A program made the position numbers and the translations under genes. A stretch of 64,000 bases of DNA, from contig JAJFGG010000013.1 in the NCBI GenBank assembly GCA_021776235.1, positions 62,001 through 126,000 of the forward strand. The letters run 5' to 3'. Position 1 is the first letter of the stretch. Each line of letters starts with the position of its first letter. This document shows, piece after piece, positions 1 through 64,000 of the stretch. The DNA comes from Alphaproteobacteria bacterium. Lineage in GTDB: Bacteria; Pseudomonadota; Alphaproteobacteria; GCA-2731375. The notes under the pieces are model-generated. The model worked only from the letters and a program-made list of their open reading frames with translations. It did not search any database and had not been told where the DNA came from.

Positions 1-811
1 TTTTGCGGTACATCTCCTCGGTCACGCCCTTGGCATATTGTTCGTAGCGGAAGGTGATCTGGGCCAGACCGCTGGTTAACCAGTCCTCGGCCCTGGGCAG
101 GCCAAGGTTGTAGTATTTCTGATCCGTCAGCAGCGGGCCGTTGTGGCATGCGATGCAATTGGCCTTGCCCTGGAAGAGTTCGAGGCCGCGCACCTGTTGC
201 TCGCTGAGTGCCTTCTTATCGCCGCGCATATATTTGTCGAACGGCGTATCATTGTGGATCAATGTCCGCTCGAATGCGGCCATGGCCTTCCAGACGTTGT
301 TGACCTTTGGCCAGTCATCGCCAAACACCTGATTGAAGCGCTTGACGTATTCGGGAATGAATGCGAGGCGTGCCTCGACCATGTCCCGCTCGCCATTACC
401 CGAGACCGCGCCAAGCGCCGCACTGGGTGCCTGGTTCTCCAACGACTTGGCCGAACCGGTCCAGAACAATTTGCCGAGATAGGCGGAATTTATCACCGTC
501 TGACTGTTGCGCCAGTGAATGACACCCGGATAACCGCGCGATATGGGATCGTTGAAGCCCCAGCCCTGCTTGGGAATATGACAATCGGCGCAGGAAACGG
601 ATGCGTCACCGCCAATCCGTGAATCGAAGAACAGTAACTTGCCCAGTTCGATTTTCTCGGGGGTCTGCGGATTGTCCGCCGGTATCGGCGGCGCCCCGAG
701 GGCAGCCAGCGAAGGTTTCATTTCGGCCGAGGCCGGAGATATCAATCCAGCAACCGCAAGGCCGAAGGAGGTCGCGATAATCACGCGGGATAATGATTTA
801 GCCATTTTCAT
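1..811 (-). CDS. Di-heme cytochrome c peroxidase / MauG family protein (3' part outside window)
   Basis: The leftward frame is open from 811 to the window edge (270 codons). The N-terminus (residues 1-29) is a Sec signal ending in an Ala-x-Ala site, so the protein should be periplasmic. Two c-type haem motifs are visible: CADCH at about residues 74-78 and CIACH at about 219-223. The segment GKLLFFD before the first haem is typical of bacterial di-heme peroxidases, which reduce H2O2 or perform MauG-like oxidations. The start at 811 is preferred over an in-frame ATG at 805 because an AGGAG lies 7 bases upstream of 811. That ribosome-binding site overlaps the stop of the paralogue upstream (10-base gap), so the two are co-transcribed. 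Peroxidase versus MauG-type oxidase cannot be decided from sequence. The C-terminus is not visible. Confidence 0.9.
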   Translation of the reverse strand, partial: MKMAKSLSRVIIATSFGLAVAGLISPASAEMKPSLAALGAPPIPADNPQTPEKIELGKLLFFDSRIGGDASVSCADCHIPKQGWGFNDPISRGYPGVIHWRNSQTVINSAYLGKLFWTGSAKSLENQAPSAALGAVSGNGERDMVEARLAFIPEYVKRFNQVFGDDWPKVNNVWKAMAAFERTLIHNDTPFDKYMRGDKKALSEQQVRGLELFQGKANCIACHNGPLLTDQKYYNLGLPRAEDWLTSGLAQITFRYEQYAKGVTEEMYRK

Positions 812-821
812 AGCACTGCTC

Positions 822-1931
822 CTAATTCGTCTTCTTCAGCCAATCTTCGATCACCGCATAATTGACGTTGATCTTGTCCTTCCAGACGTGTTCCGGGCCG
901 GTCAGGGGGTCGCCCGACAGGGCTTCCAGAAACGCCACCAGATTGGCCCTTTCTGCCTTGCTCAGATCGAGTGGCTTGATACGCGGATCCTTGTTGGCAT
1001 CGTTGCCGCCACCCCGATTGTAGAAAGCGACCACATCGGCCAAGGTCTTGCTGGTACCGTTGTGCATGTACGGTGCCGTCTGGCGCAGCTCCCGCAGGGT
1101 CGGCGTCATGAACTTGCCCATATCCGAGCCATCCACCTTGTGGGTGCGGATGTGAGCGCCGACATCCCGGCGGATATTCATGTAGTTCTCGATGCCCATG
1201 AAATTGGCAAACGTCACAAAGGTTATATGCCGCATGGGGTTTGACCAGATTTCCGGATTCTCGGGCACCCCGATGTTATGCGGCATGTCGTCCGTGAACC
1301 TGGGCCCGGAATGGCATTGGGCGCAGCCGGCCTTGCCCTTGAACAGATCGAACCCGCGTTGCGCGGCGGCCGACATTTTTCCTGTATCAAAGGGCGCGCC
1401 ACGAGAGGTCAGGGTCTTCAGGTATTCGGGGATTGCCTTGCGGATAGAGCCGTTGGAAGGCTCGCCGTAACCGGCATCCTTGAACATTTTCACGTAGATT
1501 GGATCCTGCTTGACGCGCTCTTGCATCAACCGCATGTCCATGTTCATTGAGTAGGTCTCGGTGATGGATTCGCGGGTCACATCGTTCAGGTTCGTGCCGA
1601 TCCGCCCGTCGTGAAACCACGCTGCCTTGCGCGCGGTATTGATCAGGGTTGGCGTATTGCGAAAGCCATCCGAGCCGGGATAGGCTTTGGCGAGCGCCAA
1701 GCCGTCGCTAAACCCCTTTTGTGGAATATGACAGGTCGAACAGCTGATCGCGGCGTCACCGGACAGCCGGGGATCGAAAAACAGCCGCTTGCCCAATGCC
1801 GCCTTCTCGGCATTGATCTTCATTGGTTCCACCGGGCCAAAATCGGCCGCCAAAACCGGTGTCGCAACGACCGCGGCACTGACTGCCAAGGCGACGCCCC
1901 AGGCAATTCTTGACGATTTATTTCTATTCAT
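822..1931 (-). CDS. Di-heme cytochrome c peroxidase / MauG family protein
   Basis: Encodes 369 aa. Residues 1-28 form a signal peptide ending PVLA. Haem-binding motifs are CSTCH (64-68) and CAQCH (203-207), with GKRLFFDPRLSGD just before the first, the usual layout of the periplasmic di-heme peroxidase family. The start at 1931 has a GAGAGG Shine-Dalgarno 7 bases upstream; the longer reading frame to 1961 has no such site. It is a diverged paralogue of the next gene (1-811), with which it is tightly spaced. Probable role: reduction of peroxide using electrons from a small c-type cytochrome, or oxidation of a protein or small-molecule substrate. The gene lies downstream of a SARP-type regulator and a small conserved protein, possibly one regulatory unit. 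Confidence 0.92.
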   Translation of the reverse strand: MNRNKSSRIAWGVALAVSAAVVATPVLAADFGPVEPMKINAEKAALGKRLFFDPRLSGDAAISCSTCHIPQKGFSDGLALAKAYPGSDGFRNTPTLINTARKAAWFHDGRIGTNLNDVTRESITETYSMNMDMRLMQERVKQDPIYVKMFKDAGYGEPSNGSIRKAIPEYLKTLTSRGAPFDTGKMSAAAQRGFDLFKGKAGCAQCHSGPRFTDDMPHNIGVPENPEIWSNPMRHITFVTFANFMGIENYMNIRRDVGAHIRTHKVDGSDMGKFMTPTLRELRQTAPYMHNGTSKTLADVVAFYNRGGGNDANKDPRIKPLDLSKAERANLVAFLEALSGDPLTGPEHVWKDKINVNYAVIEDWLKKTN

Positions 1932-2015
1932 CGCTAAACCTCTCAAAAGGTACGGCTGCACTGAAAATATGCTCTCCGGAACTCTTCCAGCTTTTGGTCA
2001 TCCTTTAGCCAACTG

Positions 2016-2225
2016 TCAGTCATCCGTTTCAGTCCCATCATTCATCGGCAGGGGAACGCCGCTAATCCGCTCCAGAAATGCCTTCATCTCCGAAAGGCTC
2101 TGGAAATAAACTTCCTCTTCCCCTTGCACGTGACGAATATGTCCGCGCCAAGTGGGGCTATTTCCTGGTTCCCCTTCCAACCAGATACGTGCCACGAACG
2201 ACCCCGGAGTTCCCGGTTCAACCAT
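2016..2225 (-). CDS. Small protein of unknown function next to the SARP regulator
   Basis: Encodes 69 aa, acidic, with no signal peptide or membrane segment. The core has the pattern RIWLE..., WRGHIRHVQ and a C-terminal amphipathic stretch around FLERISG. This resembles a type of short protein I associate with BTAD/SARP regulators, but I cannot name a family with certainty. It lies between the regulator (ends 2436) and the two di-heme peroxidases (first start at 1931), on the same strand, with 84 bases to the peroxidase gene. The Shine-Dalgarno before the ATG at 2225 is weak; a GTG start inside (Val-Ala-Arg-Ile-Trp) is an alternative. A competing frame at 2084-2452 has poorer, Arg/Gly-rich composition and overlaps the regulator, so it was rejected. 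Confidence 0.55.
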   Translation of the reverse strand: MVEPGTPGSFVARIWLEGEPGNSPTWRGHIRHVQGEEEVYFQSLSEMKAFLERISGVPLPMNDGTETDD

Positions 2226-2307
2226 TTCGCACTTGCCATCACATTTGCTTTCCCCACCCCGGTCGGGCAGGTTCGAAGAAAGTAAGACACACGCCGGTTA
2301 CGCCCTG

Positions 2308-2391
2308 GTAACACTGTAATTTCCGGTGTAATCCAACGATGTCCCCGCATGTGCGATTCAGTAACACCCGCCGATAACACGGCAGTAACAC
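2308..2391. promoter_or_regulatory. Cluster of GTAACAC heptamer direct repeats (possible SARP operator)
   Basis: GTAACAC occurs at 2308-2314, 2361-2367 and 2385-2391, with a variant ATAACAC at 2374-2380. The last three are spaced 13 and 11 bases, about one helical turn. SARP-family regulators are known to bind heptameric direct repeats with roughly 11- or 22-base periodicity. The cluster sits just downstream of a SARP/BTAD regulator gene and upstream of the small protein and peroxidase genes. The repeats are seen directly; the operator role is inference. Confidence 0.35.
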
Positions 2392-2435
2392 GCCCCGCGC
2401 TGCCGCGGGCGGTCGTGCCCTGGGCGATTTTCAAC

Positions 2436-3605
2436 TCACCGAAGCGAGCCATTACGGTTACCCATCAGCCGCCGGTAGACCTGCAAGGTATCGTGGGTGG
2501 GTTGCAGGCCGTACGCTTCCTCCAGGCTGCGCCGCCATGCGTTGAACTGCGCCTCGGCCGCGCCGGGCTGGCCAAGATTGACCAGGTTTTCCAACAGGGC
2601 GCGAAGGAAACTTTCGCGGCACGGATCATTCGTCAATGCCGTTCGGCAAACATGTGCGGCCTGCAGGAACAGACCGTCCGCGGCATAAATTTTCGCCAGG
2701 CCCGCCAATAGCTCCAGATAGATCTCGCGCAGCCGCACACGCTCCTCGGCGCACCATTCGGCGTAAGGCTCGTCGTCAAGGTAGTCGCCACGGTAAAGGC
2801 TTTGAGCTTCCTCGAAGCGGTCCCGCGCCTGGTTGCTGTCGCCTGCTTTCAAGAGGTCCCGCCCCGCCGCGACCAAAGTGCCAAATACGTCCGAGTCGAT
2901 CCAAACGGCATCACGCCGTAACAAATAGGACTGGCCAACGGTTTCGACGGTTCCATCCATCGCACCGCCGGCCCGCAGCTTGGCCCGCAGGAATGAAATC
3001 GTCACTTTCAGCCGTTCCCAGCCACGCTCTGCGTCGGCCTCGGGCCACAACCATTCCATCAGGCGTTCGCGGTGCACTGGCCGGCCCAGTTGGCTGGCCA
3101 GGCATTTCAACACCACCGCCGCCTGTTTGCGCCGCCAGCTTTCAACCTTCAGGCCCTCGCCGCCGACGGCCAGGCCGAATTGTCCCAGGGTGAAGATGCG
3201 CAAGGGCAATGTTGCGGCTACGGCATTGACGGGGCCGCCAGTGCCGCGAAGGAAGATCACCGCCGCGGCATCACCGCTATGCTGCTCCCTGGCTTCGGGT
3301 GGGAGCACCAGGGTACTTATTCCGGCGGTAATCATCTTGCCCGTCTTATGGCGGATCCGGCAGGCGGTGATGCCCCACTTCTGGCCAGCGGTCATGCAGG
3401 AACGGCCTTCACACAACATCGAGCACAACGGTTCGCCGGTAGGGTAAAACGCCTGCAAAACCTTGCTGCACTTCTGCCCAAGGGCTTCCGAGATCGAATA
3501 CCCCAATAATTGTTCCGCACCGGGATTCCATCCGATGACCCGCATATCACCGTCAACGGCGATCGCCGGGTCGGAAGCGTACGCTATCAGGTCAGTCGTT
3601 TTGAT
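2436..3605 (-). CDS. PAS - winged helix - BTAD (SARP/AfsR-type) transcriptional regulator, apparent ATC start
   Basis: Cytoplasmic regulator of about 389 aa. A PAS sensor domain covers roughly residues 1-120. A SARP-type winged-helix DNA-binding domain (RIFTLGQFGLAV to about 232) and a bacterial transcriptional activator TPR domain (about 240-385) follow. The PAS domain carries a cysteine cluster (Cys61, Cys65, Cys70, Cys82), which could bind metal or sense redox state. The first ATG in frame is at 3545, but the PAS reading continues 20 codons upstream as ...TTDLIAYASDPAIAVDGD. There, a strong GGGGAGG lies 7 bases before an ATC codon at 3603-3605, exactly where an ATG would be expected. No ATG, GTG or TTG exists in frame back to the next stop (near 3742). 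Either an ATC codon is used, or translation starts at 3545 with a clipped PAS, or there is a base change. It probably controls the peroxidase genes downstream. Confidence 0.85.
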   Translation of the reverse strand: MKTTDLIAYASDPAIAVDGDMRVIGWNPGAEQLLGYSISEALGQKCSKVLQAFYPTGEPLCSMLCEGRSCMTAGQKWGITACRIRHKTGKMITAGISTLVLPPEAREQHSGDAAAVIFLRGTGGPVNAVAATLPLRIFTLGQFGLAVGGEGLKVESWRRKQAAVVLKCLASQLGRPVHRERLMEWLWPEADAERGWERLKVTISFLRAKLRAGGAMDGTVETVGQSYLLRRDAVWIDSDVFGTLVAAGRDLLKAGDSNQARDRFEEAQSLYRGDYLDDEPYAEWCAEERVRLREIYLELLAGLAKIYAADGLFLQAAHVCRTALTNDPCRESFLRALLENLVNLGQPGAAEAQFNAWRRSLEEAYGLQPTHDTLQVYRRLMGNRNGSLR

Positions 3606-3733
3606 CCCGTTTCCTCCCCTGTCAGAGCGAGAAAATTCGAGGCTTGAATGCGGTTCAATGCCGGTATGAATTGCCGGTTCTGGCCTCGTACGAACGCTCG
3701 GTGAAAAGGTGACCGGAAATCGGGGCAGCGCAA

Positions 3734-3747
3734 ATGACCTAGGTCAA
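3734..3747. promoter_or_regulatory. FNR/DNR/NnrR-like palindrome in divergent promoter region
   Basis: Positions 3735-3746 are the perfect palindrome TGACCTAGGTCA. Read leftward with flanks it is TTGACCTAGGTCAT, one base from the TTGA-N6-TCAA consensus of FNR/ANR/DNR/NnrR regulators. It lies about 130 bases upstream of the PAS-SARP gene and about 160 upstream of the LapG-like gene, within the 303-base divergent intergenic region 3606-3908. A second short inverted repeat, GTGAT-N4-ATCAC, follows near 3808-3821. The motif is seen directly; regulation by oxygen or nitric oxide is inferred. Confidence 0.45.
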
Positions 3748-3908
3748 TTCGAGTGTTCAGTCCGACGGGCGGGTGGCATGGGCCGTGGCGGTTCGCTTAT
3801 ACCAATGGTGATTGTCATCACATACACAGGCGCGCCGCGTACCTATATTTTCCTATTACAAATGTGTTAGACTTCGACGGTTAGAGTACATAGTTGGATA
3901 TTGGTGGC

Positions 3909-4565
3909 ATGAACATTCGATCCTGGTTAGTGATCACGGCGCTTCTGCCTCTGCTGGCGCTGACGGCAAGCCATCCCGCTGTGGCCCGTTCCCTGCCGCC
4001 GTTGTTCGGCACGGCTGAAACCCGGGTTGACAATCATCGTCCATTTCCCAAATGGACCGGAATGCTGGACCGCTATTTTGCCGATGCCGGCGCCAAACCG
4101 GGTTTCTGCACCTCGAGGTTCTTTAACAACTGCCACGCCAAGCGATGGGCTGAACTGGTCGATAAACTAAAGGGCCGCGATCTGACGAGCCAGTTGAACG
4201 GAGTCAACTCGTTCATGAACCAGGCCCGTTACACAGTTGATTCAATCAATTGGGGCGTGCACGACTATTGGGCCACGCCGGGTCAGTTCCTGGCAAAGTT
4301 TGGCGATTGTGAAGACTATGCCATCGCCAAATTTCTGACTTTGAAACGGCTCGGCGTCGATACCCGGAAGATGCGTATCGTAGTGCTGCAGGATTTGAAC
4401 CTGCGGATCCCGCATGCCGTACTGGCGGTTTATACCGAGGGCGGCATAACGATTTTGGATAACCAGGTCAACAACACGATACAGGCATCGGCGATCCGCC
4501 ATTATCACCCGATATTCTCCATCAATGAAGAAGCCTGGTGGCTGCACCGGACCATGGGCCGCTAA
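3909..4565 (+). CDS. Transglutaminase-like cysteine peptidase (BTLCP / LapG-type)
   Basis: Encodes 218 aa with a signal peptide (residues 1-26, ...HPAVA), so it is periplasmic. The catalytic triad of the bacterial transglutaminase-like cysteine proteinase family is apparent: Cys134 in FGDCEDYA, His169 in IPHAVLAV and Asp184 in ILDN. In Pseudomonas, LapG of this family cleaves the N-terminus of the LapA adhesin and is held by the c-di-GMP receptor LapD. No LapD or large adhesin gene is visible in this window, so the target here is unknown. The ATG at 3909 is preferred over a TTG at 3894, because only the shorter product begins cleanly with the signal peptide. The spacing of GGAT upstream is acceptable. 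It appears to be monocistronic. Confidence 0.88.
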   Translation: MNIRSWLVITALLPLLALTASHPAVARSLPPLFGTAETRVDNHRPFPKWTGMLDRYFADAGAKPGFCTSRFFNNCHAKRWAELVDKLKGRDLTSQLNGVNSFMNQARYTVDSINWGVHDYWATPGQFLAKFGDCEDYAIAKFLTLKRLGVDTRKMRIVVLQDLNLRIPHAVLAVYTEGGITILDNQVNNTIQASAIRHYHPIFSINEEAWWLHRTMGR

Positions 4566-4874
4566 CGGCGCGCGCCGCCGAACAAGCCGACCCTTGTCGA
4601 GATCATCGCATTGAAGCAAAGGCAATGGTCCGAACGAATTGGCAGGAAACCCGGATCATAGCCCGACATTTTGATTGCCAAGATTTCGAGATTGCTTCAA
4701 ATTCTTAAGCTCAAAGGCATGGTCACGGCGTCGCCTGGCCTGTCATATTTGTCTATAGCAGCCGTCCGTTTCGGTGCCGGCACGTGGCTTTCAGAAGATG
4801 TTTGGACTGAAGCGCGAGCGATCGGCAAAGCCCGCGAGGTCAATTGAGGCGGCGAATCGTAATGGGGGAAATTC

Positions 4875-5012
4875 ATGCTCAAACGACCGTTCCGGTGGCC
4901 CTACAAGCCCCTCGGACGTCGTCGGGCGGTCCTTATGATGCCCCACATCACGGCGGACCAGCTTCCTAGCCGAGAGGCTTTTAGGGCCGTCCTAAATACG
5001 ACGTGTTTCTGA
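4875..5012 (+). CDS. Doubtful 45-aa ORF in a 530-base gap
   Basis: The region 4566-5095 between the LapG-like gene and the broken phosphatase contains no convincing gene, RNA or repeat. The only candidate is this short frame, preceded by GGGGGA five bases before the ATG. The product is very basic at its N-terminus (MLKRPFRWPYKP) and matches nothing I recognise. It could be a chance ORF or the end of a decayed gene. The interval probably also holds the promoter of the phosphatase gene. Confidence 0.15.
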   Translation: MLKRPFRWPYKPLGRRRAVLMMPHITADQLPSREAFRAVLNTTCF

Positions 5013-5095
5013 CCCAGGACACTAGGGCTGGCGCCTGGTATTGCGGGTACCGCCAAAATCGTCCGTTTGCTGGCAAGTAGGTGAGCACCATAGGA

Positions 5096-6793
5096 ATGAC
5101 ATCACGCTTTATCTCTGCCGCCCTCGTGGCGACGTTGGTATTTATAGGAAATGTAAATCCGTCGATAGCGGAGGTTTCATCAGGGGCTCCCCGTCTCGTT
5201 CTCCAACTGACAGTGGATGGATTACGCGGCGATCTTCTCAATCGCTATCGATCGAGTTTTGGTGCTGGCGGATTTCGTTATCTGCTTGAGCGGGGCGCCG
5301 TATTCACCAATGCGCACTACAGTCATGCGAACACCGAAACGATCGTCGGTCATACGACCCTGGCGACCGGCGCCTCTCCGGCTGTTCATGGCATGATCGG
5401 CAATGCCTGGTTCGATCGCGCCAAAGGTGCGCCGACCTAAAATATCGAGGATGCCGAATTTCCCCTGCTGGCGGGTCGGGAGACAGCGAAGGACGGCGCT
5501 CAGGTCGATCCGGCGCAACGGCTCTCCCGCAGCCAGGGCCGCTCGCCACGTGCCGTCCTGGCCAGCACCTTCAGCGACGAGTTGGCTGTTTTCTATGCCG
5601 GACAATCAAAAATCTTCGGCGTATCCGGCAAAGACCGCGCTGCGGTCCCAATGGCCGGACATGCCGGCAAGGCGTTCTGGATGTCGACGAACAGCGGTGA
5701 TTACATCACCAGTAGCTATTATTACAAACAGTATCCGAAATGGGCCAGCGACTGGAACGCCAGGCGGCATGCGGATTCATACGGCAACCAAGATTGGACG
5801 CTAATGTTGCCACCAGAACGCTACCTGCTGCGCGGTCACGATGACCGGCCCTATGAGATCGACCTTATGGGCTATGGCCGCGTCTTTCCGCACAACTTTG
5901 GTGGCGTGGATGACAAACTGTATTATACCCGTCTGATCGTTAGCCCGGTCGGCGATGAGTTGACGGCGGATTTTGCCAAATCGTTGATGACGGCAGAACA
6001 GTTGGGGCAGGACGAGGTACCGGACTATTTATCGGTCAGTTTCTCCTCTGTTGACGCGGTCAATCACTTCTTCGGGCCGTCCAGTCTCGAAAACGAGGAC
6101 ACTGTCCTGCGCCTTGATCGGACCTTGGCCGACCTACTCGCCTTTGTCGATAAAACGGTCGGTCTAAAGCATACCTTGATTGTCCTATCAGCCGACCACG
6201 GCATGCCTGAGATGCCAGAGTACATGAGCGAACTGGGTTTGCCGGCGAAGCGTCTTTATACAGAGCAGATCGCCGAGAAGGTCGATGCCTTCGCATTCAG
6301 TCGATTTGGCATCGAGCAAGCCACAAAGTACCTTTTCCGCCCGTATTTGAGCTTGAACCGGGTGTCAATTAATGCCGCCGGTCACGATCCGGTTTTGGTG
6401 GAACAAGCGATCGCCGAGATGTTGACGTCGATGGACGGCATAGCGTTGGCGGTTGGCCGTTCAATGTTATCCACGTCGTCGAATAAAATGCTCGTCAACG
6501 CGATCGGCCATAATCACCATCCGGTCCGGTCTGGCGATATCTATCTGGTGCAGGAGCCTTATTGGTTCCTGTACGAAAAAGGCCCGATTGCCGACATGCA
6601 TGGATCACCCTGGCGCTACGATACCTTTGTGCCGATCATCTTTGCGGGATTGGAGATCAAACCGCGGCGGGTTCATCGCCTCGTCAACCCAATGGATATC
6701 GCGCCGACTTTGTCAGCCATCATTGGCTTCAAACCACCATCTTCATCAGAAGGGCAGCCATTGCCAGAGGTTCTTAACAGCGCCGTGCGCTGA
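5096..6793 (+). pseudogene. Alkaline phosphatase family / type I phosphodiesterase, interrupted by an in-frame TAA
   Basis: A single reading frame spans 566 codons but carries TAA at 5438-5440 (codon 115) where homologues usually have a Tyr in a (T/V)-Y-N-I/V-E-D stretch; here the reading is GAPT-stop-NIEDAEF. Upstream are a signal peptide (1-25), the metal Asp in TVDGLRGD and the nucleophile region NTETIVGHTT. Downstream are further metal-ligand motifs (LSADHGMPE, GHNHHPVRSGD, MHGSPWRYD). All catalytic regions are otherwise intact, so the nonsense change is recent, a sequencing error, or read through. The product would be a secreted or periplasmic phosphomonoesterase or phosphodiesterase of the PhoK-like family. 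A GTG at 5081 is an alternative start. Codons after the stop keep good coding character. Confidence 0.85.
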
Positions 6794-6819
6794 AGGGTCA
6801 TGCAGTGGGGTGGGCTGGG

Positions 6820-7842
6820 TCAGGAGATCTCCATCCGATACGCCCGCGCTGCCGCGCCGGCGAACAAGTCACGCTTCTCCGCCACCGTTGCCCCAGCGGC
6901 CAGACGTTTAAAGGCGTTCCAGCAGACCTGGTAGCTGCACCAGCGTTTTTGCACAGGAAAGTTGGACTCGAACATCGACCGCGTTGCGCCGAAGGCTTCG
7001 ATGCAGGTTTCGATCCAGGGGCGCCAGACCGCCGCCACTTCTTCCGAGCCGGGAGGCAGGCTGCGATCGCCCTCGAAGCCGGGCATGCGAATGGGCAGGG
7101 CGCCGAGTTTGACGTAGACATTCTGGCGCTCGGCGACGCGGCGGATCCGGGTGCGCCAGTCCTCGAACACTTCGTCCGTCTTGCCGCGGTAGGGGCCGCC
7201 GAGGATCGGGCTGCCGACGTGGTTGAGGACGATCGTCAGATCGGGCAAAGCATCCGCCAGTTCAGCGACCTCGTCGAGCTGCGGGTGGTAGAGCCAGCTA
7301 TCGAAGCTGAGGTTCCTCTCCGCCAACATGGCCGCCGCCTGCCTGACCCGGTCATCGGCCAACATGCGGGGCGACGGGGCGACGTTGTGAATACGGTCAT
7401 CGGCATCCCAACCGGTAGAATATCGTACACCCCGAAAGCGGCCGCCCGAGGCCGCCATGTGCCGTTCCAGCAAAGGCTCGACCGCCGCACCCAGGGTCAT
7501 GTCCACGTTGCCGAACATGGCCGCGCAGGCCCGCCCTGCGCCAAACTGGCCGCCGGCGCTCATGGCCGCCTGGCCGGCCACGAATTCAGTTTCGCCAAGG
7601 GATCGTTCCGCCTCCGGTCCCAATTGGCGATACATGGAATGGCATTCGGCAAAGACCGTGGCGACAACGTTGTGGCCGCTGGCCAGGTCGGCGGCAAGCT
7701 CGGGCATCAGATAGGTGTGGCCGTTGCGTAGCCAAAGGTGGTGATGGGGATCGATGATGGGTATCTCGGCTTCAAGGATCGGCTCCTCAAGCTTGGCCAG
7801 CCAGTCGTCGTCCGGGCCTGTTTGTCCTGTATTCGCAGCCAT
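6820..7842 (-). CDS. Amidohydrolase family protein (2-pyrone-4,6-dicarboxylate hydrolase-like)
   Basis: Encodes 340 aa. The N-terminal motif IIDPHHHLW (about residues 28-36) is the first metal-binding strand of the amidohydrolase-2 TIM barrel. Later markers are the LNHVGSP strand and an ESNFPVQK segment near the C-terminus holding the conserved Asp/Asn position. Members hydrolyse or decarboxylate lactones and aromatic acids in the cytoplasm; the substrate here is unknown. It starts 33 bases after the stop of the sulfatase on the same strand, with GGGAGAG before the ATG, so the two form an operon. This suggests stepwise breakdown of a sulfated organic compound, which is an inference. Confidence 0.88.
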   Translation of the reverse strand: MAANTGQTGPDDDWLAKLEEPILEAEIPIIDPHHHLWLRNGHTYLMPELAADLASGHNVVATVFAECHSMYRQLGPEAERSLGETEFVAGQAAMSAGGQFGAGRACAAMFGNVDMTLGAAVEPLLERHMAASGGRFRGVRYSTGWDADDRIHNVAPSPRMLADDRVRQAAAMLAERNLSFDSWLYHPQLDEVAELADALPDLTIVLNHVGSPILGGPYRGKTDEVFEDWRTRIRRVAERQNVYVKLGALPIRMPGFEGDRSLPPGSEEVAAVWRPWIETCIEAFGATRSMFESNFPVQKRWCSYQVCWNAFKRLAAGATVAEKRDLFAGAAARAYRMEIS

Positions 7843-7875
7843 CTATCTCTCCCGTGTTGGTAATCGAATGCCCGC

Positions 7876-9408
7876 TTATACCTGGGCGACCTTTTCCAGC
7901 GGCTCGGCCCGGCCGGCCGGCAGATGATCATAAAGGTCGGCGATCAAGTCGGATTTCAACGACTGGCGCGCCGGATCGTGCCACAAATTTTGCCATTGCA
8001 GGGGGTCCTCCGACAGGTCGTAGAGTTCGCCCACGTCGTCACGATCATAGTAATTGGTCCTTTCATAGACGGTGCAAATATGACCGTCGCGGTACAGTGT
8101 GCGCATAACGATGTCCCTGCCCGCGAAGCTGTCCTGCCATTCGGTGATGCTACGTTCGTGCCCGGCGGCATCCTGGGGCCGCGTCGGCAGCGGCATGCCC
8201 TCCATCCAATGGGGAATCGTCAGACCGGCAGCCGCGCAGATCGTTGGCGCCAGGTCGACATGGCCGACCGGCGCATGGATCTCCCCCGGCGCGATCCCCG
8301 TGCTGGGCGCCGGACGCCAAATGAACGGCAGCCGCATCAAGGCGTCCACATGATATGGCCCCTTGAACAGCATGCCGAAGTCACCCTGAAACTCGCCATG
8401 GTCCGTCGTGTAGAAAATATCCGTGTCCGCGCCCCAGCCAAGAGCCTCGATATGGCGCACGACCCGGCCGACCGCCTCGTCTATCAATTCATTCTCCACA
8501 TGCACCATGGCGTTGACTTCGCGGATCTGATCCGGCGTCAACCGCGCAGGCACGAAGCCGGGAGGCACTTCGAAATTGAACTGCCCGCGCCCCTCGTACC
8601 ATTCCAGCCAGTGGCGCGGCTTACCGCGCAGGATCTCCGCCGTCCGTTCGGGCGAACCCGGATAACCGGGCGGCATTTCCAGGTCGCGCCAATCGACGCG
8701 CTCCAGTTCACCTTGCGGTGGGTCCCAAGGATGGTGCGGATCGGGAAAGCTCATCCAGACAAACCAGTCTTCGCCGGCGTCCAGAGAATCGAGAAAGGCG
8801 ATGGTGCGATCGGCCGTCCAGTCCGTGTGATAATGTCCCCGGGGGATCGGATTATGCCAGACCTGCGGCGCCAGGGTGTCGCCCCCGCCCCGCCCACTGG
8901 GTCCGCCGGCAGCGGTGTATTCGTGAAAGCCATCAACTTCGCCGGGATAGGTATCGCGCAGCCAGCGCGGATAGTGGGTCAGGCTGCGTCCCGCGCGCCC
9001 GGTGTGGCCGCACAATTCCATTCGGTCGAAACCGCGATGGGGCCCGGTCTCGCCACGGCCCGCGGCCCAGTTCTCGAAATATTCGGTATGGGAGGCGGGT
9101 TCAAAATGGGCCTTGCCCAGTAATGCGGTCCGGTAACCATGCTGGCGTAGGTATGCCGCCAGGTTGGGCGCCTCTACGGGCAACGGGATGCCGTTCGAGG
9201 TCACGCCGTGGCTGCGGATATACTGCCCGGTCAGAATTGTCGCCCGTTCGGGCATGCAGACCGTGTTCTGGTTGCGGGCCTGCCGATAGTTCAGGCCAGC
9301 CGCGGCCAGGCGGTCGATTGCCGGCGTCCGCGCCACCTTGCCGCCGGTACAGCCCAACGCATCATGGCGTTGCTGGTCCGTGGTGATCAGTAGAATTTTG
9401 CGTCCCAT
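7876..9408 (-). CDS. Sulfatase (type I, Cys-type formylglycine enzyme)
   Basis: Encodes 510 aa. The sulfatase signature CMPER (Cys51-x-Pro-x-Arg55) supplies the residue converted to formylglycine by an FGE enzyme. N-terminal LITTDQQRHD holds the calcium-binding Asp/Gln, and FYTTDHGEFQGD carries further metal ligands. There is no signal peptide, so it is probably cytoplasmic and acts on imported sulfate or phosphonate esters. The start at 9408 is fixed by GGAGG seven bases upstream; the longer frame to 9858 runs into the divergent promoter region and was rejected. First gene of a sulfatase-amidohydrolase operon, divergent from the SDR gene at 9632 across a 223-base promoter region. Choline-sulfatase or arylsulfatase activity cannot be distinguished. 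Confidence 0.92.
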   Translation of the reverse strand: MGRKILLITTDQQRHDALGCTGGKVARTPAIDRLAAAGLNYRQARNQNTVCMPERATILTGQYIRSHGVTSNGIPLPVEAPNLAAYLRQHGYRTALLGKAHFEPASHTEYFENWAAGRGETGPHRGFDRMELCGHTGRAGRSLTHYPRWLRDTYPGEVDGFHEYTAAGGPSGRGGGDTLAPQVWHNPIPRGHYHTDWTADRTIAFLDSLDAGEDWFVWMSFPDPHHPWDPPQGELERVDWRDLEMPPGYPGSPERTAEILRGKPRHWLEWYEGRGQFNFEVPPGFVPARLTPDQIREVNAMVHVENELIDEAVGRVVRHIEALGWGADTDIFYTTDHGEFQGDFGMLFKGPYHVDALMRLPFIWRPAPSTGIAPGEIHAPVGHVDLAPTICAAAGLTIPHWMEGMPLPTRPQDAAGHERSITEWQDSFAGRDIVMRTLYRDGHICTVYERTNYYDRDDVGELYDLSEDPLQWQNLWHDPARQSLKSDLIADLYDHLPAGRAEPLEKVAQV

Positions 9409-9631
9409 GCCATCGCCTCCGAGCAGGCAATTGGTAATCCTGGAGAGCGTTCGGCGCCAGCTTTTTATGCTTCGATGCACCTTGAAAGCGAGGGTAGGGT
9501 TTTTTTGTCCGCCCGGCCAACACCGGCCGTTACTTGCCTCTGTGGGCGGTGGGTGTATGTTGCGGCTTTCGAAATTGACACGTAACAGCAACGGCGCGCG
9601 AACAGGCGCGCCATGGAGGACAAGACAGGTT

Positions 9632-10564
9632 ATGACAGAGCAAATCAACCCCGGACACATGCTGCAGGACAAGGTCATTCTGGTAACCGGCGCCGGGCGC
9701 GGCGTGGGCCGTGACATCGCCCTGTTGGCGGCCAGCCAAGGCGCCAAGGTGATCGTCAACGATCTGGGCGGCGAGGCCGACGGCGAAGGCGCGGACAAGA
9801 CCCCGGCCATGGAAGTGGTGGGCGACATCAAGGCGGCCGGCGGCGAGGCCGCGGCCAATTATGGCTCGGTCGCCGATTTCGAGACGGCCGAAGCCATGGT
9901 GCAACAGGCAGTGGACACCTATGGCCGCATCGACGGCGTCGTCAACAACGCCGGCATTCTGCGTGATGTCATCTTCCATAAAATGACCGAGGAGGAATGG
10001 GACATTGTCATCGCCGTGCATTTGAAGGGCAGTTTCAACGTGGCCCGCGCCGCCGCGACCCGCTTTCGTGAACAGCAAAGCGGCGCCTTCGTGCACATGA
10101 CCTCCACTTCCGGCCTGGTGGGGAATTTCGGACAAGCGAACTATGCCGCCGCCAAACTGGGCATCGCGGGACTATCGAAATCCCTGGCCCTGGATATGTC
10201 GCGCTTTGGCGTCCGCTCCAACTGCATCTCGCCCTTTGCCTGGAGCCGCCTGATCGGCACCATCCCCATTGCCGACGAGGCCCAGGCCGCCCGGGTCGAG
10301 AAGATCAAGGCCATGACCCCGGCCAAGATAGCGCCCATGGCGGTGTTCCTGTTGTCCGAGGCGGCGGCCGAAGTCACCGCCCAGATTTTTGGCGTGCGGC
10401 ACAACGAGATCTTCCTGTTCAACCAGCCGCGGCCGATCCGGTCGGTGCAACGGACCGAAGGTTGGACGCCGGAAACCATCGCCGAACACGCCCTGCCGGC
10501 CATGAAATCCAGTTTCATGGGGCTGGAGCGCAGCCAGGATGTGTTCAGCTGGGATCCGGTCTAG
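9632..10564 (+). CDS. SDR oxidoreductase, MFE-2-like (3R)-hydroxyacyl-CoA dehydrogenase
   Basis: Encodes 310 aa. The Rossmann motif TGAGRGVG is at residues 19-26, NNAG is present, and the catalytic YAAAK is at Tyr171-Lys175. The sequence VIVNDLGG after the second strand and the long C-terminal region resemble the dehydrogenase unit of peroxisomal multifunctional enzyme type 2, which oxidises (3R)-hydroxyacyl-CoA. The MaoC hydratase immediately downstream fits that assignment, as together they match the two halves of MFE-2. GGAGG lies 13 bases and GACAGG 2 bases before the ATG; an ATG at 9659 is a possible shorter start. Confidence 0.9.
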   Translation: MTEQINPGHMLQDKVILVTGAGRGVGRDIALLAASQGAKVIVNDLGGEADGEGADKTPAMEVVGDIKAAGGEAAANYGSVADFETAEAMVQQAVDTYGRIDGVVNNAGILRDVIFHKMTEEEWDIVIAVHLKGSFNVARAAATRFREQQSGAFVHMTSTSGLVGNFGQANYAAAKLGIAGLSKSLALDMSRFGVRSNCISPFAWSRLIGTIPIADEAQAARVEKIKAMTPAKIAPMAVFLLSEAAAEVTAQIFGVRHNEIFLFNQPRPIRSVQRTEGWTPETIAEHALPAMKSSFMGLERSQDVFSWDPV

Positions 10565-10602
10565 CGCATTTGAAATGAACGCCGGACCGGGCCGCACCCT
10601 CG

Positions 10603-10641
10603 TCCGGCCAGCCACAGAAGCATGAATACTGGCTGGCCGGA
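10603..10641. other. Perfect 12-bp inverted repeat between SDR and MaoC genes
   Basis: Arms TCCGGCCAGCCA (10603-10614) and TGGCTGGCCGGA (10630-10641) pair perfectly around a 15-base loop. No T-run follows, so it is not a normal intrinsic terminator. It could be an mRNA stability or processing hairpin, or an operator. Confidence 0.5.
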
Positions 10642-10697
10642 AGGGGCGCGGGCCGCTGCCGGCGCGCCAAATGTTGGAAACCGGGAAGGATCCCCGC

Positions 10698-11555
10698 ATG
10701 GCAATCGACTACGAGAAAATCAAGAACTGGCCGTTTCCGGAAGTGGTGCAAAGCTACACCACCCGCGACAGCATCCTTTATGCCCTGGGCGTTGGCCTGA
10801 ACATGGACCCCCTTGACGAGGCGCAACTGCGCTTCACCTATGAAGAGAACATGCAGGCCCTGCCCACCATGGGCGTGGTCCTGGCGACGCCGGGTTTCTG
10901 GGTCAAGGATCCGGACAGCGGCGTCGATTGGGTCAAGGTTCTGCATGGCGAACAGGGCCTGGTCCTGCACAAACCCCTGCCGGCCGAAGCCACGGTGGTG
11001 GCGACCAACAAGGTAACCGAAATCATCGACAAGGGGGCGGGCAAGGGCGCGTTGTTGTTGCAGGAACGCACGGTTACGGACCAGGCCAGCGGGGACAAGC
11101 TGGCGACCTTGTATTCCACCACCTTTGCCCGCGGCGACGGCGGTTTCGGCGGCCCGGCCACGGGCGCGCGCGCCGTGCACAGCCTGCCCGAGCGGGCGCC
11201 GGACCTGACCTGCGACCTGCCGACACTGCCGCAAGCCGCCCTGATCTACCGCCTGTCCGGTGATTACAATCCTCTGCACGCCGACCCCAAGGTCGCCAGG
11301 GGCGGTGGCTTCAAGGCGCCGATCCTGCACGGCCTGTGCACCTTTGGCGTGGCCGGCCATGCCATCCTGAAAACCTGCTGCGGCTATGATCCATCCCGCT
11401 TCAAGTCCATGAGCCTGCGCTTTTCGGCGCCGGTTTATCCGGGCGAGACAATCCGCACCGAGATCTGGCGGGATGACGATGTGGTCTCGTTCCGGGCCAA
11501 AGTGGTGGAGCGGGATGTATTGGTCCTGAACAACGGGCGGGCCACGGTCGCGTGA
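10698..11555 (+). CDS. MaoC family (R)-specific enoyl-CoA hydratase 2
   Basis: Encodes 285 aa with a double hotdog fold. The C-terminal half carries the hydratase-2 signature with catalytic Asp and His in SGDYNPLHADP, followed by APILHGLCTFG. The N-terminal half (about 1-150) resembles the MaoC-like N-terminal domain of MFE-2 hydratases. It should hydrate trans-2-enoyl-CoA to (3R)-hydroxyacyl-CoA in the cytoplasm, the substrate of the upstream SDR. The start at 10698 has AAGGA eight bases upstream; an in-frame ATG at 10671 lacks one. An operon with the SDR is likely despite the 133-base gap containing a strong hairpin. Confidence 0.9.
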   Translation: MAIDYEKIKNWPFPEVVQSYTTRDSILYALGVGLNMDPLDEAQLRFTYEENMQALPTMGVVLATPGFWVKDPDSGVDWVKVLHGEQGLVLHKPLPAEATVVATNKVTEIIDKGAGKGALLLQERTVTDQASGDKLATLYSTTFARGDGGFGGPATGARAVHSLPERAPDLTCDLPTLPQAALIYRLSGDYNPLHADPKVARGGGFKAPILHGLCTFGVAGHAILKTCCGYDPSRFKSMSLRFSAPVYPGETIRTEIWRDDDVVSFRAKVVERDVLVLNNGRATVA

Positions 11556-11565
11556 TGGCCACCTG

Positions 11566-11676
11566 ATGGAGGCAGCAGCGCCACACTATGGACTTGATGA
11601 CCTGGTTCGTTACGCCACGGACCTTGCCCCCTGGGCGGAAACGCTGGGGGTGGTGCCACCGGCGCCGTTTGGCTGA
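11566..11676 (+). other. Short 36-codon frame, possible gene remnant
   Basis: The frame reads MEAAAPHYGLDDLVRYATDL and on to a stop. The DDLVRYATDL part loosely resembles the N-terminus of malate/L-lactate dehydrogenase (Ldh2) family proteins, but no more of such a protein follows. It lies directly after the MaoC stop with no clear ribosome-binding site. It may be a remnant or chance. Confidence 0.15.
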
Positions 11677-11719
11677 TAAGGTTCAGCTTAAAATGGCAAC
11701 AACAGGTTAGGAGCCAAAC

Positions 11720-11785
11720 ATGCGTACGATCAACGTCGGGGAAATTTGGGCCGATGGCGGCGCGGGGGTAGAATTCAATGCCTAA
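11720..11785 (+). CDS. Possible 21-aa leader peptide overlapping the dehydrogenase start
   Basis: An ATG preceded by TTAGGAG at good spacing opens a 21-codon frame beginning MRTINVGEIW. It ends in a TAA at 11783-11785, inside the first codons of the hydroxyacid dehydrogenase (ATG at 11778). The dehydrogenase itself lacks a clear Shine-Dalgarno, so translation of this frame could deliver ribosomes to it. This is a sequence-based suggestion; no leader family is recognised. Confidence 0.3.
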   Translation: MRTINVGEIWADGGAGVEFNA

Positions 11786-12761
11786 AATCTTGCTGGCCGG
11801 CCGTTTCCATCCTGACGCGGAAGCTCTGTTGGCGGAACGGCCTGATATCCAGTTCGAAACACTGGTGGAGCCCACGGAACAGGAATTGATAGATGCCATT
11901 CCGGGCTGCCACGGACTGGTCCTGCGCACCACCACCTTTGGCGCGGCGGCCTGCGCCAAGGCCGACAGCCTGAAGGTGATCGCCCGGCACGGCGTCGGCT
12001 ACGACAATGTCGATGTCGCCGCAGCCACGGCCCGGGGCCTGCCCGTCGCCGTGGTGGGCGAGGCCAACTCCAATGCCGTGTGCGAGCACGCCTTCATGTT
12101 GATGTTGGCGACTGTGAAGGACGCCCTGCCACTGGATGCCGCCGTGCGCAAACAGGATTACGCCCGGCGCAACGCCATGACCGCCGGCGAAGTCGCCGGC
12201 AAGACCATCCTGATCGTCGGCTTTGGCCGCATTGGCACCCGCATGGCGAAGCGCTGTGCCGCCTTTGACATGCAGGTCATCGTGGCCGATCCCTACGTGC
12301 CGCAACGGGTGGTCCGGGGCAATGGCTATGACTATGTGGAGGATTTCCGCGACGCCCTGGACCGGGCCGATATCGTCACCATGCACCGTCCCGGCAACCA
12401 TGACGGCAGCCCGGTAATGACGGGCCAGGAATTCTCCCGCATGCGCAAAGGTGCGGTGCTGATCAATACGGCGCGGGGCACCCTGCTGGACGAGGATGCC
12501 TTGTACCAGGCCCTGACCAACGGGCCCCTGGGCGCGGCCGGGTTGGATGTAACACGTGACGAGCCACCGGCCCCGGATCTGCCGCTATTGAGCCTGGAAA
12601 ATGTCCTGCTAAGCCCCCATATCGCCGGTGTGACGCGGGAGGCATTCCGCGCCATGGGTCTGCGGGCGGTGCAGAATTGCCTGGATGCCATTGATGGCAA
12701 GCTGGACCCCTACTATCTGATCAATCCGGAGGTCCTGCAGACCGGTAATGGCAATGGCTAA
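11778..12761 (+). CDS. D-2-hydroxyacid dehydrogenase (3-phosphoglycerate dehydrogenase-like)
   Basis: Encodes 327 aa with the NAD-binding fold VGFGRIGTRMAKR in the middle. The catalytic Arg is in NTARGTLLDE, the Glu in the DEPP region and the His in SPHIAGVT. The length is near the 310-340 aa norm for D-isomer-specific dehydrogenases that lack the ACT domain of SerA. It oxidises a D-2-hydroxyacid or reduces a 2-oxoacid in the cytoplasm; the substrate is unknown. Its end overlaps the start of the GmhB-like phosphatase by 14 bases, so the two are translationally coupled. A 21-codon frame overlaps its start. Confidence 0.88.
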   Translation: MPKILLAGRFHPDAEALLAERPDIQFETLVEPTEQELIDAIPGCHGLVLRTTTFGAAACAKADSLKVIARHGVGYDNVDVAAATARGLPVAVVGEANSNAVCEHAFMLMLATVKDALPLDAAVRKQDYARRNAMTAGEVAGKTILIVGFGRIGTRMAKRCAAFDMQVIVADPYVPQRVVRGNGYDYVEDFRDALDRADIVTMHRPGNHDGSPVMTGQEFSRMRKGAVLINTARGTLLDEDALYQALTNGPLGAAGLDVTRDEPPAPDLPLLSLENVLLSPHIAGVTREAFRAMGLRAVQNCLDAIDGKLDPYYLINPEVLQTGNGNG

Positions 12762-13398
12762 TTCAGTCCCGGGCTACGTGGATGCGGACGGCGTTTGGGT
12801 CGAAGTGCTAAGCGCCCCACGGGCCGCGCCGGCCTTGTTCCTGGACCGGGACGGCGTCGTGGTCGTGGAGACCCACTTTCTGCATGAAGTGGAAAAGACC
12901 GAACTGATCCCCGGTGCCGGCGAGACCATTGCGCTGGCCAACCAGCGGGGCCTGCACGTGGTCCTGGTGACCAATCAGTCCGGTGTCGGGCGCGGTTATT
13001 ACGGTTGGGCCGAATTTCAGGCCGTACAAGACAAGATCATGGCCGATCTGGCCGCCCTGGGGGCCCATGTTGATGCGGTCTGCGCCTGTCCCTATCATCC
13101 CGAGGCCCAGGCGCCCTATGACCGTGAACATTCTGATCGCAAACCCAATCCCGGCATGCTGTTGAAGGCGGCCATTGCCTTGGGTATAGAAATGGCGCCT
13201 TCCTGGATCGTTGGCGATCTACCCACCGATATGGGGGCCGGACGCAATGCCGGGCTGGCGGGGGGCGTTCACGTGCTGACCGGTTTCGGCTCTGGCCATC
13301 GAACCGAAGCGTTGGCCCACGCCAGCGATGACTTCCAGGTCTTTGGCGCTGACAGCATTCATGCCGTCGGGCAGCTTGTCCCACTGTTGGCCGATTAA
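12748..13398 (+). CDS. HAD-IIIA phosphatase, GmhB-like (D,D-heptose 1,7-bisphosphate phosphatase family)
   Basis: Encodes 216 aa. HAD motif I is LFLDRDGVV with the nucleophile and acid Asp pair; motif II is TNQSGVGRGYYG; the late motif is DRKPNPGML followed by VGDLPTDMGAG. GmhB enzymes remove the 1-phosphate in heptose synthesis for LPS. The family's zinc-binding Cys/His loop is incomplete here (CACPYHPEAQ with no later Cys pair), and the gene follows a hydroxyacid dehydrogenase rather than heptose genes. Another sugar-phosphate or histidinol-phosphate-type substrate is therefore possible. ATG at 12754 is an alternative start. Confidence 0.85.
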   Translation: MAMANSVPGYVDADGVWVEVLSAPRAAPALFLDRDGVVVVETHFLHEVEKTELIPGAGETIALANQRGLHVVLVTNQSGVGRGYYGWAEFQAVQDKIMADLAALGAHVDAVCACPYHPEAQAPYDREHSDRKPNPGMLLKAAIALGIEMAPSWIVGDLPTDMGAGRNAGLAGGVHVLTGFGSGHRTEALAHASDDFQVFGADSIHAVGQLVPLLAD

Positions 13399-13404
13399 TG
13401 CGCT

Positions 13405-14211
13405 CTAACGGCCACTGAAGTCAGGTTTTTCCTTGTTCAGGAAGGCCTTATAGCCGGTCTGAAAATCCTCGGTGGCGAAGCAGGCATAGCTTTCTTCTAT
13501 CTCGACCGCGTCCAATGGCCTGGGCTCGGCCAGGCGGCGGGCGAATTTCTTGTGCCAGCGGGCGACCAGAGGAGCGCCCTGGGCTATGCGCCGCGCCGTG
13601 GCCTCGGCCTCGGCCGTCACCTGGTCGTCAGGTACGACACGGTTGACCAGGCCTTTTTGCATGGCCTCGCCGGCATCGAAAACCCGCCCTTCCAAAACAA
13701 TCTCGAGCGCCGCGGCGCGGCCCACCACGCCGGCCACAGCCTGCATTTCATTCAACGCTACCACCAGGCCAAGGTTCTTCACCGGCACGCCAAAGCGGCT
13801 GGCAGTGCCGCAAATGCGCATGTCGCAACAACAGGCCAGTTCCAAACCACCCCCCACGCAGACACCGTGGATCATCGCCACCACCGGATGCCGGCAGTTC
13901 TGAATGGCCGACAGAGCGGCCGCCATGACCTCGCCGTATTGCCCGGCGCTGTCCCGGTCAAAACGTTCCGTTGCAAATTCAGCGATGTCGGCACCTGCGG
14001 CAAAAGCCTTTTCGCCGGCCCCACGCAGGATGATACAACGCAGATTATCCGCCGCGTCCAGGGCGGTGAAGGCATCGGCGATGCCTTGCCACATGGCCAG
14101 GTTCATGGCGTTCAGGCGGTCTGGCGCGGACAATATCACCGTCGCCACGTCGCCGGTTCGTTCGGTCAGAATTTCACCGCTCAAAATCTCTCCACCTGCT
14201 CTTGTCGTCAT
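13405..14211 (-). CDS. Enoyl-CoA hydratase/isomerase family protein
   Basis: Encodes 268 aa with the crotonase fold. The oxyanion-hole segments are KAFAAGADIAEF and IHGVCVGGGLELACCCDM, and the C-terminal helix ends KAFLNKEKPDF. It likely hydrates 2-enoyl-CoA thioesters in beta-oxidation. It is convergent with the GmhB-like gene (6-base gap) and lies 18 bases downstream of the asmA-like gene on the same strand. The exact substrate cannot be assigned. Confidence 0.9.
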   Translation of the reverse strand: MTTRAGGEILSGEILTERTGDVATVILSAPDRLNAMNLAMWQGIADAFTALDAADNLRCIILRGAGEKAFAAGADIAEFATERFDRDSAGQYGEVMAAALSAIQNCRHPVVAMIHGVCVGGGLELACCCDMRICGTASRFGVPVKNLGLVVALNEMQAVAGVVGRAAALEIVLEGRVFDAGEAMQKGLVNRVVPDDQVTAEAEATARRIAQGAPLVARWHKKFARRLAEPRPLDAVEIEESYACFATEDFQTGYKAFLNKEKPDFSGR

Positions 14212-14229
14212 GACACAATCAGCCGCTAC

Positions 14230-16245
14230 TTATTTCTTGCCGAACAGACTGTCCAGACCCTTTTTCAAGCTATCCAAGGGTCCGTCATCGGCTGCACCGC
14301 TGGCCGACGGCTGTTCCGGCGCCTTGGCGGGGGAGGGGTCTGCGTCAGCCTTGGCGATCTTCAGACAAGGATTATCTTCGCCGCTGCCCATGTCTCCCAA
14401 TGCCAGCAAGGCCAGGGGCAGAAACATGGTCCGTCCCAGCAGACCGCCCAGACGCCGCGCCGTAGCCAATTCATCAGGCCGGAAAGTGGGTTCGGCAAAG
14501 GTGCCGCCAATTTTTACAGGCACCGCGACATTCAGGGTCGCTGATTTTGCATACGGTGAAATTTTCATGGCCAGGGTTTCCTTGCCCAGGTCTATTTCGC
14601 CCTCGCCAACCAGAGTGGAAAATTCCGTATCAACCAATAGAACCTGAGAGGTGGCAACGCCTTTCTTGATTTCGAAACCGGATGCGATGCAATTCAGCAC
14701 CGTCCATTTCGATTTTTCCGGCGATATCATGCCCATGATCGCCGACAGGCCGCCGATGGCGGCATCGAAGGCTGCGGTTTTCACCATGCCTTCGTTCATC
14801 AGCAATTTGATGCCGCCGTTCAGACTGCCCGCGACGGTTGCCACGGACTCCCCACGGCCCGCCAATTTCACCGACAGATCGCCCGTACCCTGAAGCAGAG
14901 CCGTGGTTTTGCTTTCTGCCAACAAGCCTCCCACATCCAGTTTCGGAGCTGCCAATTCAAAGCTTACCGTCGGGATCTTGCTGCTGGCATCAACCGAGGC
15001 GGAAGCCTGCATGCTGCTGCCGCCGGCAGTCAAAGCCACGGGATCCAGTCTCAAGTGGCCATTTTTCAAGATGGCGACGGCTGTCAGGTCCTGCAGTTTC
15101 AGGCTTGGCGTCACCACTTCCGCCAAGGATATCTTCACATCCGCATCAAGCGCCTTCAAGACATCGAGGGGAAGCCGCTCCGCGGGAAAGATCTTGCCGG
15201 GCCGCTTCACTTTACTGCCCGCAGGCGCCTTGTGGTCCTTGGTCGCCGGCCGCAGTTGCGTTAAGTCCAGGCGCTTGCCGGACAACTCGGCGGTCAATTT
15301 CGGCAGCTTACCGCCGGTATCCATGCTGAGACTACCCGCGAGATGGCTGTTGCCCAGATCGAGGTGCAGATCCGAAAGACTGACCTTGTGGCCCGCGGCG
15401 CTGAGCTGGACGCCGAGCTTCATGGCCACGTTCGCAGGCAGCACGCCGCCAACCAGAGACTGCAGCCCTGACAGATCCGCCGCCCTCACCTCGATGTGTG
15501 CATCCATGACGCCGGTGGTTGCCTTGGCCGACCCTTTGATCTTGGCGCGCAGACCCAGAACCTCCGCCGTCAAGTCGATCTGCAGGGGTTTGACAGTGGA
15601 AAAGGCATTCTTCAAGGGTCCCACGGCGCCGTTCAATTTCAGGCTCATGTCATTGAAGCTGGCCAGAACATTCAACTGCAAGGCATCGTCAACGGAGCCA
15701 GCTTCGGCCTCCAGAGCCACCAATTTGACTTTCGTGGTCTCGCCGTTGACACCGTTGCGATAGGTCAGCAGGCCATTTTCGATCATCAGGCGGCCAATAT
15801 GCGGCACCGCGCCGCCGCCATCAGCCGCCGTCTTTCCTCTCTCTTCTGCCGGCGCTCGGAAAATCCAGTTGCCCGTGCCTTTGGCATCGGTCTCAAGCAG
15901 GATATCCGGTTCGATCAGGATTAAACGGTTAATCCGGATATCCCCGAACAGCAACGGCAGCAGCCGCAATTGCACTTCAAAGCGGCGCAGGGTCATCATC
16001 TGTGATCGCGAGCCCCACGGCGCGTTGCCCAGGCTGATACCTTCACCCGAAACGGTAGGGGTCAAAGACACCGACAGGGATAATGGACCTTGCAACCGCA
16101 GAACCCGGCCCGTAGCGTCCTGGGCCGCTTGGGCAATCTCGCTGCGGTATTCATCCACATCCAGATTGGTCAGATAAGCCGCGCCAGCAGCAACGATAGC
16201 CACCAGTGTAGCGACCGCTATTCCCGCGATCTTGCCGATCCGCAC
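14230..16245 (-). CDS. AsmA family protein
   Basis: Encodes 671 aa. A single N-terminal membrane anchor (residues about 4-27) is followed by the AsmA start GRVLRLQGPLSLSVSLTPTV. The C-terminal AsmA_2-like region includes GGSLNGGIKLLMNEG, ending in KIGGTFAEPTFRPD and a short Ser/Asp/Lys-rich tail. These inner-membrane-anchored, periplasm-spanning beta-rich proteins are linked to outer-membrane assembly and phospholipid transport between membranes. The start is a GTG at 16243-16245 with GGAGG seven bases before it. The ATG nearby is out of frame, and the long upstream extension is antisense to the citrate synthase and was rejected. Confidence 0.88.
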   Translation of the reverse strand: MRIGKIAGIAVATLVAIVAAGAAYLTNLDVDEYRSEIAQAAQDATGRVLRLQGPLSLSVSLTPTVSGEGISLGNAPWGSRSQMMTLRRFEVQLRLLPLLFGDIRINRLILIEPDILLETDAKGTGNWIFRAPAEERGKTAADGGGAVPHIGRLMIENGLLTYRNGVNGETTKVKLVALEAEAGSVDDALQLNVLASFNDMSLKLNGAVGPLKNAFSTVKPLQIDLTAEVLGLRAKIKGSAKATTGVMDAHIEVRAADLSGLQSLVGGVLPANVAMKLGVQLSAAGHKVSLSDLHLDLGNSHLAGSLSMDTGGKLPKLTAELSGKRLDLTQLRPATKDHKAPAGSKVKRPGKIFPAERLPLDVLKALDADVKISLAEVVTPSLKLQDLTAVAILKNGHLRLDPVALTAGGSSMQASASVDASSKIPTVSFELAAPKLDVGGLLAESKTTALLQGTGDLSVKLAGRGESVATVAGSLNGGIKLLMNEGMVKTAAFDAAIGGLSAIMGMISPEKSKWTVLNCIASGFEIKKGVATSQVLLVDTEFSTLVGEGEIDLGKETLAMKISPYAKSATLNVAVPVKIGGTFAEPTFRPDELATARRLGGLLGRTMFLPLALLALGDMGSGEDNPCLKIAKADADPSPAKAPEQPSASGAADDGPLDSLKKGLDSLFGKK

Positions 16246-16327
16246 AATCCATCCTCCATACCGGAATTCGTTTGCATTCAAACATAGGATAGCATGAGAT
16301 GGTTTGTCTCGGTCGTGACGGGCCGCA

Positions 16328-17431
16328 CTATCCGGCGACGGCTGCCAGGGTTCGCCCCCTGGGCACCGGTCCTGTATAGCGCGAGGCCGGGCGGATGATG
16401 CGGCCGGTTTGTTCCTGTTCGAAGATATGCGCGGTCCAGCCCAGAACCCGGCCCATGGCGAAGGCCAGGGTGAACAGCTGCCGCGGCAGGCCGGCGGCTT
16501 CCAGGGCCAGGGCGGTGTAGAATTCCACATTGGTGTCCAGACGCCGGCTGGGATAGCGTTCCGCCAATCTGGCCAGCACGGCCCGCTCGACGCGTTCCGC
16601 CAGGGCAATGCGGTTTGGCCCGCCGCGCAAACCCGCCACTACGCCCTTGAGGACATCGGCCCGGGGATCGCGGGTCCGGTAGACCCGATGGCCAAAGCCC
16701 ATCAACCTCTCCCCGGCCGCGAATTGGCGGTCAAGCCAGGGTTCAATGCCTGCCGGATTGCCGATTTCATCAAGCATATCCAGAACTGGGCCCGGCGCGC
16801 CGCCGTGCAGCGGCCCCTTCAGGGCGCACAGCGCAGCCACGACGGCCGAGACCATCCCGGCCCGGGTGGACGACACCACCCTGGCCGTAAAGGTGGATGC
16901 ATTGAGGCCATGATCGGCCACGGTGACCAGATAGGTTTCCAGGGCCCGGGCCGCCATCTGATCGGCTGGCCGCCCCGTCAACATGGTCAGGAAGTCGGCC
17001 GCCTGACCCAGCCCGGGATCGGGGCTGACCGCCGGCTGGCCAAGTGTTTGCCGCCAGAGGGCGGCGGTGAAAACCGGCACGGCGGCGCAGAGCAGCAGAT
17101 GATCACAATCATCGTCGCCCAACATGGCCAGGCCAGCGCGCAGTCCTTCGATGGGAGACAGGCCCTTGGCGGCGGGCAGCAGCAGGGGCAGGCGGTCTGC
17201 CGCGCGCAGCCGGGCCAGGCCCAAGGCCTGCCGAATGGCGGTGCCGTCAAGGTGGCCCTCAACCGAACCGGGCGCCAGGCCGTCCCATAGAAGGGCCGCC
17301 GTATCGGCAAAATCAAAGCGGGCGGCCAGTTCCTCTATATCGTGGCCCCGCACGATCAGGCGGCCGGCCTCGCCATCCACCTGACTCAGGTTCGTAACCG
17401 CTGCGACGACGCCATCCAGGCCCGTATTCAT
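16328..17431 (-). CDS. Citrate synthase / 2-methylcitrate synthase family protein
   Basis: Encodes 367 aa. Active-site segments are DHGLNASTF, GPLHGGAP (His) and GFGHRVYRTRDPR (His). The position usually holding the catalytic Asp (NVDF) is Glu here (NVEFYTA), as I recall for some CitA/methylcitrate-like members. It condenses acetyl- or propionyl-CoA with a 2-oxoacid in the cytoplasm. The start at 17431 has TAGGAG seven bases upstream; the frame to 17485 has not. Divergently paired with an HTH-citrate synthase fusion at 17534, sharing a 102-base promoter region. Confidence 0.9.
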   Translation of the reverse strand: MNTGLDGVVAAVTNLSQVDGEAGRLIVRGHDIEELAARFDFADTAALLWDGLAPGSVEGHLDGTAIRQALGLARLRAADRLPLLLPAAKGLSPIEGLRAGLAMLGDDDCDHLLLCAAVPVFTAALWRQTLGQPAVSPDPGLGQAADFLTMLTGRPADQMAARALETYLVTVADHGLNASTFTARVVSSTRAGMVSAVVAALCALKGPLHGGAPGPVLDMLDEIGNPAGIEPWLDRQFAAGERLMGFGHRVYRTRDPRADVLKGVVAGLRGGPNRIALAERVERAVLARLAERYPSRRLDTNVEFYTALALEAAGLPRQLFTLAFAMGRVLGWTAHIFEQEQTGRIIRPASRYTGPVPRGRTLAAVAG

Positions 17432-17476
17432 AAGCAATCTCCTATCCGTGGTTTCCCTTGCCGTTGCCGCTTTATC

Positions 17477-17519
17477 TGATATCATAAACTATATCGTCAA
17501 TATTGATTCATACAATCAA
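17477..17519. promoter_or_regulatory. Shared divergent promoter/operator of two citrate synthase genes
   Basis: The 102-base intergenic region is AT-rich. It contains the palindrome TGATATCA (17477-17484) and the inverted repeat TTGATT-CATAC-AATCAA (17503-17519), the latter ending 14 bases before the HTH-citrate synthase start. A MerR-like HTH on the adjacent protein makes autoregulation plausible. The repeats are observed; the regulator is inferred. Confidence 0.45.
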
Positions 17520-17533
17520 GTATAGGCAGAAGA

Positions 17534-18739
17534 ATGGCCCAGCCCTATCTCACCGCCCGCGAAGCGGCGGCAGAACTGAACGTTTCCAGGGCCACCCTGT
17601 ATGCCTATGTCTCTCGCGGCCTGGTCCGTTCGGAACCCGTGGAGGGCAGCCGCAGCCGGCTGTACCGGGCCGATGACGTGCGCGCCATGCGGGCCCGAAA
17701 AACTGCTAATTCCGCATCCGAAACAATCGCCGCCACGGCATTGACCCATGGCACGCCGATCCTGGATTCGGCCATCACCCTGATCGCCGACGGCGAATTG
17801 TACTACCGGGGCAGGGACGCATGCGAGCTGGCACGCAGATCCAGTCTGGAAAGCGTCGCCAGCCTGTTGTGGCAATGCAACGACAATGATCCTTTTGCCT
17901 TTCCGGCGCCTGAAATTGGCGATTTTGCCTCGCCCCTGACCGGCGTGGCCCGCTGTCAGGCCCTATTGCCCCTGGCGGCGGCGCGGGACCTGCGTGCCTA
18001 CAATCTGGCGCCGGACAGCGTCGCCCGCACGGGCGCCGATCTGTTGCGCCTGTTGACCGGCGGCGTTACCGGCAGGGCGCCGTCCATTGAACCGATCCAT
18101 GCCCAGTTAAGCGCCCATTGGGGCGGCGGCGGCACCGCGGCCAGGTTGATCCGCGCCGCACTGGTGCTGTGTGCCGACCATGAATTGAATGCCTCCACCT
18201 TCACCGTGCGCTGTGTCGCCTCGACCAGGGCCACGCCCCATGGCGCCGTGATGGCGGGACTGTCAGCCTTGCAGGGCCCGCGCCACGGCGGGCAGAGCGC
18301 ACGGGTTGCGGCGCTGTTCGATGAAGTCGCAGGCGCCCATAGCCCCCTGGCCGCCGTCGCCGCCCGCCTGCGCCGGGGCGAGCGTCTGCCCGGCTTTGGC
18401 CATCCCTTGTATCCCGGCAGGGACCCACGTTGCCGCCTGTTGCGCCGTCTGGCCGGTGCCGCTCTGGGCAGCAATCCGTATCTGGCCATGGCCGAGGAAC
18501 TGGCGGAGGCCGGCACGGCCAATACCGGCCTGCGGCCCAATGTGGATTTCGCCCTGGTCATGCTGCAACGCAGCCTGGGCCTGCCCGCCGACGCGCCCAT
18601 GGGCATATTTGCCGTCGGCCGCTGCGCCGGCTGGATCGCCCATGCCCAGGAACAATACGCCCGCCCGGAACTGATCCGCCCCCGGGCCCGCTATATTGGT
18701 GAACAACCGCAACTGGCGCAAACACCGGGCAGCGCCTAA
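17534..18739 (+). CDS. Helix-turn-helix domain fused to citrate synthase
   Basis: Encodes 401 aa. Residues 1-60 form a MerR/excisionase-like HTH (TAREAAAELNVSRATLYAYV, then YRADDVRAMRARK). Residues about 75-395 form a citrate synthase fold with DHELNASTF, GPRHGGQS, GFGHPLYPGRDPR and RPNVDFALVM, so both active-site His and the Asp remain. It could be a regulator using the synthase fold as a ligand sensor (acetyl-, propionyl-CoA or oxaloacetate), or a working enzyme carrying a DNA-binding domain. Divergent from a simple citrate synthase paralogue. Confidence 0.9.
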   Translation: MAQPYLTAREAAAELNVSRATLYAYVSRGLVRSEPVEGSRSRLYRADDVRAMRARKTANSASETIAATALTHGTPILDSAITLIADGELYYRGRDACELARRSSLESVASLLWQCNDNDPFAFPAPEIGDFASPLTGVARCQALLPLAAARDLRAYNLAPDSVARTGADLLRLLTGGVTGRAPSIEPIHAQLSAHWGGGGTAARLIRAALVLCADHELNASTFTVRCVASTRATPHGAVMAGLSALQGPRHGGQSARVAALFDEVAGAHSPLAAVAARLRRGERLPGFGHPLYPGRDPRCRLLRRLAGAALGSNPYLAMAEELAEAGTANTGLRPNVDFALVMLQRSLGLPADAPMGIFAVGRCAGWIAHAQEQYARPELIRPRARYIGEQPQLAQTPGSA

Positions 18740-18769
18740 ACTGGCGGAAATTTAACGGGAGGACAGGCT

Positions 18770-20200
18770 ATGGTGACGTTCGCGGAATATCGAAAAATGG
18801 ATGCCACGGCCCTGGCCGAGGCGATCGCGAAAGGCGAGCTGTCAGCGGGCGAGATTTTGGAAACCGCGATTGCCCGCGCCGAGGCGGTGAACCCGGACTT
18901 GAACGCGATCGTCCATCGGCAATACGATCAGGCCCGGCAAACCGTTGCGGCGGGCGGCAAAGCCAAGGGCGCATTTTCAGGGGTACCCTATTTGTTGAAG
19001 GACCTCGGCGCCTTTGATGCGGGCCAGCCCTGCACCATGGGAAGCCGCCTGTGGGCCGATTTCGTGCCTGATCATGACGCGACCTATACGGAACGCTGCA
19101 AGGCGGCCGGTCTGGTCATCATGGGGCGGACCAACACCCCGGAATTGGGCCTGAATGCCTCGACCGAGCCAACCTTGCACGGGGCCACACCGAATCCCTG
19201 GGACGCGAGGCGTTCCGCCGGCGGCTCGTCGGGCGGGTCGGCGGCGGCGGTGGCCGCCGGTATCCTGCCAATGGCCCATGCTACCGACGGTGGCGGCTCG
19301 ATCCGCATACCCGCCGCCAACTGTGGCCTGTTCGGAGTCAAACCGACGCGTGGCCGCAATCCGGCGGGACCGGACGTGGGCGAGGGCTGGAGCGGCATGT
19401 CCACGGGCCATGTGGTCAGCCGCTCGGTGCGGGATTCCGCCCGTATGATGGATTGCACCCACGGCCCGGCGCCGGGCGACCCCTATGCCGCACCGCCGCC
19501 CAACCGTCCCTTTGCCGAGGAAGTCGGCGCCGATCCGGGGCAACTGCGTATTGCCTTGATGACCAATGGCTTTGACGGCCGGCCCCTGGACCCGGAATGT
19601 GTCAGGGGCGCGGAAGACACGGCGAAACTGTGCAGCGATCTGGGGCACCGGGTCGAGGCGGCGCAGCCAAACCTGGATGTGGACGCGCTGAACCAGGCCT
19701 CCCGCAGCATCATCGCCGGCAATGTCTGGACCGCCGTGCGCCTGCGCTGCCAGGCCCTGGGGCGGGAGCCCGGCGGCCAGGATGTCGAAGCCATTACCTG
19801 GGCCTTCGCCCAGGAAGGCACCCGCGCCAGCGCCGGCGATTATGCCGCGGCCGTGTTGACCCTGCATCAACAGGGCCGGCAGTTGGCGGCCTTTTTCCAG
19901 GATTACGATCTGATTTTGTCATCCACCCTGCGCCATCCACCCCTGCCCCTGGGCGCCATCGATATGGAGGGCACGGATCTGGACCAATATTACAAAGCGC
20001 TGTTCGAGGACGAAATCGCCATCACGCCGTTCTACAACAACACCGGCTGCCCGGCCATGACCGTGCCGCTGCACTGGAGTGCCGACGGCCTGCCCGTGGG
20101 CATCCATTTCGGCGCCGCCTTTGGCGATGAAGCGACCTTGTTCCGACTGGCCAGCCAGCTGGAAGCGGCCAGCCCCTGGTTCGATAAAGTGCCCGACTGA
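18770..20200 (+). CDS. Amidase (amidase signature family)
   Basis: Encodes 476 aa. The Ser-cisSer-Lys triad is visible: Lys in PYLLKDLG, the Gly/Ser-rich SAGGSSGGSAAAVAAG, and the nucleophile Ser in DGGGSIRIPAANCG. It hydrolyses a carboxamide in the cytoplasm. There is no GatB/GatC partner nearby, so a stand-alone catabolic amidase is more likely than GatA. It starts 30 bases after the HTH-citrate synthase with GGGAGG before the ATG, so it is probably in the same transcript. Confidence 0.92.
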   Translation: MVTFAEYRKMDATALAEAIAKGELSAGEILETAIARAEAVNPDLNAIVHRQYDQARQTVAAGGKAKGAFSGVPYLLKDLGAFDAGQPCTMGSRLWADFVPDHDATYTERCKAAGLVIMGRTNTPELGLNASTEPTLHGATPNPWDARRSAGGSSGGSAAAVAAGILPMAHATDGGGSIRIPAANCGLFGVKPTRGRNPAGPDVGEGWSGMSTGHVVSRSVRDSARMMDCTHGPAPGDPYAAPPPNRPFAEEVGADPGQLRIALMTNGFDGRPLDPECVRGAEDTAKLCSDLGHRVEAAQPNLDVDALNQASRSIIAGNVWTAVRLRCQALGREPGGQDVEAITWAFAQEGTRASAGDYAAAVLTLHQQGRQLAAFFQDYDLILSSTLRHPPLPLGAIDMEGTDLDQYYKALFEDEIAITPFYNNTGCPAMTVPLHWSADGLPVGIHFGAAFGDEATLFRLASQLEAASPWFDKVPD

Positions 20201-20316
20201 ATCGGGATAGGCAGATTCAAGTTTTAAGTGCACCACTGGCGTTTTCAGTCAGGACTTCGAACGGCGTTTGTAGCTGAGGCATTTTCACGGTCGACTTACG
20301 GCGGTCAACGCGTATT

Positions 20317-20889
20317 CTACGTTGAATCGACGATCTCTATAGATCTCGTCACGGCTTCGACATTGTTGACGAAGATTTTCGCTGTCCACTTGCCGAGCGG
20401 CCAAACAAGTGGATTTTTCGGTATGAACCTAAAAGTAAAATTATGGGTCGAGCCTACTGGCAAAGCTGCGTCACCGGTTTGCCAAGGCGCCGTCAAGAGC
20501 GTGACGATTTGGCCGGCGTTGTCATAGAGTTCAAAACGAATCAAAAGATCGAAGTTCGATCTGACAGCGCCAAGTCGCACAATTGTCCAGAGGCCGTCCG
20601 CAACAGTTCGGTCGAGCTTCTGTTCCGAGAATGCTGGAATAACCGTCCTCGTTTCGCAATTGCTCATAACGCCGGTCTTTTTGCACTGCTCGATGGCGTT
20701 TATAATCAGGGGGTTCGTACGTTCCTCTGCGGTGTATTCCACTCCGGGGTTTTTGGTAACCAAGTAAACTGTGAGTGTTCCGAAGGGTTGGCTCTCTGAA
20801 GTTGAGACTGAGCCGCTTTCTGTCGTCTGACAGGCCGTAGCTAGAGCGACGACAAGGACGCAGGGCAAGAGCATATACTTCAAGGACAT
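20317..20889 (-). CDS. Putative lipoprotein of unknown function
   Basis: Encodes 190 aa. The N-terminus MSLKYMLLPCVLVVALATAC is a lipoprotein signal with a lipobox ending at Cys20. The mature part is beta-rich, with no motif I recognise, and ends in a WPLGKWTAKIFVNN segment typical of an Ig-like or periplasmic sensing domain. The start at 20889 has GGAGG five bases upstream. The gene and its flanks (about 20.2-21.0 kb) are visibly less GC-rich than the neighbours, suggesting a different origin. Convergent with the amidase gene. Confidence 0.75.
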   Translation of the reverse strand: MSLKYMLLPCVLVVALATACQTTESGSVSTSESQPFGTLTVYLVTKNPGVEYTAEERTNPLIINAIEQCKKTGVMSNCETRTVIPAFSEQKLDRTVADGLWTIVRLGAVRSNFDLLIRFELYDNAGQIVTLLTAPWQTGDAALPVGSTHNFTFRFIPKNPLVWPLGKWTAKIFVNNVEAVTRSIEIVDST

Positions 20890-21070
20890 GAAGACCTCCA
20901 ATCCGAACAGCGAAATGCATCTAATTCCCGTTTTGGTACTGCCGATTATTGAGAGCGTCGAACAAAGATCGCCAGGTTAGCTATTCAATTTAACGACGCG
21001 ACGGCCAACACGCCAGTGCGGTGAATTAGTTTGTCTTTTGTCAGCCTGCGTCTTTTAGAGCATGTCGGGG

Positions 21071-21493
21071 CTAAGAAATCGCGTCGCCGCCGGGGCGGCA
21101 TTGGATCAGTTGCTGGTGCGCCAGGCCGGCTTCCCGATGCACATGGGCGGCGTGGTATTCCGGCATGGCGATCATTTGCAGAAAGGCATCGCGGGTCGGA
21201 TATTCGACCACCACCACTTCATCCCAAAGATCACCGTCGTCGCCGATGAAGACCACTTCAGGCTGACCGGACCAGACGATGCGGCCACCCAGGCCGGCGA
21301 CAATCTTGCCCACGGCGGCGCCGTAGCGCAGATAGGCCTCGCGCCCCGTGACATCCGCATCATCGGTTTCGCCCGCTTGATATTGGGCCCGGTCATGAAA
21401 CTTCAGCAGATTGATCATGTGAATGGCCCCTTTGCGCGGGTGATCGCGAAAGTCCCGCATTTGGGCGCCGCTCGGTTGCTTTTTCTGGCTCAT
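21071..21493 (-). CDS. DUF1330 domain protein
   Basis: Encodes 140 aa. The segment from MINLLKFHD through VVVEYPTRDAFLQMIAMPEY matches the ferredoxin-like dimeric DUF1330 fold (about residues 25-120), whose function is unsettled. A GGAG stretch precedes the ATG at 21493; the longer frame to 21664 crosses the divergent gpsA promoter and was rejected. It is divergent from gpsA. Confidence 0.78.
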   Translation of the reverse strand: MSQKKQPSGAQMRDFRDHPRKGAIHMINLLKFHDRAQYQAGETDDADVTGREAYLRYGAAVGKIVAGLGGRIVWSGQPEVVFIGDDGDLWDEVVVVEYPTRDAFLQMIAMPEYHAAHVHREAGLAHQQLIQCRPGGDAIS

Positions 21494-21612
21494 CTCTCCG
21501 CTCCCACATATTGCCCGTGATTGCCGCAGCAGGAGACAAATTAGCCCGGAAGCCGCCTCGATGAACAGCATTGACCTTGCGGGGGAGAGGACTTTTGGCG
21601 ATAACTGAGGCC

Positions 21613-22605
21613 ATGGAAAAAATAACCGTAATCGGCGCCGGCGCATGGGGCACCGCGCTGGCACAAATGTTGGCGGCGGGCGGGCGGCAGACGCAAATCT
21701 GGGCCCGCGAGGAAGAGGTCGTCGAGGCCATCAACAAGGAGCACGCAAACCCTGTGTTCCTGCCCGATGTCGCGCTGCATGCGGACCTGCATGCCACCAA
21801 CGATCTGGCCGAGGCGGCCCAGGCGAATTTGCTATTGCTGGTCACCCCGGCCCAATATTTGCGCCCGGTGACGGCGGAACTGGCCAGGCATGCGGCAGCT
21901 GACACCCCAGCGGTGATCTGTGCCAAGGGCATTGAAAAAGACAGCTATGCCCTGATGAGCGAGGTGCTCTCGGAAACCATGGCGGCGGCACCTCAGGCCG
22001 TCCTGTCCGGCCCGACCTTCGCCATCGAAGTGGCCAAGGGCCTGCCGACCGCGGTCACCCTGGCCTGCACCGACGAGGCCCTTGGCGGGCGGATTGTCGA
22101 GACCATTGGCCAGGCCCATTTCCGGCCCTATTGGACCGATGATGTGATCGGGGCGCAGATTGGCGGCGCGGTCAAGAATGTTCTGGCCATCGCCTGCGGC
22201 ATTGTTGAAGGCCGGGCCCTGGGCGACAACGCCCGGGCCGCCTTGATGACCCGTGGCCTGGCCGAGATGATCCGCTATGGCGAGATGCGCGGCGGCCGGG
22301 CGGAAACCTTGATGGGCCTGTCCGGCCTGGGTGATCTGGCGCTGACCTGCAATTCCGACCAATCGCGCAACATGTCCCTGGGCATCGAATTGGGCGAGGG
22401 GCGGAGAATGGAGGATATCCTGGCCGAGCGGCGGTCGGTCGCGGAGGGCGCGCATACGGTCTCGGCCATCGCCGATCATGTCAGCCCGATGGATTTCGAA
22501 ATGCCCATTTGCACGGCGATGGACGGGGTCTTGAACTACATGGCGGATATCGACGCTACTATTCGGGGCATGCTGGGGCGGCCCTATCGGCCGGAAACGG
22601 ACTAA
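21613..22605 (+). CDS. gpsA: Glycerol-3-phosphate dehydrogenase [NAD(P)+]
   Basis: Encodes 330 aa. The N-terminal NAD motif is VIGAGAWGTALAQML. Catalytic segments include GAVKNVLAIACGIVEG (Lys) and LMGLSGLGDLALTC, with a C-terminal RPYRPETD. GpsA reduces dihydroxyacetone phosphate to sn-glycerol-3-phosphate, the backbone for phospholipid synthesis. The ATG at 21613 begins the canonical N-terminus. It is followed 35 bases later by an EVE-domain gene, a common alphaproteobacterial neighbour arrangement. Confidence 0.96.
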   Translation: MEKITVIGAGAWGTALAQMLAAGGRQTQIWAREEEVVEAINKEHANPVFLPDVALHADLHATNDLAEAAQANLLLLVTPAQYLRPVTAELARHAAADTPAVICAKGIEKDSYALMSEVLSETMAAAPQAVLSGPTFAIEVAKGLPTAVTLACTDEALGGRIVETIGQAHFRPYWTDDVIGAQIGGAVKNVLAIACGIVEGRALGDNARAALMTRGLAEMIRYGEMRGGRAETLMGLSGLGDLALTCNSDQSRNMSLGIELGEGRRMEDILAERRSVAEGAHTVSAIADHVSPMDFEMPICTAMDGVLNYMADIDATIRGMLGRPYRPETD

Positions 22606-22640
22606 CACAAACACTTAACCAACAACATTTGGGGGATGCC

Positions 22641-23060
22641 ATGGCCTATTGGCTGTTTAAATCAGAACCGGGCGCCTGGTCGTGGGACGATCAGGTGAAG
22701 GAAGGCAAAAAGGGCGCCGAATGGGATGGCGTTCGCAGCCACCAGGCCGGCAACAATATGAAGGCCATGAAGGTCGGCGATAAGGGCTTTTTCTATCATT
22801 CGGTCAACGAAAAGCAGGTCGTGGGCATCGTCGAGGTCTGCAAGGAATGGTACCTGGACCCAAGCGATCCAAAGGGGGTTTTCGGCATGGTCGATGTCCG
22901 CGCCCTGGAGGCCTTGCCCATCCCCGTGACCCTGGCCCATATCAAGGCGGAGGAACGGCTGGCCGAATTGGCCCTGGTCAAACAGTCGCGCCTGTCGGTG
23001 CTGCCCGTGGACGCTAGGAGCTGGAAGCTTATCTGCCGCATGGGCGGCCTGAAAGGCTGA
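22641..23060 (+). CDS. EVE domain protein (thymocyte nuclear protein 1 family)
   Basis: Encodes 139 aa. The sequence begins YWLFKSEPGAWSWDD and contains WDGVRSHQAGNNM and the aromatic cage region FFYHSV, hallmarks of EVE domains of the PUA-like fold that bind modified bases in nucleic acids. The start at 22641 has GGGGG five bases upstream. It lies between gpsA and an acyl-CoA ligase, on the same strand. Confidence 0.92.
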   Translation: MAYWLFKSEPGAWSWDDQVKEGKKGAEWDGVRSHQAGNNMKAMKVGDKGFFYHSVNEKQVVGIVEVCKEWYLDPSDPKGVFGMVDVRALEALPIPVTLAHIKAEERLAELALVKQSRLSVLPVDARSWKLICRMGGLKG

Positions 23061-23084
23061 ATTGCCTCGAACAGGAGTAGAGTT

Positions 23085-24602
23085 ATGAGTATTCCCGTCA
23101 ACGATTGGATCGCCCATCACGCCCGCTTTGCGCCGGATCAGCAGGCGATGCACGATCTCGCCTCGGGCCGCCGCTTCAACTATCAGCAGATGCACGAGCG
23201 GGTCGAACGCGCCGCCCTGTATCTGCGCGACGGCCTGGGCGTGGGGAATGGCGACCGGCTGGCGGTGCTGTGCCACAACGACACGGATATGTTCGAGCTG
23301 CAGTTCGCCTGCCGCCGCCTTGGCGCGATCTTCCTGCCCCTGAACTGGCGCCTGGCGGTGCCGGAACTGGAATATATCTGCAACGACGCGACGCCGAAGG
23401 CACTATTGTACGGTAACGAGTTCGCCGCCGAGGCGGCCGAGATCCAGCGTCTGGCGAATGTGCCAACTATCGCCAGCCTGAACAATGGCGGCGATAGCGA
23501 CTATGAAGCCGGGCTGGCGGCGGCCAGCGGTACTGTCGCGGCGCCGCACCGGGTGCTGACCGACGTCTGGACGGTGATGTACACATCGGGCACCACGGGC
23601 CGCCCCAAAGGCGCCAAGATCACTTACCAGATGGCCGTGTTCAATGCCATTCAGTGTGCCATGACCGTGGAACTGACCAGTAAATCGAACAATCTGGTAT
23701 TCCTGCCGATCTTCCACACCGGCGGCCTGAACGTCTATGGCAACCCGGTGTTCCATACCGGCGGCAACAATGTGGTGCTGCGCAGCTTCGATCCGGCCTA
23801 TTTCCTGGCGCTGCTGACCGACAAGGAATTGAACCTGACCCATGCCCTGGGGGTGCCGACCAATTATCTGATGATGGCCGAGGAACCGGGCTTCGCCACG
23901 GCCGATATGTCGCACGTGGTCTGCCTGGGCGTCGGCGGCGCGGCGGCGCCGTTGTCGCTGATCGAGGATTTCGGCGCCAAGGGCATCAAGCTGCAGCAGG
24001 GCTGGGGCATGACCGAGACGGGACCCCTGGGCCTGATGCTGTCGGGTGACCAGGCCATTTCCCGGGTCGGCTCGTCCGGTCTGCCGCCGATGTACGTCAG
24101 CCTGCGGATCGTCGACGAGAATGAAGCGGACGTGCCTCAGGGAGAGACCGGCGAATTGCTGATCAAGGGACCCACCGTGACGCCGGGCTATTGGAACCGC
24201 GAGGCCGAACACGACGACTTTTACACCCCGGACGGCTGGTTCCGCACCGGCGATGCGGCCCGGCAGGACGAAGGCGGCTACTACTACATCGTCGACCGAA
24301 CCAAGGATATGTTCATCTCGGGGGGCGAAAACGTCTATCCGGTGGAAGTGGAGAATGTGATTTTCCAGATAGACGGCGTACTGGAAAATGCCGTGATCGG
24401 CGTTCCGGACGACAAATGGGGCGAAATCGGCCGGGCCTGCGTGGTTCTGAAAGACGGCTCAAACCTGAACGAGGACGCCATCATCGAACATTGCCAGGGG
24501 CAGTTGGCCCGCTTCAAGGTGCCAAAGCAGGTCCGCTTCATGGACGAACTACCCCACAACGCCACCGGCAAGGTGCTGAAGCACGAATTACCCCGGGATT
24601 AG
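23085..24602 (+). CDS. AMP-dependent acyl-CoA synthetase
   Basis: Encodes 505 aa. The ANL superfamily motifs are complete: P-loop YTSGTTGRPKG, GWGMTETG, GWFRTGDAAR, KDMFISGGENVYPVEVE and the catalytic Lys in NATGKVLKHELP. It activates a carboxylic acid to its CoA thioester; FadD3-like or medium-chain specificity is possible. Last gene of the gpsA-EVE run; a dispersed repeat begins three bases after its stop. Confidence 0.92.
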   Translation: MSIPVNDWIAHHARFAPDQQAMHDLASGRRFNYQQMHERVERAALYLRDGLGVGNGDRLAVLCHNDTDMFELQFACRRLGAIFLPLNWRLAVPELEYICNDATPKALLYGNEFAAEAAEIQRLANVPTIASLNNGGDSDYEAGLAAASGTVAAPHRVLTDVWTVMYTSGTTGRPKGAKITYQMAVFNAIQCAMTVELTSKSNNLVFLPIFHTGGLNVYGNPVFHTGGNNVVLRSFDPAYFLALLTDKELNLTHALGVPTNYLMMAEEPGFATADMSHVVCLGVGGAAAPLSLIEDFGAKGIKLQQGWGMTETGPLGLMLSGDQAISRVGSSGLPPMYVSLRIVDENEADVPQGETGELLIKGPTVTPGYWNREAEHDDFYTPDGWFRTGDAARQDEGGYYYIVDRTKDMFISGGENVYPVEVENVIFQIDGVLENAVIGVPDDKWGEIGRACVVLKDGSNLNEDAIIEHCQGQLARFKVPKQVRFMDELPHNATGKVLKHELPRD

Positions 24603-24604
24603 TG

Positions 24605-24746
24605 CAGTTTCGATATTCATCGAATCAGGTCTAACTATTCGTGCGCCAACGCGCACCGCTCCCCAAGAGCTTCAGGGCGGGCGGCGCATTAGCGCCGGGC
24701 CGCCGTCGCGGCCTGGATGGCGTAATTCGAAATCGAATTCGGTCTA
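24605..24746. repeat. Dispersed palindromic intergenic repeat, copy A (about 142 bp)
   Basis: Shares its two ends and a GC-rich core with the element at 44474-44621: a left hairpin TTCGAT-ATTC-ATCGAA (about 24609-24624), a core GCGCCGGGCCGCCGTCGCGG, and a right palindrome AATTCGA-AA-TCGAATT. It fills the gap between two convergent genes (acyl-CoA ligase and SDR). A bidirectional terminator or REP-like element is likely. Confidence 0.85.
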
Positions 24747-24766
24747 TAGCCTGTCGCGGCTATCCT

Positions 24767-25564
24767 CTATCGCGGCCAGGCGCGCAGAGCGCAGAGGCCG
24801 CCGTCCACGGGCAAAAAGACGCCGGTGACCCAGCGGGCTTCATCGCTGGCCAGATAGACCGCGGCCCAGCCCACGTCCCAGCCCGTGCCTTCGGTCTGCA
24901 TGGGCACCATTTCAATGCGGCGTTTGCGAACCTCCTCGCCCCGGCCGGCCACCATGGGCGTGGCGACGGAGCCGATGATGATGCAATTGCAGCGGATCTG
25001 TTCCGTGGCGTAGTCGGCGGCGATGGATAATGTCAGGCCATGCACGCCGGATTTGGTGGCGGCATAGGCCGCGGCGCCTGGACTGCCCATCAGACCCAGG
25101 GCGCCAGCGATCGAGGAGACATTTATAATGGAACCGCCGCCGCCACTCTCCCGCATCAAAGGCACGGCAACCCGGCTGCACATCATGGCCGAGGTCATGT
25201 TGACGTGCAGGAGATTGCTCCAGGTCTCGTCGCTCAAATCCTCGACACGGTTCGGTCCGCCGCCCGCGCCCACACCGACGTTGTTGCAAAGAATATCCAG
25301 ACGGCCATAGCGTTCCTGAACCGCCTGTCCCATGGCCGCAACCTGGTCGGACTTGGTCACATCCGCCGCAAAGACCGAGGCCTCGCCGCCTTCGTCCGCG
25401 ATCTCGGCCGCCAATGCCTCGCCACGTTCGGCTGAGCGGTTGACCAGCAATACCTTGGCCCCCTCGCGGGCCATCAGCAGGGCCATGGCCTTGCCGTTGC
25501 CCACCCCTTCGCCCCGCGGGGCCGCACCGGTCACGATGGCAACCTTGCCATCCAATCGTCCCAT
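24767..25564 (-). CDS. SDR family oxidoreductase
   Basis: Encodes 265 aa. The cofactor motif is TGAAPRGEGVGNG (an expanded glycine loop), with NNVG at the fourth strand, Ser in INVSSIAG and catalytic YAATK. It oxidises or reduces an alcohol/ketone, probably a hydroxyacyl-CoA, given the downstream position behind a DUF35-thiolase pair. The C-terminus DGGLCALRAWPR departs from the usual short end. Separated from the DUF35 gene by 154 bases containing a 14-bp hairpin. Confidence 0.9.
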   Translation of the reverse strand: MGRLDGKVAIVTGAAPRGEGVGNGKAMALLMAREGAKVLLVNRSAERGEALAAEIADEGGEASVFAADVTKSDQVAAMGQAVQERYGRLDILCNNVGVGAGGGPNRVEDLSDETWSNLLHVNMTSAMMCSRVAVPLMRESGGGGSIINVSSIAGALGLMGSPGAAAYAATKSGVHGLTLSIAADYATEQIRCNCIIIGSVATPMVAGRGEEVRKRRIEMVPMQTEGTGWDVGWAAVYLASDEARWVTGVFLPVDGGLCALRAWPR

Positions 25565-25640
25565 GCTGTTTCCTTTCCTTTCGCGTTCAAGCGCCCAAAG
25601 TTAAGCCGTGGGGCTGCGCGCCTCAATGGCGCTAGTCCTG

Positions 25641-25671
25641 GAAATCATTGGCTGTTCCAGCCAATGATTTC
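25641..25671. other. Perfect 14-bp stem hairpin between DUF35 and SDR genes
   Basis: GAAATCATTGGCTG (25641-25654) pairs exactly with CAGCCAATGATTTC (25658-25671) around a TTC loop. No T-run follows on either strand. It sits downstream of the DUF35 gene and upstream of the SDR on the transcribed (minus) strand, so it may protect an mRNA 3' end or pause transcription. Confidence 0.6.
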
Positions 25672-25718
25672 TGCGTCCAGTTAGGGCGTCCATCCGTTTC
25701 TTGTCCATTCCGCCGGCA

Positions 25719-26246
25719 CTAATCGTCCGGATAGCGCCAGACCTGGCCGGGCTGTTCGGCCTCTTCATCAATGGTCCATTGCGGCATGGCCAGGCCGTCG
25801 GCAATGTCGGTAAAGACCATGCGCACCCGGCTGCCAATGCCCACCCTGGCCACCATTTCAGGCGGCGCCAGAATACCGTCCGGCGTTGCCAAATTGCCCA
25901 GCACGCGCAGGGCTTCATGCTCTGTTGGCGCACCTTTCTGGGTATCGAGATCGACCACCAGCAGCAGATAGGGCACATGCGGTTTGAAGGCCGGTTGGAT
26001 GGCGTGCACGACCTCCGTATAGCTGTGCACCTCGCCCTTGCCCTCTACCGGGGTCCAGGTAAAGTTCCCGCTGCCGCACCAGGCACAGGCCGTGCCCACG
26101 GGATAGCGGATCAGGCCGCAATCGTCACATTTCTGCAGATGAAATTCGTGCCGGGCGCAATGCTTGAAATAGGCTAGGTTCTCGTTGTCCAGGGCATCGA
26201 CCTGCAAGGTCATGCCCAGATAATCAGCGACGATGGTTTCCGTCAT
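25719..26246 (-). CDS. DUF35 / OB-fold Zn-ribbon acyl-CoA-associated protein
   Basis: Encodes 175 aa. An N-terminal rubredoxin-like zinc ribbon (CDDCG ... CAWCG) is followed by an OB-fold domain (about 65-160), the DUF35 layout. Such proteins bind acyl-CoA and partner with thiolase-fold enzymes; in steroid side-chain degradation DUF35 and Ltp2 form an aldolase. The thiolase gene lies directly upstream (33-base gap), so a complex between the two products is likely. Cytoplasmic. Confidence 0.9.
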   Translation of the reverse strand: MTETIVADYLGMTLQVDALDNENLAYFKHCARHEFHLQKCDDCGLIRYPVGTACAWCGSGNFTWTPVEGKGEVHSYTEVVHAIQPAFKPHVPYLLLVVDLDTQKGAPTEHEALRVLGNLATPDGILAPPEMVARVGIGSRVRMVFTDIADGLAMPQWTIDEEAEQPGQVWRYPDD

Positions 26247-26279
26247 TTTTCTATCTCCCGTTACACCAATGGTCGTTGC

Positions 26280-27539
26280 TCAGGCGCCGCGGCGCATGAC
26301 CATGGCCGAGCCGGTGCCCGGCGTAGCCCAGCCCAGGTTGGCGCTTACTTCCACATCCTTGACCTGGCGGCAGCCGCCTTCGCTGTGATCGTAGGTATGC
26401 TGGCGTTTACCGTCCGGACCGATGGGGCAGGAATCGTCCGCCTCGTGGCGCAGCTGGCGGACGTTCTCCACCACCATCGCCACGCCATGGGTATAGCCTT
26501 CACAGAGATGGCCGCCGGAGGTGTTGTTGGGCCGCCGGCCGCCCAGGAAGGTGGTGCCGTCGGAGACATAATCCCCACCCTCGCCCTTTTTGCAGAAGCC
26601 ATAGTCCTCCAGCTGCAACATGGTGGTAAAGGTGAAGGCGTCGTAAGAGCCAGTGACATCGATATCATCAGGGCCAACGCCGGCGTTGCGCCACAGGCGC
26701 GGGGCGGCATAGTGCCCGGCGACGGTCGAGATCGGCCCGGCTTCATAATGCAAATCGGCACGCGGCTTCGAGACCCGGCCGACAACGCCACGGATCAACG
26801 CCGGTATCTGCCGGCAGTCCTTGGCCCGGGCGGCGGAGGTGACGATAATCGCCGTGGCATTGTCGGTCTCGACACAGCAATCCAGCAGATGCAGCGGCTT
26901 GCAAATCATCCGGCTGCCCAGCACGTCATCCACGGTGACCCGGTTGTTGTACAGCGCCTTGGGATTATTGGACGCATGGTGCGAATGGGCGACCTTGACC
27001 ATGGCCACCTGCTCGGGCCTGGTGCCGTAATCGTACATGTGGCGCATGAAGCTGGGCGCGAACAGTTGTCCGGGGCTCTGCCAGCCGTAACTGCGTTGGT
27101 GCAGGAATTCGCCGACCACCGGGGCCACGGCGCGGGCGCCGGTGCCGCCCACCCGGGTCTGGCTATGACCGTTCATGGAGCGGAAGATGACCACGGTTTC
27201 GCACATCCCCGCCTCGATCACGCCCATGGCGATGCCGACCATGGCTTCCGTACTGGAGCCACCGCCCAGAACATCCATGTAAAAATTCAAACGTATGCCC
27301 AGATCGGCCGAGACAAAGGTGGACAGGGTCGAATCCATGGCGGAATAGGACATCATGCCGTCCACTTCGCCCGGCGCCAGGCCGGCGTCGGCCATGGCAT
27401 TGCGCACGGCGCGGGTGGCCATGGCCCGCGTGGTCACCCCGGAGCCACGGACATATTCCGTCTCGCCGACACCGACGATGGCATATTTTTCCCTAAGAGA
27501 GGCCCCAAGTTCGGGATCCAATTGATCGATGCGCGCCAT
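26280..27539 (-). CDS. Thiolase-fold protein (SCP2-thiolase / acetyl-CoA acetyltransferase-like)
   Basis: Encodes 419 aa. The N-terminus KYAIVGVGETEYVRGSG and the C-terminal His segment GGHLCEGYTHGVAM are typical of the lipid-transfer-protein/thiolase subgroup. The usual N-terminal nucleophile region reads LGGGSSTEAMVG, lacking an obvious Cys, which argues for an aldolase or non-canonical role rather than classical thiolysis. Partner DUF35 gene follows immediately, then an SDR, suggesting one catabolic step set. Confidence 0.88.
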   Translation of the reverse strand: MARIDQLDPELGASLREKYAIVGVGETEYVRGSGVTTRAMATRAVRNAMADAGLAPGEVDGMMSYSAMDSTLSTFVSADLGIRLNFYMDVLGGGSSTEAMVGIAMGVIEAGMCETVVIFRSMNGHSQTRVGGTGARAVAPVVGEFLHQRSYGWQSPGQLFAPSFMRHMYDYGTRPEQVAMVKVAHSHHASNNPKALYNNRVTVDDVLGSRMICKPLHLLDCCVETDNATAIIVTSAARAKDCRQIPALIRGVVGRVSKPRADLHYEAGPISTVAGHYAAPRLWRNAGVGPDDIDVTGSYDAFTFTTMLQLEDYGFCKKGEGGDYVSDGTTFLGGRRPNNTSGGHLCEGYTHGVAMVVENVRQLRHEADDSCPIGPDGKRQHTYDHSEGGCRQVKDVEVSANLGWATPGTGSAMVMRRGA

Positions 27540-27600
27540 GTTTTCTCCTCACCTATTGCTTTGCACGAAGCCCTATTGTCGCCCCTCGCAGCCAATCCGT

Positions 27601-28854
27601 CTATGGATGATGCCGCCCCAGCCGGAGCAAAAGCAGGATCAGCAGGCCACAGATACCGCTCAGCAGATACAATCCGGCGGCAAAGCCGCCCGTCAGGTCC
27701 GACAAAGCGCCCAGGGTCAACGGGCCCAGAACGCCGCCGATTTCCGCCGCCGAGAAGAACAACCCGCCCGCGGCGCCGGCATGACGGCTGCCAACGCCCG
27801 GCGTTTCCACCAGCAACAGCATCAGGACCGTCATCAACGAACTTTTCGAGAGGCCTTGCAGGATCAATCCAAGGCTCAGGGGCAGGGCACTGCCGGCGCT
27901 TTGCAACAGCAGCGTCGACAGGCCGGCCGAGATGATCAGGCCATAAAGGATTTTCTGGCGCCTGGCCGGTATCGCCAGGCGCGGGATCAGCAGTGACCCC
28001 AAAATGCCGACGGCGGTGGGGATCGCCGACCAGTAGCCGGCTTGAGCGGCCGTCATGCCGCCCCGGCGCAGAATCTCCGGCAGCCAGTTGTTCAGGCCGT
28101 GGTTGAAGAAAAACGCCCCAACCGCCATGAGCAGCACAACGCGGACCGCGGGCAGGCGAAGCAGCCTGCGGAAGATCTGCAACTGCCCCTGGCCCCGGTC
28201 CGCCATGGCCAACCGTTCCAGGGCGCGGGCCTGGGGATGGCGGTTGATGGCCAGCCAGACCAGACCAATAAATAGACTGATCCCGGCGTAGAGGAACATG
28301 ACATGACGCCAGTTCTCATCCAACAGGGGCATGACGACGCTGTTGGTCAGGGCCAGAGCGCAGATCCCGCCCAGGGCCGGACCGGTAATATAGATGCCCA
28401 TGGCCATGCCGCGATCGGCGCCTTCAAAAGACAGACTGACCAGCTTGGGCGCACCGATGGATATCAGGGGACCGCCGATGCCGAACAGGGCCACCGCCAG
28501 GAACAGAGAGAGCTGATCGCTGGCCAGGCCGCGTGCCGCCGCCGACAAGGCAATGATCACCGCCGCCGCGAACAAGGCCCGGCGCGGCCCCGCGCGGTCC
28601 AGAAATGCACCGCAGGGCATGGCCGAAGCAATGTAGATCAGCGGCCATGCCCCCAGCACTAGGCCCATGGCGCCGTCACTGAGGTTCAGGTCGGCCCGAA
28701 TGGCGCCGATCAGCGGCGCCATGGCAACCAAAGTCAGGCCAAAGGCGAAATACAAAATCCAGACGCCGAATAACAGCAGCCAGCGAAAATGGCCGACCGC
28801 AGGGTCGGCCGATCTGCCTGATGCGGCTTGTTGCGAAGGCGGTATGGAAGACAT
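27601..28854 (-). CDS. MFS transporter
   Basis: Encodes 417 aa with about 12 hydrophobic segments, the first beginning HFRWLLLFGVWILYFAFG. A GPALGGICAL stretch and the DRAGPRR loop between helices 2 and 3 are typical of the CynX/NarK-like major facilitator group. Inner-membrane secondary transporter; the substrate may be an organic acid handled by the neighbouring genes. The ATG at 28854 was chosen; a GTG at 28872 overlaps the stop of the cyclase gene and is an alternative. Confidence 0.9.
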   Translation of the reverse strand: MSSIPPSQQAASGRSADPAVGHFRWLLLFGVWILYFAFGLTLVAMAPLIGAIRADLNLSDGAMGLVLGAWPLIYIASAMPCGAFLDRAGPRRALFAAAVIIALSAAARGLASDQLSLFLAVALFGIGGPLISIGAPKLVSLSFEGADRGMAMGIYITGPALGGICALALTNSVVMPLLDENWRHVMFLYAGISLFIGLVWLAINRHPQARALERLAMADRGQGQLQIFRRLLRLPAVRVVLLMAVGAFFFNHGLNNWLPEILRRGGMTAAQAGYWSAIPTAVGILGSLLIPRLAIPARRQKILYGLIISAGLSTLLLQSAGSALPLSLGLILQGLSKSSLMTVLMLLLVETPGVGSRHAGAAGGLFFSAAEIGGVLGPLTLGALSDLTGGFAAGLYLLSGICGLLILLLLRLGRHHP

Positions 28855-28871
28855 GCCCGGCGGCGATAACA

Positions 28872-30725
28872 CTAATTTTCGGGATTGGCCACTGGCGCCA
28901 TCTGGATACGCCACAACCGGACCGGTTTTTCCACGCCGCGCAAGGTCGCCGTCTCCTGCACCGGCGCGGCCACCGGGCCATTGGCGAATATCTCCCGAAC
29001 TCCCGGCGCGGCCATAAGGGCATCGGAGAGCACGACGTCATGGCCCCGGCTTTCCCCCTGCAGGCGGGCGGCGATGTTGACCGTAGAGCCGAAATAGTCC
29101 AGGCGCAGGTCCGTCGTCACCGCGATACAGGGACCTTGATGCAGACCCAGTTTCAGGATCACGCCGCCATCTTCCCGGTTTCGATTAAATTTGGCGATGC
29201 CCATTTGCGCGGCAATTGCGGCTTTTACCCCCTGGTCCGGCTCGGCAAAGGCCGCCATCACCGCATCGCCAATGGTTTTGACCAAGACACCGCCATGGCC
29301 TTCGACCAGCGCCGTCAAATAATCAAAATGATCGCGCACCAGGTTATAGGCCGCGCCGTCGCCCAGGGCTTCGTATAGCGAGGTCGAACCCTTCAGATCG
29401 GTGAACAGCAGCACCACATTGGCGATGGCTACATCGTCGCCGGGGCGCAATATCTGCTCCGGACAATACTGCCGAAAGGCCGGCAGAACGATCGCCCGGT
29501 CCCCGGTCAAGGCATCCTGGCGCCAGGCCAGCTCCTCAATGACAAAGGTCAGGTTACGCTGTGTCCGGTTTTCCAGCAGGATCTTACCCTCCGGCGCCGG
29601 CGGTCCGGCAATGATCTCTCCATCCTGGGCCAGGACGGTGGGAAAGCCCTTTTCCCCGTTCCAATCCACATCTGTTTGCGGACCCGACTGGGTGGTGCGC
29701 AGGCGGTAGGCACCGGGCTCCAGGGGCGGATCGATCTCCAGCTTTTCACCAGGGCCAACATGACGCTGCACCTTGATATGAGGCACGGAAGGTGCGCCCA
29801 TCATGCAAAAGGCACCTTCCGGCAAGGGGCGCAGCCAGGCTTCCGGCTGAAAGGTCAATTCCACGTTGGCGGAAAAATCCTGTTCGAAATCCACGTTGCA
29901 GGTACTGCAATGGACGGATTGCGGCAGGTCGGCAAGATTGTCCGGCACGTCAGAGGCATTGCGGCAGCGGGGGCACAAGACTTCCCAGCGCAAACGCAGC
30001 AAACCCTGGTTATGTGCCGCCAGAAACATCGCCACGACATCGCTTGCATCCGCCTGCCACTGCCGGGCCAGGACCAGGGGACGAACCCGCTGCAGCCAGG
30101 CCTCTGGGGTCTGGCTGAGATATTCGCCTAAATGCTTCGTCAATGCCCCATTGCCATGTTGTTCCTCGATCGTGGCCAGGGCCGCATCCAACCGTGCCTG
30201 TACCGCCGGTGCCAAAGGCGGGGGGTCGAATGCGCCGGCTTGCCGGTCATCTTCGTCGCCCTGCTTCGCGGGCAGGGCCAGCTCGGTCTGCACTATTTGC
30301 TCCAGGGTAGCTATTGTCTTCAAAACCCCCCGGCGCATCAGCCCAAGGCGGGCGCCCAGCCAGCCGATCATGCCGCGGGTATCCATTTCGAAGCGCAGAT
30401 GCACGTCAAAACCCTTCGGCGTGGGGCGCATAACAGACGTCATATTCACGTGGTTGAAGGCGCCCTTGGTGAATGTACGATTTTGCCGGACGTAGCGTTG
30501 TTCGACCCATTCGCCAAGATCTTCTGTCCATTCCGCCGCCATGGGGACCCCGAACTGGCCACGGACCCGGCGCAGAACGGTGCCGTCGGGTTGCAGTTCC
30601 TCGACGGCCGTGTAAGGCGGCTGGCCGGCCAAATCGTTCAACAGATTGCTATCCGCCATCAAGGGCCACAGGCGCGCCAACGATGCCTCGTAATGCAACG
30701 TTTTCTCCACCACGACCAATGGCAT
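28872..30725 (-). CDS. Class III adenylate/guanylate cyclase with SRPBCC-like and DUF5939-type zinc-ribbon regions
   Basis: Encodes 617 aa. The N-terminus (about 1-150) looks like an SRPBCC/polyketide-cyclase lipid-binding fold. The middle contains a zinc ribbon CPRCRNASD ... CSTC (about 250-280) and a DUF5939-like region. The C-terminus (about 435-610) is a class III nucleotide cyclase with metal-binding Asp443 in FTDLKGS and Asp487 in IGDAVMAAF, and the transition-state Asn/Arg in STVNIAARLQ. It should make cAMP or cGMP in response to a cytoplasmic, possibly hydrophobic, ligand. GAGG lies seven bases before the ATG at 30725. It sits 19 bases after a small membrane-protein gene. Confidence 0.9.
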   Translation of the reverse strand: MPLVVVEKTLHYEASLARLWPLMADSNLLNDLAGQPPYTAVEELQPDGTVLRRVRGQFGVPMAAEWTEDLGEWVEQRYVRQNRTFTKGAFNHVNMTSVMRPTPKGFDVHLRFEMDTRGMIGWLGARLGLMRRGVLKTIATLEQIVQTELALPAKQGDEDDRQAGAFDPPPLAPAVQARLDAALATIEEQHGNGALTKHLGEYLSQTPEAWLQRVRPLVLARQWQADASDVVAMFLAAHNQGLLRLRWEVLCPRCRNASDVPDNLADLPQSVHCSTCNVDFEQDFSANVELTFQPEAWLRPLPEGAFCMMGAPSVPHIKVQRHVGPGEKLEIDPPLEPGAYRLRTTQSGPQTDVDWNGEKGFPTVLAQDGEIIAGPPAPEGKILLENRTQRNLTFVIEELAWRQDALTGDRAIVLPAFRQYCPEQILRPGDDVAIANVVLLFTDLKGSTSLYEALGDGAAYNLVRDHFDYLTALVEGHGGVLVKTIGDAVMAAFAEPDQGVKAAIAAQMGIAKFNRNREDGGVILKLGLHQGPCIAVTTDLRLDYFGSTVNIAARLQGESRGHDVVLSDALMAAPGVREIFANGPVAAPVQETATLRGVEKPVRLWRIQMAPVANPEN

Positions 30726-30744
30726 GGCGTACCTCGCTACTTCG

Positions 30745-31212
30745 TCAGCCGCCGTGTACGCCGGCAACCGCACCGGCCACGGTAACCAAACTGGCGGTCA
30801 GCAAAACCCAATGCAGACGCTGGATCAAGGCCAGGGTGCTGTCGGGTTGGCTGCGGGCTCGCCGCGCAAACCATTTGTGCAGGACCAGCGGCTCCAATAC
30901 GAACAACATCACGGTGAAGATCAGCCATATCGCCGACATGGCATGTAACCACCAAAAGCCGGGGTCGGAAAACCGCTCCCAGGCGTCCAGGACGTAAAGC
31001 ATATAAAAGCCCGAGGCGCCTGTCAGCACGGTGGTCAGCCGGGCCTGCCAGGCGAAACCGTTTTCCAGGCGCTCGAACATGGCGACACGGTCGCTGGCCG
31101 GCTGCAGATGCTTCATTCCGGGCAACAGAACCAGAGTGACAAATGCGACGCCGCCGATCCACAGCACCACGCCCAGCACATGGACGATGCGCGCCAACAC
31201 GAAATCGTCCAT
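30745..31212 (-). CDS. Small integral membrane protein (CopD-like)
   Basis: Encodes 155 aa with four predicted membrane helices (about 7-30, 55-75, 85-108, 128-150). His residues in RIVHVLG and WWLHAMSAIW are placed like haem or copper ligands of CopD/HemJ-type proteins. The function is unknown; an inner-membrane redox or haem-binding role is possible. A MITE-like repeat begins three bases upstream of the ATG and supplies its apparent GGAAG ribosome-binding site. Co-directional with the cyclase gene downstream. Confidence 0.8.
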   Translation of the reverse strand: MDDFVLARIVHVLGVVLWIGGVAFVTLVLLPGMKHLQPASDRVAMFERLENGFAWQARLTTVLTGASGFYMLYVLDAWERFSDPGFWWLHAMSAIWLIFTVMLFVLEPLVLHKWFARRARSQPDSTLALIQRLHWVLLTASLVTVAGAVAGVHGG

Positions 31213-31214
31213 GC

Positions 31215-31300
31215 TAGAGCACTTCCGGGTTATTCTGGTTCATTTGATGGCGACCCTAAGCCATTCGGATGCGTTGCGCCACTGGCTCGGAAATGCTCTA
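31215..31300. repeat. 86-bp MITE-like element with terminal inverted repeats
   Basis: TAGAGCACTTCCGGG at the left end matches the reverse complement of the right end (TAGAGCATTTCCGAG) at 13 of 15 positions. No coding capacity. It lies between the PaaK-like gene and the membrane-protein gene, abutting the start codon of the latter. Similar GAGCATTTCCGGG sequence recurs near 54884, suggesting a family. Confidence 0.6.
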
Positions 31301-31316
31301 ATCTCCGCCGCGCCCG

Positions 31317-32561
31317 CTATTCGTAGCTGCGCGCGTCCTCGATGGCCAGGCCATCGTCGGGCAGGCTTTCCGCCGCCACCATCTCGGCCCCGCCGCGCAG
31401 TTTTAACACCACCTGTATGGAAGCTTCCACCGCCTCGCGCAACGAGGGGTCAGCTCCGGGGGCGGCGAATTTAAGGGTCATGGCATCGTTGTTGTCCTGC
31501 GAAGTAATGACCAGGCGCGCCTTGGTGATCTCGGGATGCCGGGCGGCGATCTGCATGATGGCCGAGGGATGCACGAACATGCCCTTGAATTTGGTTGATT
31601 GATCGGCCCGGCCCATCCAGCCGCGGATACGCATGTTGGTGCGCCCGCAGGGGCTGACGCCGGGCAACACGGCGGACAGATCACCGGTGGCAAACCGGAT
31701 CAGGGGATAGGTTGGATTCAGCGAGGTCACCACCACTTCGCCAACCTCGCCCTCGGCCACGGGCGTGGTGCCCTGGGGTTCGACGATTTCCACGATTACC
31801 CCTTCATCGATAATCATGCCGTCGACCGCCTTGGATTCGTACGCCACCGACCCCAGATCGGCGGTGCCATAGCCCTGCAACACGGATACACCCAGATCAG
31901 CCAGTTCCTGGCGCAGGCTGGGCGGCAACGCTTCGGCGCCGACCAGGCCATTCTTCAGATTGGACAGATCGTGGCCCAGCTCTTTCGCCTTGGTCAGGAC
32001 GATGCGCAGGAAGGACGGCGTGCCGATGAAGAAATCCGGCTTTAGATCAGCCATCAACTGGATCTGAATTTCCGTGTTGCCCACGCCGCCCGGTACCACG
32101 GGACAGCCAATGGCCCGGCAACCGCTTTCCACCAGCATGGCCGCCGGCGTCAGATGATAGGAAAAGGTGTTGTGGACGATATTTCCCGGCCGGACGCCGG
32201 CGGCCCACAGGGCCCGGGCATAACGCCAATAATCCTTGCGGGGCGCGTCCGGTTCATACAAGCCGCCGGGCGAGGCAAAAATGTGCGACAGTTCCGACAA
32301 GGGGACGGTGTTGATCCCGCCCAGGGGCGGGTTTTTCTTTTGCAGAGCGGCCAGGTCCGACTTGCGCGTCGTGGACATGCCGGCCAGCGCCGTGCGGCTG
32401 TTAATGTCCGCCGGATCCAAATCCGCGAAAGCCTCGGCATAGTGGGGCGCGTTGCCCTTGGCGTGCGCAATCTGGGCCGACAATGCGGCCATCAAATCGT
32501 CTTCGCGCTGCTGGGGATCGCGGGTTTCCAGATCGTCGTAAAATTCATCAGCGCTGCTCAT
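31317..32561 (-). CDS. Phenylacetate-CoA ligase-like AMP-dependent ligase (PaaK family)
   Basis: Encodes 414 aa, a length and layout typical of PaaK-type ligases, which lack the long ANL C-terminus. Recognisable segments are VLQGYGTADLGSVAYESK and YPLIRFATGDLS, the latter the PaaK equivalent of the ANL hinge. It activates an aromatic or related acid to the CoA ester. Last gene of the liv-type transporter operon, so its substrate is probably the imported compound. ATG at 32561 chosen with GGAGGG upstream; 32579 is an alternative. Confidence 0.88.
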   Translation of the reverse strand: MSSADEFYDDLETRDPQQREDDLMAALSAQIAHAKGNAPHYAEAFADLDPADINSRTALAGMSTTRKSDLAALQKKNPPLGGINTVPLSELSHIFASPGGLYEPDAPRKDYWRYARALWAAGVRPGNIVHNTFSYHLTPAAMLVESGCRAIGCPVVPGGVGNTEIQIQLMADLKPDFFIGTPSFLRIVLTKAKELGHDLSNLKNGLVGAEALPPSLRQELADLGVSVLQGYGTADLGSVAYESKAVDGMIIDEGVIVEIVEPQGTTPVAEGEVGEVVVTSLNPTYPLIRFATGDLSAVLPGVSPCGRTNMRIRGWMGRADQSTKFKGMFVHPSAIMQIAARHPEITKARLVITSQDNNDAMTLKFAAPGADPSLREAVEASIQVVLKLRGGAEMVAAESLPDDGLAIEDARSYE

Positions 32562-32620
32562 GGCTATTGAACCCTCCATTCCGCCTCAGGGCCGGCCATT
32601 TTGGCCAATGTCCTCGTAGT

Positions 32621-33409
32621 TTAGCCCAGCCAGCGCTTGCGGCGGCGATAATGCTTTACATCGCGGAAGCTTTTCTTTTCGCCACTTGAAATGCCCAGGT
32701 AGAATTCCTTGATATCAGCATTCTCGCGCAGAGCGTCCGCTGGGCCTTCCAGCACGATGTTGCCGTTTTCCATCACATAGCCGTATTCAGCGATGTCCAG
32801 GGCCAAGGTGGCGTTTTGTTCCACCAGCAGGACGGTCAGATTTTCCTCTTCGTTGAGCCGTTTGATGATGCCAAAGATCTCCTCGATAATCATCGGTGCC
32901 AGTCCCAGGGACGGCTCGTCAAACAACACCACTGCGGGATCTGACATCAGGGCCCGACCGATCGCCAGCATCTGTTGTTCACCACCCGACAGGTAACCGG
33001 CCTGCACGTCGCGCCGTTCGTAGACCCGGGGGAAATATTCATAAACCTTTTGCATGTTTTGCCGCATGACCGCTTTTGAGACGATGTGGCCGCCGGCAAT
33101 CAGGTTTTCTTCGGCCGTAAGATGCTCGAACACCTGTCGTCCCTCGAACACCTGAACGATACCTTTTTTGACGATTTCATGGGCCGACAGGCGATCGATC
33201 CGCTCACCCTTGAATTCGATGTTACCGCGGGTTACATCACCGCGCTCCGGTCGCAACAGGCCGGAAATACCCTTCAATGTGGTTGTCTTGCCGGCTCCAT
33301 TGGCGCCCAAAATCGTCGTGATGGCGCCTTCCTTAGCCTCGATGGAAATTCCTTTGAGGACCAGAATGACATTATCGAAGATGACTTCAATATTATTCAG
33401 AACAAGCAT
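32621..33409 (-). CDS. Branched-chain amino acid-type ABC transporter ATPase (LivF family)
   Basis: Encodes 262 aa. Walker A is GANGAGKTTT, the signature is YLSGGEQQMLAIGRAL, Walker B is VVLFDEPSLGLAP and the switch His region follows. A C-terminal basic tail KHYRRRKRW extends past the usual end. Cytoplasmic ATPase energising the permeases encoded upstream in the operon. It follows the substrate-binding protein gene after a terminator-like hairpin. Confidence 0.93.
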   Translation of the reverse strand: MLVLNNIEVIFDNVILVLKGISIEAKEGAITTILGANGAGKTTTLKGISGLLRPERGDVTRGNIEFKGERIDRLSAHEIVKKGIVQVFEGRQVFEHLTAEENLIAGGHIVSKAVMRQNMQKVYEYFPRVYERRDVQAGYLSGGEQQMLAIGRALMSDPAVVLFDEPSLGLAPMIIEEIFGIIKRLNEEENLTVLLVEQNATLALDIAEYGYVMENGNIVLEGPADALRENADIKEFYLGISSGEKKSFRDVKHYRRRKRWLG

Positions 33410-33451
33410 TCGGCAACTCAATCATGATAGAAATTAATGAATGAAAATGGC

Positions 33452-33493
33452 AAAAATCCCGGTGACCAATTCATCAATGAACCGGCCACCGGG
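33452..33493 (-). terminator. Internal terminator-like hairpin between binding-protein gene and livF
   Basis: On the minus strand CCCGGTG (33493-33487) pairs with CACCGGG (33464-33458), with an inner TTCAT/ATGAA stem, then ATTTTTG (T-run 33456-33452). The hairpin is imperfect in the middle. As both flanking genes are co-directional, it probably acts as a partial terminator or 3'-stabiliser giving excess binding protein. Confidence 0.7.
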
Positions 33494-33505
33494 GAAATTT
33501 AGTTG

Positions 33506-34741
33506 CTAGTGGTCTTCTTTCAACATCTGGATGACAACGTCACGATAGCCGCGAATCCAGTCGCTCGCGGGCACGAAGTTATCGCCTTCAACCCGGAAGA
33601 CCCGAGCCCAGCCACCGCCCTCATGATCCAGATTCGTGAAGTTCAACGGAGGCAGAATGCCGCCCAGCTTGAAGTCCTTGATGGCCAGGAAGCCCTTTTG
33701 GACGTCAGTACCGGTGATGTCGCCGCTGCCCTTGGCCTTGACTGCCAGCTCGATGGCTTTCAAATGAACAGCCGCCGCCAGGATGCCGCGGTTGTAGTAC
33801 ACAGTTGAGGCCATCTGCTTCGGCGCGTCCTTGCCCTCCTTTTTGTAGAGGGCTTTGATCTCATCAAGGACCTTATAATTGGAACCCACACCCGCAAAGT
33901 TTAGGGCGTTGTAGCCCTGGGCCTTGGCCCAGCCACCGGCACCATTGATATCGGATTCACCCGCGCCCCAAACCAGAGATACCAGTTTTTTCAGCGAATA
34001 ACCCATACGTTTGAATTCTTTGATATGTACAGCTGGCCCCTTGCCGAAGAGATGGCTAATGACGAAATCGGCGCGGTAGCGGCGGGTGATGTCCTGCACC
34101 TGGATCTTCATTTCCACGCCTGGCGGGGGAATGGCAAATTTCTTCAGCTCAAAACCTTCGAGAACAGCCAGTTTGTCAAGAATTGGGATTGGTTCACGTC
34201 CCGCCGGATTATCATAAAAAAGATAGGCGATCTTTTTTCCCTTGATTGTGCCGCCCAACTCGGACTTGGCAAAAGTCACAGCCGCGCCTGCCTGGGACCA
34301 GTAGCTGGCCGCCATCGGGAACAGATAAGGATATTTTTCGCCATTGGCCGCAGCCGCTGTACCAAACCCCGGGCTGGTGCCTGGAATATGATCGGCATTC
34401 AGGTTAGGTGTGATTGCCTGGGTCATCGGTGTGCCCCAAAGTGCGACAACAACCGCGCCCTCTTTTTTAAACCGCTGATAAGCTTCAACAGACTGGGGAA
34501 CCTTGTACTCGGTGTCAATTTCGACCACCCGTACCTTGTTCCCCATGATGCCGCCTCTGGAATTGATCAGCTTCACATAGTCATGATAGGCAGGGCAGAG
34601 AAATACCCCCACGGTTTGCGTCGGCCCCGTGCGGTCGCACGCCATACCGACAACTATTTCCTTCGCGCCGACTGTTGTCGCCATCATCGTGGCGCTTAGA
34701 GTCAAACCGGCCATAAACAGGCCTGTTGTTAAATGTTTCAT
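33506..34741 (-). CDS. ABC transporter periplasmic substrate-binding protein (LivK/HAAT family)
   Basis: Encodes 411 aa. Signal peptide residues 1-26 (...ATTVGA). The mature part is a type I periplasmic binding fold, with KEIVVGMACDRTGPTQ at the start and INSRGGIMGNKVRVVEID following. The sequence resembles receptors for aromatic or fatty acids rather than leucine. It captures the ligand and delivers it to the LivH/LivM permease pair encoded upstream. Confidence 0.93.
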   Translation of the reverse strand: MKHLTTGLFMAGLTLSATMMATTVGAKEIVVGMACDRTGPTQTVGVFLCPAYHDYVKLINSRGGIMGNKVRVVEIDTEYKVPQSVEAYQRFKKEGAVVVALWGTPMTQAITPNLNADHIPGTSPGFGTAAAANGEKYPYLFPMAASYWSQAGAAVTFAKSELGGTIKGKKIAYLFYDNPAGREPIPILDKLAVLEGFELKKFAIPPPGVEMKIQVQDITRRYRADFVISHLFGKGPAVHIKEFKRMGYSLKKLVSLVWGAGESDINGAGGWAKAQGYNALNFAGVGSNYKVLDEIKALYKKEGKDAPKQMASTVYYNRGILAAAVHLKAIELAVKAKGSGDITGTDVQKGFLAIKDFKLGGILPPLNFTNLDHEGGGWARVFRVEGDNFVPASDWIRGYRDVVIQMLKEDH

Positions 34742-34810
34742 CCGATACCTCCCTAGTTTGGACTAAAACTTGATAGATACTTAAAGAATGCCCTCTCCTA
34801 TAACCTTAGC

Positions 34811-35878
34811 TCAATAGGAGAATGGCCAGAACCGGAAATAATTCCGGATATTTTGCCACAGCTTGGCCAAGCCATCGGGTTCCACAACAAGGAATAGGAT
34901 GATCAGGCCGCCAAAAACAATTAGGCGGAACTGGGCAATTACTTGCGCCAACGCGGCATCGTCAATGAAGATCGAACCGAACGACTCCATCAAAAGACGG
35001 ATGACAATGGGCAGCATGGTGATAAAGATTGCGCCAAAGATCGATCCCAAGATCGAACCGAGGCCGCCGATAATAACCATCGCCAAATAATCGACCGAGG
35101 TGATCAACTGGAAATTCTCGTAGTTGGCGATACCCAGATAATAGGTATACATGACGCCGCAAACGCCGGCGTAGAACGACGATACGCCAAAAGCAATCAG
35201 CTTGGTCTTAAAGACATTGATGCCAATGATTTCGGCTGCGATTTCCTGGTCACGAATAGCAATGAAAGAACGCCCGATGCGGCTGCGCATCAGGTTCAAG
35301 GCGCCGACGACGGCAATCACCGCTATCACCATTAGAAAATAGTAGAGTTCAGCCTGGTTCGCCAGTTCCTTGCCAAAAAACACCGGTCGCGGCATTTCGA
35401 TGGAGGCGGCGACGCCGCCGCTGATCGACGGCGTGTGGTTGATTATCCATTCGATAATGAACTGCGCGGCCAGGGTGGCAATGGCCAAATACAAGCCTTT
35501 GATGCGTAGGGATGGAATGCCCACCAATATGCCGATCAAGGCCGCCATTGCGCCCCCAGCAGGCACGGTCAACCAAAAAGGAAGGTCGAGCTTGGTTGCC
35601 AGATTGGCCGCCGTATAGGCGCCAACCGACATAAAGGCAGCATGACCAATCGAGATCTGACCGGTGAAGCCAACCAGTATATTCAGGCCCACGGCACCGA
35701 CCACGGCGATCGCCACTAGATTAATGATGGATAAATAATATCCGTCCAATAAAAGCGGACAGAGAATGAATAATACCGCACCGATCGCAACCATCGCATA
35801 GCGCGCAACCGGTAAGGGGTACAGGCCCATATCGGCCTGGTAGGTGGTTTTGAAATAGCCGCTTTCCCGATGGAACAT
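34811..35878 (-). CDS. Branched-chain amino acid-type ABC permease (LivM family)
   Basis: Encodes 355 aa with about 10 membrane segments. The GLNILVGFTGQISIGHAAFM motif is the LivM family signature, and the EAA-like region lies in AAEIIGINVFKTKLIAFGVSS. It starts five bases after the livH stop with a TAGG upstream. With LivH it forms the transmembrane channel. Confidence 0.93.
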   Translation of the reverse strand: MFHRESGYFKTTYQADMGLYPLPVARYAMVAIGAVLFILCPLLLDGYYLSIINLVAIAVVGAVGLNILVGFTGQISIGHAAFMSVGAYTAANLATKLDLPFWLTVPAGGAMAALIGILVGIPSLRIKGLYLAIATLAAQFIIEWIINHTPSISGGVAASIEMPRPVFFGKELANQAELYYFLMVIAVIAVVGALNLMRSRIGRSFIAIRDQEIAAEIIGINVFKTKLIAFGVSSFYAGVCGVMYTYYLGIANYENFQLITSVDYLAMVIIGGLGSILGSIFGAIFITMLPIVIRLLMESFGSIFIDDAALAQVIAQFRLIVFGGLIILFLVVEPDGLAKLWQNIRNYFRFWPFSY

Positions 35879-35882
35879 TGGC

Positions 35883-36773
35883 CTAGATCCTCTCGATAAT
35901 CGGTTTGCCAAATATTCCGTACGGCCGGATCATCAAGACAAGTATCATCAGCACATAAGGCGTAAAATCCTTGGTTCCGCCACCCACGATAGGATCCAAA
36001 TAGCCTGCGGCCAGGGCTTCACAAACGCCTATAATCAAGCCACCAACAACAACGCCTATGATCGAATCCAGTCCCCCCAGTATCACCACGGGAAACACTT
36101 TCAAGCCCAGCGCCGCCATCTGGGTGTCGACGCCGATGGCGCTGCCCCAAACCAAACCGCCCAGCAACGCCACCACGCCGGCCAGGATCCAGGCCAGCGC
36201 AAAGTAACGCTCTACGTTGATGCCCATGGCCATGGAGGTCATGTGACTATCAGCCACGGCCCGCATCGCCACGCCCTTGCGGCTTTTCATGAAGAACCAG
36301 CCGAAAATGGCCAGAAACATCACGGAGATACCGGCACCGACGACATCGATCGGAGTCATGAACAACGGCCCCCAGATCAGCGGCTCATCGGGCACGCCAA
36401 TGTTCAGTGGCTGTGTTTCGGCGCCAAAAACGAGGGGTCCCAGGCCCCGTAGCATCAACGCCAGGCCAATAGTCGCCATGATGATGGATACCACGGGGCG
36501 GCCAATCATCGGGCGCAGCACCACACGTTCCAAGGCAAAGTTGAAGACGATCATAAATAGCAGCCCGACGGCGATTGCCGCTACCATTGGAAAACCGTAG
36601 TTGGCGGCCATACCCGCTACCACGATCGCCGCGATCATGACGAATTCGCCTTGAGCGAAGTTGATCGCATCCGTCGATTTATAGATCAGGACGAAGCCAA
36701 CCGCGATCAGGGCGTACATCATGCCCGTCAATAAACCATTGATGGTTAATTCAAAAAGGAACTGCCATTCCAT
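35883..36773 (-). CDS. Branched-chain amino acid-type ABC permease (LivH family)
   Basis: Encodes 296 aa with about 8 membrane segments. NGLLTGMMYALIAVGFVLIYK and INFAQGEFVM are the typical LivH N-terminal features, and the EAA loop lies in AMGINVERYFALAW. It lies 15 bases after the acyl-CoA synthetase gene and overlaps functionally with livM. Confidence 0.94.
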   Translation of the reverse strand: MEWQFLFELTINGLLTGMMYALIAVGFVLIYKSTDAINFAQGEFVMIAAIVVAGMAANYGFPMVAAIAVGLLFMIVFNFALERVVLRPMIGRPVVSIIMATIGLALMLRGLGPLVFGAETQPLNIGVPDEPLIWGPLFMTPIDVVGAGISVMFLAIFGWFFMKSRKGVAMRAVADSHMTSMAMGINVERYFALAWILAGVVALLGGLVWGSAIGVDTQMAALGLKVFPVVILGGLDSIIGVVVGGLIIGVCEALAAGYLDPIVGGGTKDFTPYVLMILVLMIRPYGIFGKPIIERI

Positions 36774-36787
36774 AACGTACTATTCTC

Positions 36788-38686
36788 CTAGGCCGCGTCC
36801 TGGATCGTCATGCGAGAATCAACGTGGGCTCCGCTGCCGTCTTCAAAGGTGACAGCCAAGCGCAATTCAACTTCATTTTGGCCGCCATAAAACGCCTCAA
36901 TTACCGGGCCGTATTTCTCCGCGATAAGGCCACGGCGTAATTTGCGGGTGCGGGTTATCTCGTTGTCGTCGGCGTCTAGGTCTTTGCTCAGTAGCAGGAA
37001 CCGTTTGATGCGTGAAACCTCCGGCAGGCCATGGTTGATTTTTCGGACCTCATCGCTGATTAGCGCCACGACTTCCGGCTTCTGGCTCAGATCCATATAG
37101 TTAGTGTACGGCAAGCCCTGACCTTCGGCCCATTTGCCCACCGTCTCAAAATCGATCGCCACCATTGCGGAGATAAAGGGATGACCGTCGCCGAATGACA
37201 CTGCTTCATTGATAAATGGACTGAATTTCAGTTTCAGTTCAACAAACTGCGGGGCAAAAGGCGTGCCGTCGCCCAGTCTACCCACATCCTTGGCCCGGTC
37301 GATGACCACCAGATGGCCCTGTTCATTCAATACGCCGGCATCCCCGGTGCGGAACCAGCCGTCTTCCGACATTGCCTCGGCGGTTTTTTCTTCCTGTTGG
37401 AAATAGCCCGCAAAAACGCCGTCGCTCTTAACTTGAACCTCACCATCGTCGGCGATCCGCACCTCAATACCGGCACATGGTGCCCCGACCGTATCGGGGC
37501 TGGCCTGATCATCTGGTTGCAGGCTGACAAGACCGGCCACTTCAGTCATGCCATAAACCTGCTTCAGGTTGATGCCAAGGCCGCGGAAAAAGCGGAAGGT
37601 ATCCGGCCCCATAGGCGCCCCGCCCGTATAACACCACCGCGCCCGGCGCAGACCAAGCTGATCGCGCACTGGGCCATAGACCATGAACTCTCCTAGCGTG
37701 CCCGCCAGACGAAGGCCCAGTGGAATAGCCTTGCCGTCAAATTTCAGTTCCTCGATACGCCGTGCAACACCACTGAAATAGCCAAAGATCATTCGCTTCA
37801 GGCGTGTCGCATCAGCACCCTTCAACTGTAGATTGGAAAGCATGCCCTCCCATATGGCGGGGGGCGCGATAATACCCGTGGGACCCAATTCGCGCAGATC
37901 GCGCATTACCGTTGAAGGTTGTTCCGGGCAATTATTGGTCGCCCCCACCAGAAGGCTAATGACCAAACCATAGACCGTATCACCAACCCAGGCCATGGGT
38001 AGGTATGCGAGAAAATCATCACTGGCGCGAACCTCCTCGTTTGCGGCGAAGATGCGCCCACAAGACAACAAATTGTCGTGGGTCAGCATCACGCCTTTCG
38101 GATCGCCCGTGGTCCCGGAGGTATAGCAGATCAAGGCCACATCACTGGCTGTGCCTTTGCCTACCTCGGCATCAAAATAACCGGCATTGGCGCTATCGAA
38201 TGACCGCCCAGCGGCCTGCACCTCGGAATAGGGCTTCAAGTAATCCTCGTCGTAGCCCGTCATGCCACGATTGTCGCAATAGATCAGCCATTGCAGGCCG
38301 GGCAATTCATCCTTGATTGAGATGATCTTATCGACCTGCTCCTGATTCTCGGCAACGATCACTTTGGCTTCCGAATGGCGCAGTACGAACGCCAGTTCCT
38401 TGGCGATGGCATCCTGATAGACCGGCACCGCCATTCCACCCATGCACTGGGCCGCCACTTGCGCCCAATACAATCGGGGCAGGTTTGTGCCGATAATGCC
38501 CAGCTTGTCCTCGCGCCCGAAGCCCAACGACGCCAGGCCCAGCGAGAATTCACGCACCTGGTTCGCATATTGAGCCCAGTTGTAGGTCTTCCAAATACCA
38601 AGTTCCTTCAACCGAATGGCCGGTTCGCCAGCCATTTCGACGGCATTTCTAAGCATATACTCCGGTAATGTCGCTAGTTCAGCCAT
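36788..38686 (-). CDS. Long-chain acyl-CoA synthetase-like ligase (FadD15-type)
   Basis: Encodes 632 aa. ANL motifs are ICYTSGTTGDPKGVMLTHDN, YGMTEVAGLVS, GWFRTGDAG and a C-terminal TRTRKLRR holding the catalytic Lys. The length and the RAKD/FISAMVAIDF layout match the bacterial long-chain group. Its placement between livG and livH is characteristic of alphaproteobacterial transporter operons for aromatic or fatty acids. It would convert the imported acid to its CoA thioester, trapping it. Confidence 0.9.
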   Translation of the reverse strand: MAELATLPEYMLRNAVEMAGEPAIRLKELGIWKTYNWAQYANQVREFSLGLASLGFGREDKLGIIGTNLPRLYWAQVAAQCMGGMAVPVYQDAIAKELAFVLRHSEAKVIVAENQEQVDKIISIKDELPGLQWLIYCDNRGMTGYDEDYLKPYSEVQAAGRSFDSANAGYFDAEVGKGTASDVALICYTSGTTGDPKGVMLTHDNLLSCGRIFAANEEVRASDDFLAYLPMAWVGDTVYGLVISLLVGATNNCPEQPSTVMRDLRELGPTGIIAPPAIWEGMLSNLQLKGADATRLKRMIFGYFSGVARRIEELKFDGKAIPLGLRLAGTLGEFMVYGPVRDQLGLRRARWCYTGGAPMGPDTFRFFRGLGINLKQVYGMTEVAGLVSLQPDDQASPDTVGAPCAGIEVRIADDGEVQVKSDGVFAGYFQQEEKTAEAMSEDGWFRTGDAGVLNEQGHLVVIDRAKDVGRLGDGTPFAPQFVELKLKFSPFINEAVSFGDGHPFISAMVAIDFETVGKWAEGQGLPYTNYMDLSQKPEVVALISDEVRKINHGLPEVSRIKRFLLLSKDLDADDNEITRTRKLRRGLIAEKYGPVIEAFYGGQNEVELRLAVTFEDGSGAHVDSRMTIQDAA

Positions 38687-38690
38687 GGCC

Positions 38691-39497
38691 TCAAGCAACC
38701 TCTTTGTGATCAGTGCTGCCCAGATAGGCCTCGATCACCCGATGATCGGCCCGTACTTCGTCCGGCGTACCCTGGGAAATTTTCTCGCCCATATCCATCA
38801 CCATCACATGGTCCGAGATATCCATTACCACGCCCATGTCATGTTCGATCAATGCAATGGTCGTCCCCCATTCCTGGTTCACGTCCAGAACGTAGCGGAC
38901 CATGTCTTCTTTTTCTTCCTGGTTCATGCCTGCCATGGGTTCATCCAGCAGCAACAGGCTGGGCTCGGCTGCCAGCGCGCGGCCCAATTCGACCCGCTTT
39001 TGCAGGCCGTAGGCCAGCGCACCCGAGGGCGTCTTGCGCAGATCGGTCAACTTTAAGAACTCGATGATCTGTTCAACCTTCTCCCGATGCGCCACCTCTT
39101 CGCGCCGGGCCGGCCCCCAGTACAGAAAAGACGATAATACGCCGCTTTTCATCAGCACATGGCGGCCCATCATCAGATTGTCCAATACGGTCATGCCGCG
39201 GAACAGAGCAATATTCTGGAACGTCCGGGCAATACCCAAGGCGGCTATTTCCGATGGCCCGGTGGTGCTGATGTCGTGGCCTTCGAAATGGATGCTGCCT
39301 TCATCCGGGTGATAAAAACCCGAAATCATGTTCAGCAGGGTTGTTTTGCCGGCGCCGTTTGGGCCGATGATGGCAAATATCTCGCCCTCCTGGACATCCG
39401 CGCTGACATTTGACACCGCACGAACGCCGCCGAAATTTTTCGCCGCGCCCTGGATCTTCAGTTTAACGCCGCCGCCGGAGCCAGCCGTATCGTTCAT
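38691..39497 (-). CDS. Branched-chain amino acid-type ABC transporter ATPase (LivG family)
   Basis: Encodes 268 aa. Walker A GPNGAGKTTL, signature YGLQKRVELGRAL (a non-standard LSGGQ), Walker B LLLLDEPMAGMN. LivG members carry a longer helical domain than LivF, visible here. First gene of the operon. The start at 39497 has AAGGA ten bases upstream; the frame to 39545 extends into the promoter. It ends five bases before the ligase start. Confidence 0.93.
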   Translation of the reverse strand: MNDTAGSGGGVKLKIQGAAKNFGGVRAVSNVSADVQEGEIFAIIGPNGAGKTTLLNMISGFYHPDEGSIHFEGHDISTTGPSEIAALGIARTFQNIALFRGMTVLDNLMMGRHVLMKSGVLSSFLYWGPARREEVAHREKVEQIIEFLKLTDLRKTPSGALAYGLQKRVELGRALAAEPSLLLLDEPMAGMNQEEKEDMVRYVLDVNQEWGTTIALIEHDMGVVMDISDHVMVMDMGEKISQGTPDEVRADHRVIEAYLGSTDHKEVA

Positions 39498-39572
39498 GCC
39501 ACCGCCATCCTTATATATGCAAAGGCACCCCCGCCCCGCCCGCAACCGGAGGTTCGGTCAGGTTGAATTGTT

Positions 39573-39594
39573 CGGGTACGGAGATCCGTACCCG
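39573..39594. promoter_or_regulatory. Perfect 22-base palindrome upstream of the transporter operon
   Basis: CGGGTACGGA (39573-39582) is the exact reverse complement of TCCGTACCCG (39585-39594), separated by GA. It sits 76 bases before the livG start in the 369-base region 39498-39866, which otherwise holds no gene I can see. The geometry suits a dimeric repressor such as a TetR-family protein. Confidence 0.6.
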
Positions 39595-39866
39595 GCGAAA
39601 TCCTCATTCGAGGCAAACATTCAAACTTCATATTGGGAAATCCACACCGCCGATCCCTGTACAACGCGCTACGCTGTTCACCTCATACCGTCGCAGACCG
39701 CAATCGAACGCCGCTGCAAATTAGTCACAAGGTACACTGAACCATGCGCCGGTTTTCCGGCTTATCGGGCCCAATTATGCATAACGCTGGCGATAGTAAA
39801 GCGGTTGGCGGCAGCTCCGTCAAGCGCCCCTTGCCCTTGACTCTTGGCCCCCGATGTCCCTTGGGC

Positions 39867-40646
39867 TCAACCGCGGGCGCCAATGCCGCCGTCGATGGTC
39901 AGGACCACACCGCTGATATAACTGGCCCGGGCCGAGGCCGCGAAGACCACCAGGTCGGCACATTCCTCCGCCCTTGCGGCCCGGCCCATGGGCCAATTCG
40001 CGGTCAATTCGCGCCAACGTTCGGGGTCGCCGAATTCGGTTTCCGCGCGGGTCCGCAACAGGGTCGTAATACGGTCCGTCTCCACCGGACCGGGATTAAC
40101 GGCCAGCACCCGAACACCGTTGTCAAGCGAGGTGGAGCCGATAGCCCTGGTAAATGCCATCAGCGACGCGTTGCCGGCCGAACCGGCGACATAGTTGGCA
40201 TCGGGCTTTTCGCCGGCCAGGCCAATCACGTTGACAATCACGCCGCCGCCGCGCGCGGTCATGGCGCCCAGATATTGGCGGGTCATATTGATATAACCGA
40301 AGACCTTCAAATCCCAGGCCTCACGCCAGCGGGCTTCGTCAATGGCGGCGACATCGCCGCCGGGAATTGCGCCGGCATTGTTGACCAGAATATCAATATC
40401 GCCCACGGCCGCAGCCAACGCCGCAACGTTGCCTTGCAGCGACAGATCCATGGGATGCACGGTTACGGCAACCCCATGGGCCTGTTCAATGATGCCCTTG
40501 GCCGCCCGCAGATCATCCCCCGTGCGCGAGGTCAGATGCAAATCGCAGCCCTCGGCCGCGAAACCCTTGGCCACCGCCAGGCCGATGCCCTTGGAGCCGC
40601 CGGTAATCAGGGCGGTTTTCCCGCGCAATTCCAGGTCCATTTTCAT
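39867..40646 (-). CDS. Atypical SDR-fold protein lacking the catalytic Ser and Lys
   Basis: Encodes 259 aa. The cofactor motif TGGSKGIG (15-22) and NNAG (89-92) are intact. The active-site motif reads Tyr152-Val-Ala-Gly-Ser156, so Ser replaces the usual Lys, and the catalytic Ser region reads NVIGLAG. The loop between them is about three residues shorter than normal. I recall related sequences with YxAGxAGNA, so this may be a subfamily with an altered mechanism or a non-catalytic NAD-binding role. An ATG at 40640 is an alternative start. Divergent from acnA. Confidence 0.85.
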   Translation of the reverse strand: MKMDLELRGKTALITGGSKGIGLAVAKGFAAEGCDLHLTSRTGDDLRAAKGIIEQAHGVAVTVHPMDLSLQGNVAALAAAVGDIDILVNNAGAIPGGDVAAIDEARWREAWDLKVFGYINMTRQYLGAMTARGGGVIVNVIGLAGEKPDANYVAGSAGNASLMAFTRAIGSTSLDNGVRVLAVNPGPVETDRITTLLRTRAETEFGDPERWRELTANWPMGRAARAEECADLVVFAASARASYISGVVLTIDGGIGARG

Positions 40647-40869
40647 CCTCGCCCTTTATTTATCGCGCTAACCTATGTCCTTGGCCCGGCTTCCACCAGA
40701 GGAGATCACGCCGCCGCAAACAGTTGCTAGTGATTTCTGTGCGGAAAGGCGCTATGAAGCGGCCAGTAAGATTCAAATGCGGCCTGGGGCAGGTCGCGCC
40801 GCCGGCACACCGCGCCGCGCGCCGCCTCGGAGTTTCACAGTATCGTTATTCATATCAAGGAGACTGGCC

Positions 40870-43563
<2,694 letters not shown>

Positions 43564-43565
43564 TA

Positions 43566-43590
43566 CCAACGAGCGCTGATAGAGGCCGAT
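43566..43590 (+). repeat. 25-base short repeat, copy 1 (second copy 47647-47671)
   Basis: CCAACGAGCGCTGATAGAG and the following six bases match the sequence at 47647-47671 at 22 of 25 positions, same orientation. This copy lies three bases after the acnA stop. Origin and role unknown. Confidence 0.4.
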
Positions 43591-43685
43591 TTCGGGCCTA
43601 TATTGCCGGGTCGGCGGGTGCCGGGGACGGACGCTCACCGACAATTGACTTTCCGGTGATGTGATCGGCGACTAAATTCCGTCGC

Positions 43686-44477
43686 ATGAAAACCCTGCCT
43701 TTGAATATCGTGGTCTGTTTGCCACGGGCTTTGTTGCGCCGCGTTGCGGTGGTGCTGACAAGCCTTGCACTGCTGTCAATCGCTGCTCCCCAGGTTGCCC
43801 TGGCAGACCCGGGCAAATCGCCGGTCGTGGTGGAATTGTATACCTCTCAGGGCTGCAATTCCTGTCCGCCGGCGGATCTGTTGCTGGGCAAGCTGGCGGC
43901 GCGGGAGGATATTATCGCCCTGACATTCAATGTGGATTACTGGGACTATCTGGGCTGGAAGGATACCCTGGCTCAGGCTGCGCATACGGAACGGCAACGC
44001 CATTATGCCGTATCGTTCCGCAGCCGCAACGTCTATACGCCGCAGATGGTTATCGGGGGCCGGCAGCACGCCGTGGGCTCCGACGCGGCGGCGGTGGCGG
44101 CGGCGATCGAAGCGGAACAACGACACCAGGGCAGCAGGGAAGACGCTGCGCCGGGATTGCGGATTGAACATAAGGATGGCCGCATTCTGGTCACCCTGGG
44201 CGCGGCCCCGAATAAGCGCGCCGATGCCACCGTATGGCTGGTGCGCTATGACCAGCGCCGTGACGTGCCCATTCAGCGCGGCGAAAACGCCGGCAACAAG
44301 TTGAGCTATTTTAACGTCGCGCGGGATATGCGCTCTTTGGGCCAGTGGCGGGGCCAGGCCATGCAGTTGGATTTGAGCCGGGCCGAACTGTCGGAAGGCG
44401 GCCGGGATGGCTGTGCCATCATCGTGCAAAAAGGCCCCGTGGGGCCCATATTGGCGGCCGCCCGGATTATCTTCTAG
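43686..44477 (+). CDS. DUF1223 thioredoxin-fold protein
   Basis: Encodes 263 aa with a signal peptide (about 1-40, ...APQVALA). The DUF1223 domain begins VVVELYTSQGCNSCPPAD and contains NVDYWDYLGWKD, typical of this family. The CNSC pair resembles a thioredoxin redox motif. Periplasmic; the function is not established. A dispersed repeat begins at its stop codon. Confidence 0.88.
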   Translation: MKTLPLNIVVCLPRALLRRVAVVLTSLALLSIAAPQVALADPGKSPVVVELYTSQGCNSCPPADLLLGKLAAREDIIALTFNVDYWDYLGWKDTLAQAAHTERQRHYAVSFRSRNVYTPQMVIGGRQHAVGSDAAAVAAAIEAEQRHQGSREDAAPGLRIEHKDGRILVTLGAAPNKRADATVWLVRYDQRRDVPIQRGENAGNKLSYFNVARDMRSLGQWRGQAMQLDLSRAELSEGGRDGCAIIVQKGPVGPILAAARIIF

Positions 44478-44621
44478 ACCAGTTTCGATATTCATCGAAT
44501 CAGGTCTAGCTATTGTCGCTCACGCTCGCGCGCCAAAGCGCACCGCTCCGCGAGGGCAGCGCATTGGCGCCGGGCCGCCGTCGCGGCCTGGATTGCGTAA
44601 TTCGAAATCGAATTCGGACTA
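44474..44621. repeat. Dispersed palindromic intergenic repeat, copy B (about 148 bp)
   Basis: The left hairpin has nested arms CTAGACC (44474-44480) / GGTCTAG (44503-44509) and TTCGAT / ATCGAA. The right palindrome AATTCGA-AA-TCGAATT is at 44599-44614. The core shares GCGCCGGGCCGCCGTCGCGG with copy A (24605-24746), with two indels between them. It lies between convergent genes and begins within the upstream stop codon. Confidence 0.85.
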
Positions 44622-44666
44622 AAGCAACGCCTTAAACCACTTTGGCCACTTCGGTTGTTTGTCCCA

Positions 44667-45062
44667 TCAGGCCAGGACCGCGTCTATGGCCGCCACGACC
44701 TCCTCGATCTTCATATCGGCGGTAAAGACGCCTTTGACGCCGGCATCCTTCAAGGCGGCCTGGTCATCGGCGGGAATGGTGCCGCCCACGAATAGAGGTA
44801 TGGCGCCGCCGTCCAGCGCCTGCAGCTGCCGCACCGTTTCCGCCACCAGTTCCAGATGGCTGCCCGACAGGATGGACAGGCCCACGGCGTCCACATCCTC
44901 CTCCACAGCCACGTTGGCAATGAAATCGGGGGCTTTGCGCAGGCCGGTATAGATCACTTCGGCCCCCGCATCACGCAGGGCCAGAGCAATCACCTTGGCC
45001 CCCACGTCGTGACCATCCAGGCCCGGTTTGGCGATCAGAATGCGCTTTCCCATCAGGCTCAT
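44667..45062 (-). CDS. B12-binding small subunit of a methylmalonyl-CoA-type mutase
   Basis: Encodes 131 aa. The cobalamin signature Asp16-x-His18-x-x-Gly21 (GLDGHDVGAK) supplies the lower-axial His, and GLSILSGSH and the GGTIP loop follow. It is the free-standing C-terminal domain of MCM-type mutases, forming a complex with the large subunit encoded just upstream. Start ATG 45062 lacks a strong Shine-Dalgarno, and coupling to the upstream gene (stop at 45076) is likely. Confidence 0.93.
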   Translation of the reverse strand: MSLMGKRILIAKPGLDGHDVGAKVIALALRDAGAEVIYTGLRKAPDFIANVAVEEDVDAVGLSILSGSHLELVAETVRQLQALDGGAIPLFVGGTIPADDQAALKDAGVKGVFTADMKIEEVVAAIDAVLA

Positions 45063-45075
45063 GTGGCCGGTCCAC

Positions 45076-46713
45076 TCATAATCCGACAGGCTCCTGAAAT
45101 TCACCCCAGTGGGCTTTCAAGGCATCGACCATCTCGCCAATGCTGACATAGGCATGCGCGCAATCGATCATATAAGGGATCAGATTGGCATCCTCCCGCA
45201 GAGCGGCATCCGAAAGCCGGCGCAGACTTGCTGCCGCCGCCGCACCGTCGCGCGTGGCCCGAACCTTGTTAAAACGCTCAATCGTCTGGCCGGCAGCTTC
45301 CGCATCCAGTTTGAAGACTTCGCCGAAATCACTGGCGCTTTCATCCTCGCGGCGGAAATGGTTCTGTCCCACCACCACCCGCTCCCCGGCATCGGTCTGC
45401 AGTTTGCGCTCCAAGGCCCGCCTGGCGATGCGGCTCTGCAGATAACCGTCTTCAATGGCCTTTTCCGCGCCGCCATAATCCTCGATCTCGGCGATTACCT
45501 TGGAAATTTCCAGATCCATCTGATCGGTTAGATATTCCACGTAGTAGCTGCCGCCCAGGGGATCCACGGTTTTCGAAATTCCGCTTTCATAGGCCACCAC
45601 CTGTTGCGTACGTAAAGCCGTTTCGGCGCTGAATTCCGTCGGGATCTGGTAGGCTTCGTCGTAGGCGCAGGTGAAGATGGACTGGGCGCCGCCAAACACA
45701 GCAGCCATGTTCTCAATCCCGACCCGGACGATATTATTGTAAGGCTGGGCCGCCGTCAGGGAAGAACCACCGCAAACCACGCCAAATCGGAACATCAGGG
45801 CTTTCGGATCCGTTACCCCATAGCGGTCATGCAATAATCTGGCCCAAACCCGGCGCCCGGCACGGAATTTGCAGATCTCCTCGAAGAAATCCATATGCAC
45901 ATAAAAGAAAAAGCTGAGACGCTTGGCGAAACGGTTAACATCGCCGCCACGGCGCAGCATTTCGTCCACATAGGCCAGACCGTTGGCCAGGGTAAAGCCC
46001 ATCTCCTCCACGGCGGTGGAACCGGCATCGCGCACATGAGCGCCGGCTATGGATATGGGATTGAAACGGGGCGTCGCGTCATTGGAAAACAGAATCGAAT
46101 CGGCGATCAGGCGCAATGATGGCCGGACCGGAAATATCCAGGTACCGCGCGCCACGTATTCCTTCAGAATATCATTCTGAATGGTGCCGGTCAGGCTTTC
46201 CCGCGGCACACCTTTTTTGTCGGCGGCGGCCAGATACATGGCGTAAATCATCGGCGCCGTACCGTTGATGGTGAACGAGGTCGAGATACCGGCAAGATCG
46301 ATACCGTCGAACAGGGTTTCCATATCGGCCAGGGTGGCAATGGAGACACCGACTTTCCCAACCTCGGACCGGGCCATGGCGTCAATGGGGTCATAGCCGC
46401 ATTGGGTCGGCAGATCCAGGGCCACGGACAAACCAGTCTGGCCCCGCTGCAACAGAAACCGATAGCGCTGGTTGGTCTCCTCGGCCGAGCCGAAACCTGA
46501 ATATTGCCGAATGGTCCACAAGCGGCCTCGATAGCCATTGGGAAAAATGCCCCGGGTAAAGGGATATTCGCCCGGGCTGCCGGGATCATTCCGGGCCATG
46601 TCGGCGGTCGCGACCTGGGGAATCTCGATGCCGGATGGGGTCGTTGAAGACGGCATGGCCGGAGCCGCCGCAACCTCGGCCTGCCCATCATCCTTATAGG
46701 CATTGTCGCTCAT
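45076..46713 (-). CDS. Methylmalonyl-CoA-type mutase large subunit (acyl-CoA mutase)
   Basis: Encodes 545 aa. Substrate-binding residues aligned by eye with Propionibacterium MutB are Tyr71 in TIRQYSGF (Y89), Arg201 in RPSLRLIAD (R207) and His226 in AGAHVRDAG (H244). The Tyr/Arg pair is that of methylmalonyl-CoA mutase, not isobutyryl-CoA (Phe/Gln) or 2-hydroxyisobutyryl-CoA (Ile) mutase. The rest differs from canonical MCM (ALDLPTQCGYDPI instead of [13 protein letters not shown]), so another dicarboxyl-CoA substrate is possible. ATG overlaps the stop of the hydratase upstream (TGATG). Confidence 0.92.
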   Translation of the reverse strand: MSDNAYKDDGQAEVAAAPAMPSSTTPSGIEIPQVATADMARNDPGSPGEYPFTRGIFPNGYRGRLWTIRQYSGFGSAEETNQRYRFLLQRGQTGLSVALDLPTQCGYDPIDAMARSEVGKVGVSIATLADMETLFDGIDLAGISTSFTINGTAPMIYAMYLAAADKKGVPRESLTGTIQNDILKEYVARGTWIFPVRPSLRLIADSILFSNDATPRFNPISIAGAHVRDAGSTAVEEMGFTLANGLAYVDEMLRRGGDVNRFAKRLSFFFYVHMDFFEEICKFRAGRRVWARLLHDRYGVTDPKALMFRFGVVCGGSSLTAAQPYNNIVRVGIENMAAVFGGAQSIFTCAYDEAYQIPTEFSAETALRTQQVVAYESGISKTVDPLGGSYYVEYLTDQMDLEISKVIAEIEDYGGAEKAIEDGYLQSRIARRALERKLQTDAGERVVVGQNHFRREDESASDFGEVFKLDAEAAGQTIERFNKVRATRDGAAAAASLRRLSDAALREDANLIPYMIDCAHAYVSIGEMVDALKAHWGEFQEPVGL

Positions 46714-47513
46714 CAGGTTTTCTCCTTCTTTAGGATACCCTCGGCCGCCGTCCAATGATCGTCATGCACCCAGGCAGCGGCGAAATTCCGGGTTTCAAGA
46801 TCCAGCAATTCCTGCCGGGACGCCCCGCGCCGCTGCCCTAGATTTAGCGCCTTGAAGGCACGCATAACGTGGGGGGCCTGCGCCAGCATCGGCCGTAGAA
46901 ATGCAGACACCGCACAGTCCAGACTGTCACCGGCCAAACCGTCACCGGCCGAACCGTCACTGGCGACAGCATCCGCCAGGCCGATTGCCATGGCGTCTTC
47001 GCCACGTAACAGTTCACTGCGGCTCAATAACCGCATGGCCCTGGCGGCACCGACCAGTTGCCCCAGATCCGGGCCACCGCCCCAGGCCGTGGTAATTTTC
47101 AGGCGCCCCTGAATAAAACCGATTCGAGCGCGGGCGGCAAAAATACGAAAATCACAGGCCACGGCCAATTCGGCGCCGCCGCCCAGGGCATCGCCATTCA
47201 GCGCGGCAATAACCGGCACTGGAAATTGCCGGATCGCCTCCAACGCCGCCTTGGCCTGCAAAGACATCTCGGTTGCCTCGGCCAGACTGCGCACACTGGC
47301 CAGATCCGCCAGGTCGCCGCCGGCGGCGAAGCTTTTGTCACCGGCACCGCGCAGCACCGCCGCCAGCAACCCGCCATCATCCGCGGCCGCCGTGAATACG
47401 GCGCCTAATTGCGCCAGGACCGAACGGCTCAAGGCATTGCGTTTGGCCGGCCGGTCGATCAGCACATAAAGTACGTGGTCCCGCGTTTCGACCTGCAAGT
47501 CACCGGTAACCAT
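46713..47513 (-). CDS. Enoyl-CoA hydratase/isomerase family protein
   Basis: Encodes 266 aa, crotonase fold. Oxyanion-hole segments are KSFAAGGDLADL and LNGDALGGGAELAVACDF, and IGFIQGRLKITTAWGGG follows. Co-transcribed and translationally coupled to the mutase subunits. It would produce or consume a CoA intermediate for the rearrangement. A start at 47534 is an alternative. Confidence 0.9.
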   Translation of the reverse strand: MVTGDLQVETRDHVLYVLIDRPAKRNALSRSVLAQLGAVFTAAADDGGLLAAVLRGAGDKSFAAGGDLADLASVRSLAEATEMSLQAKAALEAIRQFPVPVIAALNGDALGGGAELAVACDFRIFAARARIGFIQGRLKITTAWGGGPDLGQLVGAARAMRLLSRSELLRGEDAMAIGLADAVASDGSAGDGLAGDSLDCAVSAFLRPMLAQAPHVMRAFKALNLGQRRGASRQELLDLETRNFAAAWVHDDHWTAAEGILKKEKT

Positions 47514-47646
47514 AGGATCCAGATGCCCCAACAATTCAGCCAGCTAGAAAATACTAATACCCTGATAAAATATCGCAACTATTCCGCGGCAAAATATCGG
47601 CAGCTATTGTCTATGCCCGGAACAATTAGAACAACCCGTAGTTCTG

Positions 47647-47671
47647 CCAACGAACGCTGATAGAGACCCAT
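47647..47671 (+). repeat. 25-base short repeat, copy 2
   Basis: Matches 43566-43590 at 22 of 25 positions, same orientation. It lies in the 196-base gap between the glnE stop and the hydratase start. Confidence 0.4.
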
Positions 47672-47709
47672 TGGGATGGCTTCCAATTGGACTGGTGACA
47701 TTTCCTTAC

Positions 47710-50703
47710 TCATTCACGCGCCGCGCCACCCTCTACCCCTTCGACGATATTTTGATAGGCCGCGAGGATACCGGCCTGGGTCTCGGCCAACCGCCGTTCC
47801 AACTGCGCTACGTCGGCTGTTTCGGCAATTTTCAACATGGCGTTCACGGTACCGCGCGGGGCAGTCGAGGGATCAAATTCACCGACCACCGCCACCCTGA
47901 ACAAAGCCATCAAATCGCGATAAAGCCCGGACGCCGCGACAAGGCCATCGGCGTCCGGGCGCGACAAATAGCCCGCCCGGGCCAAGTTCGATAGGGCCTT
48001 GCAAGTATTTGGATGCAGCAACTCTGGCGCATTCGCAGCATGCACCAGTTGCAGAAACTGTGTGATGAATTCGATATCCAGCAGGCCGCCGCGAACCATT
48101 TTCAAGTTCCATAAATCGACGTTGCCGCGTCCAGCCTGCTTGACCAGTCTTTGCCGCATGGCAACAACATCGTCCGCGATCAACTTGCGGTCGCGCGGCC
48201 GGCATAATACCTCGGCGATGGTGTCGCGCACCCGGTCGACCAGTTGCGCATCGCCCGCGATGGCACGGGCCCGCGTCAAGGCCATATGCTCCCAGGTCCA
48301 GGCCTGGTTCCGTTGGTAGTCGCCAAAGCCGTCAAATCGTGTGGCCACCGGACCGGAGTTTCCAGACGGGCGCAAGCGCATATCAACCTCGTACAACTTT
48401 CCTTCCGCGGTCGGAACCGTCATGGCGTTGATCAGACGCTGACAAAGCCGGCTGAAATATTGCTGCGCCGGCAGCGGACGGGCACCATCGGAGACGCTGT
48501 CATCGTCGGGATAGTCATAGACAAAGATCAAATCCAGGTCAGATTCCGCGGTCATCTCGCGGCTGCCCAATTTGCCCATGGCCAGAACCGCAATGGTGCC
48601 GCGGTCGATAGCACCATGCCGCTCGGTCTCGGCAAAGGCCTCCCTGACCCGGGGCAGTAATGACGCCAGGGCGGCCTGGGCTAAATCGGCATAGCCGCCG
48701 CCCGATCGATCAGCGTCAATGGTCGAGCCCAGTATTTGCACACCGATCTGAAACTTGTGTTCCTTGACCCGGCGCCGGGTCAGATCCAGAACATCCTGGA
48801 AATCCACCGCGCTATTCAGTTCATCGGCGAACTCTGCTTGCAACACCGTCAGGGTCGGTGGCGCGGTAAGAAATTCGGCGCTGTTCATGGCATCGACGAC
48901 GCCTGAATTTTCCGCCAGATAGTTGGCCAGACGCGGGGCGCTGCCCATAATCTCGGCCAGCAATTCCAGCAATTGCGGCCGTGCCGTCAACATTGAAAAC
49001 AATTGCACGCCGGTGGGCAGATTCGAGAGAAAACGGTCGAACCGGCCCAATGTGGCGTTTGGATTGGCCGTGTCGGCAATTGCCTGCAGCAAGGCCGGCA
49101 ATAACGTGGTCAGCAATTCCCGGGCCCGGGTTGAGCGCAAGGCCCGATAGCGGCCGTGGTGCCATCCCCGGACGGTATCGAAGGCACCCTGTCCGCCCTC
49201 GAACCCCATGTTGACCAGTATCTCCAAGGTCTCGGGATCCTCATCCATGCCGGAAAAGTTTAAGCCACTGTCGCCCAACAGGGCCGGCGCGGTGTCAAAA
49301 AGAATGCCGTGGTGATGCTGCACCCGATCGAGATGATGCAGCAGCGCAGCGCGAAACGCGGCGGCGTCATCAGCCTTGCCACCCTGGCCCATGAAACAGG
49401 CCATATGCGTCACCCCCTCTGCGGTCCGCGGCATGGTCTGGGTTTGCTCATCACCAACCATCTGTAGTCGGTGCTCCAACTGGCGTAGATATTCATAGGC
49501 GAGGGTCAATTCCCCCGCCACGGTACCATCGATCCAGCCGCCCCTGGCCAGCGCGTCCAGGGCGTCGCATGTCGCCGGTACGCGCAAGGTTGCGTCGCGG
49601 CCACCCGCTATGAGCTGTTGGGTCTGGGCAAAAAACTCGATATCTCGGATGCCGCCGCGGCCCAGTTTGACGTTATGACCTTCGACGGTCATGGCGGAGA
49701 CGTCGCCGGCATGGCTATGGATTTTCCGCATGATGGAATGAATATCCGCGATCGCGGCGTAGTCCAGGTTCCGGCGCCAGATGAAAGGTTGAAGGTTTTC
49801 CAGAAAGGCGGCGCCGGCGGCCAAGTCTCCGGCCACGGGACGCGCCTTGATCATCGCGGCCCGTTCCCAGTTTTGTCCCAGGCTTTCGTAGTACTGCTCT
49901 GCCGCACGAACGGAGACGACCACCGGTGTGACACCTGGGTCGGGACGCAGACGTAGATCGGTGCGCAAAACATAACCGTCGCGGGTCGGCTGCTGCAACA
50001 TCTTGACCAGCGCCTGGATCAATCGAATGTAGCAGTCCTGAGCTGTGCGCTTGCCGATATAGGGCGTTGCCTCGTCGTCATACAGGGCGATCAAATCGAC
50101 GTCGGACGAATAGTTCAACTCGTAGGCGCCCAACTTGCCCATACCCAAAACGACCAGGCCACTGCCTTTCCCTGCCATTGTTTCATCCTGCAAGCGCAAT
50201 TCGCCGCGCCGCGCTGCATCCCGTAGCAGCCAGTCTACGGCGCCGCCTATCGCCGCATCGGCAAATTGCGACAGGGCGTTCGTAACCTGATCCAAATTCC
50301 AGACGCCGCCGACATCAGCCAGGGCGAACAGGATCGCGGCCCGCCGGCGGGCGATCCGCAGGTGCGCCATCGCCTGGTCCATCTCGGCGGCGGCGGCGAG
50401 TCCCTGCGCCAGTTCTGCCAGCAATTCTGCCAGGACTATTTCGGGCTCATCGGCGAAAAGCCGGGGCAGATAGGCAACGTCGGACAATGCCAACCGGCCC
50501 AAAAACGGACTGTTGCCGAAAATTGCCGATAATAGGGCAGCCACGGACTTGTCCCGCCACAGAGCGTCATAGGCCGCGCGGTCTTCCTCTTTGGCCAACG
50601 CCTCGGCGGCCTGGCGCACATCTGCCAGCACGGCGCTTGCCCGCGCCCCATCATGGGCGGTGGCCACGAAATCCTCTACGAAGGGAAAACCCGGTCTGGA
50701 CAT
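47710..50703 (-). CDS. glnE: Bifunctional glutamine synthetase adenylyltransferase/deadenylase
   Basis: Encodes 997 aa. Two nucleotidyltransferase domains are present: the N-terminal deadenylase with GKLGAYELNYSSDVDLI and the C-terminal adenylylase with GKLGSREMTAESDLDLIFVY. GlnE adjusts glutamine synthetase activity by AMP attachment or removal, with PII proteins. Start 50703 is chosen from GGAG upstream. An 8-bp inverted repeat (GCAACAAG ... CTTGTTGC, 50724-50748) lies in the leader just before the start. Confidence 0.96.
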   Translation of the reverse strand: MSRPGFPFVEDFVATAHDGARASAVLADVRQAAEALAKEEDRAAYDALWRDKSVAALLSAIFGNSPFLGRLALSDVAYLPRLFADEPEIVLAELLAELAQGLAAAAEMDQAMAHLRIARRRAAILFALADVGGVWNLDQVTNALSQFADAAIGGAVDWLLRDAARRGELRLQDETMAGKGSGLVVLGMGKLGAYELNYSSDVDLIALYDDEATPYIGKRTAQDCYIRLIQALVKMLQQPTRDGYVLRTDLRLRPDPGVTPVVVSVRAAEQYYESLGQNWERAAMIKARPVAGDLAAGAAFLENLQPFIWRRNLDYAAIADIHSIMRKIHSHAGDVSAMTVEGHNVKLGRGGIRDIEFFAQTQQLIAGGRDATLRVPATCDALDALARGGWIDGTVAGELTLAYEYLRQLEHRLQMVGDEQTQTMPRTAEGVTHMACFMGQGGKADDAAAFRAALLHHLDRVQHHHGILFDTAPALLGDSGLNFSGMDEDPETLEILVNMGFEGGQGAFDTVRGWHHGRYRALRSTRARELLTTLLPALLQAIADTANPNATLGRFDRFLSNLPTGVQLFSMLTARPQLLELLAEIMGSAPRLANYLAENSGVVDAMNSAEFLTAPPTLTVLQAEFADELNSAVDFQDVLDLTRRRVKEHKFQIGVQILGSTIDADRSGGGYADLAQAALASLLPRVREAFAETERHGAIDRGTIAVLAMGKLGSREMTAESDLDLIFVYDYPDDDSVSDGARPLPAQQYFSRLCQRLINAMTVPTAEGKLYEVDMRLRPSGNSGPVATRFDGFGDYQRNQAWTWEHMALTRARAIAGDAQLVDRVRDTIAEVLCRPRDRKLIADDVVAMRQRLVKQAGRGNVDLWNLKMVRGGLLDIEFITQFLQLVHAANAPELLHPNTCKALSNLARAGYLSRPDADGLVAASGLYRDLMALFRVAVVGEFDPSTAPRGTVNAMLKIAETADVAQLERRLAETQAGILAAYQNIVEGVEGGAARE

Positions 50704-50908
50704 TGATACGGCAGGCTCCGGATGCAACAAGGGGAAGCGACTTGTTGCCTATATTGCCGTCCCCCGCGGTAGCCGACAACGGGTTTTACCGATCTGCTTT
50801 TGACCGAGACGCCAAGGCGCGCGGCGCGGGGGGAACTCCGGGATAGACGGCGCCACAACGCCAAGCTGCGCCCTAGCCTCAACCAACCAGCCAGACGCCG
50901 AAAAAGAT

Positions 50909-51796
50909 TTAACCGAAAAAACCCACATCATGAGGGTCGCCGCCCCGTTCCGACAATGTCACGCGCAGTTTTTTTAGTGCACGACATTCGATTTGACGCA
51001 CCCGTTCTTTTGAAATGCCAAGCTTGCGGCCCAGTGATTCCAAGGTCATGCCATCTTCCCGCAAGCGGCGCTGACGAATAATTGTCCGTTCCCGGTCGTT
51101 CAGTTGCGCCAGGGCATCGTTCAGCCATTCCGCGCGGGTGCATGAATCACGCTGGCTACGAACGACTTCTTCCGGCCCAGGGCGGTCGTCCACCAGTAAA
51201 TCCTGCCACTGGCCGTCTCCCTCACCTTTGATTTCGGCGTTCAGAGACTGGTCGGCGCCGGAAAGACGGCCCTCCATGGCCAGCACGTCCGAAACCTGTA
51301 CTTTCAGGGCGTCGGCGATCTTGTTCTGTCCGTCGGCGGTCAGCGGACCGTCCGGCCGATCCTCGAGCTGGACCCGCAAGCGCCGAATGTTAAAGAATAA
51401 AGCTTTTTGCGCTGCGGTCGTGCCGGTCCGCACAATAGACCAATTGCGCAATATGTAATCCTGGATCGCAGCCCTGATCCACCAGTTCGCATAGGTCGAG
51501 AAGCGCACCTCGCGGTCCGGATCAAAACGCGCCGCCGCCTGCATCAGACCGACCGTTCCTTCTTGCACCAGATCGCCCATGGGCAAATTATACTTGCGGA
51601 AACGCGCGGCGGTCGCGACAACCAGGCGAACATAGGCATTGACCAACTCATGCAATGCCACTTCGTCGCGGTCATCCCGCCAGCGGATGGCCAACTGCCG
51701 TTCATGTGACCGCTCCAACAGGGGCGCCTTCATCGCCCGCTTTATAAAGCGGCGGCCGGCCTGTTGCGCCTCAAGCGTATCCACATGGGCCATCAC
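50909..51796 (-). CDS. rpoH: RNA polymerase sigma-32 factor (heat-shock type)
   Basis: Encodes 295 aa. Sigma region 2 reads DLVQEGTVGLMQAAARFDP with FSTYANWWIRAAIQDYI. The RpoH box QKALFFNIRRLR distinguishes this from RpoD. Region 4 has GISKERVRQIECRALKKL. It directs heat-shock and stress transcription; several alphaproteobacteria carry two rpoH genes and this could be either. Preceded by an AT-rich promoter region. Confidence 0.94.
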   Translation of the reverse strand: MMAHVDTLEAQQAGRRFIKRAMKAPLLERSHERQLAIRWRDDRDEVALHELVNAYVRLVVATAARFRKYNLPMGDLVQEGTVGLMQAAARFDPDREVRFSTYANWWIRAAIQDYILRNWSIVRTGTTAAQKALFFNIRRLRVQLEDRPDGPLTADGQNKIADALKVQVSDVLAMEGRLSGADQSLNAEIKGEGDGQWQDLLVDDRPGPEEVVRSQRDSCTRAEWLNDALAQLNDRERTIIRQRRLREDGMTLESLGRKLGISKERVRQIECRALKKLRVTLSERGGDPHDVGFFG

Positions 51797-51964
51797 GGCA
51801 TCTCCAACTGCATCACGCCAATAACGTTATGGAATCGTTACATTCATTGTAATTATTACATAACATAATTTTCTGCTAATTGGAACCAGTATTAGACGCA
51901 TTCTAAAAATGGCCAAGGCGGGTGCTCTGCCAATTGTTACATTGCCACAGGCAACCGAAACAGC
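51797..51964 (-). promoter_or_regulatory. AT-rich rpoH promoter region with inverted repeat
   Basis: The 168 bases before rpoH are strikingly AT-rich in a GC-rich genome. They contain the inverted repeat TTACA-TTCAT-TGTAA (51838-51852) and nearby TAATAATT/TTATGTTATG. This is almost certainly promoter and regulator-binding DNA; exact -35/-10 boxes cannot be fixed. Confidence 0.5.
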
Positions 51965-51993
51965 AAAAAGCCCGGCACCAGACGGCGCCGGGC
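51965..51993 (-). terminator. Rho-independent terminator downstream of carD
   Basis: Read leftward, GCCCGGC (51993-51987) and GCCGGGC (51976-51970) form a 7-bp stem followed by TTTTT (51969-51965). It terminates carD, whose stop is 139 bases upstream, and isolates the rpoH promoter. The 139-base interval also holds the hairpin GGTCGC-GCAA-GCGACC (52068-52083). Confidence 0.85.
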
Positions 51994-52131
51994 ATACAAA
52001 GCCTTGCGTAGATTCGAAGAAAATGTGCTCCGACTCTTTAAGATCGAGCAAACGAACCAACTTCTCAGGTCGCGCAAGCGACCAAGATTAATTGAAAATT
52101 GCTCTACACTGAGTGCAGGAAAATGACCGCG

Positions 52132-52662
52132 TTACGCGGCGTTCAATACCGTATCAAGCCGTTCGGTCGCCTGCTCTTCATCCAATCCTTCTACCGCAGC
52201 CAGTTCCCGCATCAGGCGTTCCATGGCGGCCTCGTAGATTTGACGTTCGCTGTAGGATTGCTCTGGCTGACCTTCACCCCGGTGTAAATCCCTGATAACT
52301 TCAGCAATCGAAACGGGATCGCCAGAATTGATTTTGGCTTCATATTCCTGCGCCCGCCGACTCCACATGGTGCGTTTGACCCGGGCGCGCCCTTTCAAAG
52401 TGGTCATCGCCGTTTTCATTTTGTCCGGACTAGCCAGGGCCCGCATACCACTGGCATCAGCCTTGTTGATCGGAACCCTTAGGGTCATTTTTTCCTTGTC
52501 GAAATTAACAACAAACAGCTTCAGCTTCGTCCCGGCGATTTCCTGTTCTTCGATACCCGTAATCTGGCCCACGCCATGGGTTGGATAAACAACATAATCA
52601 TCGGTTGCAAAACCATTAGTTCGCTTCGCCTTGGTGGTTTTCTTTTTCGTCTTGGTCGCCAT
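52132..52662 (-). CDS. carD: CarD-family transcription regulator
   Basis: Encodes 176 aa. A Lys-rich start (MATKTKKK) is followed by the CarD/TRCF RNAP-binding domain DDYVVYPTHGVGQITGIEEQ. The helical C-terminal domain includes KRTMWSRRAQEYEAKINSGD. CarD stabilises open complexes at many promoters. Start 52662 fits the family; the frame to 52755 does not. Order fdxA then carD is typical of alphaproteobacteria. The 407-base region 52663-53069 holds its promoter and a tandem repeat. Confidence 0.93.
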   Translation of the reverse strand: MATKTKKKTTKAKRTNGFATDDYVVYPTHGVGQITGIEEQEIAGTKLKLFVVNFDKEKMTLRVPINKADASGMRALASPDKMKTAMTTLKGRARVKRTMWSRRAQEYEAKINSGDPVSIAEVIRDLHRGEGQPEQSYSERQIYEAAMERLMRELAAVEGLDEEQATERLDTVLNAA

Positions 52663-52955
52663 AATTCCGTCTCGTTCCACTATCAAATTAGAAGGATCTT
52701 TGGACCCAAATTGAATATGCAGCCGGTTCCAGGGCCTTGCCCGGCCAATGATCAATAACGTTTTTCGTTAGCGAATTCAGCGCTTTCGCCCCAATTTTGC
52801 AGCAAAGCGTCTTTTCGCGCCACATTCAGCCAACAAGTGCAGGCACCGCGGCAGGTTAACGTTGGCGGAGTATAACACAAACAGGGCTCAAATTGAAGGC
52901 CGCGCCGAGAGCACGCACCCCATGTCAGACTGCTTTGAAAAGCAAACCGAAATGC

Positions 52956-53007
52956 CCCGGTCCAACCTCGCGATCCAACATCCCGGTCCAACATCCCGGT
53001 CCAACAT
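52956..53007. repeat. Four tandem 13-bp repeats
   Basis: Units CCCGGTCCAACCT, CGCGATCCAACAT, CCCGGTCCAACAT and CCCGGTCCAACAT follow head to tail. They lie in the gap between fdxA (ends 53070) and carD; the rest of that gap shows nothing recognisable. Copy number is likely variable between strains. Confidence 0.75.
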
Positions 53008-53069
53008 CCCTAACGGGCTGCCGAGCCGCCAACAGCGCGTGATTTATGGGACGGCCGCGCGGAATTTGC

Positions 53070-53408
53070 TCAGGAGCCCTTGCCAGGCTCCGCACTGAAG
53101 AAATTGTCGAATTTATCCGGCATATCCTTGTAATCATCGCCGTCGGCGGGGGCATCACCTTTTTGGGTAATATTCGGCCATTTTTCCGAGTACTCGCGGT
53201 TCATTTCCACCCAGCGCTCAGTACCGTCCTCGGTATCCGGCAGAATAGCCTCCACAGGACATTCCGGCTCACAGACCCCGCAATCGATGCATTCATCGGG
53301 GTGAATCACCAACATGTTCTCGCCTTCATAGAAACAGTCCACCGGACAGACTTCGATACAATCCATGTATTTGCACTTGATACAGGCTTCGACGACGACG
53401 TACGTCAT
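53070..53408 (-). CDS. fdxA: 7Fe-8S ferredoxin
   Basis: Encodes 112 aa. Cysteines at 9, 12, 17, 21, 25 and 40, 43, 46, 50 form the seven-iron (one 3Fe-4S, one 4Fe-4S) pattern of FdxA. The C-terminal acidic tail is typical. Soluble low-potential electron carrier; the partner is unknown. Located between a TerB-like gene and carD. Confidence 0.95.
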
Positions 53409-53478
53409 TCAATAATCTCCCAACATAGAACAGTCGTCCGGCAGGGCCGGGCTGCTTCACCACGACGGCGTTTCAAAA

Positions 53479-53952
53479 CTATGGACCGGTTACCGAAAGC
53501 CGCGCAAGAACGCGTTTTCTGGCTTCGCCCCGATCCCGGTCAGAGACATAAAGCAAGCCGCCCAGGCGACGCAACAGGTTTGCTTCATGATCGTGCAATT
53601 CACCGTCCGCATAGGCCACTTCCCAGGCCATCTCGATTAATTCAATACGTTCTTCCGGCGAATAGCGGTCCTTGATGACGCGGGTAAAACCCAGCAATTG
53701 ATTGGCTTCAGATTGTTCGGTCAGCGCCAAATCATGCAGGGTCCGGGCCTCGGCTTCATTCAGGCCAAACTGTTGCCGCAGCAAGCCATCAATGGTTCTC
53801 TGCTCCGCATCGCCATAATGGCCATCCAGACACGCTGCCTCGACCAGCAGGGCCGCCGCGGCCAATTGCAACTCGTCATGGCTATGTTTGCCCGCCTCAA
53901 CCGCAACCTTGGCTGTTTGACCGCTGAATAGCGCCTTGATCCGATTTATCAT
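53479..53952 (-). CDS. TerB-family tellurite resistance-like protein
   Basis: Encodes 157 aa, all-helical TerB/DUF533-like. Acidic metal-binding segments are AACLDGHYGDAEQ and VAYADGELHDHEANLLRRL. TerB-like proteins bind divalent metal at the membrane or in the cytoplasm. The role here is unknown; it is the gene upstream of fdxA. A start at 53967 is an alternative. Confidence 0.87.
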   Translation of the reverse strand: MINRIKALFSGQTAKVAVEAGKHSHDELQLAAAALLVEAACLDGHYGDAEQRTIDGLLRQQFGLNEAEARTLHDLALTEQSEANQLLGFTRVIKDRYSPEERIELIEMAWEVAYADGELHDHEANLLRRLGGLLYVSDRDRGEARKRVLARLSVTGP

Positions 53953-54056
53953 GCCGCTGCCTAGCACGGCCGGCGTAGTCTATTCAACTGGCAATTAGCG
54001 GCGCGCCAGCCACCTAAAACTTTGCCTGAAACGCCCCACCGGTCTAACATTTCCCG

Positions 54057-54800
54057 ATGAATCGGTATCTGGAACAATTCCGCTATCCGCCGGGGCGCCG
54101 CGCCACCTGCCGCCGCGGCCGCAAAATTGCCGGCGCCGGCCGGCGATGGTTCTCTCGGGATGACCGGGGCTCCGGTGCCGCCCGCCGCCCGGGCAGCCCG
54201 GCCAAATTCGGACATGATTTGCGCAAATCTGTGTGGCCGCTCGTTGGCTTTGCCATTATGGCCGGATTGCTTGTCGCCACGCCGGTTTTCGATGTATCCG
54301 CTCAATCAGAGACCACCGTGGTAGGCACCCTGGACGCCAGCACCCAGGGAGAGGTTGCGCGTGACGCCGCCATTGCTGTGCGGGCCCCATCGGGGGGGCG
54401 CGACATTCTGGTCATTGCGGACCTGTTTCGTGAAGCATTGGCAGAATCCGGGTATCAACCGCCTGCGGATGGTGGTTATGTTCTAAGCTTCCAACTTTCC
54501 AGTGACAGCGCGGACCCCGGTCGCCGTTCCGGCTTTGAATTGCGCGGTGAAAGTGGCAGCCGCTACTCCAATGAGGTGGAGTTAACAATGCGCTGGAAGA
54601 TGAGACGGACCGATGATATCCCTAAACGCCGTCGACGTCGGCTTAGTGTGTCCGTTGTCGATGCCGAGAAAAATCAGGTCTGGCAGGCCCGTGTTGAAAT
54701 GCGGGGCGATGGTGCCGACGATTTGACCATGGTCGAAACCGTGATACCGGCGCTGATGGCCAATTTTGGCCGCACGGTTTACGCCCTGCGGGTGCCCTGA
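54057..54800 (+). CDS. Hypothetical membrane-anchored or exported protein
   Basis: Up to 247 aa. A basic Arg-rich stretch (1-58) precedes a hydrophobic segment VGFAIMAGLLVATPVFDVSAQS (about 62-83), which looks like a signal or anchor. The periplasmic part has VARDAAIAVRAPSGGRDIL and MRWKMRRTDDIPKRRRRR but no family I recognise. The true start may be GTG 54231 or ATG near 54255, giving a normal signal peptide. Divergent from the TerB-like gene. Confidence 0.6.
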   Translation: MNRYLEQFRYPPGRRATCRRGRKIAGAGRRWFSRDDRGSGAARRPGSPAKFGHDLRKSVWPLVGFAIMAGLLVATPVFDVSAQSETTVVGTLDASTQGEVARDAAIAVRAPSGGRDILVIADLFREALAESGYQPPADGGYVLSFQLSSDSADPGRRSGFELRGESGSRYSNEVELTMRWKMRRTDDIPKRRRRRLSVSVVDAEKNQVWQARVEMRGDGADDLTMVETVIPALMANFGRTVYALRVP

Positions 54801-54898
54801 CGCAATTCTAAACTGATTGAATGCACCGCCACGGAATACCGCAATGGTTCTGCTTCCGGCCAATACCCGTCAATTTCGAAAATTGGAGCATTTCCGGG

Positions 54899-55339
54899 CT
54901 ATCCGTCCAGCAAACGGTCCACAGCCCGGCGGTCCCTCTTTGTCGGACGGCCGGCACCGGCGGGTCGCCGGCCAACCGAACGGCCCTGGGATGAGTCCTT
55001 GGCCTTGCGCCCGGCGTCGTCGTTTTCATCCGGTGGGGCCAAATCGTCGTACAAGGTCCGCGCCTCTGGCGCCGGGCCGCGGCGCTGCCCCAAATCCAGA
55101 ACCCTGATCACCCGAATATGATGGCCCAGGGGAAAGGTCAGCACATCATCGACCTTCACCGTTGCCGATGCCTTGTTGGCAATCTGCCCGTTGATGCGCA
55201 CTTTGCGGCCGTTGCAGGTTTTGCCCGCCAGGGTGCGGCTTTTGAAAAAGCGGGCAAACCACAGCCATTTGTCCAGCCGTTGCAGCTCAATGGCCGGTGC
55301 ATTGGCTCTGACTGCTGCAGACCTGGATGTTTCAGACAT
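54899..55339 (-). CDS. hslR: S4-domain ribosome-associated heat-shock protein Hsp15
   Basis: Encodes 146 aa. The S4 RNA-binding domain is QRLDKWLWFARFFKSRTLA followed by VRINGQIANKAS, with a basic C-terminal tail rich in Arg/Asp. Hsp15 rescues blocked 50S subunits carrying nascent chains. It begins four bases after the stop of the helicase upstream, so the two are co-transcribed. Confidence 0.9.
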   Translation of the reverse strand: MSETSRSAAVRANAPAIELQRLDKWLWFARFFKSRTLAGKTCNGRKVRINGQIANKASATVKVDDVLTFPLGHHIRVIRVLDLGQRRGPAPEARTLYDDLAPPDENDDAGRKAKDSSQGRSVGRRPAGAGRPTKRDRRAVDRLLDG

Positions 55340-55342
55340 TGG

Positions 55343-57925
55343 CTAAGACCGCCGCAACAGATGCCGCAGTTCGGCAAAGGCCGAAACCGGCGCGGCATTC
55401 CGCCCCGCGGCCTCGGGCCCGGCGGCCCTGTCGCCCTGCCGCGCCTGCCGTTTTTGTTTAGGCCGGCGAAAACGATAACGCCGCGCCGCAATGGGACCTT
55501 CACCGCGATAGCCAAGATCGCGCAGCACATCGTCCAGGCCCTCGCGGCCTCGGCCCAACAATGAAAGCATGTCATGGTTTGCCTGAAACTGTTTCGTCCC
55601 GGCAGCCCCAGCTTTGCTGGCTATATGGGCCAGACGCGCCAGCCTGTCAAAAATATCAACCCGGACCGCCAGCCGAGCCTCTGGCCGAAGCCGCGGGTCG
55701 CCAACCGGGCGGTAACCGAAGGCCGATAAATAGTCCACGGCCGGCGCCTCTCCCGGCACCACCACTGCCACCCGGGCCGGATCAGATGGCGGCACCAGCA
55801 TCAGATCCGGATGGGCCAGGCGCCACAAACGGGCCCGGATAGACGTAGGGGCCGGACGCAGCAGGGCAGGCACGAAGACGTCCCGATATCCCAGACGCAC
55901 ACCCAGGCTATGCAACTGGGCCCGATCGGAAGCGGACAAATCGGCGACCATGTCCGCCACCTGTTCCCGCGGCATCACGCCCAGAGCCTCGATCAGTTGA
56001 TAGACCAATCCCCGCGCCGGGCCTTGAAAGGAAACCGCCGACAATTTCAAAAGCGGCGACAAGCTGGCCCCGATATGCCCCCGCAGCCAGGTTTGCAGAT
56101 GGTGGCGGGCCCGCTCGCGCAGGGGGCCGTCCAGATGATCGAACGGCAATATCTCGACCCTGGGTTCCAGGCGCCCGGCGCCCAGGCTCACCTGGGCCAC
56201 CGGCGCACCGTCCCACCACAGTCTTTGATCATCCTGCCAGGAGATCGCATCCCGCTCCGCCGCCGCGAGCTTGACGGCCCGGCGCGCGATTTCCCGGCTC
56301 AAAACCCGGTTCGCGGCCGTACGCAGAGCCCGGCCCCCGGGCACATCCGCGGCCGCGTCGGGTTCATACTTCAGGCCCTGCAGGCGGCCCACGTATTGCC
56401 CTTCCACCAGGACCTCGCCATTCGCGGTGACGGCGGCCAGCAGGTCCCGCCGCTCGTTCAGGCCCCGGTAAAGCGCGGCCGTTCGGCGATCGACGAAGCG
56501 CTGGGTCAGAGCGGCATGCAAGGCATCGGAAAGGGCATCCTCCACGCCCCGCGTCCGTTCCTGCCAGTGCCCGGCGTCGTCCAGCCATTCCGCCTGATGC
56601 GAAATGTAAGTCCAGGTACGAACGTGGGCGATGCGTCCGGCCAGGGTATCGATATCGCCGTCGACCCGGTCCAGGCGCCGCATATGACGATCAATCCAGT
56701 CCGCCGGAATCCTGCCGTTCTCTCCGCTGCTGCCGGACAGCAGAAAGCGGAATATCCGGTTCAAGGTGCGATGGTGCGCTTCCGGCATGGTCTTGGCGAA
56801 ATCAGGAATGCGGCAGACATCCCATAACAGGCGTACCATGGCCGGGCCGCGCACGGCATCGCGAATGACGCTATCGCCCAACAGTACGTGTAGAGCTTGG
56901 CTGTCATCCGCCTCCTGCACCAAATGCAAATCATCCCGCGGCGGGGCCTGCCGCAGACTGTGCACCAGCGCCGCCGGGGACTGGAAATCCAGAATGGCAT
57001 TGCGCCAATGCAGCCACCGCACGGCCGGAAAGCGGTGATTTTCCACCAGTTCCACCATCTCGTCGGTCATCGCCCCCGCGCCGCCCGTGGTGCCGAAGGT
57101 GCCGTCGTTCATGTGACGCCCGGCGCGGCCGGCAATCTGGCCCACCTCGGCCGGGCGCAATTCACGGTGCCCCAGGCCGTCAAACTTGCGCTGGGCGGCA
57201 AAGGCAACATGATCCACATCCATATTCAGGCCCATGCCGATCGCATCGGTGGCGATCAGATAGTCAACTTCGCCGGCCTGGTACAAGGCCACCTGGGCAT
57301 TGCGGGTGCGGGGGCTGAGCGCACCCATGATGACGGCTGCTCCACCCCGCTGCCGGCGCATCAGTTCCGCCAGTGCGTAAACATCCGCGGCCGAGAAGGC
57401 GACAATGGCGCTGCGCCGCGGCAAACGGGAAAGTTTCTTCTCGCCGGCATAGGACAACACGGAAAATCGCGGCCGCTCAATGAATTGGGCCTCGGGCAGC
57501 AGGCGGCGGATGATCGGCTTCATGGTGTTGGAGCCGAGGAACATGGTTTCCTGTTCCCCCCGGGCGCGGAGCAACCGGTCGGTGAAGACATGCCCTCGTT
57601 CAGGGTCGGCGCACAGCTGTATCTCGTCCACGGCCAGGAAATCGGCCCGCCAGGTCAGGGGCATCGCCTCGACCGTGCAAACAAAATAGTTGGGCCGGCT
57701 GGGCACGATCTTTTCCTCGCCCGTGACCAGGGCGACGGCGCCGATGCCTTTCTGGGCCACCACCCGGTCATAAATTTCCCGGGCCAGCAGACGCAGGGGC
57801 AGGCCAATAATGCCGGTACGGTGGCCCAGCATGCGCTCCACCGCCAGGTGAGTCTTGCCGGTGTTGGTTGGCCCCAGGACAGCCGTGACGCGGCCGCCGC
57901 GATGTTGTCCCCGATGCGCTGTCAT
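55343..57925 (-). CDS. SUV3-like superfamily II helicase
   Basis: Encodes 860 aa. Walker A GPTNTGKTH (18-26), motif II VDEIQLCAD, motif VI-type QIAGRAGR, as in mitochondrial SUV3 and alphaproteobacterial homologues. The C-terminus is Arg/Lys-rich (RYRFRRPKQKRQ). It probably unwinds RNA in degradation or ribosome work, which fits its coupling to Hsp15. Substrate not tested. Confidence 0.93.
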   Translation of the reverse strand: MTAHRGQHRGGRVTAVLGPTNTGKTHLAVERMLGHRTGIIGLPLRLLAREIYDRVVAQKGIGAVALVTGEEKIVPSRPNYFVCTVEAMPLTWRADFLAVDEIQLCADPERGHVFTDRLLRARGEQETMFLGSNTMKPIIRRLLPEAQFIERPRFSVLSYAGEKKLSRLPRRSAIVAFSAADVYALAELMRRQRGGAAVIMGALSPRTRNAQVALYQAGEVDYLIATDAIGMGLNMDVDHVAFAAQRKFDGLGHRELRPAEVGQIAGRAGRHMNDGTFGTTGGAGAMTDEMVELVENHRFPAVRWLHWRNAILDFQSPAALVHSLRQAPPRDDLHLVQEADDSQALHVLLGDSVIRDAVRGPAMVRLLWDVCRIPDFAKTMPEAHHRTLNRIFRFLLSGSSGENGRIPADWIDRHMRRLDRVDGDIDTLAGRIAHVRTWTYISHQAEWLDDAGHWQERTRGVEDALSDALHAALTQRFVDRRTAALYRGLNERRDLLAAVTANGEVLVEGQYVGRLQGLKYEPDAAADVPGGRALRTAANRVLSREIARRAVKLAAAERDAISWQDDQRLWWDGAPVAQVSLGAGRLEPRVEILPFDHLDGPLRERARHHLQTWLRGHIGASLSPLLKLSAVSFQGPARGLVYQLIEALGVMPREQVADMVADLSASDRAQLHSLGVRLGYRDVFVPALLRPAPTSIRARLWRLAHPDLMLVPPSDPARVAVVVPGEAPAVDYLSAFGYRPVGDPRLRPEARLAVRVDIFDRLARLAHIASKAGAAGTKQFQANHDMLSLLGRGREGLDDVLRDLGYRGEGPIAARRYRFRRPKQKRQARQGDRAAGPEAAGRNAAPVSAFAELRHLLRRS

Positions 57926-58051
57926 GTTGCTAAAGAGAGTCAGGTTTTACACCGCAAATTGCAAGCGCGGCTTTAGTTCTGAAGGGAAAACTTTGCGAAA
58001 AACGAGGGGCAGGCGAGCGTGTTCATGGTCCGGCGCAATGTATTGAGAATT

Positions 58052-60151
58052 TTAAAGGCGACTTGTGCGGCTGATTTTGAATGGGTCCCTATCATCGCAA
58101 GGTGGAATAAGAGCCCGATGTGACGGAAAGCGGACCGTAACCGTTGTCCCAACTCCAGCTTGGCTTTGCAGATCAAGGGACCCTCCGTGCAGTTCTGCCA
58201 GGCCCTTGGCGAGCGGCAGACCCAGACCCGTTCCTTCGTACTTTCGATTTAGAACGTTATCCACTTGCACGAAATTCGACAACGCCTTGGGAATGTCTTC
58301 AGGCGCCATCCCTATTCCAGTGTCCGCGACCTGAACTATCAATTCATTCTCATCGGAACACCAGGTTCTGAGTACCACTTCCCCATTGGCTTCCGTGAAT
58401 TTTATGGCATTCGTGACAAGATTGACGAGAATTTGCAGCACTTTGCGTTCATCAGCGCTGAACGCCGGTACATCCTTTTGCAGATCGAGCCGTAGATCAA
58501 CGTTGCCTTTTTCGGCCATGCTATGCACTAGGCTGACGACTGATTCTGCCAAGGCACCAATGTCGATCGCTACTTCATGCAGTTCCTCTTGGCCCGATTC
58601 GACCTTGCTGAGATCCAACAAATCATTGATCAACCCAAGAAGATGTAAACCGGAGTGGTAAATGTCGCGCGCGTATTCAAGATACTTCTGGCTACCCACG
58701 GATCCGAACGACTCTTCCTTGATGAGCTCCGAAAATCCGATAATGGAATTGAGCGGAGTCCGAAGTTCATGGCTCATATTTGCGAGAAACTGAGACTTGG
58801 CCTGATTGGCAGCGTCCGCCTCATCGCGGGCAACTTTGAGGGTCGTTGCCAGTTCGGTTAAGGCCGTACTGCGTTTTTCCAGTTCGTGTTTTGCCGTCTC
58901 TAGTTGTGACACCCTGCTTTCCAATGCGCTGCGGCTCTGCGCCAGCGCATCTTCCACCCTTCTATACTCGGTAATATCCGAGCCGGTGCCGCAATAACCC
59001 TTGAAGACTCCGCGATCATCAAATAGCGGTTTGCCATTAATTGACAACCAGACAACGGAACCATCTTCCTTTTTGCGTGGATGGATAAAATTGCGGAAAG
59101 CCCTCCTGGCGCCAAGATTCGCTAAATGCTCATCCCAAGCTTCGGGCTCCACATCGGGAATACCGGTTTCTTCTCGGGTTTTGCCCAGCAGCATCTTTTG
59201 AGGGACATTGGTAATATCCGCAAAGCGGTCCGAAAAGTAGCAGAAGCGAAGATTTTCATCCATTTCCCAGAACCAATCCGAAGAGGCTTCCGCAAAAGAC
59301 CGGAACCGCCGTTCGCTCTCAACCAGGGCAGCCTCGCGGGCCCGCAATTCGGCGGTTCGCGCCTGAATGCGCTGATCCAAATCCTGATTCAGCAGCTTGA
59401 GTTTTGCCTGGTTGTCGAGCAAGGCGGCGTTCGTATCCGCCAAGGCTTTCTCGCGCCTGGATTCGCGGTGCAGCATCTCGTCAAAGGCGCACATGACGAC
59501 ACCAAGCTCATCCTTGCTGCGATTGTTGAGGGGTGTCCGTTCGCCAGTTTCCGTCGATCTGCGAATTGCCGATAGCAGCAGTCCGAGGGGGCGTCCGACG
59601 ATCAGGCGAAAGCCTATGGCTGCGGCAAGAATTGCAAACAGGAAACTAAGCCCGACGACCAGCAGTGCCAAGGTCTGCCGTTTTGTCTTGGCGTAAGACA
59701 GCTCTGCATCACTGAATTTGATAATGAGGCGGGCCGCACCGGAAACACCAACCGGGATGACGAGGTCCACTCCAGCCGTTTGACCCGAGCAACCCCGGTG
59801 CGCCGGCACCTTCACGAAAGGTTGGGGCGATCCCGCAAGCCACAGATCAGCACAAACAAACGCACGATCGATAGCCAAGGATCCAAGAACATCCTGGGCA
59901 AGCCGCTGGTTATGGATACCCGCGTGACGATCAAGGAGTGTCGCGGCACGGGCCGCCGAGGCGCCAATCCGCGTCGCCAGTCCATCATGTTCCTCGCGCA
60001 GTTCAAACTCGATCAGCAGTGTTAGCCCTGGAATGGACAAAGCCAGAAATATCGGCACCACGACGATTAGAAACTTGACCGAGAGACCTCGGCGCAAGGC
60101 GTACAGATATCGCCACCCAATTTCCACTTGTACGGGCTCAGCAAAGCGCAT
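58052..60151 (-). CDS. PAS-containing hybrid-type sensor histidine kinase
   Basis: Encodes 699 aa. Two membrane helices (about 27-48 and 160-185) flank a periplasmic sensor region, then HAMP (about 185-235), a coiled coil, PAS (about 280-400), HisKA with His461 in MSHELRTPLN, and HATPase (N box NAIKFT, G boxes ADTGIGM and GTGLGLPLAKG). No receiver domain or response-regulator gene is adjacent. Its ATG overlaps the stop of a small secreted protein gene (TGATG), so they are coupled. Confidence 0.92.
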   Translation of the reverse strand: MRFAEPVQVEIGWRYLYALRRGLSVKFLIVVVPIFLALSIPGLTLLIEFELREEHDGLATRIGASAARAATLLDRHAGIHNQRLAQDVLGSLAIDRAFVCADLWLAGSPQPFVKVPAHRGCSGQTAGVDLVIPVGVSGAARLIIKFSDAELSYAKTKRQTLALLVVGLSFLFAILAAAIGFRLIVGRPLGLLLSAIRRSTETGERTPLNNRSKDELGVVMCAFDEMLHRESRREKALADTNAALLDNQAKLKLLNQDLDQRIQARTAELRAREAALVESERRFRSFAEASSDWFWEMDENLRFCYFSDRFADITNVPQKMLLGKTREETGIPDVEPEAWDEHLANLGARRAFRNFIHPRKKEDGSVVWLSINGKPLFDDRGVFKGYCGTGSDITEYRRVEDALAQSRSALESRVSQLETAKHELEKRSTALTELATTLKVARDEADAANQAKSQFLANMSHELRTPLNSIIGFSELIKEESFGSVGSQKYLEYARDIYHSGLHLLGLINDLLDLSKVESGQEELHEVAIDIGALAESVVSLVHSMAEKGNVDLRLDLQKDVPAFSADERKVLQILVNLVTNAIKFTEANGEVVLRTWCSDENELIVQVADTGIGMAPEDIPKALSNFVQVDNVLNRKYEGTGLGLPLAKGLAELHGGSLDLQSQAGVGTTVTVRFPSHRALIPPCDDRDPFKISRTSRL

Positions 60152-60555
60152 CAATCGACGCGCTGGGCCCTTCCTTCGCTAATTTGCCGCTGAAGCATGA
60201 CTCGGTCGTCAACGGCAACATGGAAGACCACGAAAAGATCATTTTCACGGGCTAGGTAAAAGTCGACGTTCACAGAACCAGAGGAAGCATCACGAAAATC
60301 CGAACAGAGGACAAAATACTCGCCCATGCCAAGGATCATGGGATGCGCCTTGTTAGGATAAAGGTGACGAACCTTGCCGTCTTTCATATCGATTTGGAGG
60401 TAGGCGCCCTTGACCAGGCTGCGATCAATAAACTGTTGCATGGCGGCCTGCATGGCCGCCTTTTCAGAGATCGTTGCGCCGTGCGCGACGCCCAACAGGT
60501 TCGAGAACGAAACAATCAGTATGGCAGCGCCAAATATATTCTTAAGAACAGTCAT
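60151..60555 (-). CDS. Small secreted protein coupled to the sensor kinase
   Basis: Encodes 134 aa. Signal peptide 1-26 (...GVAHGA). The mature ~108 aa contains HLYPNKAHPMILGMGEYF and FYLARENDLFVVFHVAVDDR and matches no family I know. Translational coupling with the kinase suggests a periplasmic sensory partner, a proposal from context. GGGGA lies seven bases before the ATG at 60555. Confidence 0.7.
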   Translation of the reverse strand: MTVLKNIFGAAILIVSFSNLLGVAHGATISEKAAMQAAMQQFIDRSLVKGAYLQIDMKDGKVRHLYPNKAHPMILGMGEYFVLCSDFRDASSGSVNVDFYLARENDLFVVFHVAVDDRVMLQRQISEGRAQRVD

Positions 60556-60794
60556 TAGGTAATCCCCACACAAAAGAACAGATTACGGAATTGCAACTTC
60601 ACAGGTGCAACAACGATAATCCAAATGGACCGGGTGCATTAATATGAGCTGTGTTTCTTAATAATGGGTTGATCTCTGGTAGTGCTCATCCTCAAGCAAG
60701 CCGCCCGACGCATGGCAAGCGGCAATTTTTGTGAAACAGGCGTTTCAGGAGACAGCATCGTCCATTGGCTCCAGAACGGCTTTGCTCTTGCGCC

Positions 60795-61814
60795 TCAACT
60801 CATCCGCGACGAGGGCAGCAACTCGAATTCGGCCACGATGGGTGCGTGATAGGACGATGGGGAACGGTCCACCTTGCCATAGCCGACCAGTTCATCCCCC
60901 AAGGCTTCGTTGTGGGCTTCGAAGCCATGAAAGTGGCCGGCCAGAAAACGCGAGGCCAGGACATGATCGAGCATTTGCGGCCGGCCATGGTGGATCACCG
61001 AATGACGGCGGTCCGCCGCCAGGGAAAGTTCCAATGGAACCAGGCTGTGCCCGGCCAGATCGCCATTACCGGTATCGTCCTCGGCACCGATGACGATCCG
61101 CAGCGGCATTTCATCCAGACCGGCGTTGAAATCGCCGGCAACGCAAACCAGGGCGCCGGGGTCTCGCGCGAAGCAATCCTCGATCGCCAGACGGGTCTCC
61201 AGCGCCTGGCCGCTTCGTTTCATGGCTGCCAGGTAATAGCCCTCGGCCCAACCGGCCACGGTTTTCCAGACGAACGGCTCGCTCTTCTGCCCGGGAATAA
61301 ATGCCGCCAGCGGCGCCCGATAGTGTACGTTGAAAAGATCCAGTGTACGCCCATCGCCAAGATCCAGGCGGGCATACAGGATGGGCCGATCCCAAGGCAC
61401 CGGCTGCGCCTCGGCCAGGGGCGGAGTCGCCGTCATGGCACGAAAGGTGGGCGCCTCTACCAGATCGTTGCGGTATTGCCGCCATTCGAGCACCGGATAA
61501 CGGGACAATATGACCAGATTGTGAACGTCCATGGGTCCATGGTGGACGCTTTCGCTGACCACCTGGGCGAAATCCTGATATGGCGTTCCCTGCAACAAGG
61601 CCGCCAGGGCGCTTAGCCGGCGCGGGGCGTGCCCGGCAACGCCTTGTCCCCCGGCGCGTTGACCATTGACCTCTTGCAGGCACAATACATCTGCCCGAAG
61701 GCGTTCGATCTGCGGCCGCAGAATAGCCACCCGGGCCGCCAGATCCGGCTGCTGACCCGGCCTGTCGTCCAGGTTTTCCAGATTGAAGCTGGCGATGCGT
61801 AGTTTTCCGCGCAT
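60795..61814 (-). CDS. Endonuclease/exonuclease/phosphatase family protein
   Basis: Encodes 339 aa. The fold begins RIASFNLENLDD (metal-binding Asn/Glu), then LQEVNG, VCVAGDFNAGLDEMP and a C-terminal SYHAPIVAEF region with the active-site His. There is no signal peptide. It could hydrolyse DNA, RNA or inositol/sphingo-phosphodiesters; specificity is unclear. Start 61814 is preferred over 61841. Confidence 0.88.
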   Translation of the reverse strand: MRGKLRIASFNLENLDDRPGQQPDLAARVAILRPQIERLRADVLCLQEVNGQRAGGQGVAGHAPRRLSALAALLQGTPYQDFAQVVSESVHHGPMDVHNLVILSRYPVLEWRQYRNDLVEAPTFRAMTATPPLAEAQPVPWDRPILYARLDLGDGRTLDLFNVHYRAPLAAFIPGQKSEPFVWKTVAGWAEGYYLAAMKRSGQALETRLAIEDCFARDPGALVCVAGDFNAGLDEMPLRIVIGAEDDTGNGDLAGHSLVPLELSLAADRRHSVIHHGRPQMLDHVLASRFLAGHFHGFEAHNEALGDELVGYGKVDRSPSSYHAPIVAEFELLPSSRMS

Positions 61815-61886
61815 GGCGTCATGTAACCGGGCAATTTGCAATTATTCTGGCCACGGCCAAACCTATCAGAGACCGGGATAAAGGGT

Positions 61887-62576
61887 CTAGCCGATCTGAA
61901 CGGGAGGTTCGGTAACGCTTTTGGTCTGCAGTATGGTTTCGTCGGGTATGGCCATCAATTTCTCGTATGCGGCGGAAGGATAGCCTTGCATATGCGGGCC
62001 GGGACCATTGGTATCGGGCTGGGTCCTGGGTCTGCTGCCCGCCTCGTGCGGCGCAGGCCGGCGGAACCTGGCCAGTTCTTCCGCTGTTATCCCGGCCTGC
62101 ACCATGACCTCGGGATCAATCCAGGCATCGCCGTCAATAGGCGCCTTGGAACAGGACAGCTCCAGGGTCAGACCTTCCAAGCCGGCAAAGTAAATGGATT
62201 TGCAAAAGCCGTGATCGATAGGACCCAGCACCGGTACGCCGCGAGAGCGGATACGGTCCTGCATCGCCAGCAACCGGGCATCGTCCTTCAACTTGAGCGC
62301 CAGATGCTGCATGGTGCCCGGCGCACAGACGCCGGCAGGATTGCCGGCGTGGGTTTGGCCAATCGTCGACTTTACGGCGCTGAATGCCGGGGATTGCACG
62401 AAAGCCAGGGAACTTTCGTCGTTGAGCCGGAGAAATCCGTGAAATGTATTCTTGACCCCATGCATCCAGTAAAGCGCGACAAGCTCCATGCCCAGGACAT
62501 CCGTGAAATAGCCAATCTGCGCCTTTATGTCCGCCGTCCCAATAGCAAGGTGATGCAGCCCATCGATCTTGTTCAT
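61887..62576 (-). CDS. VOC family metalloprotein (glyoxalase/dioxygenase superfamily)
   Basis: Encodes 229 aa. Metal ligands fit His in LHHLAIGTAD, His in MQHLALKL and Glu in LTLELSCS, the vicinal-oxygen-chelate pattern. Cytoplasmic. A C-terminal region of about 90 aa is unusual for the short methylmalonyl-CoA epimerase. It is divergent from a methylmalonyl-CoA mutase, but a direct epimerase assignment is not supported. The 301-base gap to the mutase start holds nothing else visible. Confidence 0.85.
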   Translation of the reverse strand: MNKIDGLHHLAIGTADIKAQIGYFTDVLGMELVALYWMHGVKNTFHGFLRLNDESSLAFVQSPAFSAVKSTIGQTHAGNPAGVCAPGTMQHLALKLKDDARLLAMQDRIRSRGVPVLGPIDHGFCKSIYFAGLEGLTLELSCSKAPIDGDAWIDPEVMVQAGITAEELARFRRPAPHEAGSRPRTQPDTNGPGPHMQGYPSAAYEKLMAIPDETILQTKSVTEPPVQIG

Positions 62577-62877
62577 GGCAAGGTTCCTCAGATTGTCCAC
62601 CGCCCAGGCCGGGCCGGTCTAGAGACCATATTGATCGACCCGATGGGGTCAGGCAAGATGGCCTTGGTTTCCGCCTCCAGCGATGATAGCCCACGGATGC
62701 TCTATGGGGTGGCGCCGGTTCTGACGGAAGGCATTGCCGTGATGACGGACTGGTCTGTCGGGAATAAGGCCCTATATTTTTGGAGAAGGCGTACTTGCGC
62801 CACGCCGTAGCGTCCGAAATGGACTTGCCATTGGCCTCTGCGCTATACACTAGGTTGACTGGAATAGGATCGGCGGC

Positions 62878-64000
62878 ATGGCGGACGATATAAAAACCCC
62901 CGATGATTGGCGGGCGCTGGCGCAGAAGGAACTGCGCGGCGGGGATGTAGACGATCTGGTTTGGCAGACGCCTGAAGGGATCGCCATAAAGCCGTTATAC
63001 ACGGCGGCGGATTTGGAGGGCCTGGAGAACCAGCAGACCCTGCCGGGGTTCGAACCCTTTCTGCGTGGCGTGCGGGCCACCATGTACACCAACCGGCCCT
63101 GGACCATCCGGCAATATGCCGGCTTTTCCACAGCCGAGGAATCCAACGATTTTTACCGCAAGGCCCTGGCCGGCGGTCAGGCGGGATTGTCCGTGGCTTT
63201 CGATCTGGCCACCCATCGGGGTTATGATTCCGATCACCCGCGCGTAGTCGGCGATGTGGGCAAGGCCGGCGTGGCCATCGACAGCGTCGAGGATATGAAG
63301 GTGCTGTTCGACGGCATCCCGCTCGACAAGATGAGTGTCTCCATGACCATGAACGGCGCCGTTCTGCCGACCCTGGCCAGCTATATCGTGGCGGCCGAGG
63401 ACCAGGGCGTTAAGCGCGGGCAGCTGGCCGGCACCATTCAGAACGACATTCTGAAGGAGTTCATGGTCCGCAATACCTATATCTACCCACCCGGGCCGTC
63501 CATGCGCATCGTCTCGGACATCATCGCCTTCACAGCCAACGAGATGCCGAAATTCAATTCGATCTCTATCTCCGGCTATCATATGCAGGAAGCCGGCGCC
63601 ACGGCGGTGCAGGAGCTGGCCTTTACCCTGGCCGACGGTCTGGAATACGTGCGTACAGCGGTCGACAGCGGCCTGGATATCGACCTGTTCGCCGGTCGGC
63701 TGTCGTTCTTTTTCTGCATGGGCATGAATTTTTTCATGGAGGTGGCGAAGCTGCGGGCGGCCCGTGTGTTGTGGGCCCGCATCGTCCGCGAGTTCGCGCC
63801 AAAAGATCCAAAATCCCTGATGCTGCGCACCCATTGCCAAACCTCGGGCGTCTCGCTGACCGAGCAGGACCCCTACAACAACGTGGTCCGGACGGCCTAT
63901 GAAGCCATGGCGGCGGTGCTGGGCGGCACGCAAAGCCTGCACACAAACTCGTTCGACGAGGCCATGGCCTTGCCGTCGGAATTCTCCGCCAAGATTGCCC
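62878..64000 (+). CDS. Methylmalonyl-CoA mutase, canonical type (3' end outside window)
   Basis: The first 374 codons are visible. [32 protein letters not shown] and [13 protein letters not shown] are the canonical MCM segments, with Tyr, Arg (PSMRIV) and His all present. Converts (R)-methylmalonyl-CoA to succinyl-CoA using adenosylcobalamin, in propionyl-CoA catabolism. AGGA lies nine bases before the ATG. The C-terminal B12 domain should follow beyond the window. Confidence 0.96.

Follow-up and report, generated by a model that had tools for sequence, protein, structure and literature searches.

The stretch of alphaproteobacterial DNA analysed here (64,000 nucleotides, hereafter the window) carries, in two gaps between facing genes, copies of one palindromic repeat that begins on a stop codon, and the question is what this repeat is, how it came to lie there and whether it serves the genes on either side. 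The element is 147 bp long (TAGACC...GGTCTA). Read from the left, it starts with H0, a palindrome of 34 bp, followed by a T-rich stretch and a core of 74 nucleotides that comprises three hairpin domains; a spacer then leads to the right terminal hairpin. Copy 1 (24600..24746, plus strand) has a mutated left end (TAGTGC for TAGACC), H0 at 24600..24633, a core at 24630..24714 that is damaged relative to copy 2 (12 nucleotides missing, plus an insert) and scores 56.1 bits, and the right terminal hairpin, an IS630-type end, at 24723..24746, all on the plus strand. Copy 2 (44475..44621), likewise on the plus strand throughout, has H0 at 44475..44508, a core at 44516..44589 that scores 84 bits with core model R2, and the IS630-type right hairpin at 44598..44621. 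Both copies exist with common hairpin ends and core as originally predicted, although the exact limits differ by a few bases from those first given (24605-24746 and 44474-44621); the window has two occurrences of a 21-bp hairpin word that is absent from all of 100 shuffles. Copy 1 separates the convergent genes of an AMP-binding enzyme (gene A, 23085..24602, plus strand) and a short-chain dehydrogenase/reductase (gene B, 24767..25564, minus strand), and copy 2 those of a DUF1223 protein (gene A, 43686..44477, plus strand) and a B12-binding domain protein (gene B, 44667..45104, minus strand). The reported start within three bases of a stop codon has a simple form: in both copies the TAG with which the element and its H0 begin is itself the stop codon of the left-hand, upstream gene.

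The element is found in its own genome as 43 pieces by BLAST and as 48 matches to a model built from 22 full copies, and each of the 11 genomes of the genus has model matches, 152 of them in the ten other genomes. Genes around the copies were called by a codon-usage script, not taken from annotation, and the background gaps come from the same stretches as the copies. Fisher tests, which assume independent copies where these are not independent, give p 1.6e-15 for the own genome, where 25 of 33 scorable copies lie in convergent gaps, eight in co-directional and none in divergent gaps, against 64 convergent among 536 other gaps (39 of the 48 matches were examined, and 6 at contig edges left out); p 9e-35 for the genus, with 52 convergent, 11 co-directional and no divergent among 63 copies against 40 of 446 gaps (67 examined, 64 from the ten other genomes and 3 from the own genome, with 4 at edges dropped); and p 2e-10 for other families of the class, with 28 convergent, 15 co-directional and 5 divergent among 48 copies against 33 of 247 gaps (49 examined, tandem units being counted singly). 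The original prediction placed the repeat in convergent gaps only, which is correct for the two window copies and wrong for the genome; the co-directional copies that it named as counter-evidence if placed at random do occur (8 of 33), but their placement is not random. The association with convergent gaps and stop codons is real and very strong: "strongly convergent" describes the element, "only convergent" does not.

The element is almost certainly a non-autonomous MITE of the IS630 type. Multi-copy IS630 ends in the same genome (TAGACCATTTTCGAGATTGAAT...), located at contig edges, have the TAGACC..TTCGA termini found at both ends of the element; left ends occur with the start of a transposase on contigs C19 and C97 and right ends with the end of a transposase on contigs C35, C160 and C161, and by eye the right ends of the element and of these IS630 sequences are alike over about 30 nucleotides. 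A full-length IS630 with exactly the ends of the element family is not assembled in this genome, which has contig-edge halves only, and a complete IS630 relative (DDE_3, with TAGACC..GATCTA ends) lies inside CTAG in genome G007. IS630 reportedly prefers the TA in CTAG. The expected duplication of TA is visible in a nested copy (L192 of genome G001), in which one element has entered another at CTAA and is bordered by TA on both sides, and agrees with the YTAR flanks of other copies; where the element is missing, at sites in L184 and L158, the TAG stop is present. At 147 bp the element has no transposase of its own, and we infer that IS630 is its mover; for ISY100, which is related to IS630, duplication of TA in vitro is described in the available text of PMC2170065. 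Insertion sequences of the IS5/IS427 type (PF13340) were considered as movers and rejected because the ends visible in three of them, TAGGG..CTGT, differ in type.

The comparison with REP/BIME-type repeats made in the original prediction points to the right neighbourhood, in that the element has hairpins and a 3'-end location, and the GTAG/CGTC REPs and Br-REP1 of Bradyrhizobium are also located close to the 3' ends of genes that converge (PMC3733652 and PMC5082802, in the excerpts available). REPs are, however, defined as tagged hairpins of 20-40 bp (PMC3733652, same excerpt), whereas the element measures 147 bp, has IS630-type ends and a TA duplication, and in the window copies has no GTAG tag and a sole CGTC that sits in a hairpin loop and not at an end; the consensus of Br-REP1 and the REPs is also different, and CGTC-type REPs have no known transposase. 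These differences make it highly improbable that the repeat is a REP/BIME element and owes its movement to a RAYT-type tyrosine transposase.

The target of insertion accounts for the stop codons. Nearly every copy in the own genome is preceded by C or T and followed by A or G, so the target is Y-TA-R. Because TAR is a stop codon, an insertion there leaves the protein unchanged while the element supplies a new TAG, and thus the element's own TAG serves as the stop codon. Such fusion is found in 15 of the 25 convergent own copies, and in three copies (L117, L099 and L129) both ends of the element are stop codons. The same stretches contain 775 YTAR sites that are non-coding or stop codons. Convergent sites number 92 among these, with stop codons accounting for 49 of the 92; the frequency of stop fusion (15 of 25 against 49 of 92) is what the YTAR target alone predicts. 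A target that contains a stop codon is a simple and checkable reason for short mobile repeats to hug the stops between facing genes. The convergent excess (76% against 12%) goes beyond that prediction and needs either purging of insertions elsewhere or a benefit of insertions there.

The first of these options is the whole of a purely selfish account, in which the location of the MITE follows from its YTAR target plus purging elsewhere. It draws on the stop fusion at YTAR expectation and on a sister MITE, family B, which shares its IS630-type ends with the element, has an unrelated palindromic interior and no core, and yet is equally biased: of its 14 scorable copies (25 found) 8 are convergent, 6 co-directional and none divergent, and the left end is fused to a stop in 10 of the 25. 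The location bias is therefore independent of the core, and location is no proof of a terminator. A like argument has been made for the pneumococcal BOX, RUP and SPRITE repeats in the accessible part of PMC3049150. Family B copies are about 128-139 bp long (L206-L225, L256-L304 and contigs C5, C54 and C95 of the own genome); the family is abundant in genome G006, many contigs of which break inside its copies.

The novel part of the element is the 74-nucleotide core. Out of 106 core sequences 105 were kept, and 46 remained after removal of near-identical ones; 42 of these (four truncated or misaligned were dropped), together with the cores of L042 and L045, make up a set of 44 dereplicated cores (A3) aligned by sequence only. 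Double-sided changes occur in 16 of the 24 base pairs of this alignment, against 4.8 +- 1.5 in shuffles (0 of 500 reaching the observed value), and 92.4% of its cells are paired, against 23-48% with the partners slid. Among 49 cores of other families (A4) there are 170 double-changed cells against 37, in an alignment that, having been fitted to the model, is tilted in its favour. The core is present in at least 23 of 385 genomes of the class, in 14 genera and 13 families; these counts are lower bounds because at most 12 candidates were scored per genome. Elsewhere it is found within other ends: genomes G300 and G214 have it between other terminal hairpins, and G129 has it with an IS630-type right end and a different left hairpin. 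Two loci of genomes G320 and G232 (L372:4971-5346 and L375:739-992) have tandem cores between convergent genes, in which a unit of 85 bp is repeated 4.4 times and one of 88 bp 2.9 times, respectively.

In three stretches scanned against Rfam 15, the core has no match above the gathering score, so that a folded module spread across the class, and apparently kept after insertion, lacks an Rfam 15 counterpart for these stretches. A text search of the literature for the core word TCGCTCACG returned only matches unrelated by title, and the entries listed for such repeats in Alphaproteobacteria include no description of the element, which is not proof of absence. Phages and plasmids contain no element detectable by blastn, and viral contigs do not contain the exact hairpin word; the core pattern matches two viral contigs, one of them an IMG/VR contig with a core copy at L378:556-637 (44.5 bits with the core model) and the other with a cut-off copy (27.6 bits).

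Orthologous sites indicate what happens to the core after insertion. At four gene pairs it occupies a shared site in two to four species, with an identity of 0.80-0.92, compared with 0.50-0.86 at the fourfold-degenerate sites of the neighbouring genes; the core is clearly above the fourfold sites in 8 of 9 comparisons, the ninth (L163/L205) having little excess (0.88 against 0.82 and 0.86). The downstream flanks of the orthologous copies are mostly not alignable. In 48 low-scoring copies the core (0.81) is better kept than the two ends (0.50 and 0.47), a difference that is partly ascertainment because the copies were found by their core. At some loci the core is dispensable, since a solo 34-bp H0 without a core occupies the orthologous gap of another species (L176 versus L135, about 9966-9999, and L071, about 1501-1534; L174 versus L132, about 15341-15374). 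The purely selfish account would attribute the seeming conservation to recent copies, to gene conversion or to detection by the core, and is consistent with these core-less gaps; against it stand the excess of orthologous cores over the fourfold sites of both flanking genes, clear in all but one of the nine pairs, and the covariation across families whose ends differ. Selection on the core is a good deal more probable than conversion or detection bias, and a MITE that is selfish in every part is possible but not the favoured reading.

If the core is selected, three roles have to be weighed. The idea that the palindromic ends form a bidirectional transcription terminator, put forward in the original prediction, found no direct support. 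It agrees with the convergent position, with the hairpins and the T-rich stretch after H0, with the distance of the core from the stop codon of gene A in 37 of the 52 convergent genus copies (5-8 nucleotides in 18 of them and 35-39 nucleotides in 19, without and with H0 in between, respectively), and with the folding of the element RNA, which is better on each strand than in shuffles (z -3.95 and -3.29). Neither window copy, however, has the signature of an intrinsic terminator (a GC-rich hairpin followed by a run of T), the core is asymmetric, with hairpins that on neither strand lead into a U-run, and the core-less sister MITE is located in the same way, so that a bidirectional terminator is doubtful. 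One terminator-like site lies nearby, at 24835-24820, and is unrelated to the element.

Alternatively, the core may be a small structured RNA carried by the MITE and made from the minus strand, in the sense of gene B. In the stem cells of A3 and A4 together, A-C on the plus strand outnumbers G-U by 55 to 22 (p 2e-4 if cells are independent), an excess that would fit a folded RNA from the minus strand and is only a hint because stem cells are not independent. On the minus strand the internal loop is rich in purines, and the tandem arrays of 85-88 bp units in G320 and G232 also speak for this role. The regions of the two window copies have no promoter-like site, though, and such an RNA sits awkwardly with a core whose distance is fixed to gene A and not to gene B; it would be an unlikely role. 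Of the 19 co-directional copies of the own genome and genus, 14 have the plus strand running with the upstream gene, as do 6 of 15 in distant families. A broader form of the idea, in which the core would represent an undescribed class of structured RNA of the Alphaproteobacteria, mainly from the minus strand, spread by means of each lineage's IS630-type ends and retained as a regulator at the 3' ends of convergent gene pairs, is conceivable rather than likely; on that equally speculative footing the core would correspond, in bacteria, to a SINE whose RNA body is conserved. The third role, a folded 3'-end element that separates facing transcripts, is tentatively ranked above a plain selfish MITE.

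The reading that best joins the copies and their shared ends, the duplicated TA and the element-free sites, the covariation, the class-wide spread and the orthologous retention is that of an IS630-moved MITE with an old folded core kept for a possible role at 3' ends, to which we assign a probability of roughly 0.6. IS630-family transposases of the same genus would move the element in trans and insert it at YTAR, duplicating the TA; copies that land in genes, promoters or operons would be purged, so that mostly those in convergent gaps remain. The cargo would be the old 74-nucleotide core, which has apparently been joined to several unrelated ends across the Alphaproteobacteria, and after insertion the ends would decay while the core is kept. 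Its hairpins would most likely act at the 3' ends of both facing genes, candidate actions being a block to read-through or the shaping of the 3' ends or stability of the convergent transcripts. The two core-less orthologous gaps speak against this reading, as do the distant families, which have no strand preference (6 versus 9 co-directional copies) and include 5 divergent copies. Whether repeats of this kind come to serve their host is an old question that can be tested directly at the known orthologous loci.

Among described repeats, as far as the available portions of the cited papers describe them, the closest working parallels are RUP and BOX of Streptococcus pneumoniae. RUP, an IS630-Spn1-related MITE of about 107 bp, resembles the element in its IS630-type ends, TA target and convergent excess (PMC3049150, PMC2229807), but has another sequence and host, and those portions describe no covarying core common to several end types. 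BOX likewise supplies stop codons, doing so for 36 of 58 overlapping CDSs (PMC3049150), but is modular (boxA/B/C), with other ends and another host. CIR of Caulobacter and other Alphaproteobacteria is also intergenic, about 110 bp long and built of two hairpin arms (PMC2229807); it exposes GANTC in its loop, whereas GANTC occurs in only 1 of 105 and 0 of 49 cores of the element, and each window copy has one GAATC, which lies in H0. Bru-RS1/2 of Brucella are palindromic alphaproteobacterial repeats of about 103-105 bp that, compared with the element by description only, differ in being described as an insertion hot spot of IS711, which uses YTAR and duplicates TA (PMC2266754, PMC2267715). An insertion sequence of about 1.05 kb with TGTTTAGTCCC ends and, by eye, an integrase-like transposase starts at several loci about 2 bp past the MITE's CTA end (L102:1-143 and L112:1-143 on contigs C98 and C109, L162 at about 11238-12283 on contig C161, L187 after 6222, and L223), as if it landed on the CTAG ends of the MITE.
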